From contig NZ_LIPV01000011.1 in the NCBI RefSeq assembly GCF_001418255.1, forward strand, positions 1 to 64,000: 64,000 nt of DNA, read 5' to 3'. The position numbers and the translations under genes were made by a program. Positions within the stretch are counted from its first letter, which is position 1. The number at the start of each line of letters is the position of its first letter. This stretch comes from Thiomonas bhubaneswarensis (lineage in GTDB: Bacteria > Pseudomonadota > Gammaproteobacteria > Burkholderiales > Burkholderiaceae_C). Shown here piece by piece: positions 1-64,000 of this stretch. The notes beneath the pieces were generated by a model, which made no database searches, was not told the DNA's origin, and saw nothing but the letters and a program-made list of their open reading frames with translations.

Positions 1-862
<862 letters not shown>

Positions 863-911
863 GATTCAAACTCCTCAAGCCAACAATGATCGACAAAACA
901 ACGAAATCAAC

Positions 912-986
<75 letters not shown>

Positions 987-1055
987 ATGAACGCCAACGC
1001 GCTCAATGCAAAAAACGAAAGATCCTGAAAGACAACCGATACGCAAGACAGGAGG

Positions 1056-1129
1056 TGGAGCGGGAGACGGGAATCGAACCCGCGCCATTAGCTTGGAAGG
1101 CTAAGGTTCTACCATTGAACTACTCCCGC
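1056..1129 (-). tRNA. tRNA-Gly (anticodon TCC)
   Basis: 74 bases with encoded CCA. The acceptor arm is GCGGGAG/CTCCCGC. The anticodon loop CTTCCAA gives anticodon TCC (glycine, GGA). The T arm contains GGTTCGATTCCC. It is the middle tRNA of the Tyr-Gly-Thr array. Confidence 0.97.
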
Positions 1130-1285
1130 CTTGCCACGCTAACCCTGAGCTGGCGCGATCAAGGCTGCACTCCGCCTGTCAACTGCCGTTCATCTACCTC
1201 AACACCCACCAACCCTGCCATCACCGACCGCAACTCGCGACACCGAGAGAAATGGCCTTGTCGATGCTTCTCGAAACTTGGCGCC

Positions 1286-1371
1286 TGGTGGAGAGGGCTG
1301 GATTCGAACCAGCGTACTCGTTAGAGGGCAGATTTACAGTCTGCTGCCATTAACCACTCGGCCACCTCTCC
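1286..1371 (-). tRNA. tRNA-Tyr (anticodon GTA)
   Basis: 86-base class II tRNA with a long variable arm and encoded CCA. The acceptor arm is GGAGAGG/CCTCTCC. The anticodon loop CTGTAAA gives GTA (tyrosine). It is the first tRNA of the array, just downstream of a good sigma70-type promoter at 1386-1414. Confidence 0.97.
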
Positions 1372-1385
1372 GCAGCGAACCGCAG

Positions 1386-1414
1386 ATTCTTAGCGATTTT
1401 TGCGGCGATGTCAA
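1386..1414 (-). promoter_or_regulatory. Sigma70-type promoter of the tRNA-tuf operon
   Basis: On the minus strand a perfect TTGACA (-35) is followed after 16-17 bases by TAAGAAT (-10). It ends 14 bases before the tRNA-Tyr 5' end. It lies in the 54-base gap between the trpC stop and tRNA-Tyr, so it fits a stable-RNA promoter for the Tyr-Gly-Thr-tuf transcript. Called from consensus match and position only. Confidence 0.65.
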
Positions 1415-1425
1415 ATTCCAGGGCT

Positions 1426-2265
1426 TTACCCCGAAGAGCCGAAGAGCGCCTGCAAGGCCAGCCCGGGATCTTCGGCGCGCATGAAGGCCTCGCCGACGAG
1501 AAAGACCTGAACGCCCGCCTCGCGCATGCGACGGACATGCTCTGGCGCCAGAATGCCGCTTTCGGTCACGACAACGCGGTCGGCCGGAATGCGAGCCAGC
1601 AGGTCGAGCGTGGTTTCGAGCCGGGTTTCGAAGGTGCGCAGGTCGCGGTTGTTGACGCCGATCAGCGGCGTGCGCAGCGCCAGCGCGTCTTCCAGTTCGG
1701 CGGCGTTGTGCACCTCGACCAGCACATCGAGACCGTAGCTGATCGCCTCGGCCTCCAGATCGACCAGTTGCGCCCTCGGCAACGCGGCGGCAATCAGCAG
1801 CACGCAATCGGCCTGCATCGCAGCGGCCTCGGCGATCTGGTAGGCATCGACCATGAAGTCCTTGCGCAGCACCGGCAGATCGCAGGCGGCACGCGCCTGC
1901 TGCAGATAGGCGGTCGCGCCCTGGAAGTAGGTCACGTCGGTCAGCACCGACAGGCAAGTGGCGCCCGCAGCCGCGTAGCTGCGTGCAATCGCGGCCGGAT
2001 CGAAGTCGGCGCGCAGCACGCCGCGCGACGGACTGGCCTTCTTGACTTCGGCAATGACGGCAGGGCCGCCTGCTGCCACCTTGGCTTTCAGCGCGGCGGC
2101 AAATCCGCGCGGCGCGCTGCGGGCAGCTGCCTGCTCGCGCAGCGCCGACAGGGGCACGCGCGCTCGGGCGACGGCGACTTCCTCGGCCTTGGTCGCCAGA
2201 ATGCGCTGCAGGATGTCGCCCTGAGGACGCCCCGCCGCACTCGATGACCCTCCCTTGCCGCTCAT
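1426..2265 (-). CDS. trpC: Indole-3-glycerol-phosphate synthase
   Basis: Closes the indole ring in tryptophan synthesis, converting carboxyphenylamino-deoxyribulose 5-phosphate to indole-3-glycerol phosphate. The 279-residue single-domain (beta/alpha)8 protein shows family segments: [15 protein letters not shown] at the start, [46 protein letters not shown] and [10 protein letters not shown]. The frame is open further upstream, but the ATG at 2265 overlaps the trpD stop as ATGA, which signals translational coupling and fits the family length. There is no fused TrpF domain. It is last in trpE-G-D-C; trpF, trpB and trpA are not in the window. Confidence 0.96.
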
Positions 2266-3305
2266 GCCGCCTCCGGCGCGCGCAGGGCGGAGGTCACGCG
2301 AACAAATTCCCGCATCTTCTCGCGGGCAGCGCCGCTGGCGATCGTCTCGCGCGCCATCTGCACGCCTTCGCTGAGGGTGGGTGCGACATTGGCGGCATAG
2401 AGCGCCACGCCGGCATTGAGCGCCACGATGTCGCGGGGCGGGCCATCCACATCGTTGAGCGCCTCGTGCATGAGTTCGATCGACTGCGCGGGCCCCTCCA
2501 CCCGCAGCGCCTCCAGTGGCGCCGCCTTCAGGCCAAGGTCGCCGGGGTGAATGGCGTATTCGCTGATCTGGCCGTTCTTGAGCTCGCCAATCAGCGTCTC
2601 GCCCGACAACGACACCTCGTCGAGTCCATCGAGCCCATGGACCACCACGGCATGCTCGCTGCCCAGACGCTGCAGCACGCGCACCATGATGCCCACCAGA
2701 TCGGGATGGAACACCCCAAGCAGTTGGTTGGGCGCACCGGCCGGATTGGTCAGCGGCCCGAGGATATTGAACAGGGTGCGCACCCCCAGTTCCTTGCGTA
2801 CGGGCGCCGCGTGCTTCATCGCCGGATGGTGGTTCGGCGCGAACATGAAGCCGATGCCGCATTCGGCCAGACTCTGCGCCACCTGCTGCGGCGTGAGCTG
2901 AATGTTCGCACCCAGCGCTTCGAGCGCATCGGCCGAGCCGGAGGAGGAGCTCACGCTGCGCCCCCCATGCTTGGCCACCTGCGCCCCGGCTGCCGCGACG
3001 ACGAACATGCTGGCGGTGGAGATGTTGAACGTGCGCGCCGAATCGCCGCCCGTGCCGACGATGTCGACCAGCCGCTTTTTGTCCTCCACCTCGACCGGCG
3101 TGGCGAACTCGCGCATCACCGTTGCGGCGGCGGTGATTTCGCCGATGGTTTCCTTCTTCACCCTCAGCCCGGTGATGAGCGCCGCCATCATCACCGGCGG
3201 CATTTCTCCGGTCATGATGCGCCGCATCAGCGCGATCATTTCGTCGTGAAAGATCTCGCGGTGTTCGATGACGCGAACCAGCGCCTCCTGATTACTGATG
3301 GTCAT
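2262..3305 (-). CDS. trpD: Anthranilate phosphoribosyltransferase
   Basis: Transfers phosphoribose from PRPP to anthranilate, the second committed step of tryptophan synthesis. 347 residues, the usual length. Landmarks are the N-terminal helical domain ([19 protein letters not shown]), the PRPP-binding glycine loop [40 protein letters not shown], the metal/substrate region [18 protein letters not shown] and [14 protein letters not shown]. It starts inside the 3' end of trpG (14-base overlap) and ends in an ATGA overlap with trpC, so the operon is tightly coupled. Confidence 0.97.
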
Positions 3306-3882
3306 GGAAATGGCCCTCCTTCAGCGCCAGAAAATTCTGCAGCAATCGGTGCCCGTGCTCCGTCTCGATGGATTCGGGATGGAACTGCACCCCCTCGATG
3401 GCGAAATGGCGATGGCGCACGCCCATGATTTCTCCATCCTCGGTCTGCGCCGTGATCTCCAGCGCGGCGGGCAGGCTGGCGCGCTCGATCGCCAACGAGT
3501 GGTAGCGCACCACGGTGTAAGGGCTGGGCAGATCGGCGAACACGCCGCGGCCGTCGTGGGTGATGGGGCTGGTCTTGCCGTGCATGATGTGCTGCGCCCG
3601 CACGATCCGGCCACCGAAGGCCGCACCGATGGCCTGATGCCCCAGACACACGCCCAGAATCGGCAGCCGCCCGGCGAAATACTGCAGCACCGGCACGGAA
3701 ATACCGGCCTCGCTGGGCGAGCATGGCCCGGGAGAAATGACGATGCGCTCGGGATGGAGCGCCGCGATGGCTTCGAGATCGAGCTCATCGTTGCGCACGG
3801 TGTGCACATCCTGGCCGAGCTCGCCAAAATATTGCACCAGGTTGTAGGTAAAACTGTCGTAGTTGTCGATCATCAGCAGCAT
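3292..3882 (-). CDS. trpG: Anthranilate synthase component II (glutamine amidotransferase)
   Basis: Class I glutamine amidotransferase that supplies ammonia to TrpE for anthranilate formation; such proteins often also serve folate synthesis (PabA role). 196 residues, starting [20 protein letters not shown]. The catalytic triad is visible: Cys79 in [10 protein letters not shown], with His168 and Glu170 in VQFHPESI. The frame is open for 39 codons upstream, but the family start is the ATG at 3882. It follows trpE by 41 bases and overlaps trpD by 14 bases. Confidence 0.96.
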
Positions 3883-3923
3883 GGTGGACTCCGTGGGTCT
3901 CGTGGGAGGCGGCGGGTTGCGGC

Positions 3924-5429
3924 TCAGCCGTCCAGCCCTTCCTGCACCTGTTCGGCCGCGCGCAGCACGGCGCGCGCCTTGGCCTCGGTTTCCCGCCATT
4001 CCATCTCGGGCACGGAGTCGGCCACGACCCCGGCTGCGGCCTGCACGTACAGCCAGTTGTCCTTGACGATGCCGGTGCGGATGGCAATGGCCAGATCCAT
4101 GTCGCCAGCAAAGCTCCAGTAGCCCATCGCCCCGCCGTAGAGCCCGCGCCGCGTGGGTTCGAGTTCGTCGATGACTTCCATCGCCCGAATCTTGGGCGCG
4201 CCCGACAGCGTGCCCGCCGGAAAGGTGGCGCGCAGAACGTCCATGGCGGAATGGTCGGGCTGCAGCATGCCTTCGACATTGCTCACGATGTGCATCACGT
4301 GCGAGTAGCGCTCGATGGCAAACGCCTCGGTCACCTTGACGCTGCCGGTCTGCGCGATGCGACCCAGATCGTTGCGCGCCAGATCGATGAGCATCAGATG
4401 TTCGGCACGCTCTTTCGGATCGGCCAGCAGCTCGACCTCGTTGCGCTGATCGGCCTCCGGCGTGGCGCCACGCGGCCGCGTGCCCGCCAGAGGGCGGATG
4501 GTGACCTTGCGCCCCTCGGGCACGGCTTCTTCGCGCACCAGGATTTCGGGCGACGAGGCCGCAATCTGAAAGTCACCGAAGTTGAAGTAAATCATGTACG
4601 GCGACGGGTTCAGCGAGCGCAGCGCGCGGTAGAGCGACAGCGGCGAATCGCTGTACCGCTTGCGCAGCCTCTGCCCCACTTGCACCTGCATGAAATCGCC
4701 GGCGGCGATGTAGTCCTTCGCCCGCTCGACCGCCTTGAGGTAATCGGCCTTGTCGAACTCGCGCTCGATCGGCGTGACGCTGCTGCGCTGCATGGGCGGC
4801 GCCGAGACCGAGTAGCGCAACTGCTCGCGCAGGCTGCGCAGCCGCGAGCGCGCCTTGGTGTAGGCCTCGGGCTGGGCCGGATCGGCGTAGACGATGAGAT
4901 ACAGCCGCCCCGACAGATTGTCGATGACCGCCAGCTCCTCACACAGCATGAGCAGGATGTCGGGCATGCCCAGCGGATCAGGCTTGGGGTACTTGGCAGC
5001 CGAGGCCATCAGCCGAGGCTCGATGTAGCGCACGGCGTCGTAGCCGAAATAGCCCGCCAGGCCGCCACAGAAGCGCGGCATGCCCGGGGGCAGCGCCACC
5101 TTGAAACGGGCGTGGAACGCCTCGATGAAATCCAGTGGCGGCTGATCCGAGGTTTCGACCACGGCGCCGTCTCGCAGCACTTCGGTGAGGCCGTTTTTCA
5201 CCCGCAGTTGCGTGCGCGCGGTCAGGCCAATGAAAGAGTAGCGGCCGAAGCGCTCACCCCCCACCACGGATTCGAGCAAAAAGGTGTTGCGTCCACCGTC
5301 GGTGCCGTGCCCCAGCTTGAGGTACAGCGAAAGCGGCGTTTCCAGATCCGCCAGCGCTTCGGAGACGAGCGCAATGCGGTTATAGCCCTGGCGGGCCAGT
5401 TCCTTGAATTCGAGTTCGGTCATGTTCAT
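3924..5429 (-). CDS. trpE: Anthranilate synthase component I
   Basis: Chorismate-binding subunit that makes anthranilate from chorismate and ammonia; first gene of the trp operon. 501 residues. The N-terminal regulatory region includes [11 protein letters not shown] and [20 protein letters not shown]; the LLES element is the usual tryptophan feedback site. The C-terminal catalytic domain carries [57 protein letters not shown] and [19 protein letters not shown]. The start may be the ATG at 5429 or the second ATG two codons later, which better matches relatives beginning MTELEF. Confidence 0.97.
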
Positions 5430-5536
5430 CTCGAGGGTCTGCCGCCCGACCCACGCGGGCAGCGGTCATCACGGGAGCGCAGACTGAGGCTAAGGGTCGA
5501 ACCCGCGCCACAAAAGGCGCAGAACCCAGGCCGTCT

Positions 5537-5629
5537 TTAGTGCGCGACAGCGGGCACGATCACGCAGGACCGCCAAGGCCAGGCCCCCCGGTCTCCCGAA
5601 CCCGATGCGTGTCGCCGATGGATGAACAT
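5537..5629 (-). CDS. Possible Trp-containing leader peptide upstream of trpE
   Basis: A 30-codon frame (ATG 5629, TAA 5537) in the 284-base gap before trpE contains two tryptophan codons close together, GAWPWR at residues 15-20, as expected of an attenuation leader. Downstream, GCGCC and GGCGC flank TTTTGT and could pair. Against it: there is no clear ribosome-binding site before the ATG and no U-rich run after the hairpin, so a classical intrinsic attenuator is not evident. Speculative. Confidence 0.25.
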   Translation of the reverse strand: MFIHRRHASGSGDRGAWPWRSCVIVPAVAH

Positions 5630-5713
5630 GAAAGTGTGAGCCGTGCAGAGCAATGCGAGTGAGAAATGTAGCAAATTCTCTAAGTCCGGCCCATCACATC
5701 GCCCTGCGGCCGT

Positions 5714-6178
5714 TCAGGCGTCGAAATGCTCCGGCATCTGCACCGCCACAACTTCGCCGCGGGCTGTGGCCACGCCCTGTGCGGACACGGTAGTCGTCAC
5801 CACGACCTTGCGGCCCTTGATTTCCTTGACAAGCCCGCGGATTTCCAGCTCGACGCCCAGCGGTGTGGGCTTGAGAAAGTCCACATGCAGCGAACCTGTG
5901 ACAAAGCGGAATGGCGGCTGCGAGTCCATCTCGCGGCCTTCGGCCCGGTACATCGCCGCAGCCGCCGTGCCGGTGCTGTGGCAATCGATCAGCGAAGCGA
6001 TCAGGCCGCCATAGACAAACCCCGGGACGGCGATGTGATACGGCTGGGGCGTGAACCGCGTCACCGTTTCGTCGCCATCCCAGACCGTCTTGATCTGATG
6101 GCCCTGCGCGTTGAGACGGCCGCAACCGTAGCAGTGCGCGAGCGGGTCTGGGTAGAAATCCTGAAAGGCCTTGGGCAT
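5714..6178 (-). CDS. PaaI-family hotdog thioesterase
   Basis: 154-residue single hotdog-fold protein, probably an acyl-CoA thioesterase in the cytoplasm. Features are YGCGRLNAQGHQIKTVWDGD near the N-terminus, the hotdog helix region PGFVYGGLIASLIDCHSTGTA and the strands GSLHVDFLKPTPLGVELEIRG. Start ATG 6178 is chosen because AGGAGATGTC precedes it; the frame is open further upstream without signal. It reads toward trpE but is separated by 284 bases, so is probably a distinct transcript. It diverges from the chalcone-isomerase-like gene at 6285 across a short region with a palindrome. The acyl substrate cannot be told. Confidence 0.85.
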   Translation of the reverse strand: MPKAFQDFYPDPLAHCYGCGRLNAQGHQIKTVWDGDETVTRFTPQPYHIAVPGFVYGGLIASLIDCHSTGTAAAAMYRAEGREMDSQPPFRFVTGSLHVDFLKPTPLGVELEIRGLVKEIKGRKVVVTTTVSAQGVATARGEVVAVQMPEHFDA

Positions 6179-6256
6179 GACATCTCCTTCTTGGCTTGGT
6201 GCAGAGCATGTTAGGGCCTGGATCCACTTGTCAAAGCGCGGCGTTTTGCGAAAAAT

Positions 6257-6268
6257 GAACGACCGTTC
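6257..6268. promoter_or_regulatory. Palindrome between divergent genes, possible TetR-type operator
   Basis: GAACGACCGTTC, with arms GAACG/CGTTC around AC, lies 16 bases before the ATG at 6285 and 78 bases before the thioesterase start at 6178. Short GAACG-type palindromes are typical of TetR-family operators, and the position could control both genes. No regulator gene is adjacent. Weak, from symmetry and position only. Confidence 0.3.
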
Positions 6269-6284
6269 GATTACAGGAGACATC

Positions 6285-6908
6285 ATGGATCACCGCGCCA
6301 AACCCTCGCTGCGCAAACTCGCTGCGGCTGCCGCCGTGCTTGCTTCGCTGGCCGCAGGGCTCGCCACGCCGAGCGCCCAGGCACTGACTCTGCACGGGGT
6401 GGACATCCCGTCCCAGGTGGAAGTCGGCGGCAAGACGCTCACGCTCAACGGCGCGGGAACCCGCTATGTCTTCCTGTTCAAGGTCTATACCGCCGCCCTG
6501 TACCTGCCGCAGAAAAGCTCGCAGCCGCAGGCGATCTACACCATGGCCGGCCCCAAGGAACTCAAGCTCACCATGCTGCGCGACGTCAGCGGCAAGGAGC
6601 TCGGCGACAAACTCAATGAAGGGGTCAAGAACAATCTGACTCCGCAGGAATTCAACGCCTTCATTCCCAGCCTCGTGCAGCTTGGCGGCCTGTTCGCGCA
6701 GAAGAGCCAGGTCAAGACGGGTGAGACGGTCACCATTCAGGAGATTCCCGGCAAGGGCACGACGATTGCCATCGACGGCATTCCGTCGGGCGGCGTGTTT
6801 ACCGAGCCGCAGTTTTTCAACTCCATGCTGAAGATCTGGCTGGGCAAAGACCCTGCCGAAGACCGGCTGAAACGAGCATTGCTGGGCAACGCCGACGACG
6901 GCAAGTGA
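6285..6908 (+). CDS. Secreted chalcone-isomerase-like protein (paralog 1)
   Basis: 207 residues with a Sec signal peptide (basic MDHRAKPSLRKL, hydrophobic core, cleavage after PSAQA near residue 33). The mature part carries the chalcone-isomerase-like fold signature of bacterial periplasmic proteins: HGVDIPSQVEVGGKTLTLNG, GTRYVFLFKVYTAALYLPQ and LRDVSGKELGDKLNEGV. Bacterial members lack a proven enzymatic role; fatty-acid binding has been proposed for the fold. AGGAGA precedes the ATG by 6 bases. It is followed 139 bases later by a diverged paralog, so this is a tandem duplication. Confidence 0.85.
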   Translation: MDHRAKPSLRKLAAAAAVLASLAAGLATPSAQALTLHGVDIPSQVEVGGKTLTLNGAGTRYVFLFKVYTAALYLPQKSSQPQAIYTMAGPKELKLTMLRDVSGKELGDKLNEGVKNNLTPQEFNAFIPSLVQLGGLFAQKSQVKTGETVTIQEIPGKGTTIAIDGIPSGGVFTEPQFFNSMLKIWLGKDPAEDRLKRALLGNADDGK

Positions 6909-7047
6909 GCCTTTCGGGCGCGCTGGCTTGCGCGCCGTCATGTTTGGTGACCACTCCAACACGACGTTTCGGTGAAAACCCGGACACCCAAGGGCCGGGT
7001 TCCTAAAATAAGATTTCGCTGATATTCGACCACCCGAGGAGTCCCCA

Positions 7048-7620
7048 ATGAAACAAGTCTGGGCCGCGACCGCCATTGCGCTGGCCGCCACCTTCAGTGC
7101 CGCCAGTGCTCAAGCCGCCGTGAACATCGGCGGCATGCCCATCATGCAAACCGCGCCGGCCAACGGCGTTCCGCTGCTGATCAACGGCGCGGGCGTCGTG
7201 AACATGGGCGGCAAGATGGCCGCCGCGGTCTACCTGCCGCAGAACACCACGTCGGCAAGCAGCATCATGACCATGCCCGGCGCCAAGTCGATCCGCCTGA
7301 CCGCCATGGCCAACATGTCGGCCGATGCGCTGGCCAAGGCGCTCGAAGCCGGTGTCAAGAAGGGGGTGTCCGCTGCGCAGTACGCCTCGTTCAAGCCCGC
7401 GATGGACGCCTTCGCCAAGCAACTCGCCAGCGTGAAGCAGATCCCCAAGGGTGAAACCGTGGAACTGCTGTTCGAGCCCTCCAACGGCATCGTGCTGATG
7501 GGCCCTGGCGCGCACATCATTCCGGGCACGGGCAACGCCGAGCTGTATCAGGCCATGCTGCGCATGCTGCCGGCCAGCGTGTTGTCGAACACCGCAATCC
7601 AGAAGCAGAACGTCAGCTGA
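7048..7620 (+). CDS. Secreted chalcone-isomerase-like protein (paralog 2)
   Basis: 190 residues with a short Sec signal peptide (MKQVWAATAIALAATFSAASAQA) and a mature region alignable by eye to the preceding gene: NIGGMPI, PLLINGAGVV, KMAAAVYLPQN, MPGAKSIRLTAMANMSADALAKALEAGV and ALLRML-like C-terminus (QAMLRMLPASVL). GAGGAG lies about 9 bases before the ATG. Function unknown, presumably like its neighbour. It ends 13 bases before a strong palindromic terminator. Confidence 0.82.
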   Translation: MKQVWAATAIALAATFSAASAQAAVNIGGMPIMQTAPANGVPLLINGAGVVNMGGKMAAAVYLPQNTTSASSIMTMPGAKSIRLTAMANMSADALAKALEAGVKKGVSAAQYASFKPAMDAFAKQLASVKQIPKGETVELLFEPSNGIVLMGPGAHIIPGTGNAELYQAMLRMLPASVLSNTAIQKQNVS

Positions 7621-7633
7621 GCGCGATCTCTAA

Positions 7634-7676
7634 GCCAATGAAAAAGGCGCCCTCGCAGGGCGCCTTTTTCATTGGC
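7634..7676. terminator. Bidirectional rho-independent terminator, 20-bp perfect arms
   Basis: 43-base palindrome: two perfectly complementary 20-base arms around the loop CGC. The GC-rich inner stem (AGGCGCCCT/AGGGCGCCT) is flanked by AAAAA on one side and TTTTT on the other, so it works as an intrinsic terminator in both directions. It sits exactly between the convergent genes ending at 7620 (plus) and 7683 (minus). Confidence 0.92.
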
Positions 7677-7682
7677 CTGCGC

Positions 7683-8384
7683 TCAGGCCGGGAGTAGATC
7701 GCCGATGCGGTCGGCAAAGGCGTCGGCGTCGGCTGTACGGATAGGCTCGCCGTGGTTGTAGCCGTAGGTGACCAGCGCCACCGGGCAGCCCGCTGCGCGT
7801 GCGGCCAGCGCGTCGTTCTGCGAATCGCCGATCATCAGCACCAGCGCGGGCGGCAGACCGAGTTGTTTGCAGGTTTCCAGCAAGGGCATGGGATCGGGCT
7901 TTTTGCGCGGGAAGGCATCGCCGCCGTTGACCAGCTCGAAATACTGCAGCAGGCCTTTGATCTGCAGCAGCTGGCGCGCCAGCCCGGTGGGCTTGTTGGT
8001 GGCGCAGGCCAGACGCAGCCCGGCGGCCTTGAGCGCGGCGACACCCTCGACGACCCCGGGAAAGGGATCGGCGAACTCGCCGTTGAGCTGGGCATATTGC
8101 TGCAGATAGGTGTCGAGCGCACGGGCGTACAAGGCCTGCGCCTGCTCGTCGGGCAGATGAATGCGCAAAACTTGCAGCACCAGATATTCCGACCCCTTGC
8201 CGATGCGGTGCTCGACCTGCTCGCGGCTGACCGCAGGCAGACCCAGCACGTCCATGGTGCGCTGCATGGCGGCGTGCAGATCACCCAGGGTGTCGATCAT
8301 GGTGCCGTCGAGATCAACGATGGCGCCCTGCACGGCGTGGCCCGCCAGCATCACGCCGTCAGGCGTGGTGTTACGCGCGTCCAT
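7683..8384 (-). CDS. gph: Phosphoglycolate phosphatase (HAD superfamily)
   Basis: Dephosphorylates 2-phosphoglycolate. 233 residues with HAD motifs in order: IVDLDGTMIDT (nucleophile Asp, about residues 23-33), CATNKPTG (motif II Thr), a Lys in FPRKKPDPMPL (motif III) and MIGDSQNDALAA (motif IV). The capping helical region GLPAVSREQVEHRIGKGSEYL is typical of Gph. Its ATG shares one base with the rpe stop (TGATG), so the two are coupled. In related bacteria rpe-gph often leads into trpE; here other genes intervene. Confidence 0.93.
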   Translation of the reverse strand: MDARNTTPDGVMLAGHAVQGAIVDLDGTMIDTLGDLHAAMQRTMDVLGLPAVSREQVEHRIGKGSEYLVLQVLRIHLPDEQAQALYARALDTYLQQYAQLNGEFADPFPGVVEGVAALKAAGLRLACATNKPTGLARQLLQIKGLLQYFELVNGGDAFPRKKPDPMPLLETCKQLGLPPALVLMIGDSQNDALAARAAGCPVALVTYGYNHGEPIRTADADAFADRIGDLLPA

Positions 8385-9082
8385 CAGGCGACTTGCGCGA
8401 GCTGGGCGCGCATGGCGTCGATCACGGCCTTGTAGTCGGGTTTGCCGAAAATGGCGCTGCCTGCGACGAAGGTATCCACCCCCGCGGCGGCGGCCGCGGC
8501 GATGTTGTCGGGCTTGATGCCGCCGTCGATCTCCAGCAGGATGTCGCGGCCTGACTGCGCCTTGTAGGCGTCGAGCTTGGCGCGCACCTGCCGGGCCTTG
8601 GGCAGGCTGCTCTCGATGAAACTCTGACCGCCGAAGCCCGGGTTCACGCTCATCAGCAGCACCAAATCGACCTTGTCCATGACGTAGTCGAGCACGCCCA
8701 GCGGCGTGGCGGGGTTGAAAACCAGCCCGGCCTTGGCGCCTCCGTCGCGGATCATCTGCAGCGTGCGGTCCACATGCTTGCTGGCCTCGGGGTGGAAGCT
8801 GACGATGTCGGCCCCGGCCTTGACGAACGATTGCGCGATGGCATCCACCGGTTCGACCATCAGGTGCACATCGAGCGTGATGGGGGTGCCGTCGGCCTTC
8901 TTGCAGTAGGGCTTGATGGCCTCGGCCACCAGCGGGCCGATGGTGAGGTTGGGCACGTAATGGTTGTCCATCACGTCGAAGTGGATGAAATCGGCGCCGG
9001 CGTCAATGACGTTGCGCACCTCCTCGCCCAGACGGGCAAAGTCGGCCGAGAGAATGCTGGGGGCGATGCGGTAGGTTTTCAT
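8384..9082 (-). CDS. rpe: Ribulose-phosphate 3-epimerase
   Basis: Interconverts ribulose 5-phosphate and xylulose 5-phosphate in the pentose phosphate / Calvin pathways. 232-residue TIM barrel with all family blocks: [77 protein letters not shown] and FVAGSAIFG. The frame is open beyond the start, but ATG 9082 gives the family N-terminus MKTYRIAPS. It diverges from apaG across 57 bases. Confidence 0.97.
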
Positions 9083-9139
9083 GGCTGCGGATTCTAGGCC
9101 AACGCCGCGCAGCCCCGATAGACTTCTAGAATTGGCCGA

Positions 9140-9514
9140 ATGTCTACTTACCAGTTCTCCGTTTCGGTCATCCCGCAGTTTCTTCCGGAGCAGTCCGACC
9201 CGGAGCAGGGGGTCTATGCCTACAGTTACACGGTGACCGTCATCAACACCGGCGGCGTGAGCGCGCAGCTCATTTCGCGCCACTGGATCATCACCGACGG
9301 CGCGGGCAAGGTGGAGGAAGTCAGAGGCCTGGGGGTGGTGGGTCAGCAGCCCCTGCTCAAACCGGGTGAGGCGTTTGAGTACACCAGCTGGTCGCAACTG
9401 AGCACGCCGATGGGCAGCATGAGGGGCAGTTATTTCTGCGTCGCCGAAGACGGGACGCGCTTCGAGGCGGTCATTCCCGAGTTTGCACTGGTGCAGCCGC
9501 GGAGCCTGCATTGA
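9140..9514 (+). CDS. apaG: ApaG/CorD-family protein
   Basis: 124-residue single immunoglobulin-like domain (DUF525): [61 protein letters not shown] and [12 protein letters not shown]. ApaG/CorD proteins are linked to divalent-metal tolerance and iron-sulfur cluster protection, but the biochemical role is unsettled. The gene ends in TGATG overlap with the next gene, so the pair is translationally coupled. Confidence 0.93.
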
Positions 9515-11637
9515 TGGGTTTTGCCGCCAGGCGGGCGCGCAAGGCCGCCGCGCTCGCGGCCGAGGGACTGCGCACGCTGATTGCCGCAGCCCATTCGCAA
9601 TCGCAGCCCGTAGAGCAGTGGTTCTGGGTCATCGAGGCGCTGGACTGGCTGCGCCACGGCCCACCCCCCGAAGTTCTGCGCGCTGAGTTGACGCTCGCGC
9701 CCACAGCGGCCCCGGGCGATGCCGCCTTGCCCGAGGAGATCGAGCGGCTCAACCTGCTGCTCGACGTGCTCGACGGCCAGCCCGAGCGCCGCGCGGACAT
9801 CGCGGCCATTCTGGGGGGGGTGTTGCGGCACACCGACGCCACCTTGCTGCTGGCGGATTTCGGCTTCAGCCAGCGTCCCTCGTTTTTCAGCGAGTTCGGC
9901 GAGCGTTTGCGCAACAAGTGGCTGCCCCAGTCGCCCGAAACACGCGATCTGGCCGTTCTGTTCTCGCTGTTCTTCCCGCACGAGCACGATGCAGTCTGGC
10001 TGGAGGCGCTCGACACGCGCACGCTTCACCGCCTGACCGAGTTGCTGGCGACGCCCGTCGCCGTCAAGCACGCACAAGACCTGCCTGCCACCGCGGCGCT
10101 CTGGCGCACTGCGCTGCTCGACGCGCTGACCTACACCATCAGCCAGATCCGCGCCACCGGCTTCTCGCCCGACCTGCGCTCGCGCATGCAGCGCAACAAC
10201 GCGCTGGACATGGATGTCGAGGCGCCCTTCAAGCATCTGGCGGCGCAGTATGAGCAGGTGAAGGCGCTGTTGACCAACGACGCATCCGCCGAGCCGAATG
10301 CATTGAGCCAGTCGCTGACCCTGTTGCGCGCCGGACTGGCCGCCTGCCGTCAGCAGGCTGATTCGGTCACCGGCCACCTTGAAGACTATGGCACCTCCGT
10401 CAGCCTGGTCTATGTGCTGCATCAGCTGCACCAGCGCATCGACCGCGCCGAGGCGCTGTTGAACTGCCTCGTGGGCGACACCCCGGCACGCGACACCGTT
10501 CATCTGTTCGCAACCCTGGTGCGCCTGAACGCGCAACGCCGCAGCCTGAGCGCGCTGTGGCGACACAACACCGCGCTGCTGGCCAGGAAAATGGCCGAGC
10601 GCCACGCCGAGTCGGGCGAGCATTACATCACCCGCGACCGCCGCGAATACCGCGCCATGCTGGGCGCGGCCATGGGCGGTGGGCTGATCATGGGGTTCAC
10701 CACCTGGATCAAGATCGGCATTCTCGGGCTGCAGAGTGCACTGTTCTGGACCGGCCTGCTCGCAGGGTTGAACTACGCCGTGAGCTTCGTCATCGTGCAA
10801 CTGCTGCACTGGACCATCGCCACCAAGCAACCGGCGATGACGGCGCCGGCGATGGCCGACAAGCTCGCCGAGCTGTCCAAGCCCGGCGGCGTGGAGCGCT
10901 TCGTCGACGAGGTCGCCAACCTCACCCGTTCGCAGTCGGCCGGGGTGTTCGGCAATGTGCTGATGGTCATGCCCGTGGCGCTGCTCATCGGCCTGGGCGG
11001 GCTGGCCTGGTTCGGCCCGCAGTTCCTGCCCGTACCCAAGGCGGAGCATGAGCTTGAGTCGCTGTCGCTGCTCGGGCCGACCCCGCTGTTTGCCGCGTTC
11101 ACCGGGGTGCTGCTGTTTCTTTCCAGCGTGATTGCGGGCTGGGCGGAGAACGCCTTTGTCCTGCACCGGCTCGACAGCGCACTGGCCTGGAATCCGCGCA
11201 TCCGCCGTCGCCTGGGGCCGCAGCGCGCCGCGCGTTGGGCCACCTGGTGGCGACGCAACATCGGAGTGATGGCAGGCAATGTGTCGCTCGGCCTGTTGCT
11301 GGGGCTGACGCCGGAGTTTTTCCACATTTTCGGCATCGATCTTCAGGTGCGCCACGTCACCCTGTCATCGGGCATGTTCGGCGCGGCCTGCGCCAGTCTG
11401 GGGCCCGCGGTGGTGAACGACCCGGCGTTCTGGTGGGCGCTGGCCGGGATAGCCGTCAACGGCGTGCTCAACGTCGGCGTGAGTTTCTATCTGGCCTACC
11501 GACTGGCCTTGCGTGCCCGAGGCATCCACGTCAAGGAGCGCCGCGCCATCTACGCCAGCATCGCGCGCCGACTGCTGCGTCGGCCGTGGACATTCATCCT
11601 GCCGCCGCGCTCAGCAGCGTCCGCAGACCCCGCATGA
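9514..11637 (+). CDS. Polytopic membrane protein, 'site-specific recombinase' family (PF10136-like)
   Basis: 707 residues from ATG 9514 (a TTG one codon earlier is also possible). The N-terminal half, to about residue 380, is soluble and helical ([60 protein letters not shown]). The C-terminal half has at least five hydrophobic segments (for example [71 protein letters not shown]). The family carries the name Gcr site-specific recombinase, yet no integrase or resolvase motif is visible and the topology argues against DNA recombination. Coupled to apaG (TGATG) and mltA (ATGA). Confidence 0.8.
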
Positions 11638-12875
11638 AAGGCGCGGCGCTGAGCGTTGTGGGACGCAGTGCGCGGGCCGCGCTGCTGTGCCTCGTGGTCG
11701 GCCTGCTGGCCTCGTGTGCCACGACGCCGACGCCCACGACCACCAGCGCGCCGACCGCGGCCATGCCCGCACCGGCCTGGCCGACCACCCCGCCGGGCAC
11801 GACGACAGCCTTGACCGGTTCCGGGGTGACCTTGACGGCTGCTTCATGGAGCGACCTGCCCGGCTGGTCGCAGGATGACTTCGGCTACGTCTGGCAGGCA
11901 TTCCGCCGCGACTGCTCGGCACGGCTTCCCGAGGCCCTCGCCGAGGTCTGCGCCCGGGCTGCTTCGGTGCCGCCGAACGACACGCAGGCGCAGCGGGCGT
12001 TTTTCCAGGCGCAGTTCGCACCCTGGCAGATCCAGTCAGCCGAGGGCAAGGATGCCGGGCTGATCACCGGGTATTACGAGCCGGTGCTGCACGGCTCGCT
12101 CACCCGACAATGGCCTTATGTCGTGCCGGTCTGGGGGCTGCCTGCCGACCTGGTGCCGCGCGCGCCTGGCAACGACGGCATCAGCGGCGGGCGTGTGGCC
12201 TGGGTCGATGGCCAGCAGCGCATCCTGCCCTACTGGAACCGGGCGCAGATCCAGGCCGATCCGGCGGTGCAGGCCGCGCTCGACCGCAGCGTGGTGGTCT
12301 GGCTCGACAGCGCCGTGGACGCGCTGTTTCTCCAGGTGCAGGGCTCCGGCCTGGTGCGTCTGCCCGACGGCCAGGACCTGCGGCTGAGCTATGCCGGCAC
12401 CAATGGCTGGCCCTACAAGTCGGTGGGCCGGTGGCTGCTCGACACCGGGCGCGTCAAGGGCACGGTCACCATGTCGGTCATCCGCGCCTGGGCGCAGATG
12501 CACCCGGACGAAGTGCCGCAGATGCTGGCCTCCAACCCTCGCGTGGTGTTTTTCACCGCTGCGCTCGACACCGATCCGCAACGCGGGCCGGTGGGCGCGC
12601 TGGGCGTGCCGCTGACGGCCATGCGCAGCATCGCCGTGGACAAGCGATCCATCGCGCTGGGTCTGCCGGTCTGGCTGTCCACCTCGCAACCCTATGCGAA
12701 CGGCACGCCACCGCAGCCGCTCAACCGTTTGGTCTTCGCCCAGGACGTGGGCTCGGCCATCACCGGCACCGTGCGGGCCGACCTGTTCACCGGCACGGGC
12801 GATGCCGCCGGTGAACTCGCCGGACGCATGCAGTGGCCCGGCCGGATGTGGGTCTTGCTGCCCGTCATCCCCTGA
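11634..12875 (+). CDS. mltA: Membrane-bound lytic murein transglycosylase A
   Basis: Outer-membrane lipoprotein that cleaves peptidoglycan glycan strands, leaving anhydromuramyl ends. 413 residues. The lipoprotein signal peptide ends in the lipobox LLASC (Cys near residue 25), followed by a Thr/Pro-rich linker. The MltA domain then shows GLITGYYEPVLHGS, YWNRAQIQ, FLQVQGSGLV, LSYAGTNGWPYKSVGRWL and the C-terminal 3D segment FAQDVGSAITGTVRADLF. The frame is open upstream, but ATG 11634 overlaps the preceding stop as ATGA and gives a proper signal peptide. Confidence 0.95.
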   Translation: MKGAALSVVGRSARAALLCLVVGLLASCATTPTPTTTSAPTAAMPAPAWPTTPPGTTTALTGSGVTLTAASWSDLPGWSQDDFGYVWQAFRRDCSARLPEALAEVCARAASVPPNDTQAQRAFFQAQFAPWQIQSAEGKDAGLITGYYEPVLHGSLTRQWPYVVPVWGLPADLVPRAPGNDGISGGRVAWVDGQQRILPYWNRAQIQADPAVQAALDRSVVVWLDSAVDALFLQVQGSGLVRLPDGQDLRLSYAGTNGWPYKSVGRWLLDTGRVKGTVTMSVIRAWAQMHPDEVPQMLASNPRVVFFTAALDTDPQRGPVGALGVPLTAMRSIAVDKRSIALGLPVWLSTSQPYANGTPPQPLNRLVFAQDVGSAITGTVRADLFTGTGDAAGELAGRMQWPGRMWVLLPVIP

Positions 12876-12963
12876 ATACGTCGCGAACTTGCGCGTGGCG
12901 GTGGCAGCCCGGACTGAATCGCTTTATGGTTTGGGTTTGATCCTCACTTTGGGAGCCTTGTCC

Positions 12964-13200
12964 ATGACCCTCGACCCACACGATCTCGCCCATGAATTCC
13001 CTGCCCTCGCCGACAAGATCCACAGCCTGAAGACCAGCAACGCCCACTTCCACAAACTGGCCGAGCGGTATGAAGAGATCAACAAGGAAACCGTGCAGAT
13101 CGAAGAAGGCGTGCGCGTCGCAGACGGCGCCTATCTCGAAACCCTAAAAAAGGAGCGGCTGCTGCTCAAGGACCAGATCGCCGCCATGCTCGCGGGGTAA
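12964..13200 (+). CDS. YdcH/DUF465-family small protein
   Basis: 78 residues, highly charged and helical: MTLDPHDLAHEFPALADKI, LKTSNAHFHKLAERYEEINK, then YLETLKKERLLLKDQIAAML. This is the usual DUF465 (YdcH) layout of two antiparallel helices. Function is unknown; members are cytoplasmic. The start is chosen at ATG 12964, preceded by GGGAG; the open frame upstream overlaps mltA and is ignored. It stands alone after mltA and converges on the DUF808 gene. Confidence 0.85.
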   Translation: MTLDPHDLAHEFPALADKIHSLKTSNAHFHKLAERYEEINKETVQIEEGVRVADGAYLETLKKERLLLKDQIAAMLAG

Positions 13201-13205
13201 AAACG

Positions 13206-14117
13206 TCAGGACACCGCCGCGCGCAGTTTCTGCACCCCCGTCCAGACGAGCACGGCGGCGATGCCCGCGATGATGCCGGTGGCGGCGTCGAACAGCAGCG
13301 GTGTCAGCCAACCCCAGCCTGCACCGACGCGATATGCCAGACTCTCGCTGGCGTGATGCAGCCAGGGCCAGCCGTGGGCGATGATGCCGCCGCCCACCAA
13401 AAACATGGCCGCGGTGCCGACCACGCTCAAGCCCTTCATCAGCCAGGGCGCTGCGGCCAGGATGCCCCGGCCAAGCCGCTGCGCCGCGGCGGAGGTCTGA
13501 CGGCTCAGGTAGAGCCCGGCATCGTCGAGCTTGACGATGCCGGCCACCAGACCATAAACCCCAACGGTCATCAGCAGCGAAATGCCCACGAGCACCGCCA
13601 CCTGCGTGGCGAAGCTCGCCTGGGCCACGGCCCCCAGGGTGATGGCGATGATCTCGGCCGACAGCACGAAATCCGTTCGCACCGCGCCCTTGACCTTGTC
13701 GCGCTCCAGCGCCAGCAGATCCACCTCGGTGTGTATGAGCGCTTCGGTCAGCTTTTCGTGATGCGCCGCATCCTCCGCGTCGTGGTGAAAGAACTTGTGC
13801 GCCAGCTTTTCGGCACCCTCGAAGCACAGGTAAAGACCGCCCACCATCAACAGCGGTGTGATGGCCCAGGGCGCAAACGCGCTGATGGCCAGGGCCAGCG
13901 GCACGAGAATGGATTTGTTGATCAACGAGCCCTTGGCCACGGCCAGCACGACCGGAATCTCGCGGTTGCTCTGCACGCCGGTGACCTGCTGGGCGTTGAG
14001 CGCCAGATCATCGCCCAGCACGCCCGCGGTCTTTTTCGCCGACAGCTTGGTGAGCACGGCGATGTCGTCCAGCACCGTGGTGATGTCGTCGAGAAGGGCG
14101 AGCAGACTGGTGGCCAT
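13206..14117 (-). CDS. DUF808 family inner-membrane protein (YedI-like)
   Basis: 303 residues, starting MATSLLALLDDITTVLDDIA. It has the family core LTKLSAKKTAGVLGDDLALNAQQVTG and several membrane segments (LVPLALAISAFAPWAITPLLMVGGLYLC, VAVLVGISLLMTVGVYGLVAGI, GLSVVGTAAMFLVGGGIIAHG, WGWLTPLLFDAATGIIAGIAAVLVW). The HKFFHHDAEDAAHHEKL stretch between segments is His/acid-rich. Function is unknown. ATG 14117 is the family start. Divergent from the TauE-type permease. Confidence 0.9.
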   Translation of the reverse strand: MATSLLALLDDITTVLDDIAVLTKLSAKKTAGVLGDDLALNAQQVTGVQSNREIPVVLAVAKGSLINKSILVPLALAISAFAPWAITPLLMVGGLYLCFEGAEKLAHKFFHHDAEDAAHHEKLTEALIHTEVDLLALERDKVKGAVRTDFVLSAEIIAITLGAVAQASFATQVAVLVGISLLMTVGVYGLVAGIVKLDDAGLYLSRQTSAAAQRLGRGILAAAPWLMKGLSVVGTAAMFLVGGGIIAHGWPWLHHASESLAYRVGAGWGWLTPLLFDAATGIIAGIAAVLVWTGVQKLRAAVS

Positions 14118-14230
14118 GATCGGGCGAAATGTGTTACTGAAGGAAAGCGGCATTGGACTACAAACAGCGCGACAGGCGCCGGGCAAACCAACCGCTGTGC
14201 GTATGCTTGTGCTTTTTGTGTGACAGTCTC

Positions 14231-14989
14231 ATGCCTTTCGATGGTTTCACCCTGGCGCTGGTCGCGCTGGCCGCTTTCCTGGGCGCTGCGCTGAACGCCG
14301 CAGCCGGAGGCGGTAGCTTCCTCACCCTTCCCGCGCTGATCTACGCCGGCGTTCCGCCCGTGGCCGCCAACGCCACCGGCACCACCGCCCTGCTGCCGGG
14401 CTATGTCGCCAGCACCTGGGGCTTCCGCGAGGATCTGGGGCCGCCGCGAGCCGTCGGCATGACCGCGCTGCTGGCCACCTGTCTGGTGGGCGGCGGCCTG
14501 GGCGCGGGGTTGCTCATCACCACCAGCAATCAGGCGTTTCGGGCGCTGGTGCCTTGGTTGCTGCTGTTCGCCACGGCCTTGTTCGCCTTCGGGCCGACCC
14601 TGCTGCGTTGGATCGGTCGCCACCCCGAGCAGCACGCCTCGCGAGCTCAGGCGCTGCTCGGTCTGTTCGTGGTGAGCGTGTATGGCGGCTATTTCAACGG
14701 CGGGCTCGGCGTGCTCTTGCTGGCATTGCTGACCCTGATTGGCGAAACCCACCTCAACCGGATGAATGCGCTGAAAAATGCCGTCTCCGCCGTGCTCACC
14801 CTGTTCGCCGTGGGTATTTACGCTGCAGCGGGCACGGTGCAGTGGCGCTGGGTTGCGGTGATGCTGCCCGCCGTGCTGCTCGGCGGCTATGTGGGCGCGC
14901 GCGCCGCGCGGCGCATTCCCCGCGACGTGATGCGCTGGGGCATCGTCATCATCGGCCTGGTGATGAGCGCGCTGTTTTTTCGCAATTAA
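14231..14989 (+). CDS. TauE/SafE-family membrane transporter
   Basis: 252 residues with about eight hydrophobic segments, starting MPFDGFTLALVALAAFLGAALNAAAGGGSFLTLPAL. It shows the family's repeated glycine-rich halves: the first around AAAGGGSFLTLPALIYAGVPP and NATGTTALLPGYVAS, the second around GGYFNGGLGVLLLALL and HLNRMNALKNAVSAVLTLFAVG. Members export sulfite, sulfoacetate or related anions, or move other organic anions; the substrate here is not predictable. Its 3' end overlaps that of the convergent diguanylate cyclase by 4 bases. Confidence 0.88.
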   Translation: MPFDGFTLALVALAAFLGAALNAAAGGGSFLTLPALIYAGVPPVAANATGTTALLPGYVASTWGFREDLGPPRAVGMTALLATCLVGGGLGAGLLITTSNQAFRALVPWLLLFATALFAFGPTLLRWIGRHPEQHASRAQALLGLFVVSVYGGYFNGGLGVLLLALLTLIGETHLNRMNALKNAVSAVLTLFAVGIYAAAGTVQWRWVAVMLPAVLLGGYVGARAARRIPRDVMRWGIVIIGLVMSALFFRN

Positions 14990-15771
14990 CCCGCTGCGCA
15001 GCAGCCCACTTCGATACGGTTCTTGCCATTGCGCTTGGCGGCGTAAAGCGCCTGATCGGCCAGACGCAAGACCCGATCGAGGTGGGTCATGCCCTGGTGG
15101 AACAACGCTAGGCCGATGCTGATGGTCACCGGCTGCGGCCCCTGGGACATGACCACTGGTCGCGCCTGCGCTGCGTGCAGGAAACGCTCGGCGCACTGCT
15201 GCGCCTTCTCCAGATCGGCGTCGCGAATCAGCAGGGCGAATTCTTCGCCGCCGATGCGGGCGAACACATCGGAGGCGCGTAGTTGCTCGCGACATTGCGC
15301 CACCAGGTGCCGCAAGACTTCGTCGCCGCCCAGATGGCCGTGACGATCGTTGATGGCCTTGAAATTGTCCACATCGATGATGGCCACGGCGAAACTGGCG
15401 CCCGTGGCTTCGGCCTGCTGGATCTGCTGCTGCAACGCCTGCATGAAATAGCGCCGGTTATGCAGTCCGGTCAGGGGGTCGTGGTGCACGGCGTGATCGA
15501 GTTCGGCGCGGGCACGTTCGAGCTGCAGAACCAGCCGCAGCGTGAGATAGGTCATCACAGGTGCGATCAGCGACGGCGTGGCGATGGTGATGACCCAGGC
15601 GGGAAGCCCCATGGTGCCGTCGAACACGAGATAGGTCAGGCCCGCCGCGATCACAATGGATACCGCGACCGACCCCAACGTGATCAGCAGCACCACGGCA
15701 GGCAGCCCCCACCTCAGCAGGAGCGCCTTGAGCAGCCCCAGGGAGGGTTGGTCTGCCCTGGGGGCAGTCAC
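14986..15771 (-). CDS. Membrane diguanylate cyclase (GGDEF)
   Basis: Predicted to make cyclic di-GMP from two GTP. 261 residues from a GTG at 15771 that overlaps the stop of the small upstream gene (GTGA). Two membrane segments (about residues 22-50 and 56-84) are joined by a short loop with no periplasmic sensor, then a short coiled stretch and a GGDEF domain: DPLTGLHNRRYF, IIDVDNFKAINDRHGHLGGDEVL and the active-site GGEEF (174-178). An intact inhibitory-site RxxD (RASD, 165-168) lies five residues before it, so product feedback is expected. A stand-alone CZB zinc-sensor gene lies divergently next door. Confidence 0.93.
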   Translation of the reverse strand: MTAPRADQPSLGLLKALLLRWGLPAVVLLITLGSVAVSIVIAAGLTYLVFDGTMGLPAWVITIATPSLIAPVMTYLTLRLVLQLERARAELDHAVHHDPLTGLHNRRYFMQALQQQIQQAEATGASFAVAIIDVDNFKAINDRHGHLGGDEVLRHLVAQCREQLRASDVFARIGGEEFALLIRDADLEKAQQCAERFLHAAQARPVVMSQGPQPVTISIGLALFHQGMTHLDRVLRLADQALYAAKRNGKNRIEVGCCAAG

Positions 15772-15950
15772 TTCCCGCCGTCCTTCACGATGAGATAGAC
15801 GCCCAAGGCCGCCATTCCCATCCAAAGCGCCATGGCTCCAGTACCCAGCCATTGCGCGACTTGATCGATGAACAGCAGAAACACGGCGGCCAGCGCCAGT
15901 ACGGCATTGCCCAGCCAGAAGAGACGCCCATGCTTGGGTTGTTGTTGCAC
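15768..15950 (-). CDS. Small two-helix membrane protein coupled to the diguanylate cyclase
   Basis: 60 residues from a GTG at 15950 preceded by GGAGG at good spacing. Two hydrophobic segments (LGNAVLALAAVFLLFIDQVAQ and GAMALWMGMAALGVYLIV) are separated by a short loop, with a basic N-terminus and KDGGK tail. I do not recognise the family. Its TGA overlaps the GTG of the diguanylate cyclase, so the two are translationally coupled and may act together in the membrane; that role is inference. A longer frame starting at 16040 exists but lacks a ribosome-binding site. Confidence 0.6.
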   Translation of the reverse strand: MQQQPKHGRLFWLGNAVLALAAVFLLFIDQVAQWLGTGAMALWMGMAALGVYLIVKDGGK

Positions 15951-16121
15951 TGTGTTCCTCCTGTCCCCGCCAAGGTGTGATGGCGCCAATCGTAGAGCCT
16001 TCATGCCCGCATGATCCATCCAGCGCTTGTCTTGCTGCATTGTAGAGACGCCTTTACATTGTTAATCTGAACCCTATTCGGTGAAATGCTCGGTTTCCGA
16101 ACCGACACCCAGGGAGGGCGT

Positions 16122-16508
16122 ATGGAACTCAACTTCTTCTCGGCAACCAACGCGCACAAGGCCTGGAAGAAACGGCTGCACGATTGCGTCAGCGGCTCGT
16201 GCAACACGCTCGACCCCGCCGTGATCGCCTTGGACAACCGCTGTGACCTGGGCAAGTGGCTCTATGCGATTCGCGACCAGCGCCCGGCGCTGAGCGCCGA
16301 CACGCAACGTCTTTTCACCCGCTTGCTCGAAGAACATGCGGCGTTTCACCGGGTGGCGGCCGGCGTGGTCGAGCAGGCGATGGCCGATCAGCAGAAGGAA
16401 GCCCTGCAGCAACTGCAGGCCGGGGGCGAATATGCCCGCATCTCCAATCAGGTCATCGGCACACTCGGCGAGCTCTATCTCAAACGCCGCGAATTCGGCA
16501 TGGATTGA
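16122..16508 (+). CDS. Stand-alone CZB (chemoreceptor zinc-binding) domain protein
   Basis: 128 residues consisting of one CZB four-helix domain. The zinc ligand pattern is visible: His12 (NAHKAWK), Cys41 (NRCDLGKWL), His72 and His76 ([10 protein letters not shown]). CZB domains sense zinc or oxidants in chemoreceptors and in DgcZ, where CZB controls a GGDEF domain in cis. Here there is no output domain, so it probably acts in trans. AGGGAGGG precedes the ATG. It is divergent from the small membrane protein/diguanylate cyclase pair, which suggests a split sensor; that link is inference. Confidence 0.85.
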
Positions 16509-16557
16509 TCCATGCCAAGGCGCTGAGAGTCAGAGGGCGGTCTGCGACAATACCGGC

Positions 16558-17646
16558 ATGACCGCCCCTCTCGCCAACGACACCTTCCTGCGCGCCCTGC
16601 GCCGCCAGCCCACCGACTACACCCCGCTCTGGCTTATGCGCCAGGCCGGGCGCTATCTCCCCGAGTACAACGCCACCCGCGCGCGCGCCGGGAGTTTTCT
16701 CGGCCTGGCGCAAAACCCCGACTTCGCCACCGAGGTGACGCTGCAGCCGCTGGACCGCTACGCGCTGGACGCGGCCATTCTGTTCTCCGACATCCTCACC
16801 GTGCCGGATGCGATGGGGCTGGGCCTGCGCTTTGCGGCGGGGGAAGGCCCGAAGTTCGACCGCCCGCTGCGCACCGAGACCGATGTCGCCGCGCTGGCCG
16901 TGCCCGACATGGACAAGCTGCGCTATGTGTTCGATGCAGTGGCGCAAATTCGTCGCGCCCTGGTGCAGAACGGCACCCAGCGCGTGCCGCTCATCGGCTT
17001 TTCCGGCAGCCCGTGGACGCTGGCCTGCTACATGGTCGAAGGCGGTGGCAGCGACGACTACCGCACCGTCAAGACGATGCTCTATGCCCGCCCCGATCTG
17101 ATGCACCGCATTCTTTCGGTGAACGCCGAAGCGGTGGCGCAATACTTGGCGGCGCAGATCGACGCCGGCGCCCAGGCGGTGATGATTTTCGACTCGTGGG
17201 GCGGCGTGCTGGCCGATGGCGCCTTCCAGGCCTTCTCACTGGCGTACAGCCAGCGGGTGATTGCGGCGCTCAAGGCCCATGCCGACGCGGCCGACGTGCC
17301 GGTCATTCTGTTCACCAAGGGCGGCGGCCAGTGGCTCGAAGCCATGGCCGACACCGGAGCCGACGCCCTGGGGCTGGACTGGACCACCGATCTGGGCCGC
17401 GCCCGCGCCCGTGTCGGGCACAAAGTGGCGCTGCAGGGCAACCTCGATCCTACGGTGCTGTTCGCCCCGCCCGAAGCGATCGCCACCGAGGCCCGCCGAC
17501 TGCTCGACTGCTTCGGCCCGGTCGAGGCTGGCGCGGGGCATGTGTTCAACCTGGGGCATGGCATTTCGCAGTTCACGCCACCCGAGCATGTCTCGGCTCT
17601 GGTCGAGGCCGTGCACAGCCATAGCCGCCAGTTGCATCGCCGTTGA
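16558..17646 (+). CDS. hemE: Uroporphyrinogen decarboxylase
   Basis: Decarboxylates the four acetate groups of uroporphyrinogen III to give coproporphyrinogen III in heme synthesis. 362 residues with the N-terminal signature [20 protein letters not shown], the active-site Asp region [51 protein letters not shown], the second signature [18 protein letters not shown] and C-terminal [19 protein letters not shown] 16558 gives the family N-terminus. Followed by a DnaA-box-rich intergenic region and priA; the hemE-priA pair is common in Burkholderiales. Confidence 0.97.
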
Positions 17647-17744
17647 GATCGGCTTGCTGCCAGCATCGTCCGAACTTCGCGTGACGGGCTCTTGCCCCAG
17701 CCGAGAAGCAAAAATCGGCGCTTTGTCAAGGGCCTCGAATCAGC

Positions 17745-17932
17745 TTATGCACATTCTTGGTTCCTTTGCAGCGCAGCAAGTTGATCACAGACTTGACTTG
17801 AAATTACATCACTCAAGTTATTGATTTTCGCTAAAGTTTTCGATATTTCACAATTTGGCAAATTGTTCTGCACAGGCTTATCCACAGCTTGAACGCCGAC
17901 CCGCACAGGATTGATGCACAGAGTTATCCACA
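17745..17932 (+). promoter_or_regulatory. Array of DnaA-box-like sites with an AT-rich stretch (372-base hemE-priA gap)
   Basis: The gap 17647-18018 holds two perfect DnaA boxes, TTATCCACA at 17878-17886 and 17924-17932. Each is preceded, 12 bases earlier start to start, by a degenerate box: TTCTGCACA (17866) and TGATGCACA (17912). A near-perfect TTATGCACA lies at 17745. All face the same way. Between the first site and the pairs lies a conspicuously AT-rich 17795-17865, unlike the rest of the window, with an ACTTGA/TCAAGT inverted repeat (17796-17818). This fits a replication origin or a DnaA-controlled promoter for priA. No other gene is seen in the gap. Confidence 0.6.
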
Positions 17933-18018
17933 TCCTGCTCCACGCTTCCATTTGCCCTGCATTCACGCCGACTTAGCGCCGATTTCGTCCTCCGATTTTC
18001 ATCACCCGCGCTCAACTC

Positions 18019-20283
18019 ATGTGCTTTGTCCATCAGGTTGCCGTTGACGCGCCGGGCCTTCAGTTGCTCGATTACAGCGCCGAGACACCCCTCGCCCCGG
18101 GCACGCTGGTTCGGGTGCCGCTGGGTCGGCAGACGGTCAGCGGCGTGGTGATGGCGTGCACCGCGATGGACGATTCCCCGCGCGCCATCGCGCTGCGACC
18201 CATCGAGGCGGCGTTCGACACCCTGCCCCCGCTCGACGCGGCCTGGCGCGAGCTGCTGCAATTTGTCGCACGCTACTACCAGCGCGCCGTGGGCGAGGTC
18301 ATCGGCGCGGCGCTGCCAGCGCAGTTGCGCAACCGCAAGCCCGCCGATCTCGCGACGACGACGCCCCAGGATCTCGTTTACCGCTGCACCGAGGCTGGCC
18401 TTGAAGAGCTAGGCGCCAGCCTCGCCAGGCGCAGCGTGGCGCTCTGGAGGCTGGCTCGGGCGTTGGGCGTGCCCGGCCCGGAGGCTGCCGACGCGCCGCC
18501 CGACCCGGCGGATTCCGCCCCCCTCGCCCTGAGTGAGGCGCGCAGCCTGCATCCTCAGGCACGACAGGTCTTGGCCGAGTGGGCGCAGGCCGGTTGGGTG
18601 GAACTCGTCGATACCGCGCCCTCGGCCGCGTCGATGCCCGCACCCGACCTTCATCCCGAGCAGGCGCAGGCGCTGCAGGCCATTGCCGCCAGCGACGGGT
18701 TTGCGCCCTTCCTGCTGTTCGGGGTGACGGGCAGCGGCAAGACCGAGGTCTATCTGCAGGCTGCATCGCAGGTGCTGCAGCGCAAGCCCGGCGCGCAGGT
18801 ACTGGTTCTCACACCAGAAATCAACCTCACGCCGCAACTGGTCCGCCGTTTCGAGCAGCGCTTCGGCGCGGCGCATCTGGCGGTGTTGCACAGCGGACTG
18901 TCGGAGGGCCAGCGGCTGCGCCACTGGTTGGCGGCGCACACCGGGCGGGCGCGCATCGTGCTCGGCACCCGACTGGCGGTGCTGGCGTCGATGCCGTCGC
19001 TGCGGCTGATCGTGGTCGATGAGGAACACGACACCTCATACAAGCAGCAGGAAGGCGCCCGCTACTCGGCGCGCGACCTGGCCTTGTGGCGAGGGCGGCA
19101 GCTCGGCATCGCGGTGGTGCTCGGTTCGGCCACACCTTCGCTGGAGAGCTGGCGCGCGGCGCAGACCGGGCGCTACACGCTGTTGACCCTGACCCAGCGC
19201 GCCAGCGGCGTGCTGCCCAGGGTGCGCCTGGCCGATACTCGGCGCGACCCGACCCTGCGCGCGAGCGGCGCCCTGATCGGCCAGACGCTCGACGCCGCGC
19301 TGCGCCAGCGGCTCGAACGCGGCGAACAAAGCCTGCTGTTCCTCAACCGCCGCGGCTACGCCCCGGTGCTGAGCTGCCCCGACTGCGGATGGATGTCGGA
19401 CTGCCCGCATTGCGATGCCCACCTCGTGTTTCACCGCACCGACCGCACTCTGCGCTGCCACCACTGCGGCTTCCAGGCCGCCGTGCCCCGCGCCTGTCCG
19501 GGCTGCGGCAGTCTCGATCTGCAGCCCGTGGGCAAGGGCACGCAGCGGGTCGAGGAGGCGCTGGCGGAAAAATACCCCCAGGCCCGCATCGCCCGCATCG
19601 ACGCCGACAGCACTCGCCGCAAGGGCGCGGCGGCAAGCCGTTTCGACAGCGTGCACGCCGGCGAGGTGGACATTCTGGTGGGCACGCAGATGGTGACCAA
19701 GGGCCACGACTTTCAGCGGGTCACGCTGGTGGCCGCGCTCAATCCCGACGCGGGCTTGTTCACCCACGATCCGCGCGGTCCCGAGCGCCTCTTCGCACAG
19801 CTCATGCAGGCCGCCGGGCGCGCGGGGCGAGCGGTGTCGGATCAGGATGGGTCCGAGGCATCGGCGCCGGAGATGCTGGTGCAGACGGGCCACCCCGAGC
19901 ACCCGCTGTACCGGGCGCTGGTCGCGCACGACTATCCCGGCTTCGCCCAGGCCGAGTTGATCGAACGCGAGCGCGGAGGCATGCCGCCGTTCACCTTCCA
20001 GGCGCTGCTGCGCGCCGAGCACCGCAGCTTCGATGCCGTGGTCGAATTTCTCGCCGCGGCACAACAACTGGCCGTGCCCCTGGCGCAGCCCCTAGGCGTG
20101 ACGCTTTACCCCCCGATTCCCGCCGCGCTGGCGCGCGTGGCCGATGTTCACCGCATGCAGATGCTGCTCGAAAGCCAGCATCGCGGTGCCTTGCAGCGCA
20201 TGCTGACTTCATGGCGCGGCGCCCTCGCCGCCCAACGCTCGCGGGTGCGCTGGGCCGTGGATGTGGACCCGCTCGATTTCTGA
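18019..20283 (+). CDS. priA: Primosomal protein N' (PriA helicase)
   Basis: 3'-to-5' superfamily 2 DNA helicase that reloads the replisome at stalled forks. 754 residues. The N-terminal 3'-end-binding domain (VAVDAPGLQLLDYSAE, GTLVRVPLGRQTVSGVV) is followed by Walker A GVTGSGKTEVYL (about residue 235), DEEHD (about 334) and LGSATPSLES. A zinc-binding insertion contains paired cysteines (CPDCGWMSDCPHC, then CHHCG and CPGCG, about 452-497). The helicase C lobe follows, with VGTQMVTKGHDFQRVTLV and QAAGRAGR. No clear ribosome-binding site precedes ATG 18019. The DnaA-box array lies directly upstream. Confidence 0.96.
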   Translation: MCFVHQVAVDAPGLQLLDYSAETPLAPGTLVRVPLGRQTVSGVVMACTAMDDSPRAIALRPIEAAFDTLPPLDAAWRELLQFVARYYQRAVGEVIGAALPAQLRNRKPADLATTTPQDLVYRCTEAGLEELGASLARRSVALWRLARALGVPGPEAADAPPDPADSAPLALSEARSLHPQARQVLAEWAQAGWVELVDTAPSAASMPAPDLHPEQAQALQAIAASDGFAPFLLFGVTGSGKTEVYLQAASQVLQRKPGAQVLVLTPEINLTPQLVRRFEQRFGAAHLAVLHSGLSEGQRLRHWLAAHTGRARIVLGTRLAVLASMPSLRLIVVDEEHDTSYKQQEGARYSARDLALWRGRQLGIAVVLGSATPSLESWRAAQTGRYTLLTLTQRASGVLPRVRLADTRRDPTLRASGALIGQTLDAALRQRLERGEQSLLFLNRRGYAPVLSCPDCGWMSDCPHCDAHLVFHRTDRTLRCHHCGFQAAVPRACPGCGSLDLQPVGKGTQRVEEALAEKYPQARIARIDADSTRRKGAAASRFDSVHAGEVDILVGTQMVTKGHDFQRVTLVAALNPDAGLFTHDPRGPERLFAQLMQAAGRAGRAVSDQDGSEASAPEMLVQTGHPEHPLYRALVAHDYPGFAQAELIERERGGMPPFTFQALLRAEHRSFDAVVEFLAAAQQLAVPLAQPLGVTLYPPIPAALARVADVHRMQMLLESQHRGALQRMLTSWRGALAAQRSRVRWAVDVDPLDF

Positions 20284-20464
20284 CCGCACGCTGCGGTGAG
20301 TCTTACCGCGAAGCGAGACCCAAGCGAAGGCCAAAGCGTCGTCGCAACACGGTCGGCAACGACATTTCGATACAACAGGGCAGCGCAGCACGGACTAAAT
20401 TGAGAGCATCGAAAGACGTATTGCACCGCAGCAATCGCCTCACTTTTTTCGGGAGAGCCTCCTC

Positions 20465-21052
20465 ATGTCCACACAACGCCATCTGCATCATCATCCCCTT
20501 CCGGCGGGCACGCCGGTGATCGAGTTCGACCACGGCCGTCCGGGCAGCGTCACCCCGGATTCCCCGGCCACCGATGTGATGACCGATCTGCGTCATACCC
20601 CCGCCTTCACCATCGATCCCGACGCCACGGCCAACAACGCGCTGCAGAAAATGATGCACGCCGGGGTGCGACTGCTGCTGGTCACCAACGCCTCGCGCCA
20701 TGTCGTCGGCCTGATCACGGCGCGCGATCTGATGGGCGAAAAGCCCGTACGCGCTGCCACTGAGAACCAGATTCCGAGCGACGCGGTCACTGTGGCGCAG
20801 TGCATGGTGCCGCAGCAGCACATCGAAGTGCTCGACTACGCCGAGGTGCTGCGCTCCACCGTGGCCGAAATCGTGCTCACCCTGCGTCATTCCGGCCGCC
20901 AGCACGCGCTGGTGCTCGAAACCGACGGCAAACCCGTGGTGCGGGGCATCTTCTCGGCAGTGCGCGTGGGTCGGCAACTTGGCGTGGAGCTGCACGCCAG
21001 CGGCCAGATGCAGAGCTTTGCCGAATTGGAACAGGCGATCGCGGCGCTCTGA
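20465..21052 (+). CDS. CBS-domain pair protein
   Basis: 195 residues consisting of two CBS domains after a 35-residue His-rich N-terminus (MSTQRHLHHHPLP). CBS1: VMTDLRHTPAFTIDPDATANNAL to VGLITARDLMG. CBS2: CMVPQQHIEVLDYAEVLR to VVRGIFSAVRVGRQLG. Such free-standing CBS pairs usually bind adenosine nucleotides and act as energy sensors; the partner is unknown. GGGAGAG precedes the ATG. It lies 181 bases after priA and converges on an efflux gene. Confidence 0.85.
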   Translation: MSTQRHLHHHPLPAGTPVIEFDHGRPGSVTPDSPATDVMTDLRHTPAFTIDPDATANNALQKMMHAGVRLLLVTNASRHVVGLITARDLMGEKPVRAATENQIPSDAVTVAQCMVPQQHIEVLDYAEVLRSTVAEIVLTLRHSGRQHALVLETDGKPVVRGIFSAVRVGRQLGVELHASGQMQSFAELEQAIAAL

Positions 21053-21074
21053 TCGACCCATCCGATCGACGCCG

Positions 21075-22268
21075 TCAGCGCGGTGTGAGGCGCTGGTTGG
21101 CCAACAGCGCCAGCACGGCAAAGGCGCAGAACACCCCGGCCATCGGCAGTGCGCTGTGCGCGCTGAACAGGCCGACAGCCGTGCCGCTGACCGCTGCGAG
21201 CGTGAACTGGATGCTGCCGATCAGCGCGGCGGCGCTGCCCACCCGGCCCGACTGGTGCGCCAGCGCCAGCGCCGTCGCGTTCGGAAACGAGAATCCCAGG
21301 CTGGACAACGCAAGAAACAGCGGAACGACCACGCCCCAGAGGCCGCCCGCGCCCAGCGCGATCAGCACCACCATCGACACTGCCCAAACCGTGAGGCTGC
21401 GCAGCGCGCGACGTAGCAGCGCATCGCTGGCCACGCGGGCCAGAAGCGCGTGGTTGAGCTGCGACGCCGCGATCAGGCCAAGGGCGTTGGCCCCGAACAC
21501 CCAGCCGAACTGCGCCGGGCTCAGGCCATACACCTGCATGAGCGCGAACGGCGCTCCGGCGATGTAGGCAAACATGGCCGACTGCCCCAACGCACCACTG
21601 AGCGCGAAGCCGATGAAGCGCCGGTCGCGCAGCAAATCGCCGTAAGTACGCAAGGCGTTGCGCACCGGGTGTTGCCGGGCACTGCTGCGCGCGCCGGGCG
21701 CCAGCGATTCCGGCAAGGCCAGCGCAGCCAGCAGACAGGCGACGCCAAACGCCACCAGCACGAGAAAGATCGCGCGCCAGCTCCAGGTCTGAACCAGGGC
21801 GGCGCCCGCCAGCGGCGCCAGAATGGGTGCCGCCCCGAGCACCAGCGTGAGCCGGGAGAACACCCGCGCCGCATCGACCGGCTCGTAAAGATCCCGCACC
21901 ATGCTGCGAGCGATCACGATGCCTGCGCACCCGCCCAGAGCCTGCAGCAGTCGCCACGCCATCAGGGCGTCGATGGAGGTGGCCAAGGCGCAGCCCAGCG
22001 AGCCCACAACGTAGAGCACGATGCCCATGAGCAGCGGCCGCTTGCGCCCGTACCGGTCGGACACCGGCCCCCAGAAAGCCTGGCCCAGCGCCAGTCCGAT
22101 GAAAAACACCACCAAGGTGCGCTGCACCGCCTCGGGCGTGGTGCGCAGATCGTGCTGCAGGGCGGTGAAGCCCGGCAGGTACATATCGATGGACATCGGG
22201 GCGAAGGCGGTCATCGCCCCCAGGGTGAGAATGCGCTGCAGCGCGGTGAGACGGGTCATCCGGCGCAT
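21075..22268 (-). CDS. Bcr/CflA-family MFS drug exporter
   Basis: About 397 residues, 12 predicted membrane helices. The Bcr/CflA subfamily is indicated by TAFAPMSIDMYLPGFTALQHDL at the N-terminus, the motif A loop GPVSDRYGRKRPLL, and GGCAGIVIARSMVRDLYE with VLGAAPILAPLAGAAL after it. Members export bicyclomycin, chloramphenicol, sulfonamides or cysteine by proton antiport; the substrate is not predictable. ATG 22268 or 22259 (three codons later) may be the start; neither has a clear ribosome-binding site. It follows the cytochrome gene by 22 bases and may be read through from it. Confidence 0.88.
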   Translation of the reverse strand: MRRMTRLTALQRILTLGAMTAFAPMSIDMYLPGFTALQHDLRTTPEAVQRTLVVFFIGLALGQAFWGPVSDRYGRKRPLLMGIVLYVVGSLGCALATSIDALMAWRLLQALGGCAGIVIARSMVRDLYEPVDAARVFSRLTLVLGAAPILAPLAGAALVQTWSWRAIFLVLVAFGVACLLAALALPESLAPGARSSARQHPVRNALRTYGDLLRDRRFIGFALSGALGQSAMFAYIAGAPFALMQVYGLSPAQFGWVFGANALGLIAASQLNHALLARVASDALLRRALRSLTVWAVSMVVLIALGAGGLWGVVVPLFLALSSLGFSFPNATALALAHQSGRVGSAAALIGSIQFTLAAVSGTAVGLFSAHSALPMAGVFCAFAVLALLANQRLTPR

Positions 22269-22290
22269 TGTCGCAGCGCCGGATGCAGGC

Positions 22291-23541
22291 TCAATCCTTG
22301 ATGATCGCCTTGCGCAGCGCCCTGACCTGCTCGGGCGTGGCCGCCGAGGCGCCATTGCCCCAGGTGGCGCGGATGTAGGTCACGACATCGGCGACCTGCT
22401 GGTCATTGAGCGACTGCGCGAAGGGCGGCATGACCATGGGCGCCGGCGCCTTCTCGGTCACCACGGTGCTGCCGCCGGCCAGCACCACGCGAATGCTGTT
22501 GTTCGGGTCGGAGCATTGCACCGTGGCGTTTTTCGCCAGCCCGGGGAAGACCTGCGCCAGGCCTTGGCCGTTGGCCTGATGGCAGGCGACGCAGTGCTGG
22601 TTGTAGACCGCAGCTCCGCGCTGCACCGTGGCCGAGTCCTTGCTGGCGGGGGTCTGCTGGGTCAGCACAGGCTTGAGCGATTTGATGTAGACCGCCATCG
22701 CCTGCAGGTCGTCGGGTTTGAGGTGCTGGGTGCTGTGCGAGATGACCTCGGTCATGCTGCCCAGCGCGGTGAAGTTGGCGGTCTTACCCGTCTGCAGCAA
22801 CTCGGCGATGTCGCCCGCCGTCCACTTCTGCATGCAGTTGCCGCGCAGATTGGTGGCGAACCAATGTTCGACCTGCGAGCCGGAGAGATAGAAGTCGCCG
22901 TTGGGACCGCGCGAGCTCAGCGCCTTTTCCTGGAAGAACAGACCGCGGGGCGTGTGGCAGGAGCCGCAATGGCCCAGCCCTTCGACGAGGTAGGCGCCGC
23001 GGTTCCACTGCGCGCTCTGCTTGGGGTCAGGGGTGAAGGTGGTGTCGCGCACGAACATCCAGTTCCAGATGGCCAGCGGCCAGCGGATGGTCATGGGCCA
23101 CACCATGTCGGGCTTGCGATTGGGCGTGGGGTCGGGCGGCACGCCCTGCATGAAGTAGGCGTACAGCGCCTTCATGTCGGCCTGATTCACCCGCACATAA
23201 GACGGATAGGGCATGGCGGGATAGAGATGCTTGCCGCCGGGCGCAACACCATGCCGAACCGCGCGGTCGAACTGCTCGAAGGTGTAATTGCCGATGCCGT
23301 GGGTTTTGTCGGGCGTGATGTTGGTGGAATAGATGGCGCCAATGGGCATGTCCATCTTCAGCCCGCCGACAAAGGGCTTTCCGCCGGGTGCCGTGTGGCA
23401 GGCCACGCAATCACCGGCCCGCGCGAGATACGCGCCGCGCTGCACCTCCTGATCGGAAAACTTGCCGACCGCTACGGCAAGGCCACACTGCGCCACCAAG
23501 GACGCTGCCAGGGCAGCGCGCCATCCCTTGAATTGAGTCAT
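22291..23541 (-). CDS. Triheme cytochrome c, alcohol/aldose dehydrogenase subunit type
   Basis: 416 residues, exported (hydrophobic N-terminus to about residue 26). Three c-type heme sites: CVACH (45-49), CGSCH (192-196) and CVACH (317-321). The order and spacing, with GAIYSTNITPDKTHGIGNYTF and MPYPSYVRVNQADMKALYAYF after the first heme, match the membrane-bound cytochrome subunit of quinoprotein alcohol and gluconate/aldehyde dehydrogenases, which passes electrons to the quinone pool. No dehydrogenase partner is adjacent, so the donor is unknown. It follows the damaged AAA ATPase by 129 bases. Confidence 0.9.
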   Translation of the reverse strand: MTQFKGWRAALAASLVAQCGLAVAVGKFSDQEVQRGAYLARAGDCVACHTAPGGKPFVGGLKMDMPIGAIYSTNITPDKTHGIGNYTFEQFDRAVRHGVAPGGKHLYPAMPYPSYVRVNQADMKALYAYFMQGVPPDPTPNRKPDMVWPMTIRWPLAIWNWMFVRDTTFTPDPKQSAQWNRGAYLVEGLGHCGSCHTPRGLFFQEKALSSRGPNGDFYLSGSQVEHWFATNLRGNCMQKWTAGDIAELLQTGKTANFTALGSMTEVISHSTQHLKPDDLQAMAVYIKSLKPVLTQQTPASKDSATVQRGAAVYNQHCVACHQANGQGLAQVFPGLAKNATVQCSDPNNSIRVVLAGGSTVVTEKAPAPMVMPPFAQSLNDQQVADVVTYIRATWGNGASAATPEQVRALRKAIIKD

Positions 23542-23565
23542 CTTCCGTCCCTTTGCTGATGCCGT

Positions 23566-23583
23566 GCTCTCGACAGCGAGAGC
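23566..23583. repeat. Small perfect hairpin upstream of the cytochrome gene
   Basis: GCTCTCG-ACAG-CGAGAGC, a 7-bp stem with a 4-base loop, 24 bases before the cytochrome c ATG and 88 bases after the AAA ATPase stop. No T-run follows, so it is not a typical intrinsic terminator; it may shape the 5' leader. Confidence 0.35.
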
Positions 23584-23670
23584 GCAACCATTTGTAAGCA
23601 GGTTACGGGGTGCAGATCATTTCGGGGTTGATGCAGGCCAAAGTGCTGCGACACCGCGTCGCAGCCAGGC

Positions 23671-24837
23671 TCAGACTGTTGTTTGCGCGAGAACCGCCTG
23701 CTCCGGTTCCCTGGGAACGGCCCCGAAGCGGCGCATCAACAGGCCTTGCACCTGTGCGGCAGCGAGATGCTGCACCGCATGCTCGCGCGCAAACTGCGCC
23801 GCGGCTTGCGGATCGGCGTGAAATTTGAGGTAGAGCCTGCGGAGCTGGTCTTCATCACAGACGTCCAGTGCCACGCGTTCGTCGATGCGGCCCGCGCGGA
23901 TCAGCGCCTCGTCGAGGCGGTCGATGTGGTTGGTGGTCATGAACAGCACATTGCCTTCTTGCGTGGCCACGCCGTCGAGCGCGTTGAGAAAGCCCGAGAA
24001 CGACAGCCGCACCTGGGTATGCGCGGCGTCGCGCTGATGGAAGAAGGCGTCCACGTCCTCGATCAGCAGCAACGATCGCTGCAGCACGGCGGCCAGCAGG
24101 GTGTGGATTTTTTCATCCGTCACCACGGGCGAGGCCAGGCTCAGGGTGCAGACATTGAGCCGCAGCTCAGACGCCAGCGCCGTGACCAGCGAAGTCTTGC
24201 CCGTACCCGGCGGACCGTACAACAGATAGCCGCGCCGCCAGGGATGCCCAGCTCGGCGTAGCGGTCGCGCGCCCGGTAAAAGCGCTGCAAATCGCCCAGC
24301 AGAGTCTCCGCCAGCCCCGCCTTGAGGACCACCGAGGCCAGCGGACGGCGGCTGCCCAGTCGCGCGCGCATCCAGTCGCCGCCATGAAACGGGTTGGGGA
24401 TATAGACCGAGAGCGCGTCCGACTCGCGGTTGGCGCGGGCATCAATGGCTTGCTGCAGAAAGCGGGTGAGAAAGGCGCTGCTGCGTCCAAAGTGCGACAG
24501 GCTGATGCGCTCGAACACGCTTTGCGTCACCTGCACTTCGCGCCGCACCCACACCAGTCGACCGTCGATGCGCAGGATATGCAACCCCTCTCCGGGTGAG
24601 AGGTAGGCGCGCGGTGAACTGGTTGACCTGCCGCAGCGCCGGATGCAGGTCCATGTATTCCACCATCGCGGCGAACAGAAATTCGTCACGCGAGTCCAGG
24701 GTGAGCGTGGTGATGAAAAACCGCCGTATCCACGAAAGTGCCAGCCCCGGCACATCGCGCAGCCAGAACGCCAGCGCGCCAACCGCAGCCAGAAGCAGCG
24801 CCTGCAAGGCCGGGAAGTGCAGCAAGGACTCCAGCAT
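23671..24837 (-). pseudogene. BCS1-like AAA ATPase, split over three frames by two frameshifts
   Basis: Joined across frames this would be a protein of about 388 residues. A membrane-anchored N-terminus (MLESLLHFPALQALLLAAVG, then DEFLFAAMVEYMDLHPALRQ) leads into a BCS1-type N domain (SPGEGLHILRIDGRLVWVRR, SVYIPNPFHGGDWMRARLG, FYRARDRYAELGIP). The AAA core follows, with Walker A YGPPGTGKTS, Walker B LLLIEDVDAF, MTTNHIDRLDEALIRAGRID. Frame 1 passes to frame 2 in a CG repeat at about 24606-24613, and frame 2 to frame 3 at a C-run at about 24241-24243. No other stops or missing motifs are seen, so it is either a very recent pseudogene or carries sequencing errors. Confidence 0.8.
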
Positions 24838-24875
24838 GGAAGATCAACGCGCCAGGGCAGCGACGACGCGGCGCT

Positions 24876-25208
24876 TCAGCGCAGCACCGCCACCAAGGCC
24901 AGCACCAGTGCGACAACGCCCAGCCCGAAAGCCGCCAGCGCCCAGCGCTGCTGCCGCTGCTGAGCCGCAGCAAGCTGCACGCCGGCCTGTTCCAGCGCGG
25001 TCACGGTGGTCTGCAACTGCTGCGCCAGCGCGCGCACATGTTCGGCGTTGTGCGTCACCGCGGTCTGCAGCTCCTCGATCTGCCGTTGCTGGGTTTCGGC
25101 GGCCTCCTTGTCCGACTTGCGCTGCTTGAACACCGGCAAGGCGAGCTTGGCCACCGATTCGATGTAGGGCAGTGCGGCGCCGATGGCCGTCATCCAGGTT
25201 GCGGGCAT
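24876..25208 (-). CDS. Hypothetical coiled-coil protein with C-terminal membrane anchor
   Basis: 110 residues, not recognised. Residues about 28-88 are Gln/Glu/Ala-rich and strongly coiled-coil-like (KSDKEAAETQQRQIEELQTA, ALAQQLQTTVTALEQAG). The last 22 residues are hydrophobic (WALAAFGLGVVALVLALVAV), giving a tail anchor or single helix. It begins 3 bases after the metallopeptidase stop and ends 38 bases before the AAA ATPase start, so the three form a probable operon. A second Met at codon 6 is an alternative start. The role may be as a partner of the AAA protein; inference only. Confidence 0.65.
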   Translation of the reverse strand: MPATWMTAIGAALPYIESVAKLALPVFKQRKSDKEAAETQQRQIEELQTAVTHNAEHVRALAQQLQTTVTALEQAGVQLAAAQQRQQRWALAAFGLGVVALVLALVAVLR

Positions 25209-25211
25209 GGT

Positions 25212-26075
25212 TCAGAGCTGAGCTGCGTTGAAGGTGTCACAGACTTGCGGGCGACCGCTGGCGAAGCCGGTTTCGAACCAGCGCGCCCGCTGCGCCGACG
25301 TGCCATGCGTGAACGAGTCGGGCACCACATAGCCCTGCGCCCGCTGCTGCAGCCGGTCGTCGCCCACCGCCTGCGCGGCGTTGATGGCCTCTTCCACGTC
25401 GCCGGGCTCGAGCACCTGCCGCTCGTGCTGGGCGTGATAGGCCCAGACCCCGGCATAGCAGTCGGCTTGCAACTCCAGCCGCACCAGCAGGGCATTGGCC
25501 CGCTGCGGGCTGCTGCGCTGCATGGCCTCGCGCACCTTGGCCTCCACACCCAGCAGGTTCTGCACATGATGGCCGACCTCATGCGCGATCACATAAGCCT
25601 GGGCGAAGTCGCCTCTGGCGCCCAGACGCTGCTGCAACTCCTGGAAGAACTGGGTATCGAGATAGAGCTTCTGGTCTGAGGGGCAGTAGAACGGCCCGGT
25701 GGCTGCTTGCGCATAGCCGCAGGCCGACTGCACCGCACCGGAAAACAGCACCAGCTTGGGATCGACGTACTGCCGCCCGGCCTGCTGAAAAAGCTCGCGC
25801 CAGGTGTCTTCGGTATCGGCCAGCACGACGGAGAGGAAGGCCTTGTCCTGCTGGTCCTGGGCGCTGAGCTCGGCGGGCGCGTGCTGCGCGCTTTGCTGCG
25901 TTTGCTGCTGCGCCACCTGGTTCAGCACCACGCCCGGATCGACGCCGAAATACAGCGCCACCAAGGCGAGAATGATGGTGCCTATGCCCCCACTCACCAG
26001 CCCTCCGCGACGCGCCGGGCCTACGGTGCGCTGGTCTTCGATGTTGTCGCTGCGTCTGCCGTTTTTCCAGAGCAT
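25212..26075 (-). CDS. Putative neutral zinc metallopeptidase (YpfJ family)
   Basis: 287 residues. One N-terminal membrane helix (GGIGTIILALVALYFG, about 29-44) is followed by a periplasmic domain with the zincin motif HEVGHH (165-170). Family sequences include MLWKNGRRSDNIEDQR at the start, GFC-like SACGYAQAATGPFYCPSDQKLYLD, LELQADCYAGVWAY (third zinc ligand region) and DSFTHGTSAQRARWFETG near the end. The start at 26075 gives the family N-terminus. Substrate unknown. First gene of a probable three-gene unit with the coiled-coil protein and the AAA ATPase. Confidence 0.92.
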   Translation of the reverse strand: MLWKNGRRSDNIEDQRTVGPARRGGLVSGGIGTIILALVALYFGVDPGVVLNQVAQQQTQQSAQHAPAELSAQDQQDKAFLSVVLADTEDTWRELFQQAGRQYVDPKLVLFSGAVQSACGYAQAATGPFYCPSDQKLYLDTQFFQELQQRLGARGDFAQAYVIAHEVGHHVQNLLGVEAKVREAMQRSSPQRANALLVRLELQADCYAGVWAYHAQHERQVLEPGDVEEAINAAQAVGDDRLQQRAQGYVVPDSFTHGTSAQRARWFETGFASGRPQVCDTFNAAQL

Positions 26076-26195
26076 GATCGCCCTACCCTCAAGGAAATGT
26101 CGAACCGCCCGCTGACCCTGGGGCGCTCGGATGGAACTGATTATGCCCACTCGCCGGGTGGCTCAGGCTGAGCGGAGCGCGCCACCCGGCTGCGG

Positions 26196-29100
26196 TCACA
26201 CCACAGCTCGCGCCGTTTCCGCATTAGAGCTTGCGGACGCGTCGGTCGGCGGCTCGCGCCACTGCCGCATCAGCTCGTCCCACTGCGGCAGCACCTGCTG
26301 TAGATGACGCTGCTTGACGTGACCGTAGCCGCGGATGCTGTCGGGCAGGCGTGCGATCTGTAAGGCGAGCTGGCGGCGCGGCTCTGAAGGGTCGGCATCC
26401 AGGCCGCGCAGCAATTCGCTCACCGTGTCGCGATAGCGGGCGATCAGGGCGCGTTCCTGCTGCCGTTCGGCCGTATGCCCGAAGGGATCGAGTGCGGTGC
26501 CGCGCAGCACCTTGAGCGGCGCCAGCAGCCGGAAGGCCAGGCCCATCCACGGGCCGAACTCGCGCTTGATCAACTCGCCCTTGGCATTGCGCCGGCTCCA
26601 CAGCGGCGGCGCAAGAAAGTAATGCAGCTTGAAATCGCCTTCGAACTGCTGTTGCAGTTGTTTGGCGAAAGCCGGGTCGGACTGCAGCCGCGCCACTTCA
26701 TACTCGTCTTTGTACGCCATGAGCTTGAACAGGTTGCGCGCCACGGCCTCGGTCAACGCGGTGGATTTCAGCGGCGCCTCGGCCGCCCGCACCTGCGCCA
26801 CGAAGGCGGTGAACTGCTGCGCATAGGCGGCGTTCTGGTAGTCGGTGAGGAACCCCACTCGGCGCTTGATGATCTCGTTGAGACTGGGCCGCTTCACCAG
26901 CTCGATCACCTGTTCGGTCGCGGTGAGCGCGGCGATGGCCTGGGGGTCATGCGCGGCGTGCCGACCCCACTCGAAGGCCGCCTTGTTTTTCTCCACCTGC
27001 ACGGCGTTGAGTTCGATGGCGCGCATCAGTGCGGCATGGCCGAGCGGCACCCAGCCCTTCTGCCAGGCAAAGCCCAGCAGCATCGGGTTGGCGTAGATGG
27101 CATCGCCCAGCAGTCTTTCGGCGGCGCGCACGCAGTCGAACCCCGCCACCCTGTCGGCGCCCGCGGCCTGTTCGATGGCCTTGTGGCAGGCGGCGTCGGG
27201 GAATTGCCAGTCGGGGTTGTGGACGAAGGCCGCCGTGGGCGTGCCGTGGGTGTCGAGCGCGATGTGGGTGCGGCCCTCGCGCACCCGCGAGAGGGTTTCG
27301 CGGTCGGCGGTGACGATGGGGTCGCAGCCGAGGATGAGCTCGGCCTCGGCCGTGCCGACCCGGGTGGTGACGATCTGCTCGGGGTCGCCCGCGATGAGCA
27401 CATGGCTCCAGGTGGCGCCGCCCTTTTGCGCCAGCCCGGCGGCATCCTGCGTGACCACGCCCTTGCCCTCGATGTGCGCGGCCATGCCCAGCAGCTGGCC
27501 TATGGTGATGACACCGGTGCCGCCCACACCGGCGACGACGATGCCGTAGCAGCCGCCACCGGCCACGTCGTCACGCACCGGGTCGGGCACCTCGGGATAA
27601 GGCAGTTCGGGCATGGACGCCAGATCCGCGCCCGGCTGCGGCCTGGGTTTGCGCAGCGTGCCGCATTCCACCGTGACGAAGCTCGGGCAGAAACCCTTGA
27701 GGCAGGAAAAATCCTTGTTGCAGCTGCTCTGGTTGATGGTGCGCTTGCGGCCGAACTCGGTCTCCAGCGGTTCGACCGAGAGGCAGTTGCTCTGGTCGGA
27801 ACAGTCGCCGCAGCCCTCGCACACCAGGGGGTTGATGACCACGCGCCGCGCCGGATCGACCATCTGCCCGCGCTTGCGGCGGCGGCGCTTTTCGGTGGCG
27901 CAGGTCTGGTCGTAGATGATGATGGTGACACCGGCCTCTTCGCGCAGTTCGCGCTGAATGGCGTCGAGATCGTCGCGGTGGCGCACGGTGACGCCGCTGG
28001 CCAGACCGACGGCGTGGGCATATTTCTGCGGCGCGTCGGTCACCACCACGATGCGGCGCACGCCCTCAGCTTCAAGCTCACGGCTGATCTGCGGCACCGT
28101 CAGACCGCCCTCGACCGGCTGTCCGCCGGTCATCGCCACCGCGTCATTGAACAGAATCTTGTAGGTCGCGTTCACACCTGCAGAAATGGCCTGGCGGATG
28201 GCGAGCAGACCCGAGTGGTAGTAAGTGCCGTCGCCCAGGTTGACGAAGACGTGTTTTTCGGTGGTGAACGGCGCCTGGCCCACCCAGGCCACGCCCTCGC
28301 CGCCCATCTGGCTGAAGGTCTGCGTGGCGCGGTCCATCCACACCACCATGTAATGGCAGCCTATGCCGGCCATGCCGCGCGAGCCCTCGGGCACGCGGGT
28401 AGAGGTGTTGTGCGGGCAGCCTGAGCAGAACCAGGGCGGACGCTGGGCGTTGGCCGCAGGCGCCTGCAGGCTGCGCTCGCGCGCGTCGATCACCGCCAGA
28501 CGCTCGCGGATGCGCCGCTGCACGTCCACCCCGGCGTCGCGCAGGATGCCCAGCCGCTCCAGACGCGCGGCGATGGCGCGGGCGATGATGGCAGGCGACA
28601 GATCGGCCTTGGCCGGCAGCAGCCAGTTGACGCCGGGATTGGGCTGGCTCCATTCGCCGCCGGTGCGGTCGCCCTCGCGCTCGTCGAACTTGCCGATGAC
28701 GTTGGGCCGCACGTCTTCGCGCCAGTTGTAGAGCTCCTCCTTGAGCTGATACTCGATGACCTGGCGCTTTTCCTCGATGACGAGGATCTCCTGCAGCCCG
28801 GTGGCGAATTCGCGCGTGATGCCCGCCTCCAGCGGCCAGACCACGGCGACCTTGTGCAGCCGGATGCCGAGCTGCGCGCAGGTGTCGGCGTCTAGCCCGA
28901 GGTCGTTCAAGGCTTGCCGGGTATCGTTGTAGGCCTTGCCCGAAGCCATCAGCCCTAGGCGCGCGTGCGGGCTGTCGATGACGGTGTGGTTGAGGCGATT
29001 GGCGCGGATGTAGGCCAGCGCCGCATACCACTTCACATCCATCAGCCGCGCTTCCTGCGCCAGCGGCGTGTCGGGCAGGCGGATGTGCACGCCACCCTCG

Positions 29101-29822
29101 GGCAGCATGAAATCCTCAGGCAACAGGATGCGCACGCGGTCGGCACCCACATCCACCGCCGCGGAAGACTCCACGATTTCCTGGATGGTCTTCATGCCCG
29201 ACCAGACCCCGGCATAGCGGCTCAGGGCAAAGGCGTGCACACCCAGATCGAGAATGTCCTGCACCGAGGTGGGAAAGAACACCGGCAGTCCGCACGCCTT
29301 GAAAATATGGTCGCTCTGGTGCGCCAGGGTGGACGATTTGGCCACATGGTCATCGCCCGCTACAGCGATCACCCCACCGTGCCGCGCGGTGCCTGCGCTG
29401 TTGGCGTGCTTGAACACGTCCGAGCAACGGTCCACCCCGGGCCCCTTGCCGTACCAGATGCCGAACACCCCGTCGTACTTCTTCTTGTCGGGAAACAGGT
29501 CGAGCTGCTGCGTGCCCCACACGGCCGTGGCCGCCAGCTCCTCGTTCACCCCGGGTTTGAACACCACGTGGTTGGCTTCGAGAATCTTTTTCGCCTTCCA
29601 CAGCGCCTGGTCATAGCCACCCAGCGGCGAGCCACGATAGCCCGAGACGAAACCCGCCGTGTTGAGCCCGGCAGCGGCATCGCGCTGGCGCTGCAGCATG
29701 GGCAGACGCACCAGCGCCTGGATGCCGCTCATGAAGGCGCGGCCGGATGTGAGGGTGTATTTGTCGTCCAGCGAGATGTTCGCCAGCGCTCGACGGATGG
29801 GCTCGGGTAGGGGAGCGTTCAT
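26196..29822 (-). CDS. Fused indolepyruvate ferredoxin oxidoreductase-like 2-ketoacid oxidoreductase
   Basis: 1208 residues, fusing the alpha/beta and gamma parts of a thiamine-pyrophosphate 2-ketoacid:ferredoxin oxidoreductase; it oxidatively decarboxylates aryl or branched-chain 2-ketoacids to acyl-CoA. Order: pyrimidine-binding/alpha part (TSGRAFMSGIQALVRLPMLQ, FVSGYRGSPLGGYDQALW, AGDDHVAKSSTLAHQSDHIF), TPP-binding part (CPHNTSTRVPEGSRGMAGIG, FVNLGDGTYYHSGLLAIRQA), a ferredoxin-like cysteine cluster near residue 665 (CEGCGDCSDQSNC), and a C-terminal gamma-like domain (VAGVGGTGVITIGQLLGMAA). The length and order fit the proteobacterial fused form. Monocistronic. Confidence 0.93.
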   Translation of the reverse strand: MNAPLPEPIRRALANISLDDKYTLTSGRAFMSGIQALVRLPMLQRQRDAAAGLNTAGFVSGYRGSPLGGYDQALWKAKKILEANHVVFKPGVNEELAATAVWGTQQLDLFPDKKKYDGVFGIWYGKGPGVDRCSDVFKHANSAGTARHGGVIAVAGDDHVAKSSTLAHQSDHIFKACGLPVFFPTSVQDILDLGVHAFALSRYAGVWSGMKTIQEIVESSAAVDVGADRVRILLPEDFMLPEGGVHIRLPDTPLAQEARLMDVKWYAALAYIRANRLNHTVIDSPHARLGLMASGKAYNDTRQALNDLGLDADTCAQLGIRLHKVAVVWPLEAGITREFATGLQEILVIEEKRQVIEYQLKEELYNWREDVRPNVIGKFDEREGDRTGGEWSQPNPGVNWLLPAKADLSPAIIARAIAARLERLGILRDAGVDVQRRIRERLAVIDARERSLQAPAANAQRPPWFCSGCPHNTSTRVPEGSRGMAGIGCHYMVVWMDRATQTFSQMGGEGVAWVGQAPFTTEKHVFVNLGDGTYYHSGLLAIRQAISAGVNATYKILFNDAVAMTGGQPVEGGLTVPQISRELEAEGVRRIVVVTDAPQKYAHAVGLASGVTVRHRDDLDAIQRELREEAGVTIIIYDQTCATEKRRRRKRGQMVDPARRVVINPLVCEGCGDCSDQSNCLSVEPLETEFGRKRTINQSSCNKDFSCLKGFCPSFVTVECGTLRKPRPQPGADLASMPELPYPEVPDPVRDDVAGGGCYGIVVAGVGGTGVITIGQLLGMAAHIEGKGVVTQDAAGLAQKGGATWSHVLIAGDPEQIVTTRVGTAEAELILGCDPIVTADRETLSRVREGRTHIALDTHGTPTAAFVHNPDWQFPDAACHKAIEQAAGADRVAGFDCVRAAERLLGDAIYANPMLLGFAWQKGWVPLGHAALMRAIELNAVQVEKNKAAFEWGRHAAHDPQAIAALTATEQVIELVKRPSLNEIIKRRVGFLTDYQNAAYAQQFTAFVAQVRAAEAPLKSTALTEAVARNLFKLMAYKDEYEVARLQSDPAFAKQLQQQFEGDFKLHYFLAPPLWSRRNAKGELIKREFGPWMGLAFRLLAPLKVLRGTALDPFGHTAERQQERALIARYRDTVSELLRGLDADPSEPRRQLALQIARLPDSIRGYGHVKQRHLQQVLPQWDELMRQWREPPTDASASSNAETARAVV

Positions 29823-30029
29823 CGCCTGTCTCCTTGTTGCGCGCGCACCTCATGCGGTGGCGCTTGGGATCACCGATCGGCCGCCGATCAGGCTGGCCGG
29901 GCAAATGCGGTGCTGCACACGAGCGCAGCCCGCACGCCGTCTTGTGGACGGCGGCCGACTTTGATGCCGGTGACACGATGCTAGTGCGGCTGCAGGGGAG
30001 TGAACAGGGGGAGAAGCGATAGGCGCTTC

Positions 30030-30059
30030 GAGCTTGCGGACATGCGTCTGCGCAAGCTC
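30030..30059 (-). terminator. Hairpin just after the Tat lipoprotein stop
   Basis: GAGCTTGCG (30030-30038) and CGCAAGCTC (30051-30059) form a perfect 9-bp stem with a 12-base loop, ending 9 bases downstream of the stop codon at 30069 on the minus strand. No T-run follows, so it may be a 3'-end-stabilising hairpin rather than an intrinsic terminator. Confidence 0.45.
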
Positions 30060-30068
30060 TTCAGACGA

Positions 30069-31688
30069 TCAGCCGAAGGACGGCAGGGTCAGTACATAGG
30101 TGTCGATGGCGGCGTTGGGGTTGACCGTCGGATTGCTCGGGTCGCCATCGCCCCAGTCGCTGTTGAACAGAATGCGCGTGCCGCTGGTGCTGAAGGTCAC
30201 GTTCGGCTGCGCCCAGTAGTTGCTCTGCGACGCATTGCTGTAATTGCCGGTGGAGCGATGGTGGGCGATACGCCAGGTGGTGCCGTTGGTCAGGTTGGTG
30301 ATCATCAGCTCCTGATCGAGGATGGTGCAGGGGTTGGCGGTCGGCCCGCTGTTGCCACTGCTGCCCGGCGTGGCCTGACCGTTGCTGCCGGTGCCGTAGA
30401 TGTTGCCCGTCATCCCGGTGACAACCCACGAAGGGTTTTTCCACGCGGTCGAGCCACTGAGTGACCCCGTGACCGGATAACCCCAGCCGCTGGATTCGCC
30501 CACATAGTTGAAGACCTGGCCGGTGTTGATGTTGCAGACGATGACGTTGCCATTGCCGCCGGTGTTGCGGCTGAACTGCGAACCCACCAGCAGGTCGTTG
30601 CCGTTGGCGTCCATCGCGGTGTCGCAATGCTCGTTGGTGTCGAAGTTCACCATGCGAAGCAGCTTGCCGGTGGTCGCGTCGAAAATGCCCGATTGCGTGG
30701 TGGGGGTCGATTCGAGATTCGTGGCGGCAGCGCCATTCCAGATGAAGAACTTGCCTGACACGGAAGGGAACGGCGTCGATCCCCGCGCCTGCGGTTGCGG
30801 AATGGTCGAGTCGTAAATCGTGAACGCGCCCGTCGCCTCGTTGAAACCGAACACCCACATGCCCAGCTCGCCCGCGACATTGCCGATCGGCCCGCCAAAC
30901 GCCCCCAGGCCCCAGACTCTCTGTCCCAGAGAGTTCACCCCCAGCGCGAACGGATAACCGCAACGCACACCCGTCACGCCAGACGGGCAACCCGGCGGCA
31001 GTCCGTTGGGCAGGAAACTGTGAATGATGGTCTTGGCACCGGTTTCGACGTTGATCGCGGTGAGGTCGGCCAGATTGGTGCTTCCCGACGAATGATTGTC
31101 GATGTAGCGCAGCGTGGCTGGGTCTTGGTGATCCCAATAGAACTGCTCGACGTCACCCGGGTTGATGTCGAGGAACTTGATGAAGGCGTAAGTCGTGCCG
31201 TCGTACATGGCCCAGCCTTGTTGCCCACCGGTCTGCGCCGTGGAACCCGGCACGTACAGGATGAAGCGGGTTTCGTCGCAGTTCCAGGCCATCGCCGTGG
31301 GATAGGCCGGGGCGACGCAGAGATTCTTGAAGTCGGCCACGCAGTCGGTGATGCGGGTGATCTTGAGGCCGAAGTCGGGGTCGGTGACGGTTTGGCCCTT
31401 GGCAGGTTTGGCCAGCTTGCTGTAGGGCACAGGGTTCATGCCCACTTGTTTCAGACCGACGGAGAGATCCTGTCCAACGGGCACGACGTAGGGCGTGGTG
31501 CTTGCCGGGGTGGTCGATACCGGGCTGGTACTTGCCGGGGTGGCTCCACCGGGTGTCGCGGCCACTGCGCCGGCCGATCCGGTGCTGGCTGTGCTGGTTC
31601 CTCCCCCGCCGCCGCAGGCGGCGAGCGAGCCTACCGCTGGAATGGCGAGAAGGGATTTCTGGATGAAAAGACGACGGGACGGCTGCAT
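30069..31688 (-). CDS. Tat-exported lipoprotein, probable beta-propeller
   Basis: 539 residues. The N-terminus has a twin-arginine signal (SRRLFIQKSLLAIPAVGSL) ending in the lipobox LAAC, then a Gly run and a low-complexity Ala/Thr/Ser/Pro linker to about residue 75. The rest repeats blocks of the kind seen in TolB-like propellers (LKITRITDC, MAWNCDETRFILYVPGS, AMYDGTTYAFIKFLDINPGD, LTAINVETGAKTIIHSFLP, GIFDATTGKLLRMVNFDTNE, ITNLTNGTTWRIAHHRSTG, VTFSTSGTRILFNSDWGDGD). No catalytic motif is recognised. ATG 31688 is preceded by GGAGT; a strong hairpin lies in its 5' leader. Confidence 0.7.
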   Translation of the reverse strand: MQPSRRLFIQKSLLAIPAVGSLAACGGGGGTSTASTGSAGAVAATPGGATPASTSPVSTTPASTTPYVVPVGQDLSVGLKQVGMNPVPYSKLAKPAKGQTVTDPDFGLKITRITDCVADFKNLCVAPAYPTAMAWNCDETRFILYVPGSTAQTGGQQGWAMYDGTTYAFIKFLDINPGDVEQFYWDHQDPATLRYIDNHSSGSTNLADLTAINVETGAKTIIHSFLPNGLPPGCPSGVTGVRCGYPFALGVNSLGQRVWGLGAFGGPIGNVAGELGMWVFGFNEATGAFTIYDSTIPQPQARGSTPFPSVSGKFFIWNGAAATNLESTPTTQSGIFDATTGKLLRMVNFDTNEHCDTAMDANGNDLLVGSQFSRNTGGNGNVIVCNINTGQVFNYVGESSGWGYPVTGSLSGSTAWKNPSWVVTGMTGNIYGTGSNGQATPGSSGNSGPTANPCTILDQELMITNLTNGTTWRIAHHRSTGNYSNASQSNYWAQPNVTFSTSGTRILFNSDWGDGDPSNPTVNPNAAIDTYVLTLPSFG

Positions 31689-31720
31689 GGTGTGACTCCA
31701 AAATGGGTGGTTGCGCAGGC

Positions 31721-31746
31721 GGAATGCCTCTGCAGCGAGGCATTCC
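31721..31746 (-). promoter_or_regulatory. Perfect 10-bp hairpin in the 5' leader of the Tat lipoprotein gene
   Basis: GGAATGCCTC (31721-31730) and GAGGCATTCC (31737-31746) pair perfectly around TGCAGC, 32 bases before the ATG at 31688. Further upstream (about 31840-31870) is an AT-rich stretch with a C/G run that may hold the promoter. The hairpin may act as an operator or an mRNA structure. Confidence 0.4.
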
Positions 31747-31924
31747 GTGCCGCGTGAACCACGCAAAACCAGGCGAAGTCACAGGCCGTCTTCTGGCAAC
31801 CCGGGCGGGCGAAAAAGGTCACACCGCCGACTTAGACAAAGGACTTATACCCTATTTGAGGGGGTTTTTTCCGCGGCGTCTGTATCTGAAAGTAAAAGAT
31901 GCATCATTTTCTACGCCTGCAGGG

Positions 31925-32527
31925 TCACTGCTGCTGGCACACCGTGTTGGTGTTCTGCAGGAAGTTGGTCACCGTGGCCTGGCGGCCCTTGAACCAGACC
32001 TGAAAGGCGCTGTTGCGGTAGCGGGCGCCATCGGCGGAGACGGTCTGGTCAAGGGTGAGATTGCCCAGCGCCGTCTGCAGGGTGACCGACACGTCGCCAA
32101 AGGTGGCGATGAAGGAGCTGCCATCCTGACAGTTGAAGCGCACCGCGCCGGGCGGCAAGGCCGGAGCGTTCGAGGGCGGTGCCGACTCGGACTGGGCAGG
32201 CGGGGGTGGCGCCACCGCCGCGCTGGGCGCACTCGCAGCGGGCGCGACGCCGGACGGCCCGAGCGGCTGCACCGTGATCGGCGCGCTCGGCGCCAGCGGC
32301 TGCGCTTCGCTCGGCGGCGGCTGGACGGGCTGCGGCGTCACGGGCGCATAGGTCGAGGGCGGCACGGTCACGCGCGGCGCGGGCGGGTTGAGCTGCTGCA
32401 CCGGCGCGGGCTGGTTGAGGTTGACCGGGGTCGCACACCCCCCCAGGGCCAGGGCACCCAGGGCAGCGAGTGCCGCGCTCAAGCGCAGGGGACGATGGAC
32501 GACAGGCGATGGAGGGTGACGATGCAT
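31925..32527 (-). CDS. Lipoprotein with MliC-like lysozyme-inhibitor domain
   Basis: 200 residues. A lipoprotein signal peptide ends in LGGC (Cys near residue 31), followed by a long Pro/Ala/Gln-rich linker (about 35-130). The C-terminal domain of about 70 residues resembles MliC/PliC C-type lysozyme inhibitors: VRFNCQDGSSFIATF, VSVTLQTALGNLTLDQTVSA, DGARYRNSAFQVWFKG, QATVTNFLQ, with Cys in FNC and the terminal VCQQQ available for the usual disulfide. It probably protects peptidoglycan at the outer membrane. ATG 32527 starts the signal peptide; the open frame upstream is ignored. Confidence 0.78.
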   Translation of the reverse strand: MHRHPPSPVVHRPLRLSAALAALGALALGGCATPVNLNQPAPVQQLNPPAPRVTVPPSTYAPVTPQPVQPPPSEAQPLAPSAPITVQPLGPSGVAPAASAPSAAVAPPPPAQSESAPPSNAPALPPGAVRFNCQDGSSFIATFGDVSVTLQTALGNLTLDQTVSADGARYRNSAFQVWFKGRQATVTNFLQNTNTVCQQQ

Positions 32528-32578
32528 GCGTGGGCTCCCGAAGACTTTGGCGCAAATTGAACCATACAAACGCGCCTG

Positions 32579-32666
32579 GGAGCCTGTCGGGCTTGAGGCG
32601 CGGAAGGCGAAAATGGGCATGGGGATGCCATGTGGCAGCCCGCGATCCTCAAGTCCGACAGGCTCC
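32579..32666. repeat. Large imperfect inverted repeat (REP-like)
   Basis: 20-base arms at 32579-32598 and 32647-32666 are complementary except at one position, separated by 48 bases that can pair further (CGCGG with CCGCG; GGCAT with ATGCC). It lies just upstream of the MliC-like gene in a gap of about 250 bases before comEC. No T-run follows, so it looks more like a dispersed palindromic element than a terminator. Confidence 0.6.
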
Positions 32667-32778
32667 TCGCCCCACCGTATGACGCGGCGCAACTGTAGAG
32701 ACTTGTAAAGCTGACATCATGCATAGCTTGCAATCTTGCGATCGCGCTTGACCTCAGGCGCTTCCGAAGGAACCCGTC

Positions 32779-35301
32779 TTGCCGACCTTTGCCCTTGCCG
32801 TCCTGCTGGGCTGTGCGCTGCAGACCGCGCAGGCTGCGCTGTGGCCGCAGCCGGTTTATGTCGCGCAGACGGCAGCCGGTGCCGCAGCGACTCTGGCGCT
32901 GATCGGCTGGCGCGGCCGCCGTGGCGGTAGGCCTTGCCAGCGGCGCCTCGCGCGTCTGGGCGTGCAGGCCTTGCTCGCGCTCGGCGGGGCGATGCTGGCC
33001 TTCGGCATGGCGGGCTGGCGAGCGCATCCGCTGCTGGCCGACCGGCTCGACCCGGCACTGGAATCTCAAGTGGTGCAGGTGCGCGGCGTGGTGACCGACC
33101 TGCCCGTGCTCTACCCCGACGCGACGCGCTTCGTCCTCGACGTCACGCAGGCCCCGCCCGGGGTGCCGGACAGGCTATCGCTCAGCTGGTACGCAAAGCG
33201 GCCACGCAACGGGCCCGCTGAGGCGCCACCGCGCGTGCATCCAGGTCAGATCTGGCAATTCTCCGTGCGGCTCAAGCGCCCGCACGGCTATGCCAACCCG
33301 GGCGGCAACGATGCCGAACTGAGCTTGTTCCGCGACGGCATCGGCGCCACCGGCACGGTCAGCCGCATGGGCCCGCCGCCGCAACGGCTTGGCATGCGCC
33401 ACGACCCCGCCGACTGGGTCGCCCAACTGCGTGACCACCTGCGCCAGCGCATGATGGCCGCGTTGCAGGGGCCGCCCGGCCCCCTCCCAACCTCCCCCAC
33501 TGCCGGGGGAGGTGAGAACAGTGCTTCGCACACGCTACGGATGCCCCTCCCCGCAGCGGGCACCGTCATCGCCCTGGCGCTGGGCGACCAGGCCGCCATC
33601 ACCGCCAGCGACTGGGCCACTTACCGCATCACCGGGGTCGCGCACCTGATGAGCATCTCGGGCCTGCACATCACCCTGCTGGCCTGGCTGGCGATGCGGC
33701 TGATCAGCGCGGCCTGGCGGCAGACGGCCCGCCTGCGTCGCCCGTGGACGCTGGTGCTGCCCGCGCCCACCGTGGCGGCCTGGGGGGCGCTGGTCACGGC
33801 CACCGCTTATGCCGTGGTCGCGGGCTGGGGCGTGCCCGCGCAGCGCACCCTGCTGATGCTGGCGGTGGTGCTGATCCTGCGCCAGCGTGGGCTGCGCGCG
33901 GACTGGCGTGACGTGATGGCGCTGGCGCTCACCGCCGTGCTGCTGTGGGACCCGTGGGCGGTGCGGCAGGCCGGATTCTGGCTGTCCTTCGTCGCGGTGG
34001 GCATGCTGTTCGTCGCCGCCGACCGCGGGCGGCCCGAGGGCCTGGGTGCCGATGCGGCCCGGCCGCCGTGGTGGCGGCGGGTCTGGCTGCGGCTGCGCGA
34101 GGCCAGCCGCACGCAGTGGGTCGCCACCCTGGCGCTGGCACCGCTCACGCTGTTGTTCTTCCAGCAGATCGCGCTGCTCTCGCCTCTGGCCAATGCCCTG
34201 GCCATTCCCGTCGTCACCATGGGCGTGGCGCCGCTGGCGGTGGGCGGCCTGCTGTTGCCGTCGCCGCTGGACGGCTGGGTCTGGCGCCTCGCCGCGTGGA
34301 TTCAGCAAGGGTTGGATGTCGCGCTGCGGCATCTGGCCGACTGGCCGCTGGCGCAATGGCATGCCGCCGCGCCCGATGCCCTCACCCTGGGTCTGGCCGC
34401 GCTGGGCGTGCTGGCGTTGGCGCTGCCGTGGGGTTGGCGGCTGCGCGCGCCGGGGCTGTTGCTGCTGGTGCCGCTGGCCAGCAACCCCGGCACCGCGCCC
34501 GCACAGGGCGAGACGGAGCTGTGGTTCGCCGATGTCGGCCAGGGCATGGCGGTGGTGGTGCGCACCGCGCGCCACACCCTGCTGTTTGATACCGGGCCGC
34601 AGCAGGCGCCAGGGGTGGACGCCGGCGGGCGCGTGCTGCTGCCGCTGCTGCACAGCCTGGGCGTGCGGCGTCTGGACCGCGTGGTGGTGAGCCACGACGA
34701 CAGCGACCACGCCGGCGGCGCGGCCACCATCGCCCGCGCCCACCCCAAGGCCGAGCTGCTGACCTCGGCGCCACCACAGGCTGCTGCGCGCTACGGTCTG
34801 AGCAAGGTCCACGCCTGCGCCGCCGGGCAACGCTGGACCTGGGACGGCGTGGACTTTCGCATCATCAGCCCGCTGCCTGAGGAGCTGCCGCGCAACGACA
34901 ACGCCGCCTCCTGCGTGCTGCATGTGAGCGCGCGCGGCGCCTCGGCGCTGCTCACCGGCGACATCGACCAGCCGCAGGAACGCGCGCTGCACGCGGCTGA
35001 GGCGCTGCCCTATGCCGATGTGCTGTTGGTGCCGCACCACGGCAGCAAAACCTCGTCGAGCGACGCCCTGCTCGACGCCGTGATGCCCCGCGCCGCGGTG
35101 GTGCAGGCGGGCTACCGCAACGCCCACGGCCATCCGCATCCGCTGGTGGTCGAGCGCTACTCCGCGCGCGGCATCGCGCTGTGGCGCACCGATCTTCAGG
35201 GCGCGCTTCGCTGGCGCGACGAAGCGCCCGATACCTTTGTCGCCTGGCGGGCGCAACAGCCGCACTATTGGAGCGCGCAGCAAGAAGCATCCTCCGACTG
35301 A
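32779..35301 (+). CDS. comEC: DNA internalization protein ComEC/Rec2
   Basis: Inner-membrane channel for single-stranded DNA uptake in transformation. 840 residues from a TTG at 32779 preceded by GAAGGA at good spacing. N-terminal membrane helices and an OB-like domain (VVQVRGVVTDLPVLYPDATR) are followed by the competence domain (VIALALGDQAAI, HLMSISGLHITLLAWLAM, GWGVPAQRTLLMLAVVL, RQAGFWLSFVAVGMLF). The C-terminal metallo-beta-lactamase domain has DVGQGMAVVVRT, VVSHDDSDHAGG, LLTGDID and VPHHGSKTSSS. Residues about 230-260 (GPLPTSPTAGGGENSASH) interrupt the conserved region and coincide with a palindrome at 33491-33512. Confidence 0.93.
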   Translation: MPTFALAVLLGCALQTAQAALWPQPVYVAQTAAGAAATLALIGWRGRRGGRPCQRRLARLGVQALLALGGAMLAFGMAGWRAHPLLADRLDPALESQVVQVRGVVTDLPVLYPDATRFVLDVTQAPPGVPDRLSLSWYAKRPRNGPAEAPPRVHPGQIWQFSVRLKRPHGYANPGGNDAELSLFRDGIGATGTVSRMGPPPQRLGMRHDPADWVAQLRDHLRQRMMAALQGPPGPLPTSPTAGGGENSASHTLRMPLPAAGTVIALALGDQAAITASDWATYRITGVAHLMSISGLHITLLAWLAMRLISAAWRQTARLRRPWTLVLPAPTVAAWGALVTATAYAVVAGWGVPAQRTLLMLAVVLILRQRGLRADWRDVMALALTAVLLWDPWAVRQAGFWLSFVAVGMLFVAADRGRPEGLGADAARPPWWRRVWLRLREASRTQWVATLALAPLTLLFFQQIALLSPLANALAIPVVTMGVAPLAVGGLLLPSPLDGWVWRLAAWIQQGLDVALRHLADWPLAQWHAAAPDALTLGLAALGVLALALPWGWRLRAPGLLLLVPLASNPGTAPAQGETELWFADVGQGMAVVVRTARHTLLFDTGPQQAPGVDAGGRVLLPLLHSLGVRRLDRVVVSHDDSDHAGGAATIARAHPKAELLTSAPPQAAARYGLSKVHACAAGQRWTWDGVDFRIISPLPEELPRNDNAASCVLHVSARGASALLTGDIDQPQERALHAAEALPYADVLLVPHHGSKTSSSDALLDAVMPRAAVVQAGYRNAHGHPHPLVVERYSARGIALWRTDLQGALRWRDEAPDTFVAWRAQQPHYWSAQQEASSD
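33481..33560 (+). repeat. In-frame palindromic insertion within comEC
   Basis: CCTCCCCC (33491-33498) and GGGGGAGG (33505-33512) form a perfect 8-bp stem with loop ACTGCC. The surrounding sequence encodes a low-complexity segment (LPTSPTAGGGENSASHTLR) placed between MMAALQG and the conserved VIALALGDQAAI of ComEC. The reading frame stays open, so the element behaves as a tolerated in-frame insertion. Boundaries are approximate. Confidence 0.6.
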
Positions 35302-35429
35302 CCGCTAGTTGACGCCGATCAGCGCAGCGCCGCTGCGTCATCGCGCTGTCACATGGCCCCCACGGTTGGCCTGTATCTTGCTAACCTCGCTGCACAGGTC
35401 TGCCCAGACGGCCGCTTCGAGAGACGACG

Positions 35430-36851
35430 ATGCCCTTCTACGATGAAATGACCCCCGCGAGCGGCGGCGTGCGCCCGCACTATGCGCAGTACGCCCAGTG
35501 GCTGGCGCAGCAACCGCCCGACACCATACGCGCCAAGCGCGAGGAAGCCGAGCTGATCTTTCGCCGCGTCGGCATCACCTTCGCGGTGTACGGCGACGAG
35601 GCGGGCACCGAGCGGCTCATTCCCTTCGACCTGATACCGCGCATCATTCCCGCGGCCGAATGGAAGCATCTCGAAGCCGGGCTGAAGCAGCGCGTCACCG
35701 CGCTCAACCGCTTCATCCACGACGTCTATCACGATCAGGAGATCCTCAAGGCGGGCATCGTGCCGACCGAGCAGGTCTATGGCAACGCCCAGTTTCGCCC
35801 CGAGATGATGGGCATCGACCTGCCGCACCACGTCTACGCGCAGATCGCCGGCATCGACATCGTGCGCGCCGAAAACGCCCAGGGCGAGGGCGAATACTTC
35901 GTGCTCGAAGACAACCTGCGCGTGCCCTCGGGCGTGAGCTACATGCTGGAAAACCGGCGCATGATGATGCGCCTGTTCCCCGAGCTGTTCGCCCGCCACA
36001 GCATCGCCCCGGTGGCGCATTACCCCGATCTGCTGCTGGAAAAGCTGCGCGCCGTGGCGCCGTCCAGCGTGAGCGAACCCACCGTGGTCGTGCTCACGCC
36101 GGGGATGTACAACTCGGCGTATTTCGAACACGCCTTCCTCGCCCAGCAAATGGGCGTGGAGCTGGTCGAGGGGCAGGATCTGTTCGTCAAGGACGACTTC
36201 GTCTACATGCGCACCACCCAGGGCCCGCAGCGGGTGGACGTGATCTACCGCCGCGTCGACGACGACTTTCTCGATCCCAAGGTGTTCCGCGCCGACTCCT
36301 CGCTGGGCTGCGCCGGGCTGATGCGCGCCTACCGCGCGGGCAACGTCAATCTGGCCAACGCCATCGGCACCGGCGTGGCCGACGACAAGTCGATCTATCC
36401 CTATGTGCCGCGCATGATCGAGTTCTACCTGGGTGAAGCGCCGCTACTGCACAACGTGCCCACCCGCATGTGCCGCGAGCCCGACAGCCTGAGCTATGTG
36501 CTGGAGCACCTGTCCGAGCTGGTGGTCAAGGAGGTGCACGGCGCCGGGGGCTACGGCATGCTGGTCGGCCCGGCTTCCACCCAGGCCGAGATCGCCGCGT
36601 TCGCCGAGAAAATCAAGGCCAACCCCCATCACTACATCGCCCAGCCCACGCTGGCCCTGTCCACCTGCCCCACCTATGTCGAGTCGGGCATTGCGCCGCG
36701 TCACCTCGATCTGCGGCCCTTCGTGCTGTCGGGCAAGACCGTGTCCATCGTGCCCGGTGGCCTCACACGGGTGGCGCTGACCGAGGGCTCGCTGGTGGTC
36801 AACTCCTCGCAAGGCGGCGGCACTAAAGACACCTGGGTGCTGGAAAAGTAG
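35430..36851 (+). CDS. Circularly permuted ATP-grasp type 2 protein
   Basis: 473 residues of the circularly permuted ATP-grasp family (COG2308/DUF404-DUF407 type), predicted to form amide or peptide bonds using ATP. Visible blocks: RHIHDVY-like LNRFIHDVYHDQEILKAGIV, FVLEDNLRVPSGVSYMLENR with the acidic-Asn metal site, VVLTPGMYNSAYFEHAFLAQ, VVKEVHGAGGYGMLVGP with the nucleotide-binding Lys and glycine loop, and TVSIVPGGLTRVALTEGSL. All core motifs look intact. First gene of a five-gene run with alpha-E and transglutaminase-like proteins; 37 bases separate it from the next gene. No substrate is known. Confidence 0.9.
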   Translation: MPFYDEMTPASGGVRPHYAQYAQWLAQQPPDTIRAKREEAELIFRRVGITFAVYGDEAGTERLIPFDLIPRIIPAAEWKHLEAGLKQRVTALNRFIHDVYHDQEILKAGIVPTEQVYGNAQFRPEMMGIDLPHHVYAQIAGIDIVRAENAQGEGEYFVLEDNLRVPSGVSYMLENRRMMMRLFPELFARHSIAPVAHYPDLLLEKLRAVAPSSVSEPTVVVLTPGMYNSAYFEHAFLAQQMGVELVEGQDLFVKDDFVYMRTTQGPQRVDVIYRRVDDDFLDPKVFRADSSLGCAGLMRAYRAGNVNLANAIGTGVADDKSIYPYVPRMIEFYLGEAPLLHNVPTRMCREPDSLSYVLEHLSELVVKEVHGAGGYGMLVGPASTQAEIAAFAEKIKANPHHYIAQPTLALSTCPTYVESGIAPRHLDLRPFVLSGKTVSIVPGGLTRVALTEGSLVVNSSQGGGTKDTWVLEK

Positions 36852-36888
36852 ACCCCCGCCCTTCGCATCCAACCGGCAAGGAACTCCC

Positions 36889-37845
36889 ATGCTCAGCCGC
36901 ACCGCCGATCACCTGTTCTGGATGGCCCGCTACACCGAACGCGCCGAAAACACCGCCCGCATGCTCGACGTGCATGTGCAATCGGCCCTGCTGCCGCAGG
37001 GCGCCGAGGCCATGCAGTTGGGCTGGCGCGGGCTGCTGGGCATCTCCGAGCTGACCTCGGCCTATACCGAGCGCTTTGGCGCCATCGACGCCGACAAGGT
37101 GCTCGACTTCATGGTGTGCGACACCGGCAACCCCTCGTCGATCCAGAGCTGCCTGCGCGCGGCGCGCGAGAACGCCCGCGCGGTGCGCGGCGCCATCACC
37201 ACCGAGGTGTGGGAAACGGTCAACCAGACCTGGCTCGAATCGCAGCGCCTGCTGACCAAGGGATTGTGCGGACAGGATCCGGCCCAGTTTTTCGAGTGGG
37301 TGAAATACCGCTCGCACCTCTCGCGCGGGGTGACCTCGGGCACCATGCTGCAGGACGAGGCCTACCACTTCCTGCGTATCGGCACCTTTCTGGAACGAGC
37401 CGACAACACCGCCCGCCTGCTCGACGTGAAATTCCACGCCCTGCAGTCCGACTTCTACGGATCGACGAATGGGAATGGCCGCCTGCAGGAGCTCGACTTC
37501 TACCACTGGTCGGGCGTGCTGCGTTCGGTTTCGGGGTTCGAGGTTTACCGCAAGGTGTACCGCGACGTCATCACCCCCGAGCGCGTGGCCGGGCTGCTCA
37601 TCCTGCGGCCCGACATGCCGCGCTCGCTGGCGGCCTGCATGGCCGCGGTGAACCACCACCTACAGGCCGTGGCCAACCCGCAGTCGCGCGAGACATTGCG
37701 CCGCGCGGGTCTGCTCAACGCCCAGCTACAGTTCGGTCGGCTCGACGACATCATGGCCACCGGGCTGCACGCCTATCTCACTCACTTCCTGGAGCGCATC
37801 AACGATCTGGGCGTGGGCATCAGCCAGGATTTCCTCGCCGCCTGA
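36889..37845 (+). CDS. Alpha-E domain protein (DUF403)
   Basis: 318 residues, all-helical alpha-E domain: MLSRTADHLFWMARYTERAE at the start, GNPSSIQSCLRAARENARAV, WETVNQTWLESQRLL, FLRIGTFLERADNTARLLDV and LDFYHWSGVLRSVSGFEVY. Alpha-E proteins nearly always occur next to, or fused to, circularly permuted ATP-grasp proteins and are presumed partners or substrate carriers; no biochemical function is proven. AAGGAA precedes the ATG. It lies 37 bases after the ATP-grasp gene and 42 bases before the transglutaminase-like gene, so cotranscription is likely. Confidence 0.9.
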   Translation: MLSRTADHLFWMARYTERAENTARMLDVHVQSALLPQGAEAMQLGWRGLLGISELTSAYTERFGAIDADKVLDFMVCDTGNPSSIQSCLRAARENARAVRGAITTEVWETVNQTWLESQRLLTKGLCGQDPAQFFEWVKYRSHLSRGVTSGTMLQDEAYHFLRIGTFLERADNTARLLDVKFHALQSDFYGSTNGNGRLQELDFYHWSGVLRSVSGFEVYRKVYRDVITPERVAGLLILRPDMPRSLAACMAAVNHHLQAVANPQSRETLRRAGLLNAQLQFGRLDDIMATGLHAYLTHFLERINDLGVGISQDFLAA

Positions 37846-37887
37846 AGCCGCCAGTCATCCTTCAAACTCTCTTTCGCAGGTGCCCGG

Positions 37888-40800
37888 ATGTCCATCCACG
37901 TCGCGCTCACGCACACCACCACCTACCGCTTCGATCGCCCGGTAGGACTTTCCCCGCACGTCGTGCGCCTGCGCCCGGCGCCGCATTGCCGCACGCCCAT
38001 CCTGTCGTACAGCCAGCGCGTCGAGCCAGCCCAGCATTTCATCAACTGGCAGCAAGACCCTTTCTCCAACTACCTCGCGCGCCTGACCTTTCCCAACAAG
38101 ACCACCCTGCTGCAGATCACCGTCGATCTCGTGGCCGAGATGGCGGTCTACAACCCCTTCGACTTCTTCCTCGAACCCGAGGCCGAGCAATTCCCCTTCA
38201 CCTATGCGCCCGATCTGAAGGCCGAGCTCGCCCCCTATCTGGCCGCCGACGCGCGCACCCCGCGCCTCGATGCCCTGCTCAAGAGCCTCGACCTCACCCC
38301 GCGCCGCACCATCGACTTCCTGGTGGACGTCAACCAGCGGCTGCAGCGCGACATCGGCTACACCATCCGCTTGGAGCCGGGGGTGCAGACCCCCGAACAG
38401 ACGCTGGAACTGGCCTGCGGCTCCTGCCGTGACACCGGCTGGCTCATGGTCCAGGTATTGCGCCACCTCGGGCTGGCCGCGCGCTTCGTCTCCGGCTACC
38501 TGATCCAGCTCACACCCGACGTCAAGGCGCTCGACGGCCCCAGCGGCGCCGAGGCCGACTTCACCGATCTGCATGCGTGGTGCGAGGTCTATCTACCGGG
38601 GGCGGGCTGGATCGGCCTCGACCCCACGTCGGGGCTGCTCGCTGGCGAAGGCCACATTCCGCTGGCCTGCACCCCACAGCCCTCGGGCGCGGCGCCGGTC
38701 GAGGGCCTGGTGGACGAGTGCGAGGTGGAATTCAGCCACCACATGGCCGTCACCCGCATCTATGAATCGCCGCGCGTCACCAAGCCCTATACCGATGACC
38801 AGTGGCAGGCCGTGCTCACCCTGGGCGAAGTGGTCGACCAGCACCTGAAGACCGGCGACGTGCGCCTCACCCAGGGCGGCGAGCCCACCTTCGTCGCCAC
38901 CACCGACCGCGACGCGCCGGAATGGAACACCGACGCGCTCGGGCCCACCAAGCGCGGCTACGCCGGCGAGCTCATCGGCAGGCTCATCGCCCGCTACGGC
39001 CCTGGCGGTTTTCTGCACTTCGGCCAGGGCAAGTGGTACCCCGGCGAGCAACTGCCGCGCTGGGCGCTGTCGGCCATCTGGCGTCGCGACGGCCAGCCCT
39101 GCTGGCACAACCCCGCGCTGTTCGCCGACGAACGGCTGGGCGGCACCGCCACCGCCCTCGACGCCCAGACCTTCATGCTGGCCCTGGTCGATACGCTGGG
39201 GGTCGATCCGGCCCACGTGCAGACCGGCTTCGAGGACACGTGGTACTACCTGTGGCGCGAGCGCCGCCTGCCGGTCAACGTCGACCCGTTCGACTCGCGG
39301 GTGGACGACGAGCTCGAACGCGCCCGCCTGCGCAAGGTGTTCAGCCAGGGCCTGAAGGCGCCCACCGGCTATGCCCTGCCGATCCGCCGCGAGCCCGGTT
39401 CACCCCAGAAGAATGGACAGCCCCCAGGTCTGGGCGACGCCCAGACCGCTCCCCAAGGGGGTCAAGGAAACTTGGGACGGCCCGGCGTTTCCTTGAGCGG
39501 CCCGCGCTGGATCTCCGGCCCGTGGTTCTTCCGCGACGAGCGCATGTACCTGATTCCCGGCGACTCGGCCATGGGCTGGCGCCTGCCGCTGGACTCGCTG
39601 CCCTGGGCTTCCGACGGCGATCGCGCCTCCGACTGGCCGCAAGACCCCTTCGCCCCGCGCGGCAACCTGCCCGACGCCGCCGCACTGCGGCTGCAGTACG
39701 GCCCGATGCACCGCATCGGGGGCGGTTACGCCGAAGGTGGCACCGTCGGGGTGCAGAACCAGGGTGTCGCCGCACCGCTTCGGGGCGAGGTGGCGGGTCG
39801 CGGTGGCGCGGCATGGTCCAGTGGCGATGGCCAGCGCCTGCGGCCAGGCGACAGCCGCTACCCCGATCGTTTCGAGTCGGCGAGCTGGATTCTGCGCACC
39901 GCGCTGTGCGTGGAGGCTCGCGGCGGTGTGCTCTATGTGTTCATGCCGCCGCTGGCCAGCGCCGACGACTACCTCGACCTGCTCGCCGCCATCGAGACCA
40001 CCGCCGAGCGGCTGCGGGTCAAGCTGGTGCTCGAAGGCTACCCGCCGCCGCGCGACCCGCGGCTGAACCAGCTTCAGGTCACGCCCGACCCCGGCGTCAT
40101 CGAGGTCAACATCCACCCGGCGCACAACTGGGCCGAACTGGTCGATCACACCGAATTTCTCTACCAGGCGGCGTTCCAGACCCGGCTGGGCGCCGAAAAG
40201 TTCATGCTCGACGGCCGCCACACCGGCACCGGCGGTGGCAACCATGTGGTGCTCGGCGGCGCCACCCCGGCGGACAGCCCCTTCCTGCGCCGTCCCGACC
40301 TGTTGGCCAGCCTGATCGCCTACTGGCACAACCACCCCAGCCTGAGCTATCTGTTCTCCGGCCTGTTCATCGGCCCCACCAGCCAGGCGCCGCGGGTGGA
40401 CGAGGCGCGCGACGATCAGGTCTATGAACTCGAGATCGCCCTGAACGAGCTGCGCGCCAACCGTGCGCGTTACGGAGTTGACGCACCCGCATGGTTCGTG
40501 GATCGCACCCTGCGCAACATCCTCATCGACGTCACCGGCAACACCCATCGCAGCGAGTTCTGCATCGACAAGCTCTACAGCCCCGACGGCGCCACCGGGC
40601 GGCTGGGCCTGCTGGAGCTGCGCGCCTTCGAAATGCCACCGCATGCGCGCATGAGCGTGGTGCAGCAACTGCTGTTGCGCGCGCTCATCGCCCGCTTCTG
40701 GCACACCCCCTACACCGCGCGGCTGCAACGCTGGGGCACTGCCCTGCACGACCGCTTTCTGCTGCCAACCTTCATTGCGCTGGACTTCGAGGACGTGCTC

Positions 40801-41409
40801 ACCGAGGTGCGCGAAGCCGGTTACGACTTCGATCCGCAATGGTTCGCGCCGCACCACACCTTCCGCTTCCCACTGCTGGGCGACTACGCGGTGCGCGGCA
40901 TGAAGCTGGAGCTGCGCATGGCGCTGGAGCCCTGGCACGTCATGGGCGAGGAAGGCGCGGTGGGCGGCACGGTGCGCTATGTCGATTCCTCGCTGGAGAG
41001 GGTGGAGGTGAAGATCAACGGCCTGACCGACAGCCGCCATGTGCTCACCGTCAACGGCCAGGCGCTGCCGCTGCAGCCCACCGGGCGCAGCGGCGAATTC
41101 GTCTGCGGCGTGCGCTATCGCGCCTGGAGGCCGCCTTCGGCGCTGCACCCGGGCATCGGCGTGCACGCGCCGCTGACCTTCGATCTGGTGGACACCTGGA
41201 TGCAGCGCTCGCTCGGCGGCTGCCGGTACCACGTCGAGCATCCGGGCGGCAGCAACCCCTCCACCTTCCCGATCAACGCCTACGAGGCCGAGAGCCGCAG
41301 GCTGGCGCGCTTTTTCCGCATGGGCCACACACCAGGGCGCATGCAGGTCGCCCCGGCGCATCCGAGCCTGGAATTCCCGTTCACGCTCGATCTGCGCTCG
41401 CCCAGCTGA
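37888..41409 (+). CDS. Transglutaminase-like protein with DUF2126 domain
   Basis: 1173 residues. An N-terminal beta domain (HTTTYRFDRPVGLSPHVVRL) precedes a transglutaminase-like core with the full triad: Cys180 in CGSCRDTGWL, His229 in DLHAWCEV and Asp245 in GLDPTSG. The rest (about 290-1170) is the DUF2126 domain (GEPTFVATTDRDAPEWN, RLIARYGPGGFLHFGQGKWYP, LIPGDSAMGWRLPLDSLPW, RHTGTGGGNHVVLGGATP). At about 505-540 a Gly/Gln/Pro-rich insert (QKNGQPPGLGDAQTAPQGGQ) interrupts the family and corresponds to two palindromes in the DNA. It is probably a peptide or isopeptide hydrolase or transferase within the ATP-grasp cluster. Confidence 0.9.
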   Translation: MSIHVALTHTTTYRFDRPVGLSPHVVRLRPAPHCRTPILSYSQRVEPAQHFINWQQDPFSNYLARLTFPNKTTLLQITVDLVAEMAVYNPFDFFLEPEAEQFPFTYAPDLKAELAPYLAADARTPRLDALLKSLDLTPRRTIDFLVDVNQRLQRDIGYTIRLEPGVQTPEQTLELACGSCRDTGWLMVQVLRHLGLAARFVSGYLIQLTPDVKALDGPSGAEADFTDLHAWCEVYLPGAGWIGLDPTSGLLAGEGHIPLACTPQPSGAAPVEGLVDECEVEFSHHMAVTRIYESPRVTKPYTDDQWQAVLTLGEVVDQHLKTGDVRLTQGGEPTFVATTDRDAPEWNTDALGPTKRGYAGELIGRLIARYGPGGFLHFGQGKWYPGEQLPRWALSAIWRRDGQPCWHNPALFADERLGGTATALDAQTFMLALVDTLGVDPAHVQTGFEDTWYYLWRERRLPVNVDPFDSRVDDELERARLRKVFSQGLKAPTGYALPIRREPGSPQKNGQPPGLGDAQTAPQGGQGNLGRPGVSLSGPRWISGPWFFRDERMYLIPGDSAMGWRLPLDSLPWASDGDRASDWPQDPFAPRGNLPDAAALRLQYGPMHRIGGGYAEGGTVGVQNQGVAAPLRGEVAGRGGAAWSSGDGQRLRPGDSRYPDRFESASWILRTALCVEARGGVLYVFMPPLASADDYLDLLAAIETTAERLRVKLVLEGYPPPRDPRLNQLQVTPDPGVIEVNIHPAHNWAELVDHTEFLYQAAFQTRLGAEKFMLDGRHTGTGGGNHVVLGGATPADSPFLRRPDLLASLIAYWHNHPSLSYLFSGLFIGPTSQAPRVDEARDDQVYELEIALNELRANRARYGVDAPAWFVDRTLRNILIDVTGNTHRSEFCIDKLYSPDGATGRLGLLELRAFEMPPHARMSVVQQLLLRALIARFWHTPYTARLQRWGTALHDRFLLPTFIALDFEDVLTEVREAGYDFDPQWFAPHHTFRFPLLGDYAVRGMKLELRMALEPWHVMGEEGAVGGTVRYVDSSLERVEVKINGLTDSRHVLTVNGQALPLQPTGRSGEFVCGVRYRAWRPPSALHPGIGVHAPLTFDLVDTWMQRSLGGCRYHVEHPGGSNPSTFPINAYEAESRRLARFFRMGHTPGRMQVAPAHPSLEFPFTLDLRSPS
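39400..39500 (+). repeat. In-frame double-palindrome insertion in the DUF2126 gene
   Basis: Two stem-loops lie within one coding region: GGTCTGGGCG (39427-39436) with CGCCCAGACC (39438-39447), perfect 10-bp arms and a one-base loop; and TCAAGGAAAC (39462-39471) with GTTTCCTTGA (39487-39496), perfect 10-bp arms and a 15-base loop. The translated stretch is Gly/Gln/Pro-rich and fills a variable spot just before the conserved RWISGPWFFRDERMYLIPGD block. Boundaries are approximate. Confidence 0.7.
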
Positions 41410-41469
41410 TCCAACCCCGGCATGGGGGGCTGGGTTTTGACGCCCCGCCCCTTCATGCCACAATGCCTC

Positions 41470-44043
41470 ATGGCCAGCCTGTTCCAGAACCCTTCCCAGG
41501 ACCACGCCGATCCGGGCGATGAATGCGCGGCGCTCGCGCGCGACCTGGCCGCGTCCGTGCTTCCGGGCCATTGGGACGAGCTGCGCGGCCGCGTCTCCGA
41601 CGGCGCCACCGGCACGCCGCTGACGCCGATGTGGGAGCAGTTCTTCCGCCTGCTCGGCCCCGGCGGCTTCGACGCCCTGGGCGCGCGTCAGCAGCAACTG
41701 CTGCAGCAGATTCACGACGACGGCGTGACCTACAACGTCCACGCCGACGCGGCACAGGCGGTGCGAGCTTGGTCGGTCGATCTGTTCCCGCTGCTGATCG
41801 ACGCCGCCGCGTGGAAACAGATTTCCGCCGGGGCCGCGCAGCGCGCCGCCTTGCTCAACGCCATTCTGGCCGACATCTACACTGGCGCGCAGCGCACCCT
41901 CAAGGAAGGCCTGCTGCCCCCGGCGCTGGTGCAGGGCCACCCCGGCTATCTGCGCGCGGTGCACGGGCACGCGCCGCCGGGCAACGTCTGGCTGCACATC
42001 GCCGCCTTCGATCTGGCGCGCGGGCCCGACGGGGTGTGGCGCGTAGTCAACCAGCGGGTGCAAGCCCCGTCCGGGCTGGGCTATCTGCTGGAAAACCGCA
42101 TCCTCATCTCGCGCCTGTTCCCCGACGCCTTCACCCAGCTCAAGGTGCAGCGCCTGGCAGCGAGCTACCGACTGCTGATGGACACCCTGCTGCGCCTGTC
42201 GCCCGGCGGCAGCGGCAGCCGCGTGGTGCTGCTCACCCCCGGCCCCTACAGCGAAACCTATTTCGAGCAGGTGTATCTGGCGCGCTACCTGGGCATCACC
42301 CTGGCCGAGGGCAGCGACCTGACCGTGCGTGAAGACCGGCTCTACCTCAAGACCCTGCGCGGCCTGGAGCCGGTGCATGTGGTACTGCGGCGGCTCGACG
42401 ACAGTTTCTGCGACCCGCTGGAGTTGCGCCCCGACTCGATGCTGGGCGTGGCCGGGCTGCTGCAGGCGGTGCGCGCCGGCCATGTGCTCGTGGCCAATGC
42501 GCTGGGGGCCGGTTTTCTCGAATCGCCCGCGGTGCAGGGCTTTCTGCCCAAGCTGTGCGAAACCCTGCTGGGCGAGCCGCTCAAGCTGCCCTCGCTGCCC
42601 ACCTGGTGGTGCGGCGAGCCGGGTGTGTGCGACGCGCCGCTGGACGATCTGCGCTCATGGGTCATCAAGCCGGTGCACGCCGATTGCGGCTTCGAGCCGA
42701 CGGTGATGGCCAGCCTCGACTACGGCCAGCTTCCCGCCTGGCGCGAGCGCGTGCATGCCGACCCGGCGCGCGTCACGCTGCAGCAATACCAGCCGCTGCC
42801 GCAGGTGCCGGTATGGAGCGACGACCGCCTGGCCGCGCGCGCCGCCATGTTGCGCGTCTATGCCCTGTCCGACGGCCAGGGCGGCTGGCGGGTGTTGCCT
42901 GGCGGTCTGGTGCGCACCGCGCCGCGCGGCGGCAACACCGTGTCGATGCAGCGCGGCGGCAGCAGCCAGGACGCCTGGGTCATCACTGGCGACGCGGTCG
43001 ACGACTCCACCCTTCTGCCCCCGCCGATGCGGCCGCAGGATCTGGTGAACCATCACCGTGTGGTCACCAGCCGCGCGGCCGAAAACCTGTTCTGGCTGGG
43101 CCGCTACAGCGAACGCGCCGAATACAGCGCGCGGCTGGCGCGCATCACCCTGCGCGCGCTCTCGGGCGACGACGACCTCGGCCCCGCGGTGCGCGACATG
43201 GTCGACTCGTGGTGTCGCCAGGCCGGGCTGATCGAACCCGAGTCGCCCTCGCTGAGCGACAACCCGCACGGCTTCGAGCGCTGCATCGTGCGCGGCCTCA
43301 CCCCGGGGCAGCATGCCGGGGGCATCGTGCAGAACATCCAGGCGCTCGGCTTCGCCGCCACCCAGGTGCGCGAGCGCTTGGGCGGCGATCACCGGCAGTG
43401 GATCGCCTCGGCCACCGCGCTCGAACTGCTGCCCGCCGCCGCCCGGCGCGACGAATTGCAGGCCGCACAGGCGCTGCGCGGCCTGGAGCAGCTCACCGAA
43501 ATCCTCAGCGCCATCACCGGCGCGCAGACCGACCGCATGACCCGCGACGATGGCTGGCGACTGCTGAGCATCGGCCGCCACATCGAGCGCCTGACCCTGC
43601 TGGGCGAAGCACTGAGCCTAGCCTTCCGCACCAACGCGGTCCACACCGACAGCGGCTTCAACCTGCTGCTGGCCTTGTTCGACAGCACCATCACCTACCG
43701 CGCGCTCTACCAGAAGCGGCTGGAAATTCCGCCGCTGCTCGACCTGCTAATGCTCGACCGCGAGAACCCCCGCGCCCTTGGCTGGGTGGCGCAGACCCTG
43801 CGGGCACGCATGGCCAAGCTGCCCGGCGAGGCTGCCGACAAGGAGGCGCTGCTCGCCCTCGCCCCCGACCCCGACGACTGGCATCTGCCCGAGCTCTGCA
43901 CCCACAACCAGGATAGTCACTACGCCTGGCTGGAGCTCACGCTGACGCAGAGCATCGAGGGCGCCTGGCGCCTGTCCGACGAGATCAGCCGCCGCTATTT
44001 CGCCCACGCCAACGCCCCCGACCGCACCCTGGGCGGGTACTGA
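41470..44043 (+). CDS. Fused circularly permuted ATP-grasp / alpha-E protein
   Basis: 857 residues. Residues about 50-500 are a circularly permuted ATP-grasp domain (WSVDLFPLLIDAAAWKQIS, LLNAILADIYTG, VQAPSGLGYLLENRILISRL, VLLTPGPYSETYFEQVYLAR, SSQDAWVITGD). From about 530 an alpha-E domain follows (SRAAENLFWLGRYSERAEYS, DNPHGFERCI, RHIERLTLLGEALSLAF). It thus repeats, in one chain, the two proteins encoded at 35430-37845. Compared with that copy, the nucleotide-site blocks are altered: VVNQRVQAPSG instead of LEDNLRVPSG and VIKPVHADCGFEP instead of VKEVHGAGGYG. Start ATG 41470 avoids an unlikely Trp/Pro-rich leader. Confidence 0.88.
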   Translation: MASLFQNPSQDHADPGDECAALARDLAASVLPGHWDELRGRVSDGATGTPLTPMWEQFFRLLGPGGFDALGARQQQLLQQIHDDGVTYNVHADAAQAVRAWSVDLFPLLIDAAAWKQISAGAAQRAALLNAILADIYTGAQRTLKEGLLPPALVQGHPGYLRAVHGHAPPGNVWLHIAAFDLARGPDGVWRVVNQRVQAPSGLGYLLENRILISRLFPDAFTQLKVQRLAASYRLLMDTLLRLSPGGSGSRVVLLTPGPYSETYFEQVYLARYLGITLAEGSDLTVREDRLYLKTLRGLEPVHVVLRRLDDSFCDPLELRPDSMLGVAGLLQAVRAGHVLVANALGAGFLESPAVQGFLPKLCETLLGEPLKLPSLPTWWCGEPGVCDAPLDDLRSWVIKPVHADCGFEPTVMASLDYGQLPAWRERVHADPARVTLQQYQPLPQVPVWSDDRLAARAAMLRVYALSDGQGGWRVLPGGLVRTAPRGGNTVSMQRGGSSQDAWVITGDAVDDSTLLPPPMRPQDLVNHHRVVTSRAAENLFWLGRYSERAEYSARLARITLRALSGDDDLGPAVRDMVDSWCRQAGLIEPESPSLSDNPHGFERCIVRGLTPGQHAGGIVQNIQALGFAATQVRERLGGDHRQWIASATALELLPAAARRDELQAAQALRGLEQLTEILSAITGAQTDRMTRDDGWRLLSIGRHIERLTLLGEALSLAFRTNAVHTDSGFNLLLALFDSTITYRALYQKRLEIPPLLDLLMLDRENPRALGWVAQTLRARMAKLPGEAADKEALLALAPDPDDWHLPELCTHNQDSHYAWLELTLTQSIEGAWRLSDEISRRYFAHANAPDRTLGGY

Positions 44044-44054
44044 AAGCCGAACGC

Positions 44055-44990
44055 ATGACGCAAGACGCCCCGACCCCGCCGTCTCTGGGTGAGGCCGACC
44101 CGGCCGCCGCCGTGCTCTACCGCGTGGTGCACGAAACCGCCTACACCTACGCCACCCCGGTCGAGCTGGCGCACCATCTGGCCCACCTCTGCCCGCTCGA
44201 CAATGGCGTGCAGCAGCGCGTCGACCATGCATGCGACATTCACCCCGAACCCGGCCACCGCCGCAGCGAGGTCGACGTGTTCGGCAACGCCCGTGAGTTC
44301 TTCGCCTACTACAGCCCGCACGACACCCTGACCGTGCGCGCCACCAGTCTGGTGCGGGTGCGCCCGCCCGATGCGCCCGACTGGGGCGTCAGCCCCGCCT
44401 GGGAGCAGGTGCGCGAACAACTGCTCTACCGCGCCGACAGGCCTTATGTGGCCGAGTCAGAGTTCACCTTCGGCACCCATTTCGCCCCGGTGTTCACTGC
44501 GGCCGCGGCCTATGCCGCGCCCAGCTTCGCACCGGGCCGGCCGCTGCTCGAAGGCGCGCGCGACCTGATGCAGCGCATCCACGCCGACTTCACCTACAAC
44601 CCCGAGAGCACCGAAGTCCAGACCCGCGCCCCGCAGGCACTCGAACTGCGCGCCGGGGTCTGCCAGGACTACGCCCACGTGATGATTTCCGCGCTGCGCA
44701 GCCTGGGACTGGCCGCGCGCTACGTCAGCGGCTATCTGCGCTCCCACCCCAGGCCCGGCGAGGAACAGCTCGTCGGCGCCGATGCCTCACACGCCTGGGT
44801 GTCGGTATGGTGCCCGGTGAACGGCTGGGTCGAGTTCGATCCCACCAACAACCGCCAGCCCGCCGCCGACTATGTACGCATCGCACTGGGCCGCGACTTC
44901 GCCGACGTCTCGCCGCTGCGCGGCGTCATCCGCGGCGGCGGCGAACACACCCTGAAGGTCGGTGTGCATGTCAGTCCGGTCGAGGACTGA
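44055..44990 (+). CDS. Transglutaminase-like cysteine protein
   Basis: 311 residues. An N-terminal beta domain (YRVVHETAYTYATPVELAHH, SEVDVFGNAREFF) precedes a transglutaminase-like core with the triad Cys203 in GVCQDYAHVM, His246 in ASHAWVSVW and Asp262 in EFDPTNN. The last block, DYVRIALGRDFADVSPLRGVIRGGGEHTLKVGV, is typical of the family. The protein has no signal peptide and should be cytoplasmic, acting as a peptidase, amidase or transpeptidase with the ATP-grasp proteins. It begins 11 bases after the fused ATP-grasp/alpha-E gene and closes the cluster. Confidence 0.9.
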   Translation: MTQDAPTPPSLGEADPAAAVLYRVVHETAYTYATPVELAHHLAHLCPLDNGVQQRVDHACDIHPEPGHRRSEVDVFGNAREFFAYYSPHDTLTVRATSLVRVRPPDAPDWGVSPAWEQVREQLLYRADRPYVAESEFTFGTHFAPVFTAAAAYAAPSFAPGRPLLEGARDLMQRIHADFTYNPESTEVQTRAPQALELRAGVCQDYAHVMISALRSLGLAARYVSGYLRSHPRPGEEQLVGADASHAWVSVWCPVNGWVEFDPTNNRQPAADYVRIALGRDFADVSPLRGVIRGGGEHTLKVGVHVSPVED

Positions 44991-45313
44991 GAAGCTGTGA
45001 ATGGCCCACGCAGACGCGAATAACTGCGTTATTGCGTAATTCTTTGCATCATCGGCCGCGCGGCCCGGGCAAGCCCTGACGCCCAGCCCGAAGGGTGGCC
45101 CGTGCCTCTGCCGGGCGGCGCCTTCGCACGCGGCTCGGGCCGACATGATCGGCAACACGGCAGCACTCATCCGGTTACATCGCTTCCATTTTTTAGCGGC
45201 AATCGCCGAATCGCCGCCGATGATGAAGACATCCAACCTGGCGTTGGACGATGGGCCGGTCCGTATTCACTCCGCGCCGCCCGTGCACTTCCCACCCCGA
45301 GGGCAGGCTCTCC
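44991..45313 (+). promoter_or_regulatory. 323-base gap before cyoA, probable promoter region
   Basis: No gene is seen here. At 45020-45032 lies ATAACTGCGTTAT, a palindrome with 5-bp arms, directly followed by TGCGTAATTC, so TGCGT-T/A-AT occurs twice in tandem. Another AT-rich patch (45177-45199) precedes the cyoA leader. These are plausible operator and promoter sites for the oxidase operon, but no consensus promoter is clear. Confidence 0.35.
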
Positions 45314-46252
45314 ATGCATCGACTCGCTGCGATTGAACGACCCGCGCGCCGCTGGCGCTGGATGATTCTGCTGGGCGCCCTGCTGCTTGCCGGCTGCAGC
45401 GGCATGGGCCATGGCAGCTTTCTGCATCCGCACGGGCCCATCGCCGCAGACGACCGCCATACGCTGCTCATCACGGTGCTGCTCATGCTGATCGTGGTGG
45501 TGCCGGTGTTCATCCTCACGCCGCTGTTCGCCTGGCGCTACCGGCGCGGCAACACGCGTGCGGTCTATCGTCCGCGCTGGGAGTTTTCGCTGCCGTTGGA
45601 AATTCTGGTGTGGGGCGTGCCGGTGCTGATCGTCATCGCGCTGGGAGTGATCGTCTGGCAGCAGTCACACCGGCTCGATCCTTACCGCCCGATCGCGTCG
45701 GCCTCGGCCCCACTGGACGTGCAGGTCATCGGCATGGACTGGAAGTGGCTGTTCATCTACCCGCAGGAGCACATCGCCACCGTCAACGAGCTGGTCATTC
45801 CCGCCAACCGGCCGGTGCACATGAGCCTGACGAGCGACACGGTGATGCAGTCGCTGCTGGTGCCCGAGCTGGCTGGGCAGATCTACGCCATGGCCGGCAT
45901 GCGCACGCAACTGAACATGCTGGCGAGCCACACCGGCACGTATCTGGGCGAGAACACACAGTACAACGGAGACGGTTTCCAGAAGCAGAAATTCCAGGTG
46001 CATGCGGTCAGCGCGGCGCAGTTCGCCCACTGGGTGGAGCAGGTGCGCTCGAACGGCCAGACGCTTGACGCCGCCCGCTATGCCCTGCTGGCCAAGCCCT
46101 CGGTGCTGCCCGCGCCCGAGCAGTTCGGCAACGTCACGCCGGGGCTGTTCTACCAGGTGATTGGCCACTTCTGCCCCATGTGCGCCGAGCAGTTGCAAAA
46201 GACCCGGGCCGACGCGCCCGCCACTCAAGACGCGAAGGCCAGCCATGACTGA
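45314..46252 (+). CDS. cyoA: Ubiquinol oxidase subunit II
   Basis: Subunit II of a bo3-type terminal quinol oxidase. 312 residues with a lipoprotein signal ending in LLAGC (Cys near residue 27), two membrane helices (LLITVLLMLIVVVPVFILTP and ILVWGVPVLIVIALGVIVW) and a periplasmic cupredoxin domain (VIGMDWKWLFIYPQEHIATV, IPANRPVHMSLTSDTVMQS, GMRTQLNMLASHTGTYLGEN). The copper-A ligands of cytochrome c oxidases are absent, as expected for a quinol oxidase. The tail carries an unusual CPMC (GHFCPMCAEQ). It overlaps cyoB by 8 bases. Confidence 0.93.
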   Translation: MHRLAAIERPARRWRWMILLGALLLAGCSGMGHGSFLHPHGPIAADDRHTLLITVLLMLIVVVPVFILTPLFAWRYRRGNTRAVYRPRWEFSLPLEILVWGVPVLIVIALGVIVWQQSHRLDPYRPIASASAPLDVQVIGMDWKWLFIYPQEHIATVNELVIPANRPVHMSLTSDTVMQSLLVPELAGQIYAMAGMRTQLNMLASHTGTYLGENTQYNGDGFQKQKFQVHAVSAAQFAHWVEQVRSNGQTLDAARYALLAKPSVLPAPEQFGNVTPGLFYQVIGHFCPMCAEQLQKTRADAPATQDAKASHD

Positions 46253-48308
46253 CACCGGCGGTATCGGGCATCTGCTGCTCGGCAACCTCACCCTGCAAGC
46301 GCTTCCCACCTACAGCGCGGTGGCCGCCACCGGCGCCAGCATCGCGGTGCTGGGCGCGGTGGTGACCTTCGGTCTCATCACCTATCTGAAAAAGTGGCGC
46401 TACCTGTGGACGGAGTGGTTCACCAGCGTCGATCACAAGCGCATCGGCATCATGTACATCGTGCTGGCGCTGGTGATGCTCACGCGCGCCGTGATCGAGG
46501 GCGTGCTCATGCGGCTGCAGCAGGCCGACGCGGTGAACCAGCCGGGCTTCCTCGCCCCGGAGCATTTCGGCCAGCTGTTCACCACCCACGGCACCATCAT
46601 GATCTTTTTCATGGCCATGCCGTTTCTCACCGGGCTGATCAACTACGCCATGCCGCTGCAGATCGGCGCACGCGACGTGGCCTTTCCGCTGCTCAACTCC
46701 ATCAGCCTGTGGCTGACCGGCGGCGGCGCCGGCATCATGATGATGTCGTTGGTGCTGGGCAAGTTCTCTACCGGCGGCTGGAGCGGCTACCCGCCGTACA
46801 CCGAAATGGCGTTTCAGCCCGGCGTGGGGCCCGACTACTGGATCTGGGCGGTGACGCTCAGCTCCATCGGCACCATGCTCACCGGCATCAACTTCGCCGT
46901 GACCATCTACAAGGGCCGAGCGCCGGGCATGAAGCTCATGGACATGCCGCTGTTCACCTGGACGGCGCTGTGCACCAGCATCCTGATGATCTTCGCCATG
47001 CCGCCGCTGACCGTGGCCACCGTGCTGCTCGCGCTCGATCGCTACGTGGGCACGCATTTTTTCACCAACGGCATGGGCGGCAACATGATGAACTACGCCA
47101 ACCTGTTCTGGCTGTTCGGTCACCCGGAGGTGTACATCCTCATCCTGCCGGCCTTCGGCGTGTATTCGGAGGTGATCGCGGTGTTCTCCTCCAAGCGGCT
47201 GTACGGCTACACCTCGCTGGTATGGGCCACCATGGCGATCGCCGTGCTGTCGTTCACGGTGTGGCTGCACCACTTCTTCACCATGGGGCAGGACGCAAAC
47301 ATCAACGCCTTCTTCAGCATCGCCACCATGACCATCGGCATCCCGACCGGGGTGAAGATCTACGATTGGCTGTTCACCATGTACCGCGGCCGCGTGCGCT
47401 TCAGCGTGCCCATGCTCTTCTCGCTGGCTTTTCTGGTCACCTTCGTCATCGGCGGCATGACGGGCATCATCCTCGCGGTGCCGCCTCTGGACTTCATGGT
47501 GCACAACACCGTGTTTCTGGTCGCGCACTTTCACAACATGCTCATTCCCGGCCTACTTTACGGCATGATCGCCGGGTATGAATTCTGGTTTCCCAAGGCC
47601 TTCGGCTTTCGCCTGAACGAACGCTGGGGGCGCATCGCGTTCTTCTGCTGGGTGGCCGGCTTCTACCTCGCCTTCATGCCGCTGTATGTGCTGGGGCTCG
47701 AAGGCATGCCGCGCCGGTCGGTCGAGGTGTTCAACAACGGCTTCCTGCCCTGGCTGATCGTCGCGGCCTTCGGTGCGCTGCTGCTGTTCAGCGGTCTGGC
47801 CAGCCTGTTCGTGCAGTTGTGGATTTCGGTGCGCGACCGCGAGCACAACCGCGTGCCAGTCGGAGACCCCTGGGACGGCCGCGGGCTCGAATGGGCCATA
47901 CCCGCCCCGGCGCCCGAATACAACTTCGCCGTCGTGCCGCAGGTGCACGGGCGCGACGCCTTCACGGCGCAGAAGGAAGAGGGCGCGGCCTACCGCGCGC
48001 CGGCGAAGTACGAAGACATCGGCGTGCCGAAGAACAGTGCCGTGGGCCCGGTGGTGGGGCTGGCTGGCGCGGCCTGCGCCTTCGGGCTGGTGTGGCACAT
48101 CTGGTGGCTGGCGATCGCCGCGCTGGTGGTGATCTGGGGCGCGGTCATCGCGCGCAGCTTCGTGCGCGACACGGAAAGGATCATTCCCGCGGAAGAGATC
48201 GAGGCCGAGCAGCGCGCCTGGCTCGAACAGGCCCACAGCGTGCGCGCGATCGATCGCGACCTTGAATTCACGCCCGAGAACAAGGGCCTTGCGGAGACCA
48301 TGACATGA
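46245..48308 (+). CDS. cyoB: Ubiquinol oxidase subunit I
   Basis: Catalytic heme-copper subunit I: reduces oxygen with electrons from quinol and pumps protons. 687 residues, about 15 membrane helices. Landmarks are WFTSVDHKRIGIMYIVLALV, the low-spin heme His in FTTHGTIMIFFMAMPF, FGHPEVYILILPAFGVYSE with the copper-B His and cross-linked Tyr, LHHFFTMGQD with two further copper-B ligands, FLVAHFHNMLIPG with the heme ligands, and PTGVKIYDWLFTMYRGR. At the E. coli quinone-site pair R71/D75 it reads Arg and Glu (MLTRAVIEG). It ends in ATGA overlap with cyoC. Confidence 0.97.
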   Translation: MTDTGGIGHLLLGNLTLQALPTYSAVAATGASIAVLGAVVTFGLITYLKKWRYLWTEWFTSVDHKRIGIMYIVLALVMLTRAVIEGVLMRLQQADAVNQPGFLAPEHFGQLFTTHGTIMIFFMAMPFLTGLINYAMPLQIGARDVAFPLLNSISLWLTGGGAGIMMMSLVLGKFSTGGWSGYPPYTEMAFQPGVGPDYWIWAVTLSSIGTMLTGINFAVTIYKGRAPGMKLMDMPLFTWTALCTSILMIFAMPPLTVATVLLALDRYVGTHFFTNGMGGNMMNYANLFWLFGHPEVYILILPAFGVYSEVIAVFSSKRLYGYTSLVWATMAIAVLSFTVWLHHFFTMGQDANINAFFSIATMTIGIPTGVKIYDWLFTMYRGRVRFSVPMLFSLAFLVTFVIGGMTGIILAVPPLDFMVHNTVFLVAHFHNMLIPGLLYGMIAGYEFWFPKAFGFRLNERWGRIAFFCWVAGFYLAFMPLYVLGLEGMPRRSVEVFNNGFLPWLIVAAFGALLLFSGLASLFVQLWISVRDREHNRVPVGDPWDGRGLEWAIPAPAPEYNFAVVPQVHGRDAFTAQKEEGAAYRAPAKYEDIGVPKNSAVGPVVGLAGAACAFGLVWHIWWLAIAALVVIWGAVIARSFVRDTERIIPAEEIEAEQRAWLEQAHSVRAIDRDLEFTPENKGLAETMT

Positions 48309-48931
48309 ACATCAGCGCCCGCCTGCATCCCGGCCTCAACCTGCACCACACCGACCCGCACACCCACATCAAGGCGGTGGGGCCGCTGTTCGGCTTCTGG
48401 GTGTTCCTGATGAGCGACGCCATCATCTTCTCGCTGCTGTTCGCCAACTACGGCGTGCTGCTGCACGGCACCGCCGGCGGGCCGGGGCCAGCCGAGGTGT
48501 ACGACATGAGGAGCGCCTTCATCGAGACCATGCTGCTGCTGGCGAGCAGTTTCACCTTCGGCATGGCCTCGCTCTCCATGAAATACGGTCGCGGCACTGG
48601 AAAGCTGGTCGGCTGGCTGGCGGTGACGCTGCTGCTCGGCCTGGGCTTCATCGCCATGGAGCTGCGCGACTTCGCCACCATGATCGCCGCAGGCGCCGGG
48701 CCGGACCGCAGCGGCTTTCTCTCGGGCTTTTTCATCCTGGTGTCCACCCACGGCCTGCATGTGCTCAGCGGCTGCATCTGGATGGTGGTGATGATGGTGC
48801 AGATCGCCGTGTTCGGGCTCGACACCCGTGTGAAAACCAACCTGATGCGACTGGCCCTGTTCTGGCACTTTCTCGACATCATCTGGGTGGGCATTTTCTC
48901 CGTCGTCTATCTGCAGGGGCTGATCAAATGA
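48305..48931 (+). CDS. cyoC: Ubiquinol oxidase subunit III
   Basis: 208 residues with five membrane helices, the form of subunit III found in quinol oxidases: GPLFGFWVFLMSDAIIFSLLF, AFIETMLLLASSFTFGMASL, GKLVGWLAVTLLLGLGFIAM, STHGLHVLSGCIWMVVMM and HFLDIIWVGIFSVVYLQG. The conserved acidic and His residues in HGLHV and FLDIIW are present. Subunit III stabilises the catalytic core. Translationally coupled at both ends by ATGA overlaps with cyoB and cyoD. Confidence 0.96.
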   Translation: MNISARLHPGLNLHHTDPHTHIKAVGPLFGFWVFLMSDAIIFSLLFANYGVLLHGTAGGPGPAEVYDMRSAFIETMLLLASSFTFGMASLSMKYGRGTGKLVGWLAVTLLLGLGFIAMELRDFATMIAAGAGPDRSGFLSGFFILVSTHGLHVLSGCIWMVVMMVQIAVFGLDTRVKTNLMRLALFWHFLDIIWVGIFSVVYLQGLIK

Positions 48932-49242
48932 GCGAGCACATCGAGACCTATCGGCATGACCTGCGCAGCTACCTCATTGGCCTGGCACTCGCGCTGCTGC
49001 TGACCGGCGCTGCCTTCGCCGCCGTGCTGTGGCAGGTGGCGCCGCCGCATGTGCTGCTGGGCATCGTGTTCGGCCTGGGGCTGTTGCAGGTGATCGCGCA
49101 CTTCCGCTTCTTCCTGCACATCGACTTGGGCAAGTCCGCCCGCGACGACCTGCAGCTCATCCTGTTCTCCACCCTCATCATCCTGCTGATGGTGGGCGGC
49201 ACCCTGGTCATCCTGATGAATCTGCGCACGCGGATGATGTGA
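48928..49242 (+). CDS. cyoD: Ubiquinol oxidase subunit IV
   Basis: 104 residues with three membrane helices (YLIGLALALLLTGAAFAAVL, HVLLGIVFGLGLLQVIAHFR, LILFSTLIILLMVGGTLVIL). The FFLHIDLGKSARDD loop is characteristic of CyoD. It is needed for assembly of the oxidase. Last gene of cyoABCD; cyoE (heme O synthase), often next, is absent from the window. Its 3' end overlaps the convergent PAP2 gene by 35 bases. Confidence 0.95.
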   Translation: MSEHIETYRHDLRSYLIGLALALLLTGAAFAAVLWQVAPPHVLLGIVFGLGLLQVIAHFRFFLHIDLGKSARDDLQLILFSTLIILLMVGGTLVILMNLRTRMM

Positions 49243-49888
49243 GCGCGGCCCCGCCGGGAATGCGGCCGCATGGCAGGTCGGCGCGGGTGTAGGGCTGGGC
49301 GCGTCCGCTGAGCGCGCAGGCCACGGTTTCCAGCAGCGCATTGGTCGGGAAGATGCGGCCATAGGTCAACACCAGCGGCAAGGCCAGCGCCAGCGGCAGC
49401 AGCCAGACGGCAAGCGCCGAGCGAGTCGGCGTTGCCCGCCCCAGAGGCACCAGGAACAACAGCGCCAGCGCCGCGCCCCAGAGCGCGCCCAGAGCCGCCT
49501 CGGGCGGGGTATGTACGTCGATGGCCAGCCGCGACATCACGATGGCCGCAGCCAGCAGAAAGCCCAGCAACGTCAGCACCCTGCGCATCGCCAATCCCTG
49601 CCCAGCGGCCAGCAGCGCGCCGATGGTGGGCCACACCAGCATGGACAGAGCGCTGTGGCCGCTGAGGCCGGTGAAATCCAGCCCCGGCGGATGAATGCCC
49701 CAGCCCATGAACGCGATTTTGGTCAACGCCACGACACCCGCATCGAGTCCGAGCAAAACGCCCCAGAGCACCGCCAGTCGCAAGCCGTGACGCTGCGCGA
49801 TCCACATCACCACCACACCCGCCAGGGGGATGAGAACGGCGCTGTCGCCGAAGTCGGTGATGGCGATCCAGAGATGATGGGGAGTCAT
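49208..49888 (-). CDS. PAP2-family membrane phosphatase
   Basis: 226 residues, polytopic. PAP2 motifs can be read: KIAFMGWGIHPPGLDF ahead of the motif 2 Ser-Gly-His (LSGHSALSMLVWP) and motif 3 SRLAIDVHTPPEAALGALWG with the catalytic His. Such enzymes dephosphorylate undecaprenyl pyrophosphate, phosphatidic acid or similar lipids at the membrane. Motif 1 Lys is present but its Arg/Pro context is loose. The C-terminal 25 residues run into cyoD on the opposite strand. Substrate not predictable. Confidence 0.82.
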   Translation of the reverse strand: MTPHHLWIAITDFGDSAVLIPLAGVVVMWIAQRHGLRLAVLWGVLLGLDAGVVALTKIAFMGWGIHPPGLDFTGLSGHSALSMLVWPTIGALLAAGQGLAMRRVLTLLGFLLAAAIVMSRLAIDVHTPPEAALGALWGAALALLFLVPLGRATPTRSALAVWLLPLALALPLVLTYGRIFPTNALLETVACALSGRAQPYTRADLPCGRIPGGAALTSSACADSSG

Positions 49889-49979
49889 GCAGGCTCAGGG
49901 GGAACGATGATCACCGCGCAGCGCAAAAACGCGCCAAGCGGTGGATCGTAGCCAGCAGAATCCGTGCCTGTTGCCGTGC

Positions 49980-51179
49980 TCAGGGCTTGCCGTAGTCCTT
50001 GGGCATGAACTGCATCTTGTCCCACGGGAAGTTCTGCAGTACCTGCCAGTAGGCAAGGCCACCGAACAGGGCGGGATAGGGATCGGCCGCCCCCGCGAGG
50101 GTGTAGGTCATGGGGTTGACTGCGCGCAGCGAGACATTGCCCGCCGTGTCCCAAACGACGAAGCCGTACTTCTGCGCCGCCTTGGCGATGATCTTGCCCA
50201 CCGGCGTCAGAGGTAGCGCATCAACGTTCACGCTGGGATCGAGGCGCATGCGCGTGCCCTCGGGAATGGCGTTGACCTGATTGTCGAGGTTGTAGCCATC
50301 GGTGCGGTTCGCAGGCCAGGAGAGGGTGGGATACTTGGCCGGGCTGGGAAGAGAGATGCCGATGACGTGGTTGATGGCGCCGTTCTTCAACTCCTGTGCC
50401 GTGATCTCGCCGCCGATGAAAGGCAGTCCGGTGGCCGTGGTGCCGTAGGGATTGGGGTAGATGCCATCGCTCTGCGTGGTATTTTGGATGCGCCCGCCCC
50501 AGCATGCCGTCCACTGGCCGTTGCTCTGCCTCATGACCCAGAAATCCCACAGGGTCTTGGTGCTGATGTCGTAGATGGACATCTCGCTGTCGGTGCCCAG
50601 GGCTTCGGTGGCACCTGCGGGTATGGGCACGCCCTTCCATTGCGCGATCAGATTGGGGTCGGTCCAGCCCTTGTTCTGACAGTCGTTGAAGCCGACGTCG
50701 ACCGTCTGCGACACGGGGTAGATGGGCATGCCGTCCTGCCAGGTCACCGTCTTGCCCCCCCCCATCGTCTGCACGAAATAGATCGGCGCGGCGTAGCTGG
50801 TGGTGTTGAGCGCGGTGGTGCCGTTGTAGCGGTTGACGATCTGCGCCACCAGGTTCTTGGCATAGTCAGCGGACAACGGGTTGAGGGTCGCGTTCGACGG
50901 AATCGGCTGGTACCAGAAGCTGCTCGGTGCGAACACACGGGTGATGGACGTTGAGGAGGCGGTCGTGGGTGCAGCCGTCGGTGCGGGGGTTGCAGTCGAG
51001 ATCGAGACGACCGTCGGGGTTTCGGCAGACGAACTGGTCTGCGTTGAGGTGGCCGTGGTGCTCGTGTTGACCGCGGCGCTGGGGCTGGTGCCGTCGACGG
51101 AACTGGAGGTGCCGCCACCACAGCCGCCGAGCGAGGCCATCAGGCCGACGGCGATCGAAAGACGCTGAATTGAATTCAT
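49980..51179 (-). CDS. Secreted lipoprotein of unknown function
   Basis: 399 residues. A lipoprotein signal peptide ends in LGGC (Cys near residue 20), then a Gly and a 65-residue Ser/Thr/Ala/Pro linker. The remaining 310 residues form a globular domain rich in Trp, Tyr, Asn and Gly (APSSFWYQPIPSNATLNPLS, TVTWQDGMPIYPVSQTVDVG, MSIYDISTKTLWDFWVMRQ, TACWGGRIQ, YGFVVWDTAGNVSLRAVNP). I do not recognise the family; a surface polysaccharide-related role is possible since it lies next to the exopolysaccharide operon. Its linker resembles that of the Tat lipoprotein at 30069. Confidence 0.75.
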   Translation of the reverse strand: MNSIQRLSIAVGLMASLGGCGGGTSSSVDGTSPSAAVNTSTTATSTQTSSSAETPTVVSISTATPAPTAAPTTASSTSITRVFAPSSFWYQPIPSNATLNPLSADYAKNLVAQIVNRYNGTTALNTTSYAAPIYFVQTMGGGKTVTWQDGMPIYPVSQTVDVGFNDCQNKGWTDPNLIAQWKGVPIPAGATEALGTDSEMSIYDISTKTLWDFWVMRQSNGQWTACWGGRIQNTTQSDGIYPNPYGTTATGLPFIGGEITAQELKNGAINHVIGISLPSPAKYPTLSWPANRTDGYNLDNQVNAIPEGTRMRLDPSVNVDALPLTPVGKIIAKAAQKYGFVVWDTAGNVSLRAVNPMTYTLAGAADPYPALFGGLAYWQVLQNFPWDKMQFMPKDYGKP

Positions 51180-51512
51180 GATGATTTTCTCCGGGCCCGC
51201 CAGGTGTTTCGCTCACCTCGGCCCGCATGGCATGCCAAAAGACCCGCGCCGAGCAAGCTGCGGCACGGATCATCGAGGCGCCATGCTAGCGACCCCGCCC
51301 CGCGGCCCCCATCGGAAAAGGCTGCTTTTTTTGTCAGAAATTTCCTAATCTGTCGCGAACTTCGGGGAAAGCAACGGGAACGTGCACTTATTTGATGCTA
51401 AACGCACCATTTTGATGCGAAACATCCCTCGTGGGTCCGTCCGGCACAGGCTGCGATCCTGTGGATCGTGCGATGGGCCGTCCTGCATCCTCCAGCTTCG
51501 GGCACGGCGCGA
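51180..51512 (-). promoter_or_regulatory. 333-base gap with tandem direct repeats upstream of the secreted lipoprotein
   Basis: No gene is seen. Two direct repeats, TTTGATGCTAAAC (51391-51403) and TTTGATGCGAAAC (51411-51423), differ at one base and start 20 bases apart, close to two helical turns, as for cooperative regulator binding. An AT-rich stretch (51327-51354) lies between them and the lipoprotein gene and may contain the promoter. The region also holds the 3' end of the exopolysaccharide transcript; no clear terminator hairpin was found. Confidence 0.4.
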
Positions 51513-52979
51513 TCAATGCCGCCCGTAAGCGTCCTCGAAGCGCACGATGTCGTCCTCGCCAAGGTAGGCGCCGCTCTGCACTTCGATCATGACCAGATCG
51601 AGGATGCCCGGGTTTTCCAGCCGATGGCGGATGCCCGCAGGAATGTAGGTGGACTCGTTGGTGCGCACGAGCATCGACTGCTCGCCGTTGACCACGCGCG
51701 CCGTGCCCGAAACCACGATCCAGTGCTCGCTGCGATGGTGGTGCATCTGCAGCGACAGCGCGCGCTTGGGCTTGACCACGATGCGCTTGATCTTGAACTG
51801 CGCGCCCTCCTCGAGCACGGTGTAAGTCCCCCAGGGCCGATGCACTTCGCGGTGCAGCCGGTAGGCTTCGTGGCCGTTGGCCTTGAGCTGGGCGGTGATC
51901 TGCCTGACGTCCTGCGCGTGGCGGCGGTCGGCCACCAGCACCGCGTCGGGGGTGTCGACGACGATCAGATCGCGCACCCCGACCAGCCCCACCACACGCT
52001 GCGGGCTCTGCACATAGCAGTCGTGCACGTCGTGCATCAGCGCCTCGCCGTGGACGCGGTTGCCCTGGTCGTCGGCGGTCTGCAGCTCGCTCAGAGCGGT
52101 CCAGGAGCCGATGTCGCTCCAGCCGATGTCGCATGGCACCACGGCGACGTTGCGCGAGTTTTCCATCAGGGCGTAGTCGATGGAGATGTCAGGCGCGTAC
52201 CGGAAGGTCTCGGCCTGCAGTTCCACCTGCATCTGCCCCGCGCCCTCGATCTGCGGCGAGGCGCCCAGGCAGTCGTGCAGGCTTTCGAGCACACTGGGGG
52301 CATGCTGCGCGAGTTCGCGCAGCACCGTGTCGACGCGCAGGCAGAACATGCCGCTGTTCCACAGGTAGCGGCCGCTGGCGAGGTACTCGGCGGCCAGCTC
52401 CAGCGGCGGCTTTTCGACAAAGCGCAGCACCCGGTGGCCGTCGGCCTCGATGTAGCCATAGCCGGTCTCGGGCGCCGTGGGGCGGATGCCGAAGGTCACC
52501 ATGTTGCCCGCCTCGGCCAGCACCCGGGCCTCTGCCGTGGCCTGGGCGAAGGCTTCCGGACGTGTGATGAGATGATCGGCTGCGAGCACCAGCAGCGTGG
52601 CATCCGCGCCGACATGCTGCTCGGCCCACAGCGCGGCGGCAGCCAGCGCGGGCGCGGTATTGCGACCGTAGGGCTCGAGGATGTAGGCGGTGGGCAAGCC
52701 ATTCGGATTCACCCGGGCGTATTCATCCTTGGTCTTGAACAGCAGCTCGCGGTTGGTCACGGTCAGCACCTGTTCCACTCCGGGAAGCGCCGCAGCTCGG
52801 GCGAAGGTTTTCTGCAGCAGACTCTGACCGTCGGCGAGTTGCATGAAGGGTTTGGGATGCTGTTCGCGCGACACCGGCCACAGACGTGTGCCCGCGCCAC
52901 CACAGAGAATCACGGGCAGCAGAACGCCCTGTGCAGAGACCGCCTGCTGCAGCGCTGCGGGGAGCACGGCGTCGTTCAT
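51513..52979 (-). CDS. manC: Mannose-1-phosphate guanylyltransferase / mannose-6-phosphate isomerase
   Basis: Bifunctional type II enzyme that makes GDP-mannose. 488 residues. The N-terminal nucleotidyltransferase has LCGGAGTRLWPVSREQHPKPF, LTVTNRELLF, EPYGRNTAPALAAAAL, VEKPPLELAAEYLASG, LWNSGMFCLR and GWSDIGSWTAL. The C-terminal cupin isomerase domain has VHRPWGTYTVLEEG, QMHHHRSEHWIVVSGTARV, STYIPAGIRHRLENPG with metal-binding His, and IEVQSGAYLGEDDIVRFEDA. ATGA overlap with the upstream glycosyltransferase gene places it as the last gene of the exopolysaccharide operon and implies mannose or a mannose-derived sugar in the polymer. Confidence 0.95.
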   Translation of the reverse strand: MNDAVLPAALQQAVSAQGVLLPVILCGGAGTRLWPVSREQHPKPFMQLADGQSLLQKTFARAAALPGVEQVLTVTNRELLFKTKDEYARVNPNGLPTAYILEPYGRNTAPALAAAALWAEQHVGADATLLVLAADHLITRPEAFAQATAEARVLAEAGNMVTFGIRPTAPETGYGYIEADGHRVLRFVEKPPLELAAEYLASGRYLWNSGMFCLRVDTVLRELAQHAPSVLESLHDCLGASPQIEGAGQMQVELQAETFRYAPDISIDYALMENSRNVAVVPCDIGWSDIGSWTALSELQTADDQGNRVHGEALMHDVHDCYVQSPQRVVGLVGVRDLIVVDTPDAVLVADRRHAQDVRQITAQLKANGHEAYRLHREVHRPWGTYTVLEEGAQFKIKRIVVKPKRALSLQMHHHRSEHWIVVSGTARVVNGEQSMLVRTNESTYIPAGIRHRLENPGILDLVMIEVQSGAYLGEDDIVRFEDAYGRH

Positions 52980-53764
52980 GGCGTGCGCGGCGCCCGCGTG
53001 AACAGGCCGCCGACGATTTCACGCAACGCGATGGCAACGAAGGCGGTATCGCGCAGCAGATAGCGCCGGATCAGTCGCCTCGGGTCCTGCGCCATGCGCC
53101 ACAACCATTCCAGGCCGCTGCGCTGCATCCATTGCGGCGCGCGCTGCAGGGTGCCGGCGGCGAAGTCGAGTGCGGCGCCGATGCACAGCACCATGCCGAC
53201 GTCGAGCTGGTCGAGGTGGGCATGGCTCCAGATCTCCTGCTTGGGCGCGCCCACGCCGAAGAACAGCAGATCGGGGCGCGTCGCCCGGCACAGCTCGATG
53301 ATCTCCTGCGTCTGCGCCGCGTCAGCCTCGAAGCCGAAGGGCGGACAGTGCACCGCCACCACCCGCAAGGCCGGATGGCGCGCACGCATCACCTCGGCGG
53401 CGCGCGCAGCGATACCCGGCATACCGCCGACAAAGGCGACGCTCAGCCCCATCGCCTCGGCCTGCGCGCACAACGCGGGCAGCAGATCGGCCCCGGTGAC
53501 GCGCCCCGGCAGGGCCTTGCCACGAATCAGACGGCTGGCCCAGATCAACGGCATGCCATCGGCGAACAGAAAACGCGCGCCGCGGTAGATTTGCCGCACC
53601 TCGGGGCGCTGCTGTACCGTGACGATATGGTCGACGTTCGGGGTGATGACCAGGCCGCGTTCGCGCCGCTGCGCCGCTGCGGCGATGGCTCGAACGGCGG
53701 CGTCGAAGGGAAGGGTTTGAAAATTCAGCCCGAACAGATGGACGGTGGGGGCGGACGGCGTCAT
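52976..53764 (-). CDS. WecG/TagA/CpsF-family glycosyltransferase
   Basis: 262 residues of the GT26 type, adding the second sugar (often ManNAc-type) to the lipid-linked repeat unit. Family blocks: FGLNFQTLPFDAAVRAI, VITPNVDHIVTVQQRPEVRQ with the catalytic Asp region, FLFADGMPLIWASRLI, GKALPGRVTGADLLPALC, VAFVGGMPGIAARAAEVM and LLFFGVGAPKQEIWSHAHL. It is coupled to manC by ATGA and follows the GT2 gene by 21 bases. The acceptor and donor sugars cannot be told from sequence. Confidence 0.92.
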   Translation of the reverse strand: MTPSAPTVHLFGLNFQTLPFDAAVRAIAAAAQRRERGLVITPNVDHIVTVQQRPEVRQIYRGARFLFADGMPLIWASRLIRGKALPGRVTGADLLPALCAQAEAMGLSVAFVGGMPGIAARAAEVMRARHPALRVVAVHCPPFGFEADAAQTQEIIELCRATRPDLLFFGVGAPKQEIWSHAHLDQLDVGMVLCIGAALDFAAGTLQRAPQWMQRSGLEWLWRMAQDPRRLIRRYLLRDTAFVAIALREIVGGLFTRAPRTP

Positions 53765-53785
53765 GGCGGTGGTGTCCTCCAGCGT

Positions 53786-54997
53786 TCAGCGACGCTGCTC
53801 ACGCTCGGTTCGCACCCAGGCGCGCTCGCGTCGCCACAGAAAGCCCAGGTACACCGGAATCTTCCACAGCACATACAGCGGCGCGGCCGCGAGTTCGCCC
53901 GCGCCGAGAATGTCTCGACCGAAGCGAGCCCACGCGACGAGCACGGCAGCTCCGAACGCCGCACATGCCGCCAGCGCCAGCACCAGCGGCGCCACCCAGC
54001 CCGCCAGCAGCCAAGCGACCCCGCTCACCGCCAACAGAGCGGCCAACAGCACCGCGAGCAACGCCAGCGGAGGAACGATCAGGTCAGCGGCCACGGCGAG
54101 AAGCTGGCCGCTGCGCTGGCGCAATGCCCGGGCGACCAGTCGCGGCGCCGCGTGCAGCATCACGCCCAAGTGACCATGCTCCCAGCGGGTGCGCTGCTTG
54201 CGCGCGCTGGAACCGCTGCCCGGCAGGCTGCTGCGCACCTCGGCGGCGGGCTCGAAGCGCGGCGCGGCGCCCGCACGGGTGAGATCGAGACCGAGCTGCA
54301 GGTCTTCGACCAGATGCGAAGAGCCGAGCTCGAAACGCGCCAGCAGCGCCCAGGGAAACGCCATGCCGCTGCCCATCAATGGACAGGGCAGCCCGAGCGC
54401 GCCCCAACCCAGCGGACGCACGAGGGTTTTGACGCGCCAGGCGAAGGCCGAGACATGGCTCATCAGCCCGGCGTCGGCCGGCGCATCCATGCGGTAGTGC
54501 GCCTGGATGGGCTGCTGCCGCCCCCAGGCCTGTTGCGCCAGCAACGGCAGCGCGCCGGGCCGGGCCTCACAGTCGGCATCGAGCACGATCACCACCTCGG
54601 GCGGGTCGGCGGCGAGATGGCGCATGCCATGCGCCAGGGCGTAGCCCTTGCCACGTCGTTGCGTATCGTGGCGTTCGATCACTTCGGCGCCGGCTGTGCG
54701 GGCGCGCTGCGCGGTGGCGTCGCTGCAGTTGTCGGCCACGACCAGCACGCGGTCGGCGCTGCACAACTGCGGCAGCGCGGTGGCGATGGCGGCGGCGATG
54801 CCCTGCTCCTCGTCGTGCGCCGGCATGAGCACGGCGATGCGGCCTGAAAACGGCTGCGCTTGAGCACGAGAAATATTGAGCCCCGAAAGCCGCCGCGCCG
54901 CTCCCAGCGCCAGCAGCACCTGCAGCAAAAGAATGACCGCCGGGACAGCCAGCAGCAAGCCGACTGCGCACAACAAGACCTGGAGGGTGAGCATCAT
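53786..54997 (-). CDS. Glycosyltransferase family 2 membrane protein
   Basis: 403 residues. One N-terminal helix (LQVLLCAVGLLLAVPAVILL), a GT2 catalytic domain (IAVLMPAHDEEQGIAAAIAT, RVLVVADNCSDATAQRAR, ERHDTQRRGKGYALAHGM, VVIVLDADCEARPGAL with the DAD metal site, LVEDLQLGLDLTRAGA, KQRTRWEHGHLG in place of QxxRW) and C-terminal membrane helices (LIVPPLALLAVLLAALLAVS, VAPLVLALAACAAFGAAVLV). It adds a sugar to the exopolysaccharide unit. The start at 54997 overlaps the GT4 stop as ATGA. Confidence 0.9.
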   Translation of the reverse strand: MMLTLQVLLCAVGLLLAVPAVILLLQVLLALGAARRLSGLNISRAQAQPFSGRIAVLMPAHDEEQGIAAAIATALPQLCSADRVLVVADNCSDATAQRARTAGAEVIERHDTQRRGKGYALAHGMRHLAADPPEVVIVLDADCEARPGALPLLAQQAWGRQQPIQAHYRMDAPADAGLMSHVSAFAWRVKTLVRPLGWGALGLPCPLMGSGMAFPWALLARFELGSSHLVEDLQLGLDLTRAGAAPRFEPAAEVRSSLPGSGSSARKQRTRWEHGHLGVMLHAAPRLVARALRQRSGQLLAVAADLIVPPLALLAVLLAALLAVSGVAWLLAGWVAPLVLALAACAAFGAAVLVAWARFGRDILGAGELAAAPLYVLWKIPVYLGFLWRRERAWVRTEREQRR

Positions 54998-56211
54998 GCT
55001 GCGGCTCCGGTATGGCGGGTGCGAAACAGCTCTCCCAGGCGCTGGGCCTCGCGGTCCACGTCGTGCAGCGCCAGCACCGCCTCTCGCGCCTGCGCGCCCA
55101 TGCGGGCGAGCTGCGCGGCGTCGGTCTCCAGGGCTCGGCGCATCGCCGCGGCCAGCGCCTGCGCGTCGCCTGCGGGGCAGAGCCAGCCGCTGTGCCCTTC
55201 TTCCACCAACTCGGGAATGGCGGCAATGTGGGTGCCCACCACCGGGCGGCTCAAGGCCATGGCTTCCATCACCACCACCGGCAAGCCTTCCGCGAAGCTG
55301 GACACGACCAGGGCACGCGAGGCCAGCAGCAGACGACGCACTTCGGCACTGTCGACCCAGCCGGTGATGCGGACCAGACCCACGAGATCGCGGCGTTCGA
55401 TCTCGGTCTCCAGCTCGGCGCGCAGTTCGCCGTCGCCCGCGAGCACCAGGGTGAAGTCCAGTCCGTCCATGGCCAGAAGCTGCGCGGCCTCGATCAGCAG
55501 CAGATGGCCCTTCTGCTCGCTCAGCCGCCCGATGCACAGCAGTTGCCGTGACGCGTTGGGGGCGGGATCGGCCCCATCATGAAACGCGGACTCGACGCCA
55601 CAGCGCACCACTTCGATCTTGTCCCACTGCGCAGGCAGCGCCCAGCGATAGAGCTGGCTTCTGCAGAACGAGCTGATGGCGACCACGAAGCTGCTGTGCG
55701 CGATCTTTTCGCGCAGGTGGATGCCCTGCGGCTTGTCGAATTCTTCCGGCCCATGCACGGTGAAGCTGTACGACGGCCCACCCAGCAACCGCGCCAGCAG
55801 CGCCACCTCGGCCGAATTGGTGCCGAAGTGGGCGTGCAGATGCCGGGCTCCGGCGGCCTCGGCCCACTCCACCACGCGGCAGGCCTCGGCGACGTAGATC
55901 AGGTGATAGACGAGGCCGCGCTCGTTGTGCCGCGACAGTTGTACGGCCCAACGTAGCGCCCGCATCAGTCCGGCCGGACGCCCCAGCGCGGTGCGCAGCA
56001 CGGCCGCCAGCAGGCCGCGCAGCCCCTGTTGCAGCACATACTGGGTGCGCTCGCGCTCGGCACGGTCGGCGGCATCGACCACGTCGGTGTCCCAGCCACG
56101 CAGGGCGATGCGCTGCACGGCGATGCCCTGCCGCTCCAGCGCGTGAATCTCGCGCCGAATGAAGGTATGGCTCACCTTGGGATACTGATTGACGAAGTAA
56201 GCGACCTGCAT
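54994..56211 (-). CDS. Glycosyltransferase family 4 (GT-B)
   Basis: 405 residues, a GT-B retaining enzyme. N-lobe: MQVAYFVNQYPKVSHTFIRR, EIHALERQGIAVQRIALRG, HLHAHFGTNSAEVALLARLL, YSFTVHGPEEFD. C-lobe donor site: LLCIGRLSEQKGHLLLIEAA, FTLVLAGDGELRAELE, ITGWVDSAEVRRLLLASRAL, SSFAEGLPVVVMEAMALSRP (the E-x7-E region) and THIAAIPELVEEGHSGWLCP. It resembles colanic-acid/exopolysaccharide transferases. It follows the acetyltransferase gene by 21 bases in the operon. Confidence 0.93.
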   Translation of the reverse strand: MQVAYFVNQYPKVSHTFIRREIHALERQGIAVQRIALRGWDTDVVDAADRAERERTQYVLQQGLRGLLAAVLRTALGRPAGLMRALRWAVQLSRHNERGLVYHLIYVAEACRVVEWAEAAGARHLHAHFGTNSAEVALLARLLGGPSYSFTVHGPEEFDKPQGIHLREKIAHSSFVVAISSFCRSQLYRWALPAQWDKIEVVRCGVESAFHDGADPAPNASRQLLCIGRLSEQKGHLLLIEAAQLLAMDGLDFTLVLAGDGELRAELETEIERRDLVGLVRITGWVDSAEVRRLLLASRALVVSSFAEGLPVVVMEAMALSRPVVGTHIAAIPELVEEGHSGWLCPAGDAQALAAAMRRALETDAAQLARMGAQAREAVLALHDVDREAQRLGELFRTRHTGAAA

Positions 56212-56232
56212 AAAGGCTCCCGCATACCGCGA

Positions 56233-56775
56233 TCAGGGCGACGGCACCGTGCCGACACTTGGGTCATGCAAGGGTCGTGCCGGGGCGCCCGCCACGGTCA
56301 CCCCCGGCGGTACATCGCGCGTGACCACCGACAGCGCGCCCACGCGACAACCCGCGCCGAGCCTCACGCCGCCAATCACCTGGGCGTAGGCGCCAAGCTC
56401 CACCCCGTCCTCGAGCACCGGCACCGGCCCGCCCTCGGTCTTGTTGCCGATGGTCACGCCCTGGCGCAGGGTGCAGTGGCTGCCGATCCTGGCCTCGGGG
56501 TGAATGAACACCCCGCCGAAGTGATAGATGCGCAGCCCGCCGCCGATCTGCGCCGCCTTGGGCAGGCTTATGCCCGTGACGGTCTCGGCCCAGCGAAACA
56601 ACAGCCAGTACAGCCTGGTATGCAGACGCTTGCGCAAACCTGCGGACCGGGCATCGACGCGGCGGCCGTAGCGGTACACCCAGATGGCCCACAGCGACTG
56701 CTCCTTGAACAGCGGCCTGGGCTGATTCACGCGCCGTAGATCGGCCTGCCAGTCAGGGTCGTCTCGAGATCGCAT
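56233..56775 (-). CDS. Serine O-acetyltransferase-like hexapeptide acyltransferase
   Basis: 180 residues. An N-terminal helical part (LWAIWVYRYGRRVDARSAGL) is followed by left-handed beta-helix hexapeptide repeats (ISLPKAAQIGGGLRIYHFGG, FIHPEARIGSHCTLRQGVTI, GVELGAYAQVIGGVRLGAG, VVTRDVPPGVTVAGAPAR). The HFGG and GVTIGN blocks match CysE-type acetyltransferases. It is shorter than housekeeping CysE, and its place among glycosyltransferases suggests it acetylates a sugar of the exopolysaccharide; that is inference. Confidence 0.88.
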   Translation of the reverse strand: MRSRDDPDWQADLRRVNQPRPLFKEQSLWAIWVYRYGRRVDARSAGLRKRLHTRLYWLLFRWAETVTGISLPKAAQIGGGLRIYHFGGVFIHPEARIGSHCTLRQGVTIGNKTEGGPVPVLEDGVELGAYAQVIGGVRLGAGCRVGALSVVTRDVPPGVTVAGAPARPLHDPSVGTVPSP

Positions 56776-56842
56776 CGGAGCGTCGGGTTATGGCACAGCG
56801 CGCATACCGTCAGTGTTTCGCTCGGGCATCGATGACCATGCG

Positions 56843-57874
56843 CTATTCACGCGCCGGTGAAGAGTAAGCCAAATGCGATTTGGGTGCCCATCTGGCGATA
56901 GCTTGGAGTCGATGGAAATAATCCACGAACGTCAGGCTGCCACACAGATCCATCCCTGATTTTCGAATCGCCTCCACAGATTCCCCATTTTTTTCTGCGA
57001 GCGCCCACAGGATGGCATTTCTCAACGCTTGCGCATCATGCGCTGGAACCACCAGGGCGTCGATACCGGGGCGGAGGTGATCATTCACACCCATGACGTC
57101 GGAAACAATCGTCAGCTTTCCAAGCGCCATGGCGCTCAAATAAGTCTGTTGCCCAGCCGACCGCCTGGGATGGGCAACGAGCGGGACCACCACGATTGAA
57201 CTGCGAGACAGTGCTGCATAATATTCTTGTTGATCGAGCCACTTCACGGTTACGTTATCAGGTAAATCGCTGTAAATATTGGAACTCGCGATGAGAAACC
57301 GCTTATCGCAACCCCGCGCAGCCTCAATCAAGGTTTCATAATCCCTGCTGCTGTTTCCGCCCGAGAAAACAACAACATCTTCCTTTTCATCTTGGGACGA
57401 TGGCGCGATTGCGTTTAAGTTTGGCGGTAGTTGCGTACAAAATTTAGTGAAAATCACCCGATCAGCGTGAATCCCTGTTTCCCGACGGAATAGATCGACC
57501 TCGGCTTTCGACAGGAAGCAGTAGAACGTCCAGGGTGACTCGGCCGCAAGCAACAATTTCCTTTGAAACCAGGCATAAAGTCTGTGAAATTGCTTGGTCT
57601 TGCTGCGATCCCCTTCGGCACGGGGATGCCAGGTCGCGTCCGAGATGACGATCGTGATGCCTTTGCGGAACAATGCAATGATGGCGGCAATCCAAAGGTC
57701 GAACAAATATTCGCGCAGGCCGAGAGCGCCATTCAATATGAATGCATCCCCAGGCCTGGCAGAAAATATCGCCCGCACGATAGCAAGGACACCGACCTTG
57801 TGCCTATTGAGAATGATGACGTCGCCGCTCGGATGAGGATCGTGATCACACCAGATCAAGCTGTAGATTCTCAT
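56843..57874 (-). CDS. Glycosyltransferase, GT4-like, of lower GC content
   Basis: 343 residues from ATG 57874, preceded by GGGGGG/GGGGAA; a longer open frame to 57988 lacks such a signal. A GT-B layout is suggested by the C-terminal half: VVVFSGGNSSRDYETLIEAA, FLIASSNIYSDLPDNVTVKW, ALSRSSIVVVPLVAHPRRSA, QQTYLSAMALGKLTIVSDVM and DHLRPGIDALVVPAHDAQAL. The N-terminal half is unusual. Base composition is visibly more AT-rich than the rest of the operon, with codons such as ATA, TTA and AAT, and it sits between longer gaps (67 and 126 bases), suggesting recent acquisition. Confidence 0.8.
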   Translation of the reverse strand: MRIYSLIWCDHDPHPSGDVIILNRHKVGVLAIVRAIFSARPGDAFILNGALGLREYLFDLWIAAIIALFRKGITIVISDATWHPRAEGDRSKTKQFHRLYAWFQRKLLLAAESPWTFYCFLSKAEVDLFRRETGIHADRVIFTKFCTQLPPNLNAIAPSSQDEKEDVVVFSGGNSSRDYETLIEAARGCDKRFLIASSNIYSDLPDNVTVKWLDQQEYYAALSRSSIVVVPLVAHPRRSAGQQTYLSAMALGKLTIVSDVMGVNDHLRPGIDALVVPAHDAQALRNAILWALAEKNGESVEAIRKSGMDLCGSLTFVDYFHRLQAIARWAPKSHLAYSSPARE

Positions 57875-58000
57875 GGCATTCCCCCCAACGAAGTGTCGAT
57901 TCGCCCTAGGCCACCATATCTCCTCATGAGAAAAGAGCGGTAAACCAAGTGGCATGCAGAAATGACGGTCGTTTAGTCTAACGGACAAAAATCACGATTT

Positions 58001-59416
58001 CTAGGGCTCGCCATTCCCAAATTGCCGCACTCTGTGCAAACTGAAACCCGCGCCCAAGGCAAACCACAAATACCATTGGAAAACAAGGTAATCAAGCATA
58101 TTGTCGGAATAGGAAACGACCGCAAGCTCGATGACCAACATCAGCAGCAGGAAACCCGCCATGCGATCGGTTTTCATCACTCGCCTGGCCATGGCACCCG
58201 TGCTCACCAACAGCCAGACAAATGCACCGAGGCCTAATACCCCACCGTCGAAAAACACCTGCATATAGACGTTGTGCGCAGGTGGGCCCAGCGCGCCATC
58301 GGCGTGAGAAAAAAAGATCGCAGAATAAAACTCGAAGGATTCCTTGCCATAGCCATAAAGGTAGTGAGCGGGCTCCATGAACCGCAGCGCGTCCCACCAC
58401 ATTTCCTTGCGCCAGGCGAACGAGTTCAGCGGCTGGTAATACATGCCGCTGTTGCCCGAGGTGAGTTCGGTGATGCGCTCGCGCACCTCGGGCAAGAGCA
58501 GGGTCGCTCCCGCCGCAATGACCAGCAAGGGAAACAGCTTGCGCTCCATGATGAGGGTGTAGGCGAAAAAGAAGATGGCCATCGCGCCCCAGGCACTTCG
58601 CGTTTTCGTCGCCAGGAGCAGGACCAGCAGCAAGAGGATGTACAGCGGCAACAGCCGCCGCAGGCGCGGTCCAACGGTCAGCAGACCGCCGCGCCACACT
58701 ACGAACAGCATCGACACCATGAGCACCAGATAAAACGCAAAGATGTTGGAATTGGTGAAGGAACTGCTGATTCGAAGACCCGCGCCCTCGTAAGCCGGCG
58801 CCTGGTAGCCGCTGTGCGTCAATAGCTGGTACATCCCATACAGCACCGGGCCCAGGCTCGACAGAAGGACCGCCCACAACCAGCGGTCATGGCTGGCCTT
58901 GTCGCGCACATAAACAAAGGCCAGCAGAAAGATGGCGGCGTAGGACATCAACGCCAGGTCATTCTTGATACCCGGCACGAGACGCGGCGTGTACAGCAGA
59001 GTGAGGGTCATGACCAAGAGCAGCGGCAGCCAGGTGCGCAGCAGCAACCTTCCCGCGAGGATGCGTTTGCGGTGGAGCAGTTCCATGACCAGCAGACCGA
59101 TGATGAGCGCGTTGAGCAGTCCTCCCAGGCTCATGCCCGAACTCCCGATGCCGACCTTGGTCATCTCCAGCATGCGGTCGAGGTCGGAGCGGAACAGGAT
59201 GATGAGCAGCAGCAGGGTTTCGCGGGCGTAGAAGAACAGCACGCCGAGCACGAACGTGGCCACGACGGCCACCACCAGAATGATCAGATGGCGACTGTCG
59301 AGTGCCAGGTGGCCCGCGCCATAGCCTCCGAGCACGGCGAGCAGCGCGCCCGCTGAGATGGCCAGTGCCGCGCCCGCCTGCGTGCGCAGCTCGGGACGCG
59401 TGATGGCTCGCAGCAT
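58001..59416 (-). CDS. O-antigen ligase/polymerase-like membrane protein
   Basis: 471 residues with about 11-12 membrane segments and one large periplasmic loop (about 315-385) bearing the Wzy/WaaL-type signature: TELTSGNSGMYYQPLNSFAW, RKEMWWDALRFMEPAHYLYG, YGKESFEFYSAIFFSHADG, PPAHNVYMQVFFDGGVLGLG. The H-N pair in PAHNVYMQ is the hallmark of O-antigen ligase-type proteins. It probably polymerises the exopolysaccharide repeat unit in the periplasm. Located 14 bases after epsG. Confidence 0.88.
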   Translation of the reverse strand: MLRAITRPELRTQAGAALAISAGALLAVLGGYGAGHLALDSRHLIILVVAVVATFVLGVLFFYARETLLLLIILFRSDLDRMLEMTKVGIGSSGMSLGGLLNALIIGLLVMELLHRKRILAGRLLLRTWLPLLLVMTLTLLYTPRLVPGIKNDLALMSYAAIFLLAFVYVRDKASHDRWLWAVLLSSLGPVLYGMYQLLTHSGYQAPAYEGAGLRISSSFTNSNIFAFYLVLMVSMLFVVWRGGLLTVGPRLRRLLPLYILLLLVLLLATKTRSAWGAMAIFFFAYTLIMERKLFPLLVIAAGATLLLPEVRERITELTSGNSGMYYQPLNSFAWRKEMWWDALRFMEPAHYLYGYGKESFEFYSAIFFSHADGALGPPAHNVYMQVFFDGGVLGLGAFVWLLVSTGAMARRVMKTDRMAGFLLLMLVIELAVVSYSDNMLDYLVFQWYLWFALGAGFSLHRVRQFGNGEP

Positions 59417-59430
59417 GGCGCCTTGCGCGT

Positions 59431-60402
59431 TCAGCGCTGGTTGAGCACGCTGCCCACCAGGGTCATGCCACCCTGCTGAATGGCATGGGACACGGCCTGC
59501 ACCTCCGCGGCGGTGCTGTGATGCTGGTCTGCGAGCAGCAGCGCGCCCTGCGTGGCGGCGCAGACGGGCAGGATTTCGGCGACGTGGCCGGGCGCGGTAT
59601 TGACCAGCACCACATCGAAGGCGTCGGCGGCATGCCCCAGCAGTTCGGTGAAGGCGGGCCGGGCGAGCAGTTCGGCGGGGTTGGGCGGCCGCGTGCCCGC
59701 GCCCAGCACAGTAAGGCCGAGCAGCGGCTCCAGGCGCACCGCGGCGTCCAGCCCGGCGCGGCCGATGAGCACATCGGCAAGGCCATGTCTTGCCGGCAGA
59801 TTGAACAGGCCATGCAGCAGCGGTCGCCGCAGGTCGGCGTCGATCAGCAGGGTGCGCTCGCCGAGCTGCGAAAACACCACGGCAAGATTGGCCGCAAGAC
59901 TGCTCATGCTGCCGGTCATCGCCGTGCCCACCAGTGCGAGGCAGCGCCGCCCGGCGCCGAACCAGCGCAGCATGAGCTGGCTGCGCAGCGCGCGCAACTG
60001 CTCGACCTGCGGGGTGAAGGGCTGAAAGGCGGCGACGAGTTCGTCGCTGAAGCCATGCGCGCCGTGGGCCAGGTAGGGATAGTCGAACTGGCGGGAGAGC
60101 GCGAGCAGGATGTCCTGCTCACTCACCAGACCCAGGCGCAGCGCGGCATCGCCGAAGCGCAGGTTCTCGGCCTTCTGCAGCCGCAGCACGCGTTCGGCGT
60201 CGGCGGCGCTGAGCTTGCCCGAGTCGAGCAGCAACTGGCCGAGCTTGAGGTCGCGCCCCGGATCGGCCGCCAGCGCCGGGCCGGGCTGGGGCGGGAAGGC
60301 CGAGCGCAGCAGCACGCCCTGCGTGTCGTGGGCCGCAAAGCGCTGCGCCAGCCGCACAGGGATGGAATCGACGGGAGCGGGAATGTCCATGACGGTCTCC
60401 AT
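59431..60402 (-). CDS. epsG: EpsG-type chain-length tyrosine-kinase homologue, degenerate ATP site
   Basis: 323 residues. An N-terminal GspE/MshE-like domain (LKLGQLLLDSGKLSAADAER, LRFGDAALRLGLVSEQDILL, RQFDYPYL) is followed by a BY-kinase-like P-loop domain (QLRALRSQLMLRW, SSLAANLAVVFSQLGERTLL, LIDADLRRPLLHGLF, GLADVLIGRAGLD). At the Walker A position it reads GTAMTGSMSS (159-168): the expected GK is missing. The later DxxP-type block reads LVNTAPG. There is no C-terminal Tyr cluster (ends SVLNQR). ATP hydrolysis and kinase activity are therefore doubtful. The ATG at 60402 shares a base with the epsF stop; a second ATG lies at 60390. Confidence 0.88.
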   Translation of the reverse strand: METVMDIPAPVDSIPVRLAQRFAAHDTQGVLLRSAFPPQPGPALAADPGRDLKLGQLLLDSGKLSAADAERVLRLQKAENLRFGDAALRLGLVSEQDILLALSRQFDYPYLAHGAHGFSDELVAAFQPFTPQVEQLRALRSQLMLRWFGAGRRCLALVGTAMTGSMSSLAANLAVVFSQLGERTLLIDADLRRPLLHGLFNLPARHGLADVLIGRAGLDAAVRLEPLLGLTVLGAGTRPPNPAELLARPAFTELLGHAADAFDVVLVNTAPGHVAEILPVCAATQGALLLADQHHSTAAEVQAVSHAIQQGGMTLVGSVLNQR

Positions 60403-61760
60403 CAACGCAGCAACAAGGGGTGAATCTGCACGGTGCCCAGTAGCGGCGCACCGGTGAGGTCGATGACGTCCTGCACCGAGCGCACCTTGCGCTGCAACTG
60501 TTCGAGCAGCAGCGCCACCGACATGCCCAGAATCAGCCCGAGCAATCCGCCCAGCGCCACGGTGATGAGCACTCGCGGCCCGGTGGGCGACAGCGGCGGC
60601 ACGGCGCGGCTGAGCACGGTGAGATCGGTCTGGTCGGACTTGGACAGCATCTGGCTTTGCTGGTAGCTGTTCAGCGTGGCGTCGTAAAGCTTCTGCGCGT
60701 TGGCAACCTGCTGCACCAGGAGCTGACCCTCGGCGCGCAGCGTGTCGTCGGAAATGAGTCTCTGCTGCTGCGCGCGCATCGCCGCCTGCATCGCCGCCAT
60801 GCTCTGCTGCGACGCCTGCGCCGTGCTCTGCAGGGTGCGCTGAACGGTCGCAATCTGCTGCGCCAGCTTGGCGCGCAGGCTGGACACCTCGGCTTGCTTG
60901 GCGATGTATTGCGGGTTGTTCGGCCCTTCGGTCTGGGCGAGCTGGCTGAGCTTGGCCTCGGCCTGTGCCAGGCTGGTCTTGAGGGTTTGCACCACGGGGT
61001 CGCGCATGGCTTCGGCACTGTGGTCGGCAGCGACCTGGGCGCGCGACAGGTCGGCGTAGTTGGCCGCAGCCGCTGCCGCCTGCTGCGCCGCCAGCGCCTG
61101 CAGCGGCGCCGTGGCCTGCGGGTCTTGCGCCGTGAGAATCACCCCATGCTGCTTCTGGTAGTCCACCAGACGCGCCTGCGCCTGCTGCAGCTCGGCCTGC
61201 TGGGCCTTGAGCTGCGCCGCGTACCACTGCGCGTTGCGCTGCGCCGGCCCGGTGCGCAACGCCAGATTGGCCTGCAGGTAGGCGTCGAGGAAGGCGTTGG
61301 CCATGCGCGCGGCCTGGTCGGCATTGGGCGAGTCGTAACTCAGGCTGATGATGTTGTCGCGGTCGGAGGTGCCTACCTTGAATTTGGACAGCAGGCTCTG
61401 CGCGATCCATTCGCGCAGGCTGCCCACGCCGGGCGTGAGCTTGGCGGCGAGCGCCGCGTACTGCGCCCGCCACGCCGGGTCGTCCGCCAGATGCAGGGCA
61501 TCGACCACCTGCAGCGCGGTGCTGCGGTTGGTCAGGATCATGGCCTGGGTGTTGAGGTAGGCCGGGATCAGCATGCCCTGCATCTGCGCCCCGGTGATGG
61601 GGTTGACGTACTGGCTGTTGACCACGACCTGCGCCGTGGCCAGGTAATGTTTGGGCAGGAGTTTGGTGGTGATGCCGGCCGCCGCGCCTGCAATGACGGC
61701 GAAGACGACGATCAACCCCCAGCGCGCGCGCAGCGCCAGCAGCAAGGCTTGAAGGTCCAT
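60402..61760 (-). CDS. epsF: Chain-length determinant protein EpsF (Wzz-like)
   Basis: 452 residues. Two membrane helices flank a periplasmic coiled-coil: MDLQALLLALRARWGLIVVF with VFAVIAGAAAGITTKLL near the N-terminus and VLITVALGGLLGLILGMSVA near the C-terminus, with a proline-rich PPLSPTGPR just before the second. The Wzz N-domain (HYLATAQVVVNSQYVNPITG) and a long Gln/Ala-rich coiled-coil (about 170-360, for example QAELQQAQARLVDYQKQHGV) are typical. It sets exopolysaccharide chain length with EpsG, to which it is coupled by TGATG. Confidence 0.94.
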   Translation of the reverse strand: MDLQALLLALRARWGLIVVFAVIAGAAAGITTKLLPKHYLATAQVVVNSQYVNPITGAQMQGMLIPAYLNTQAMILTNRSTALQVVDALHLADDPAWRAQYAALAAKLTPGVGSLREWIAQSLLSKFKVGTSDRDNIISLSYDSPNADQAARMANAFLDAYLQANLALRTGPAQRNAQWYAAQLKAQQAELQQAQARLVDYQKQHGVILTAQDPQATAPLQALAAQQAAAAAANYADLSRAQVAADHSAEAMRDPVVQTLKTSLAQAEAKLSQLAQTEGPNNPQYIAKQAEVSSLRAKLAQQIATVQRTLQSTAQASQQSMAAMQAAMRAQQQRLISDDTLRAEGQLLVQQVANAQKLYDATLNSYQQSQMLSKSDQTDLTVLSRAVPPLSPTGPRVLITVALGGLLGLILGMSVALLLEQLQRKVRSVQDVIDLTGAPLLGTVQIHPLLLR

Positions 61761-61769
61761 GAGCAGCTC

Positions 61770-62561
61770 CTAGAAAAGACTCTGGCCGATGTCGATGACA
61801 TCGTTGGCCCGGATCGGGGTGTCGGCACCGGCTTGCTGCACGGCCGTCTTGCCGCCCTCGACGCCGCTGTGAATGGTGGCGCCGCTGAGCGTGCCGCGGC
61901 GCGTGAGCCCGCCTCCCAGCGCCACGGCCTGCAGCAGGGTCATGCCCGGGGTGAGGCGATAGGCGCCGGGCTTGTTGACCTCGCCTTCGATGTAGAACAC
62001 GGCCGCCTGGGGCACGTAGAGCACATCGCCTGCGCTGACCACCGGGTCGGGCGCCGACGCACCCGCGAACAGGGCGTCGAGGCGGATGGTGGTGTCGGTG
62101 CGCTTGCCGTCCTGCGTGCGTTGCAGCACCACGGTGTCGCCCCCCGCGTCGCTGATGCCGCCAGCCTGCGCCAGCAGATCGGTGACGCGGCTGCCGCTGT
62201 CGAGCACATACTTGCCCGGCTTGTTCACCGCGCCCAGCACCACGGCCTGCTGACTGAAGTATTTGTCCACCAGCACGTTGACATAGGGCTTGAGGATGAA
62301 GCCGCCCTCCTTGAGCCGCGCGGCCACGGCCTTGCTCGCCCCCGTGGCGCTGAGCCCTCCCACCGGCACATAACCCAGCAGCGGCAGCACGATCTGTCCC
62401 TGCGCGTCCACCTGCGCCGCTGGCACCAGCAATTCGGGGTGGCCGTACACGGTCACGCTGACGATGTCGCCGGGGCCGAGGAGGTATTCACCGGCATCGG
62501 CTGGAGCGAACGCGAGTGCGAAAAAGGCACCAGCCAGCAACAGGATTCGACGGATACGCAT
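61770..62561 (-). CDS. epsE: Polysaccharide export protein EpsE (OPX/Wza-like)
   Basis: 263 residues with a Sec signal peptide (MRIRRILLLAGAFFALAFAP, cleaved near ADA). The poly-export domain reads YLLGPGDIVSVTVYGHPELL and LPLLGYVPVGGLSATGASKA, followed by SLBB-type repeats (VVLGAVNKPGKYVLDSGSRV and FYIEGEVNKPGAYRLTPGMT). It forms the periplasmic/outer-membrane export channel for the polymer. There is no lipobox Cys. Located 9 bases before epsF in the operon direction. Confidence 0.94.
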   Translation of the reverse strand: MRIRRILLLAGAFFALAFAPADAGEYLLGPGDIVSVTVYGHPELLVPAAQVDAQGQIVLPLLGYVPVGGLSATGASKAVAARLKEGGFILKPYVNVLVDKYFSQQAVVLGAVNKPGKYVLDSGSRVTDLLAQAGGISDAGGDTVVLQRTQDGKRTDTTIRLDALFAGASAPDPVVSAGDVLYVPQAAVFYIEGEVNKPGAYRLTPGMTLLQAVALGGGLTRRGTLSGATIHSGVEGGKTAVQQAGADTPIRANDVIDIGQSLF

Positions 62562-62586
62562 GGCAGTTCAGCCTCCGGTAAATGTT

Positions 62587-63831
62587 TCAGAACGCTTGCT
62601 GCAGGCTCAGGCTCACGGAGCGATTGGCGTAGCTCTGGTCTGGCACGTTGGAGCTGCGATTCGACCGCGCCAGACGCAATGCAAGTTGTGTGCCCGGCCG
62701 GGGCGTATAAGCCACGGTCAGCCCGCCGCCGTGAATCTGATCGCGCCGGGTCGACCCCGGAAACACGGCCTGGTCACGGGTGAAGTCCAGCGCCAGTCGC
62801 ACGGCGGTGTCCACGCTCCAGCTTGCACTGAGTTGTGCTCCGGTGATCACCTGATAGTTCGTGGTGGCGGTGTTGTAGGCGGCCAGCTTGCGGTAGAGCT
62901 GCAAGCGCAGGGCGGTCTTGTCGGTGACGGCGAACTTGGCATCGATATTGGCCACGACCCCGCTGAAGTCGAGCGCGGGCAGGCTGGGCGCGGTGTATTG
63001 CAGATAGCCCACCGAGCCCGCAGCCTGCCAGTAGGCGTCGTCCGACCCGTTGAACTGCACGCCGTTCTCCACCTGATGGAAGTCGGCCAGCGGCGCATTG
63101 CCGGTCTGCGTGGCCGCATTGGGATAGCGGCCCTGCAGGAAGGTCAGCGCATAGCCGATGCTGTTGCCGGCGGCGCTCGTGTAGCGCGGGCCGAGGCGCA
63201 GCAGGTCGATGTCCATGTCGTAAGGGCGCTGGCTGGTGGCGCTGTTGCGGATGCGGATGAACGCCGTGTCGGCGGTCAGATCCCACGGCCCGACCACGCG
63301 GCGCGCCCCGCCCGCGGTCACCACCTGTCTGCGCACCAGATCGGGCAGTGGCGATTGCAGGATGGTCAGGCTCTGCTGCGCGGCGTAGTCGCTGGCCGAG
63401 GCATACGCGCTCCAATGCGGTGCATGATCAAGGTTGTAGGTCAGCGAAACATCGTGGCCGGTGAAGTCCAGCGCGCCGTAATGGCTGTACCGGGTGCGGT
63501 TGATCAGCGCATGGCCGTAAAGACGTCCCACGGCGCCCGCGTTGTCGAAGCGCACCCCGGCTTGCGCCGAGGTCCAGCAGTCCGAGAGCTGCGTGTCGCC
63601 GAACAAGTCCCGCGCCGCAACGCCGCTGCTCAGACCGAACAGATTGCTTTCGCAGGTGCGCTGCAGTTGCACCACGGGCTCGATGCCCGGCGCATCGAAC
63701 GCCAGTTTCGGCGGAAACTCCGCGGCCTGCGCCCGAGGTGCCGAGCACAGCAAGGCCAGCAGCGCGATGCGGCCGATACCCCTCGCGGGCCGCCCGGCCG
63801 ACCCTGGTCGCAAGGGATGTGCACGGCTCAT
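62587..63831 (-). CDS. epsL: EpsL-type outer-membrane beta-barrel protein
   Basis: 414 residues. An N-terminal signal peptide (IALLALLCSAPRAQA) is followed by an outer-membrane barrel with alternating amphipathic strands (SYNL-like VSLTYNLDHAPHWSAYASAS, YALTFLQGRYPNAA, KFAVTDKTALRLQLYRKLAA, AQLSASWSVDTAVRLALDFT, GGLTVAYTPRPGTQLALRLA) ending in the Phe-terminated SVSLSLQQAF typical of barrel proteins. Matches the EpsL protein of exosortase-associated exopolysaccharide operons. The ATG overlaps the upstream gene's TGA as ATGA. Confidence 0.85.
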   Translation of the reverse strand: MSRAHPLRPGSAGRPARGIGRIALLALLCSAPRAQAAEFPPKLAFDAPGIEPVVQLQRTCESNLFGLSSGVAARDLFGDTQLSDCWTSAQAGVRFDNAGAVGRLYGHALINRTRYSHYGALDFTGHDVSLTYNLDHAPHWSAYASASDYAAQQSLTILQSPLPDLVRRQVVTAGGARRVVGPWDLTADTAFIRIRNSATSQRPYDMDIDLLRLGPRYTSAAGNSIGYALTFLQGRYPNAATQTGNAPLADFHQVENGVQFNGSDDAYWQAAGSVGYLQYTAPSLPALDFSGVVANIDAKFAVTDKTALRLQLYRKLAAYNTATTNYQVITGAQLSASWSVDTAVRLALDFTRDQAVFPGSTRRDQIHGGGLTVAYTPRPGTQLALRLARSNRSSNVPDQSYANRSVSLSLQQAF

Positions 63832-64000
63832 GATCGGGACGGGCCAGGCGCGCGCCGCAACAGCAGCAGGCGCAGCACCGAGTCGACAAACGGACGGTTT
63901 GCCAGCAGGTTCAGCAGCAGATAGAGCGGCGCCGTCGTCAGCACAGCGGCCGCTAGCTGAACGATCGGCTGGCTGAATTCACGCACCAGAAACACGCCGG
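63828..64000 (-). CDS. C-terminal end of a membrane protein, cut by window edge
   Basis: The last 56 codons of a gene entering from the right: a hydrophobic stretch (PIVQLAAAVLTTAPLYLLLN) followed by FVDSVLRLLLLRRAPGPS and the stop at 63828. It overlaps epsL by ATGA, so belongs to the same exopolysaccharide operon. The family cannot be named from this fragment; a flippase or other polytopic Eps protein is possible. Confidence 0.6.
   Translation of the reverse strand, partial: GVFLVREFSQPIVQLAAAVLTTAPLYLLLNLLANRPFVDSVLRLLLLRRAPGPSRS

Follow-up and report, generated by a model that had tools for sequence, protein, structure and literature searches.

A five-gene ATP-grasp, Alpha-E and transglutaminase-like cluster with unequal ligase sets and a conserved sigma-54 element in Thiomonas bhubaneswarensis

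Gene layout and genomic context

In the window (the whole 64,000-nucleotide stretch of Thiomonas bhubaneswarensis DNA analysed here), five genes lie on the plus strand between comEC (32779-35301) and cyoA (45251-46252), preceded by a promoter element:

35367..35382, + strand: sigma-54 (-24/-12) promoter element TGGCCTGTATCTTGCT, its last base 48 bp 5' of the first ATG (A1)
35430..36851, + strand: A1, circularly permuted (CP) ATP-grasp, 473 aa (CP_ATPgrasp_2, PF14403, E = 6.5e-169, 562 bits)
36889..37845, + strand: E1, Alpha-E, 318 aa (PF04168, E = 1.6e-99)
37888..41409, + strand: TD, transglutaminase-like protein with DUF2126, 1173 aa (Bact_transglu_N, PF08379, E = 8.4e-25; Transglut_core, PF01841, E = 2.6e-15; DUF2126, PF09899, E = 0)
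41470..44043, + strand: A2E2, fused ATP-grasp/Alpha-E, 857 aa (CP_ATPgrasp_2, PF14403, E = 3.6e-136; Alpha-E, PF04168, E = 7.3e-54)
44055..44990, + strand: T2, transglutaminase-like cysteine protein, 311 aa (Transglut_core, PF01841, E = 1.5e-23; Bact_transglu_N, PF08379, E = 1e-20)

Open reading frames and Pfam profiles agree with the five genes and domains proposed in the initial annotation. The intergenic gaps are 37 bp (A1/E1), 42 bp (E1/TD), 12 or 60 bp (TD/A2E2; A2E2 has 873 aa from an alternative upstream ATG at 41422) and 11 bp (A2E2/T2), and the five genes look like one operon. This spacing, at most 60 bp, leaves scant space for a precursor-peptide gene of the RiPP or graspetide type. 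Sigma-70 promoter and terminator signals in 35200-45400 did not exceed those in shuffled sequence, and Rfam at the gathering threshold returned only three tRNAs within the window.

The genome assembly, 23 contigs totalling 3.2 Mb and rated 100% complete by a completeness tool, encodes no CP_ATPgrasp_2 proteins besides A1 and A2E2, and no third Bact_transglu_N match was found in it. The initial annotation had observed that the proteasome-like peptidase Anbu does not adjoin the cluster, and this extends to the whole genome, in which the sole proteasome-family (PF00227) match at E values up to 10 is HslV, read as such by eye because the next gene is HslU. Involvement of a proteasome through Anbu was dropped on these grounds. 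A defence system was also dropped, since PADLOC matched none of the five at E <= 0.001. NCBIfam has no family for any of the five. A survey of the flanks for conserved small or partner genes was swamped by frame artefacts; the recognizable neighbours were comEC and a ParC-like gene, the latter recognized by eye in 18 loci at a distance of about 2.6 kb.

Unequal ATP-grasps and predicted cysteine hydrolases with intact triads

A1 is a near homologue of 3n6x (E = 1.8e-218), which is annotated as a putative glutathionylspermidine synthase. It keeps all 13 signature positions (D143, E160, N162, R164, K320, K367, G373, G374, G376, D427, R429, K466 and D467), and the same signature, in A1 numbering, is present in 92 of 92 separate ATP-grasps. 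Its E160-x-N162 pair probably corresponds to the metal ligands of glutathione synthetase; in the PDB profile search with A1, 3n6x was the only significant match. On the basis of these residues, A1 is predicted to be an active amide ligase. In E1, two ER motifs (E17-R18 and E169-R170) show conservation of 98% or more across 61 rows; no solved relative of Alpha-E was found by sequence, and its fold matches are at the level of helical bundles only.

The initial annotation described two parallel sets of genes, a description that does not fit the second ATP-grasp. Whereas all 92 separate proteins have E160, N162 and R164, the equivalents are kept in none of 83 fused ATP-grasps, and the sets are therefore not parallel. 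K320 is also kept in 0 of the 83, D427 in none of those that could be assessed, and the fused proteins do not conserve the glycine-rich loop; L083 alone has all three glycines, yet carries alanine at K367. These counts cover 175 rows (83 fused and 92 separate). Locus L078, which ends at a contig edge, the partial L093 and the divergent L099, L100 and L101 were counted as fused by signature; open frames of more than 850 aa also place L093, L099, L100 and L101 there, whereas for L078 the only grounds are its signature and its similarity to A2. In a tree of 78 of the 175 rows, one branch with support 100/100 splits fused from separate ATP-grasps. Judged from these sequences, the A2E2 clade looks like an old clade of pseudo-ligases in which A2E2 appears to have lost ATP chemistry, and this apparent loss makes a helper role for A2E2 more likely than that of an enzyme working in parallel. 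The initial annotation had named absent ATP sites as evidence against its reading; at the level of sequence such absence holds for the second set but not for A1. That A2E2 is instead a divergent but active ATP-grasp with a rearranged ATP site strikes us as improbable: its model retains the fold (Z = 38.0 to 3n6x, 22-24 to glutathione synthetases and 20 to glutathionylspermidine synthetase), and D143 persists in 83 of 83 fused proteins, as do R429 and D467 in each of the 82 that could be assessed; K367 is present in 53 of the 83, and eight distant members have a lysine equivalent to K466. The losses listed above weigh against this reading.

Both transglutaminase-like domains have an intact Cys-His-Asp triad. 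The TD residues C180, H229 and D245 occur in all 81 TD rows; in T2, C203 occurs in all 71 rows and H246 and D262 in 97%, the remainder being gaps. PDB profile searches with TD returned transglutaminase structures only. For the DUF2126 half, the top fold matches of a model of modest confidence (pLDDT 63.8) were glutamine synthetases (5dm3, Z = 8.6, r.m.s.d. 3.8 over 249 residues; 11zs, Z = 7.7), although models without a clear match typically have a best Z of 7 to 8 according to the search tool, so that 8.6 is barely higher. Among the 50 matches shown, all eight with at least 200 aligned residues are glutamine synthetases or their homologues, YbdK, plant glutamate-cysteine ligase or Dop; ranks 3-5 are isoamylases matching about 93 residues of the C-terminal part. 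Foldseek gave no match to the model at E <= 0.001. Profile alignments of DUF2126 with glutamine synthetase by hhalign were not significant (Prob 0.8 and 0.2 of 100, E = 0.071 and 0.35), the second pairing GVIEVN with GQCEIG and then TGGGNH with NGSGMH in order. DUF2126 may be glutamine-synthetase-like, and TD is predicted to be a cysteine hydrolase joined to a candidate ligase of this type, possibly a second ligase of the cluster that the initial annotation did not include.

A comparison of gene order, which the initial annotation had proposed, shows a fixed arrangement in related loci. Where there was enough sequence, TD is followed by A2 in 69 of 69 loci and A2 by T2 in 67 of 67, and TD, A2E2 and T2 are collinear wherever the available sequence extends far enough. 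CP ATP-grasps occur in 41 of 143 sampled genomes of the same class, including all 26 that carry DUF2126 (about 7.5 expected by chance).

Sigma-54 elements and nitrogen limitation

The element TGGCCTGTATCTTGCT has two mismatches to the consensus TGGCACGNNNNTTGCW. A scan of the window for sigma-54 elements alone found 34 against 44.8 expected, which is not above chance; support for the element at 35367 comes from its conservation. With at most two mismatches, an element lies upstream in 50 of 60 A1 regions, compared with 2.6% of shuffles; these 60 are true A1, about 17 A2 matches (about 30-36% identity) having been left out. Nine of the ten misses (L044, L050, L054, L056, L060, L067, L071, L077, L078 and L081) have an element with three mismatches, eight of the nine at the usual place. 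When the window was aligned with four near relatives, 12 of the 18 invariant columns fell inside the 16-bp element. An element also precedes TD in 47 of 51 loci in which TD leads a unit (the exceptions are L013, L033, L045 and L065), against 1 of 23 (L067) in which TD follows E1 or a transglutaminase gene within an operon; of six TD rows that lie at contig edges and were counted apart, five have a site. Upstream of T2 the frequency is 5 of 68 (2.65% in shuffles).

Both rpoN and ntrC are present in the genome, together with several other NtrC-like regulators that score below the curated cut-off. No convincing NtrC site was found upstream in the window, which has one-mismatch palindromes only. 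The motif GCAC-N7-GTGC, at up to one mismatch, occurs in 32 of 60 A1 regions (9.7 in simple shuffles), and E1 controls have it with other spacing in 31 of 62 (9.6). In two Burkholderia loci, L011 and L012, perfect copies can be read 5' of A1.

Published expression data add a clue to function that the initial annotation lacked, although they are partly contradictory. The literature used for these data and for the other comparisons in this text comprises PMC5491218, PMC8050072, PMC6376114, PMC5666114, PMC3597751, PMC7764037, PMC8407117, PMC10274813, PMC12239564, PMC12096838, PMC10318531 and PMC7801951; PMC5748707 and PMC13207237 yielded nothing relevant. In Burkholderia cenocepacia H111, mutation of ntrC lowers expression of the genes I35_5080-83 by 6.0 to 9.4 fold, and these genes depend on NtrC and sigma-54, overlapping the sigma-54 regulon; this control also covers urease, nitrate reductase and transporter genes. 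In Pseudomonas putida, PP_2686-2688 rise 11.0-14.7 fold in the nitrogen-limited wild type, but induction of 14-20 fold persists when rpoN is mutated, and ntrB/ntrC is given as their putative regulator only. There, PP_2688 is also induced on nitrate and its promoter rises 3.7 fold on nitrogen depletion, whereas the Anbu gene PP_2685 is uninduced in nitrogen limitation (1.12 fold in wild type) and its promoter construct is nitrogen-agnostic. The Burkholderia data thus support NtrC/sigma-54 control, and those from P. putida support nitrogen limitation but oppose sigma-54 dependence in that species. By analogy with these relatives, the cluster is probably switched on by nitrogen shortage.

It is rather unlikely that this response runs through a regulator other than sigma-54/NtrC, with the -24/-12 elements serving another enhancer-binding protein or condition. 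The persistent induction in the rpoN mutant, the want of a clear NtrC site in the window and the additional NtrC-like regulators would fit such a regulator, but the elements are conserved across Burkholderiales loci, expression is lost in the B. cenocepacia ntrC mutant, and in the same P. putida table urtA-D, likewise ascribed to ntrB/ntrC, also stay induced in the rpoN strain.

A possible system for writing and erasing amide linkages

Iyer et al. (2009) reportedly predicted an Anbu-type amidoligase operon composed of ATP-grasp, alpha-E, transglutaminase-like and Anbu genes. Its parts as listed in later literature agree with this definition. The operons of P. putida (PP_2685-2688) and Yersinia bercovieri share a CP ATP-grasp, an Alpha-E and a transglutaminase-like gene with the cluster described here, which differs in having no Anbu found genome-wide, an extra TD with DUF2126 and the A2E2-T2 pair. 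With HslV as the only proteasome-family match, we regard it as an Anbu-less relative rather than as an Anbu operon. The Y. bercovieri ATP-grasp releases phosphate from ATP, and the Anbu of that species formed no stable complex with the operon partners and had no peptidase activity that was found. B. cenocepacia I35_5080-83, as described in excerpt, comprises DUF404/407, DUF403, transglutaminase-like and large transglutaminase-like genes, as here, but there a small transglutaminase gene stands on its own between the Alpha-E gene and the large one, whereas no third Bact_transglu_N match was found in T. bhubaneswarensis; the fused gene and its partner go unmentioned in those passages.

Three other systems show related logic. 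Glutathionylspermidine synthetase/amidase (2io7-2iob) pairs a ligase with a papain-fold amidase and, like eukaryotic-type glutathione synthetases, shares the ATP-grasp fold with the A2 model (Z = 20-24); here, by contrast, there is no amidase fusion, Alpha-E is added and the second set lacks the E-x-N pair. In pupylation, the eraser Dop is derived from a paralogue of the ligase PafA, both having the glutamine-synthetase-like ligase fold (DUF2126 model against Dop 7oy3, Z = 4.5, a similarity of fold only), whereas the altered paralogue here is an ATP-grasp adjoining a cysteine hydrolase. The rlo operon of Pseudomonas aeruginosa likewise combines a protease (RloA), an inactive transglutaminase (RloB) and an ATP-grasp (RloC), and mutations in the genes for the transglutaminase fold and the ATP-grasp rescue the defects of protease mutants; it differs in an ATP-grasp 24% identical to RimK, a membrane-bound inactive transglutaminase and a secreted protease.

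We favour, at a probability of roughly 0.4, a system, induced by nitrogen limitation, by which an amide (isopeptide-like) linkage is installed on, and removed from, a peptide or protein. The initial annotation read the cluster as a make-and-trim system, and this is still the best general reading, with the signature of A1 and the triads of TD and T2 intact, except that the ligase of the second set has lost its signature. Sigma-54 RNA polymerase, with NtrC as its most likely activator, would transcribe the five genes together from the element at 35367, as relatives and gene spacing suggest. To judge by its fold and intact site, A1, helped by Alpha-E, would activate a carboxylate with ATP and join it to an amine. 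The DUF2126 half of TD, for which the modelled fold is suggestive, could act as a second ligase of the glutamine-synthetase type, physically linked to a cysteine hydrolase. A2E2, as a conserved paralogue of the A1/E1 pair, might still bind the acceptor or product and present it to T2, which would cut the linkage. Where bacteria carry Anbu, processing of the product would fall to it; here that task would have to be done by T2 and TD. A more specific form, in which A2E2 is an adaptor that recognizes the modified product and delivers it to T2, a dedicated eraser under nitrogen-stress control and an ATP-grasp counterpart of the Dop/PafA relation without Anbu, is conceivable but doubtful.

The cluster could instead make, under nitrogen stress, a small metabolite that diffuses, either a peptide or a peptide-amine conjugate, glutathionylspermidine-like or bioactive, with the cysteine hydrolases trimming it. 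This is somewhat unlikely: the named fold relatives of the A2 domain make glutathione, homoglutathione, glutathionylspermidine and trypanothione, and a review table lists an anti-nematode metagenomic clone with ATP-grasp, alpha-E, transglutaminase and protease genes, but that is a single row citing a thesis, the cluster has no transporter, carrier or tailoring gene, and broad conservation in fixed gene order is more in keeping with a role in general stress physiology. Nitrogen scavenging, in which the hydrolases free ammonia or amines from amides or isopeptides while the ligases keep or regenerate a carrier, much as happens in gamma-glutamyl-amine pathways, is decidedly unlikely, for despite co-control with nitrogen genes in B. 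cenocepacia and an association of the cluster's domains with urea metabolism in metagenomes, the cluster has no amine transporter, oxidase or aminotransferase, and two ATP-using ligases would be costly.

The Anbu-type amidoligase operon is a known kind; the unequal sets, the sigma-54 pattern, the collinearity and the possible glutamine-synthetase-like nature of DUF2126 are new, and we found no earlier report of the fused-ATP-grasp pseudo-ligase or of the sigma-54 pattern in the open-licence literature searched. Operons of Alpha-E, ATP-grasp and transglutaminase genes are widespread, and no product assignment for them was found in that literature. The question is now narrower: nitrogen limitation is a candidate inducer, ligation is likely to be the work of A1-E1 and DUF2126 and cutting that of T2 and TD, and A2E2 is probably a partner that binds rather than an enzyme. 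As an Anbu-less, apparently single operon of five genes, the T. bhubaneswarensis cluster is a compact test case.

A gene cluster with two kinds of ATP-grasp protein

The initial annotation had proposed a five-gene cluster, and its open reading frames are found at the positions it gave, on a single strand, with a strong Pfam match for each named domain:

35430-36851 (+), A1, separate CP ATP-grasp protein
36889-37845 (+), E1, Alpha-E protein
37888-41409 (+), TD, giant transglutaminase-like/DUF2126 protein
41470-44043 (+), A2E2, fused ATP-grasp/Alpha-E protein
44055-44990 (+), T2, transglutaminase-like protein

The gaps between the frames are, in order, 37, 42, 12 or 60, and 11 bp; A2E2 has two candidate starts, the ATG at 41470 chosen in the annotation (857 aa) and 41422 (873 aa). 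The cluster is flanked by comEC on its 5′ side and cyoA on its 3′ side, and neither NCBIfam nor PADLOC gives a family name to any of the five proteins. Across the 80 related loci compared, TD is closest to proteins of two metagenome-assembled genomes (88% and 86% identity) and, among named organisms, to that of Thiomonas delicata (81%). The whole Thiomonas bhubaneswarensis genome (3.2 Mb in 23 contigs, with a completeness estimate of 100%) has two CP_ATPgrasp_2 proteins and two Bact_transglu_N matches, all inside the window.

The two sets, A1-E1-TD and A2E2-T2, had been regarded as parallel, which the ATP-grasp proteins contradict. We aligned 175 of these (the two of the window, those in the 80 loci and those in 40 class-sample stretches), five of which were moved by hand from the separate to the fused group. 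All 92 separate proteins keep the 13 signature positions (D143, E160, N162, R164, K320, K367, G373, G374, G376, D427, R429, K466 and D467), which take in residues of an E-x-N-x-R motif, a pair of lysines, a glycine-rich loop, an aspartate and a lysine late in the sequence. By contrast, none of the 83 fused proteins keeps E160 (replaced by S in 36, A in 21, G in 15, N in 8 and T in 3), N162 (R in 74, H in 9), R164 (Q in 81, E in 2) or K320, and D427 is absent from every assessable one. K367 persists in 53 of the 83 and K466 in eight distant proteins, and the glycine loop is unconserved; the fused protein of one locus (L083) alone has three glycines, yet carries alanine for K367. D143 is retained in all 83, as are R429 and D467 wherever they can be assessed. 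In glutathione synthetase and glutathionylspermidine synthetase, E-x-N binds magnesium. The fold of the A2E2 model (pLDDT 84.0) matches 3n6x (Z 38.0), glutathione synthetases (Z 22-24) and glutathionylspermidine synthetase (Z 20).

In a tree built from 78 of the 175 proteins, one branch with support of 100/100 divides 28 fused from 50 separate proteins, and the split is a single change in 200 of 200 bootstrap trees. The second Alpha-E domain, that of A2E2, has equivalents of E17, R18 and R170 in all rows and of E169 in 90%, and mostly lacks residues that are near-invariant in the first (for example, N95, R97, E109, D172 and R176). Taken together, the residue losses, the tree and the partial conservation of Alpha-E make A2E2 appear, at the level of sequence, to be an old, retained paralogue of A1-E1 that has lost its ATP chemistry. 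Within E1 itself, an ER-A-x-N motif occurs twice, at E17-R18 and E169-R170, which suggests an internal duplication within Alpha-E.

Transglutaminase-like and DUF2126 domains

All 81 TD rows have Cys180, His229 and Asp245 in the transglutaminase-like domain. In T2, none of the 71 rows lacks Cys203, and 97% have His246 and Asp262, the remainder being gaps. We modelled the DUF2126 part (residues 270-1173, folded with 37 relatives; pLDDT 63.8, pTM 0.67). Foldseek returned nothing for this model at E ≤ 0.001, and comparison of sequence profiles with glutamine synthetase gave no significance. The top two ranks in VIA-align 2 are glutamine synthetases, 5dm3 (Z 8.6, r.m.s.d. 3.8 over 249 residues) and 11zs (Z 7.7, r.m.s.d. 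4.2 over 263 residues), on a scale at which models without a clear match typically reach a best Z of 7 to 8. Ranks 3-5 are isoamylases, which align with 93-94 residues in the C-terminal region. Eight of the best 50 rows align over 200 residues or more, and every one of them is a glutamine synthetase or homologue, YbdK, plant glutamate-cysteine ligase or Dop (Z 4.5-8.6). From the model, DUF2126 is probably glutamine-synthetase-like.

Two sampled genomes carry, alongside the standard protein, a shorter, divergent DUF2126 protein (713-aa open frame, about 31-33% identical):

G043:C5:73900-76700, divergent short DUF2126 (L154)
G048:C133:3900-6800, divergent short DUF2126 (L155)

Two more glutamine-synthetase-family genes (L134 and L135) lie at G000:C1:347848-360708 with about 11 kb between them. 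An aminotransferase-like gene, recognized by eye, is directly downstream of L134, an arrangement that we take to resemble gamma-glutamyl-polyamine pathways.

Gene order, promoter elements and probable nitrogen control

Wherever the DNA compared at the 80 loci leaves room, TD is followed by A2 (69 of 69) and A2 by T2 (67 of 67), with Alpha-E fused to or adjoining A2 (68 of 68). A1 precedes E1 in 59 of 60 loci; the exception, L057, lies at the edge of a contig. The position of the A1-E1 unit varies: 21 loci have it upstream and 9 downstream on the same strand, 30 have it on the opposite strand, and in 20 it is outside the DNA compared. Several Burkholderia loci and some others have an extra small transglutaminase gene 3′ of E1. 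In the class sample, 9 of the 10 genomes with a fused protein have a same-strand Bact_transglu_N gene adjoining it (the exception is G013).

Of the 80 loci, 51 gave a match to comEC. The homologue adjoins the A1-E1 unit even where that unit is inverted relative to TD. It lies between the units in all 14 inverted loci examined (39-45% identical to the copy of the window) and 5′ of A1 in the window, L004 and L005; none was found in the DNA compared at L006, L008, L009 and L010.

32779-35301, comEC of the window
L020:7503-9875, comEC homologue at an inverted locus (with 13 others)
35367-35382, TGGCCTGTATCTTGCT, -24/-12 element of the window

Taken alone, this element is no better than chance; in an alignment of the window and four near relatives, 12 of the 18 columns that are invariant fall in its block. 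We scanned the 80 loci for sites with at most two mismatches and GG/GC fixed, using dinucleotide-keeping shuffles as background. In 50 of 60 loci such a site lies no more than 260 bp from A1 (58 of 60 within 130 bp if three mismatches are allowed), and in 47 of the 51 loci where no cluster gene precedes TD one stands before TD, against a background of 2.2-2.6%. Sites are rare before internal genes (TD preceded by E1 or the extra transglutaminase, 1 of 23; A2E2, 1 of 74; T2, 5 of 68; E1, 0 of 62), so the predicted site appears to track the gene with which a transcription unit presumably begins. The T. bhubaneswarensis genome has rpoN. It also has an ntrC that passes the curated cut-off (701.7 bits, in two pieces) and lies about 2 kb past glnA on the same contig. 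NtrC-binding sites are putative at best, the window having only palindromes with one mismatch.

Nitrogen control of such operons is already published, and the data mostly agree with the predicted control of this cluster by nitrogen and sigma-54. The reports describe the Burkholderia cenocepacia cluster I35_5080-83 as dependent on sigma-54 and NtrC, and Pseudomonas putida PP_2688 as upregulated on nitrate, with a promoter responsive to nitrogen depletion. Under nitrogen limitation, PP_2686-2688 rose 11.0-14.7 fold in wild-type P. putida, 14.2-19.6 fold in an rpoN mutant and 16.6-37.3 fold in relA/spoT; ntrB/ntrC is named only as a putative regulator, and urtA-D, likewise ascribed to it, were still induced in the rpoN mutant (PMC7801951). 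The Anbu (proteasome-like peptidase) gene PP_2685 changed 1.12 fold in the wild type as its three neighbours were induced (PMC7801951, Table 2). This near-flat response, and induction without rpoN, do not fit the usual Ntr model. The nitrogen response of the clusters of relatives is thus well supported, and sigma-54 dependence is supported, among relatives, for Burkholderia only.

Anbu and a proposed mechanism

That no Anbu adjoins the cluster, as the annotation had stated, holds genome-wide: the only proteasome-family (PF00227) match is HslV, because HslU, recognized by eye, is the next gene. In the class sample of 143 genomes, 41 have CP_ATPgrasp_2 and 26 have DUF2126; a CP ATP-grasp accompanies DUF2126 in every one of the 26, against 7.5 expected under independence, and 15 genomes have the ATP-grasp without DUF2126. 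At least 13 of the 26 have weak PF00227 matches, which we take to be Anbu, a few kilobases from the ATP-grasp or DUF2126. Eight of them, T. bhubaneswarensis included (the one genome in which the identity of the match was inspected), have just one PF00227 match each, which suggests that DUF2126-type systems can do without Anbu.

One review table, with a 2019 thesis as its source, lists as anti-nematode a metagenomic clone that carries genes for an ATP-grasp, an alpha-E protein, a transglutaminase and a protease (PMC7764037). Published accounts of Yersinia bercovieri weigh against a writer/eraser mechanism, recording no specific complexes between Anbu and its operon partners in pull-downs and no peptidase activity of Anbu; the ATP-grasp there releases phosphate from ATP.

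Operons of this kind were reportedly predicted by Iyer et al. in 2009. We found no earlier text on the putative A2E2 pseudo-ligase or the promoter pattern in the open-licence literature, outside which most subscription journals lie.

In the writer/eraser mechanism that we propose, A1-E1 and DUF2126 would, when nitrogen is limiting, link a carboxylate to an amine, and TD and T2 would cleave bonds of this kind. A2E2 may hold the product for T2, whose gene comes after that of A2E2 at all Burkholderiales loci where the DNA compared leaves room. Dop, a ligase paralogue that has become an eraser, offers a precedent for such a role of a ligase paralogue.
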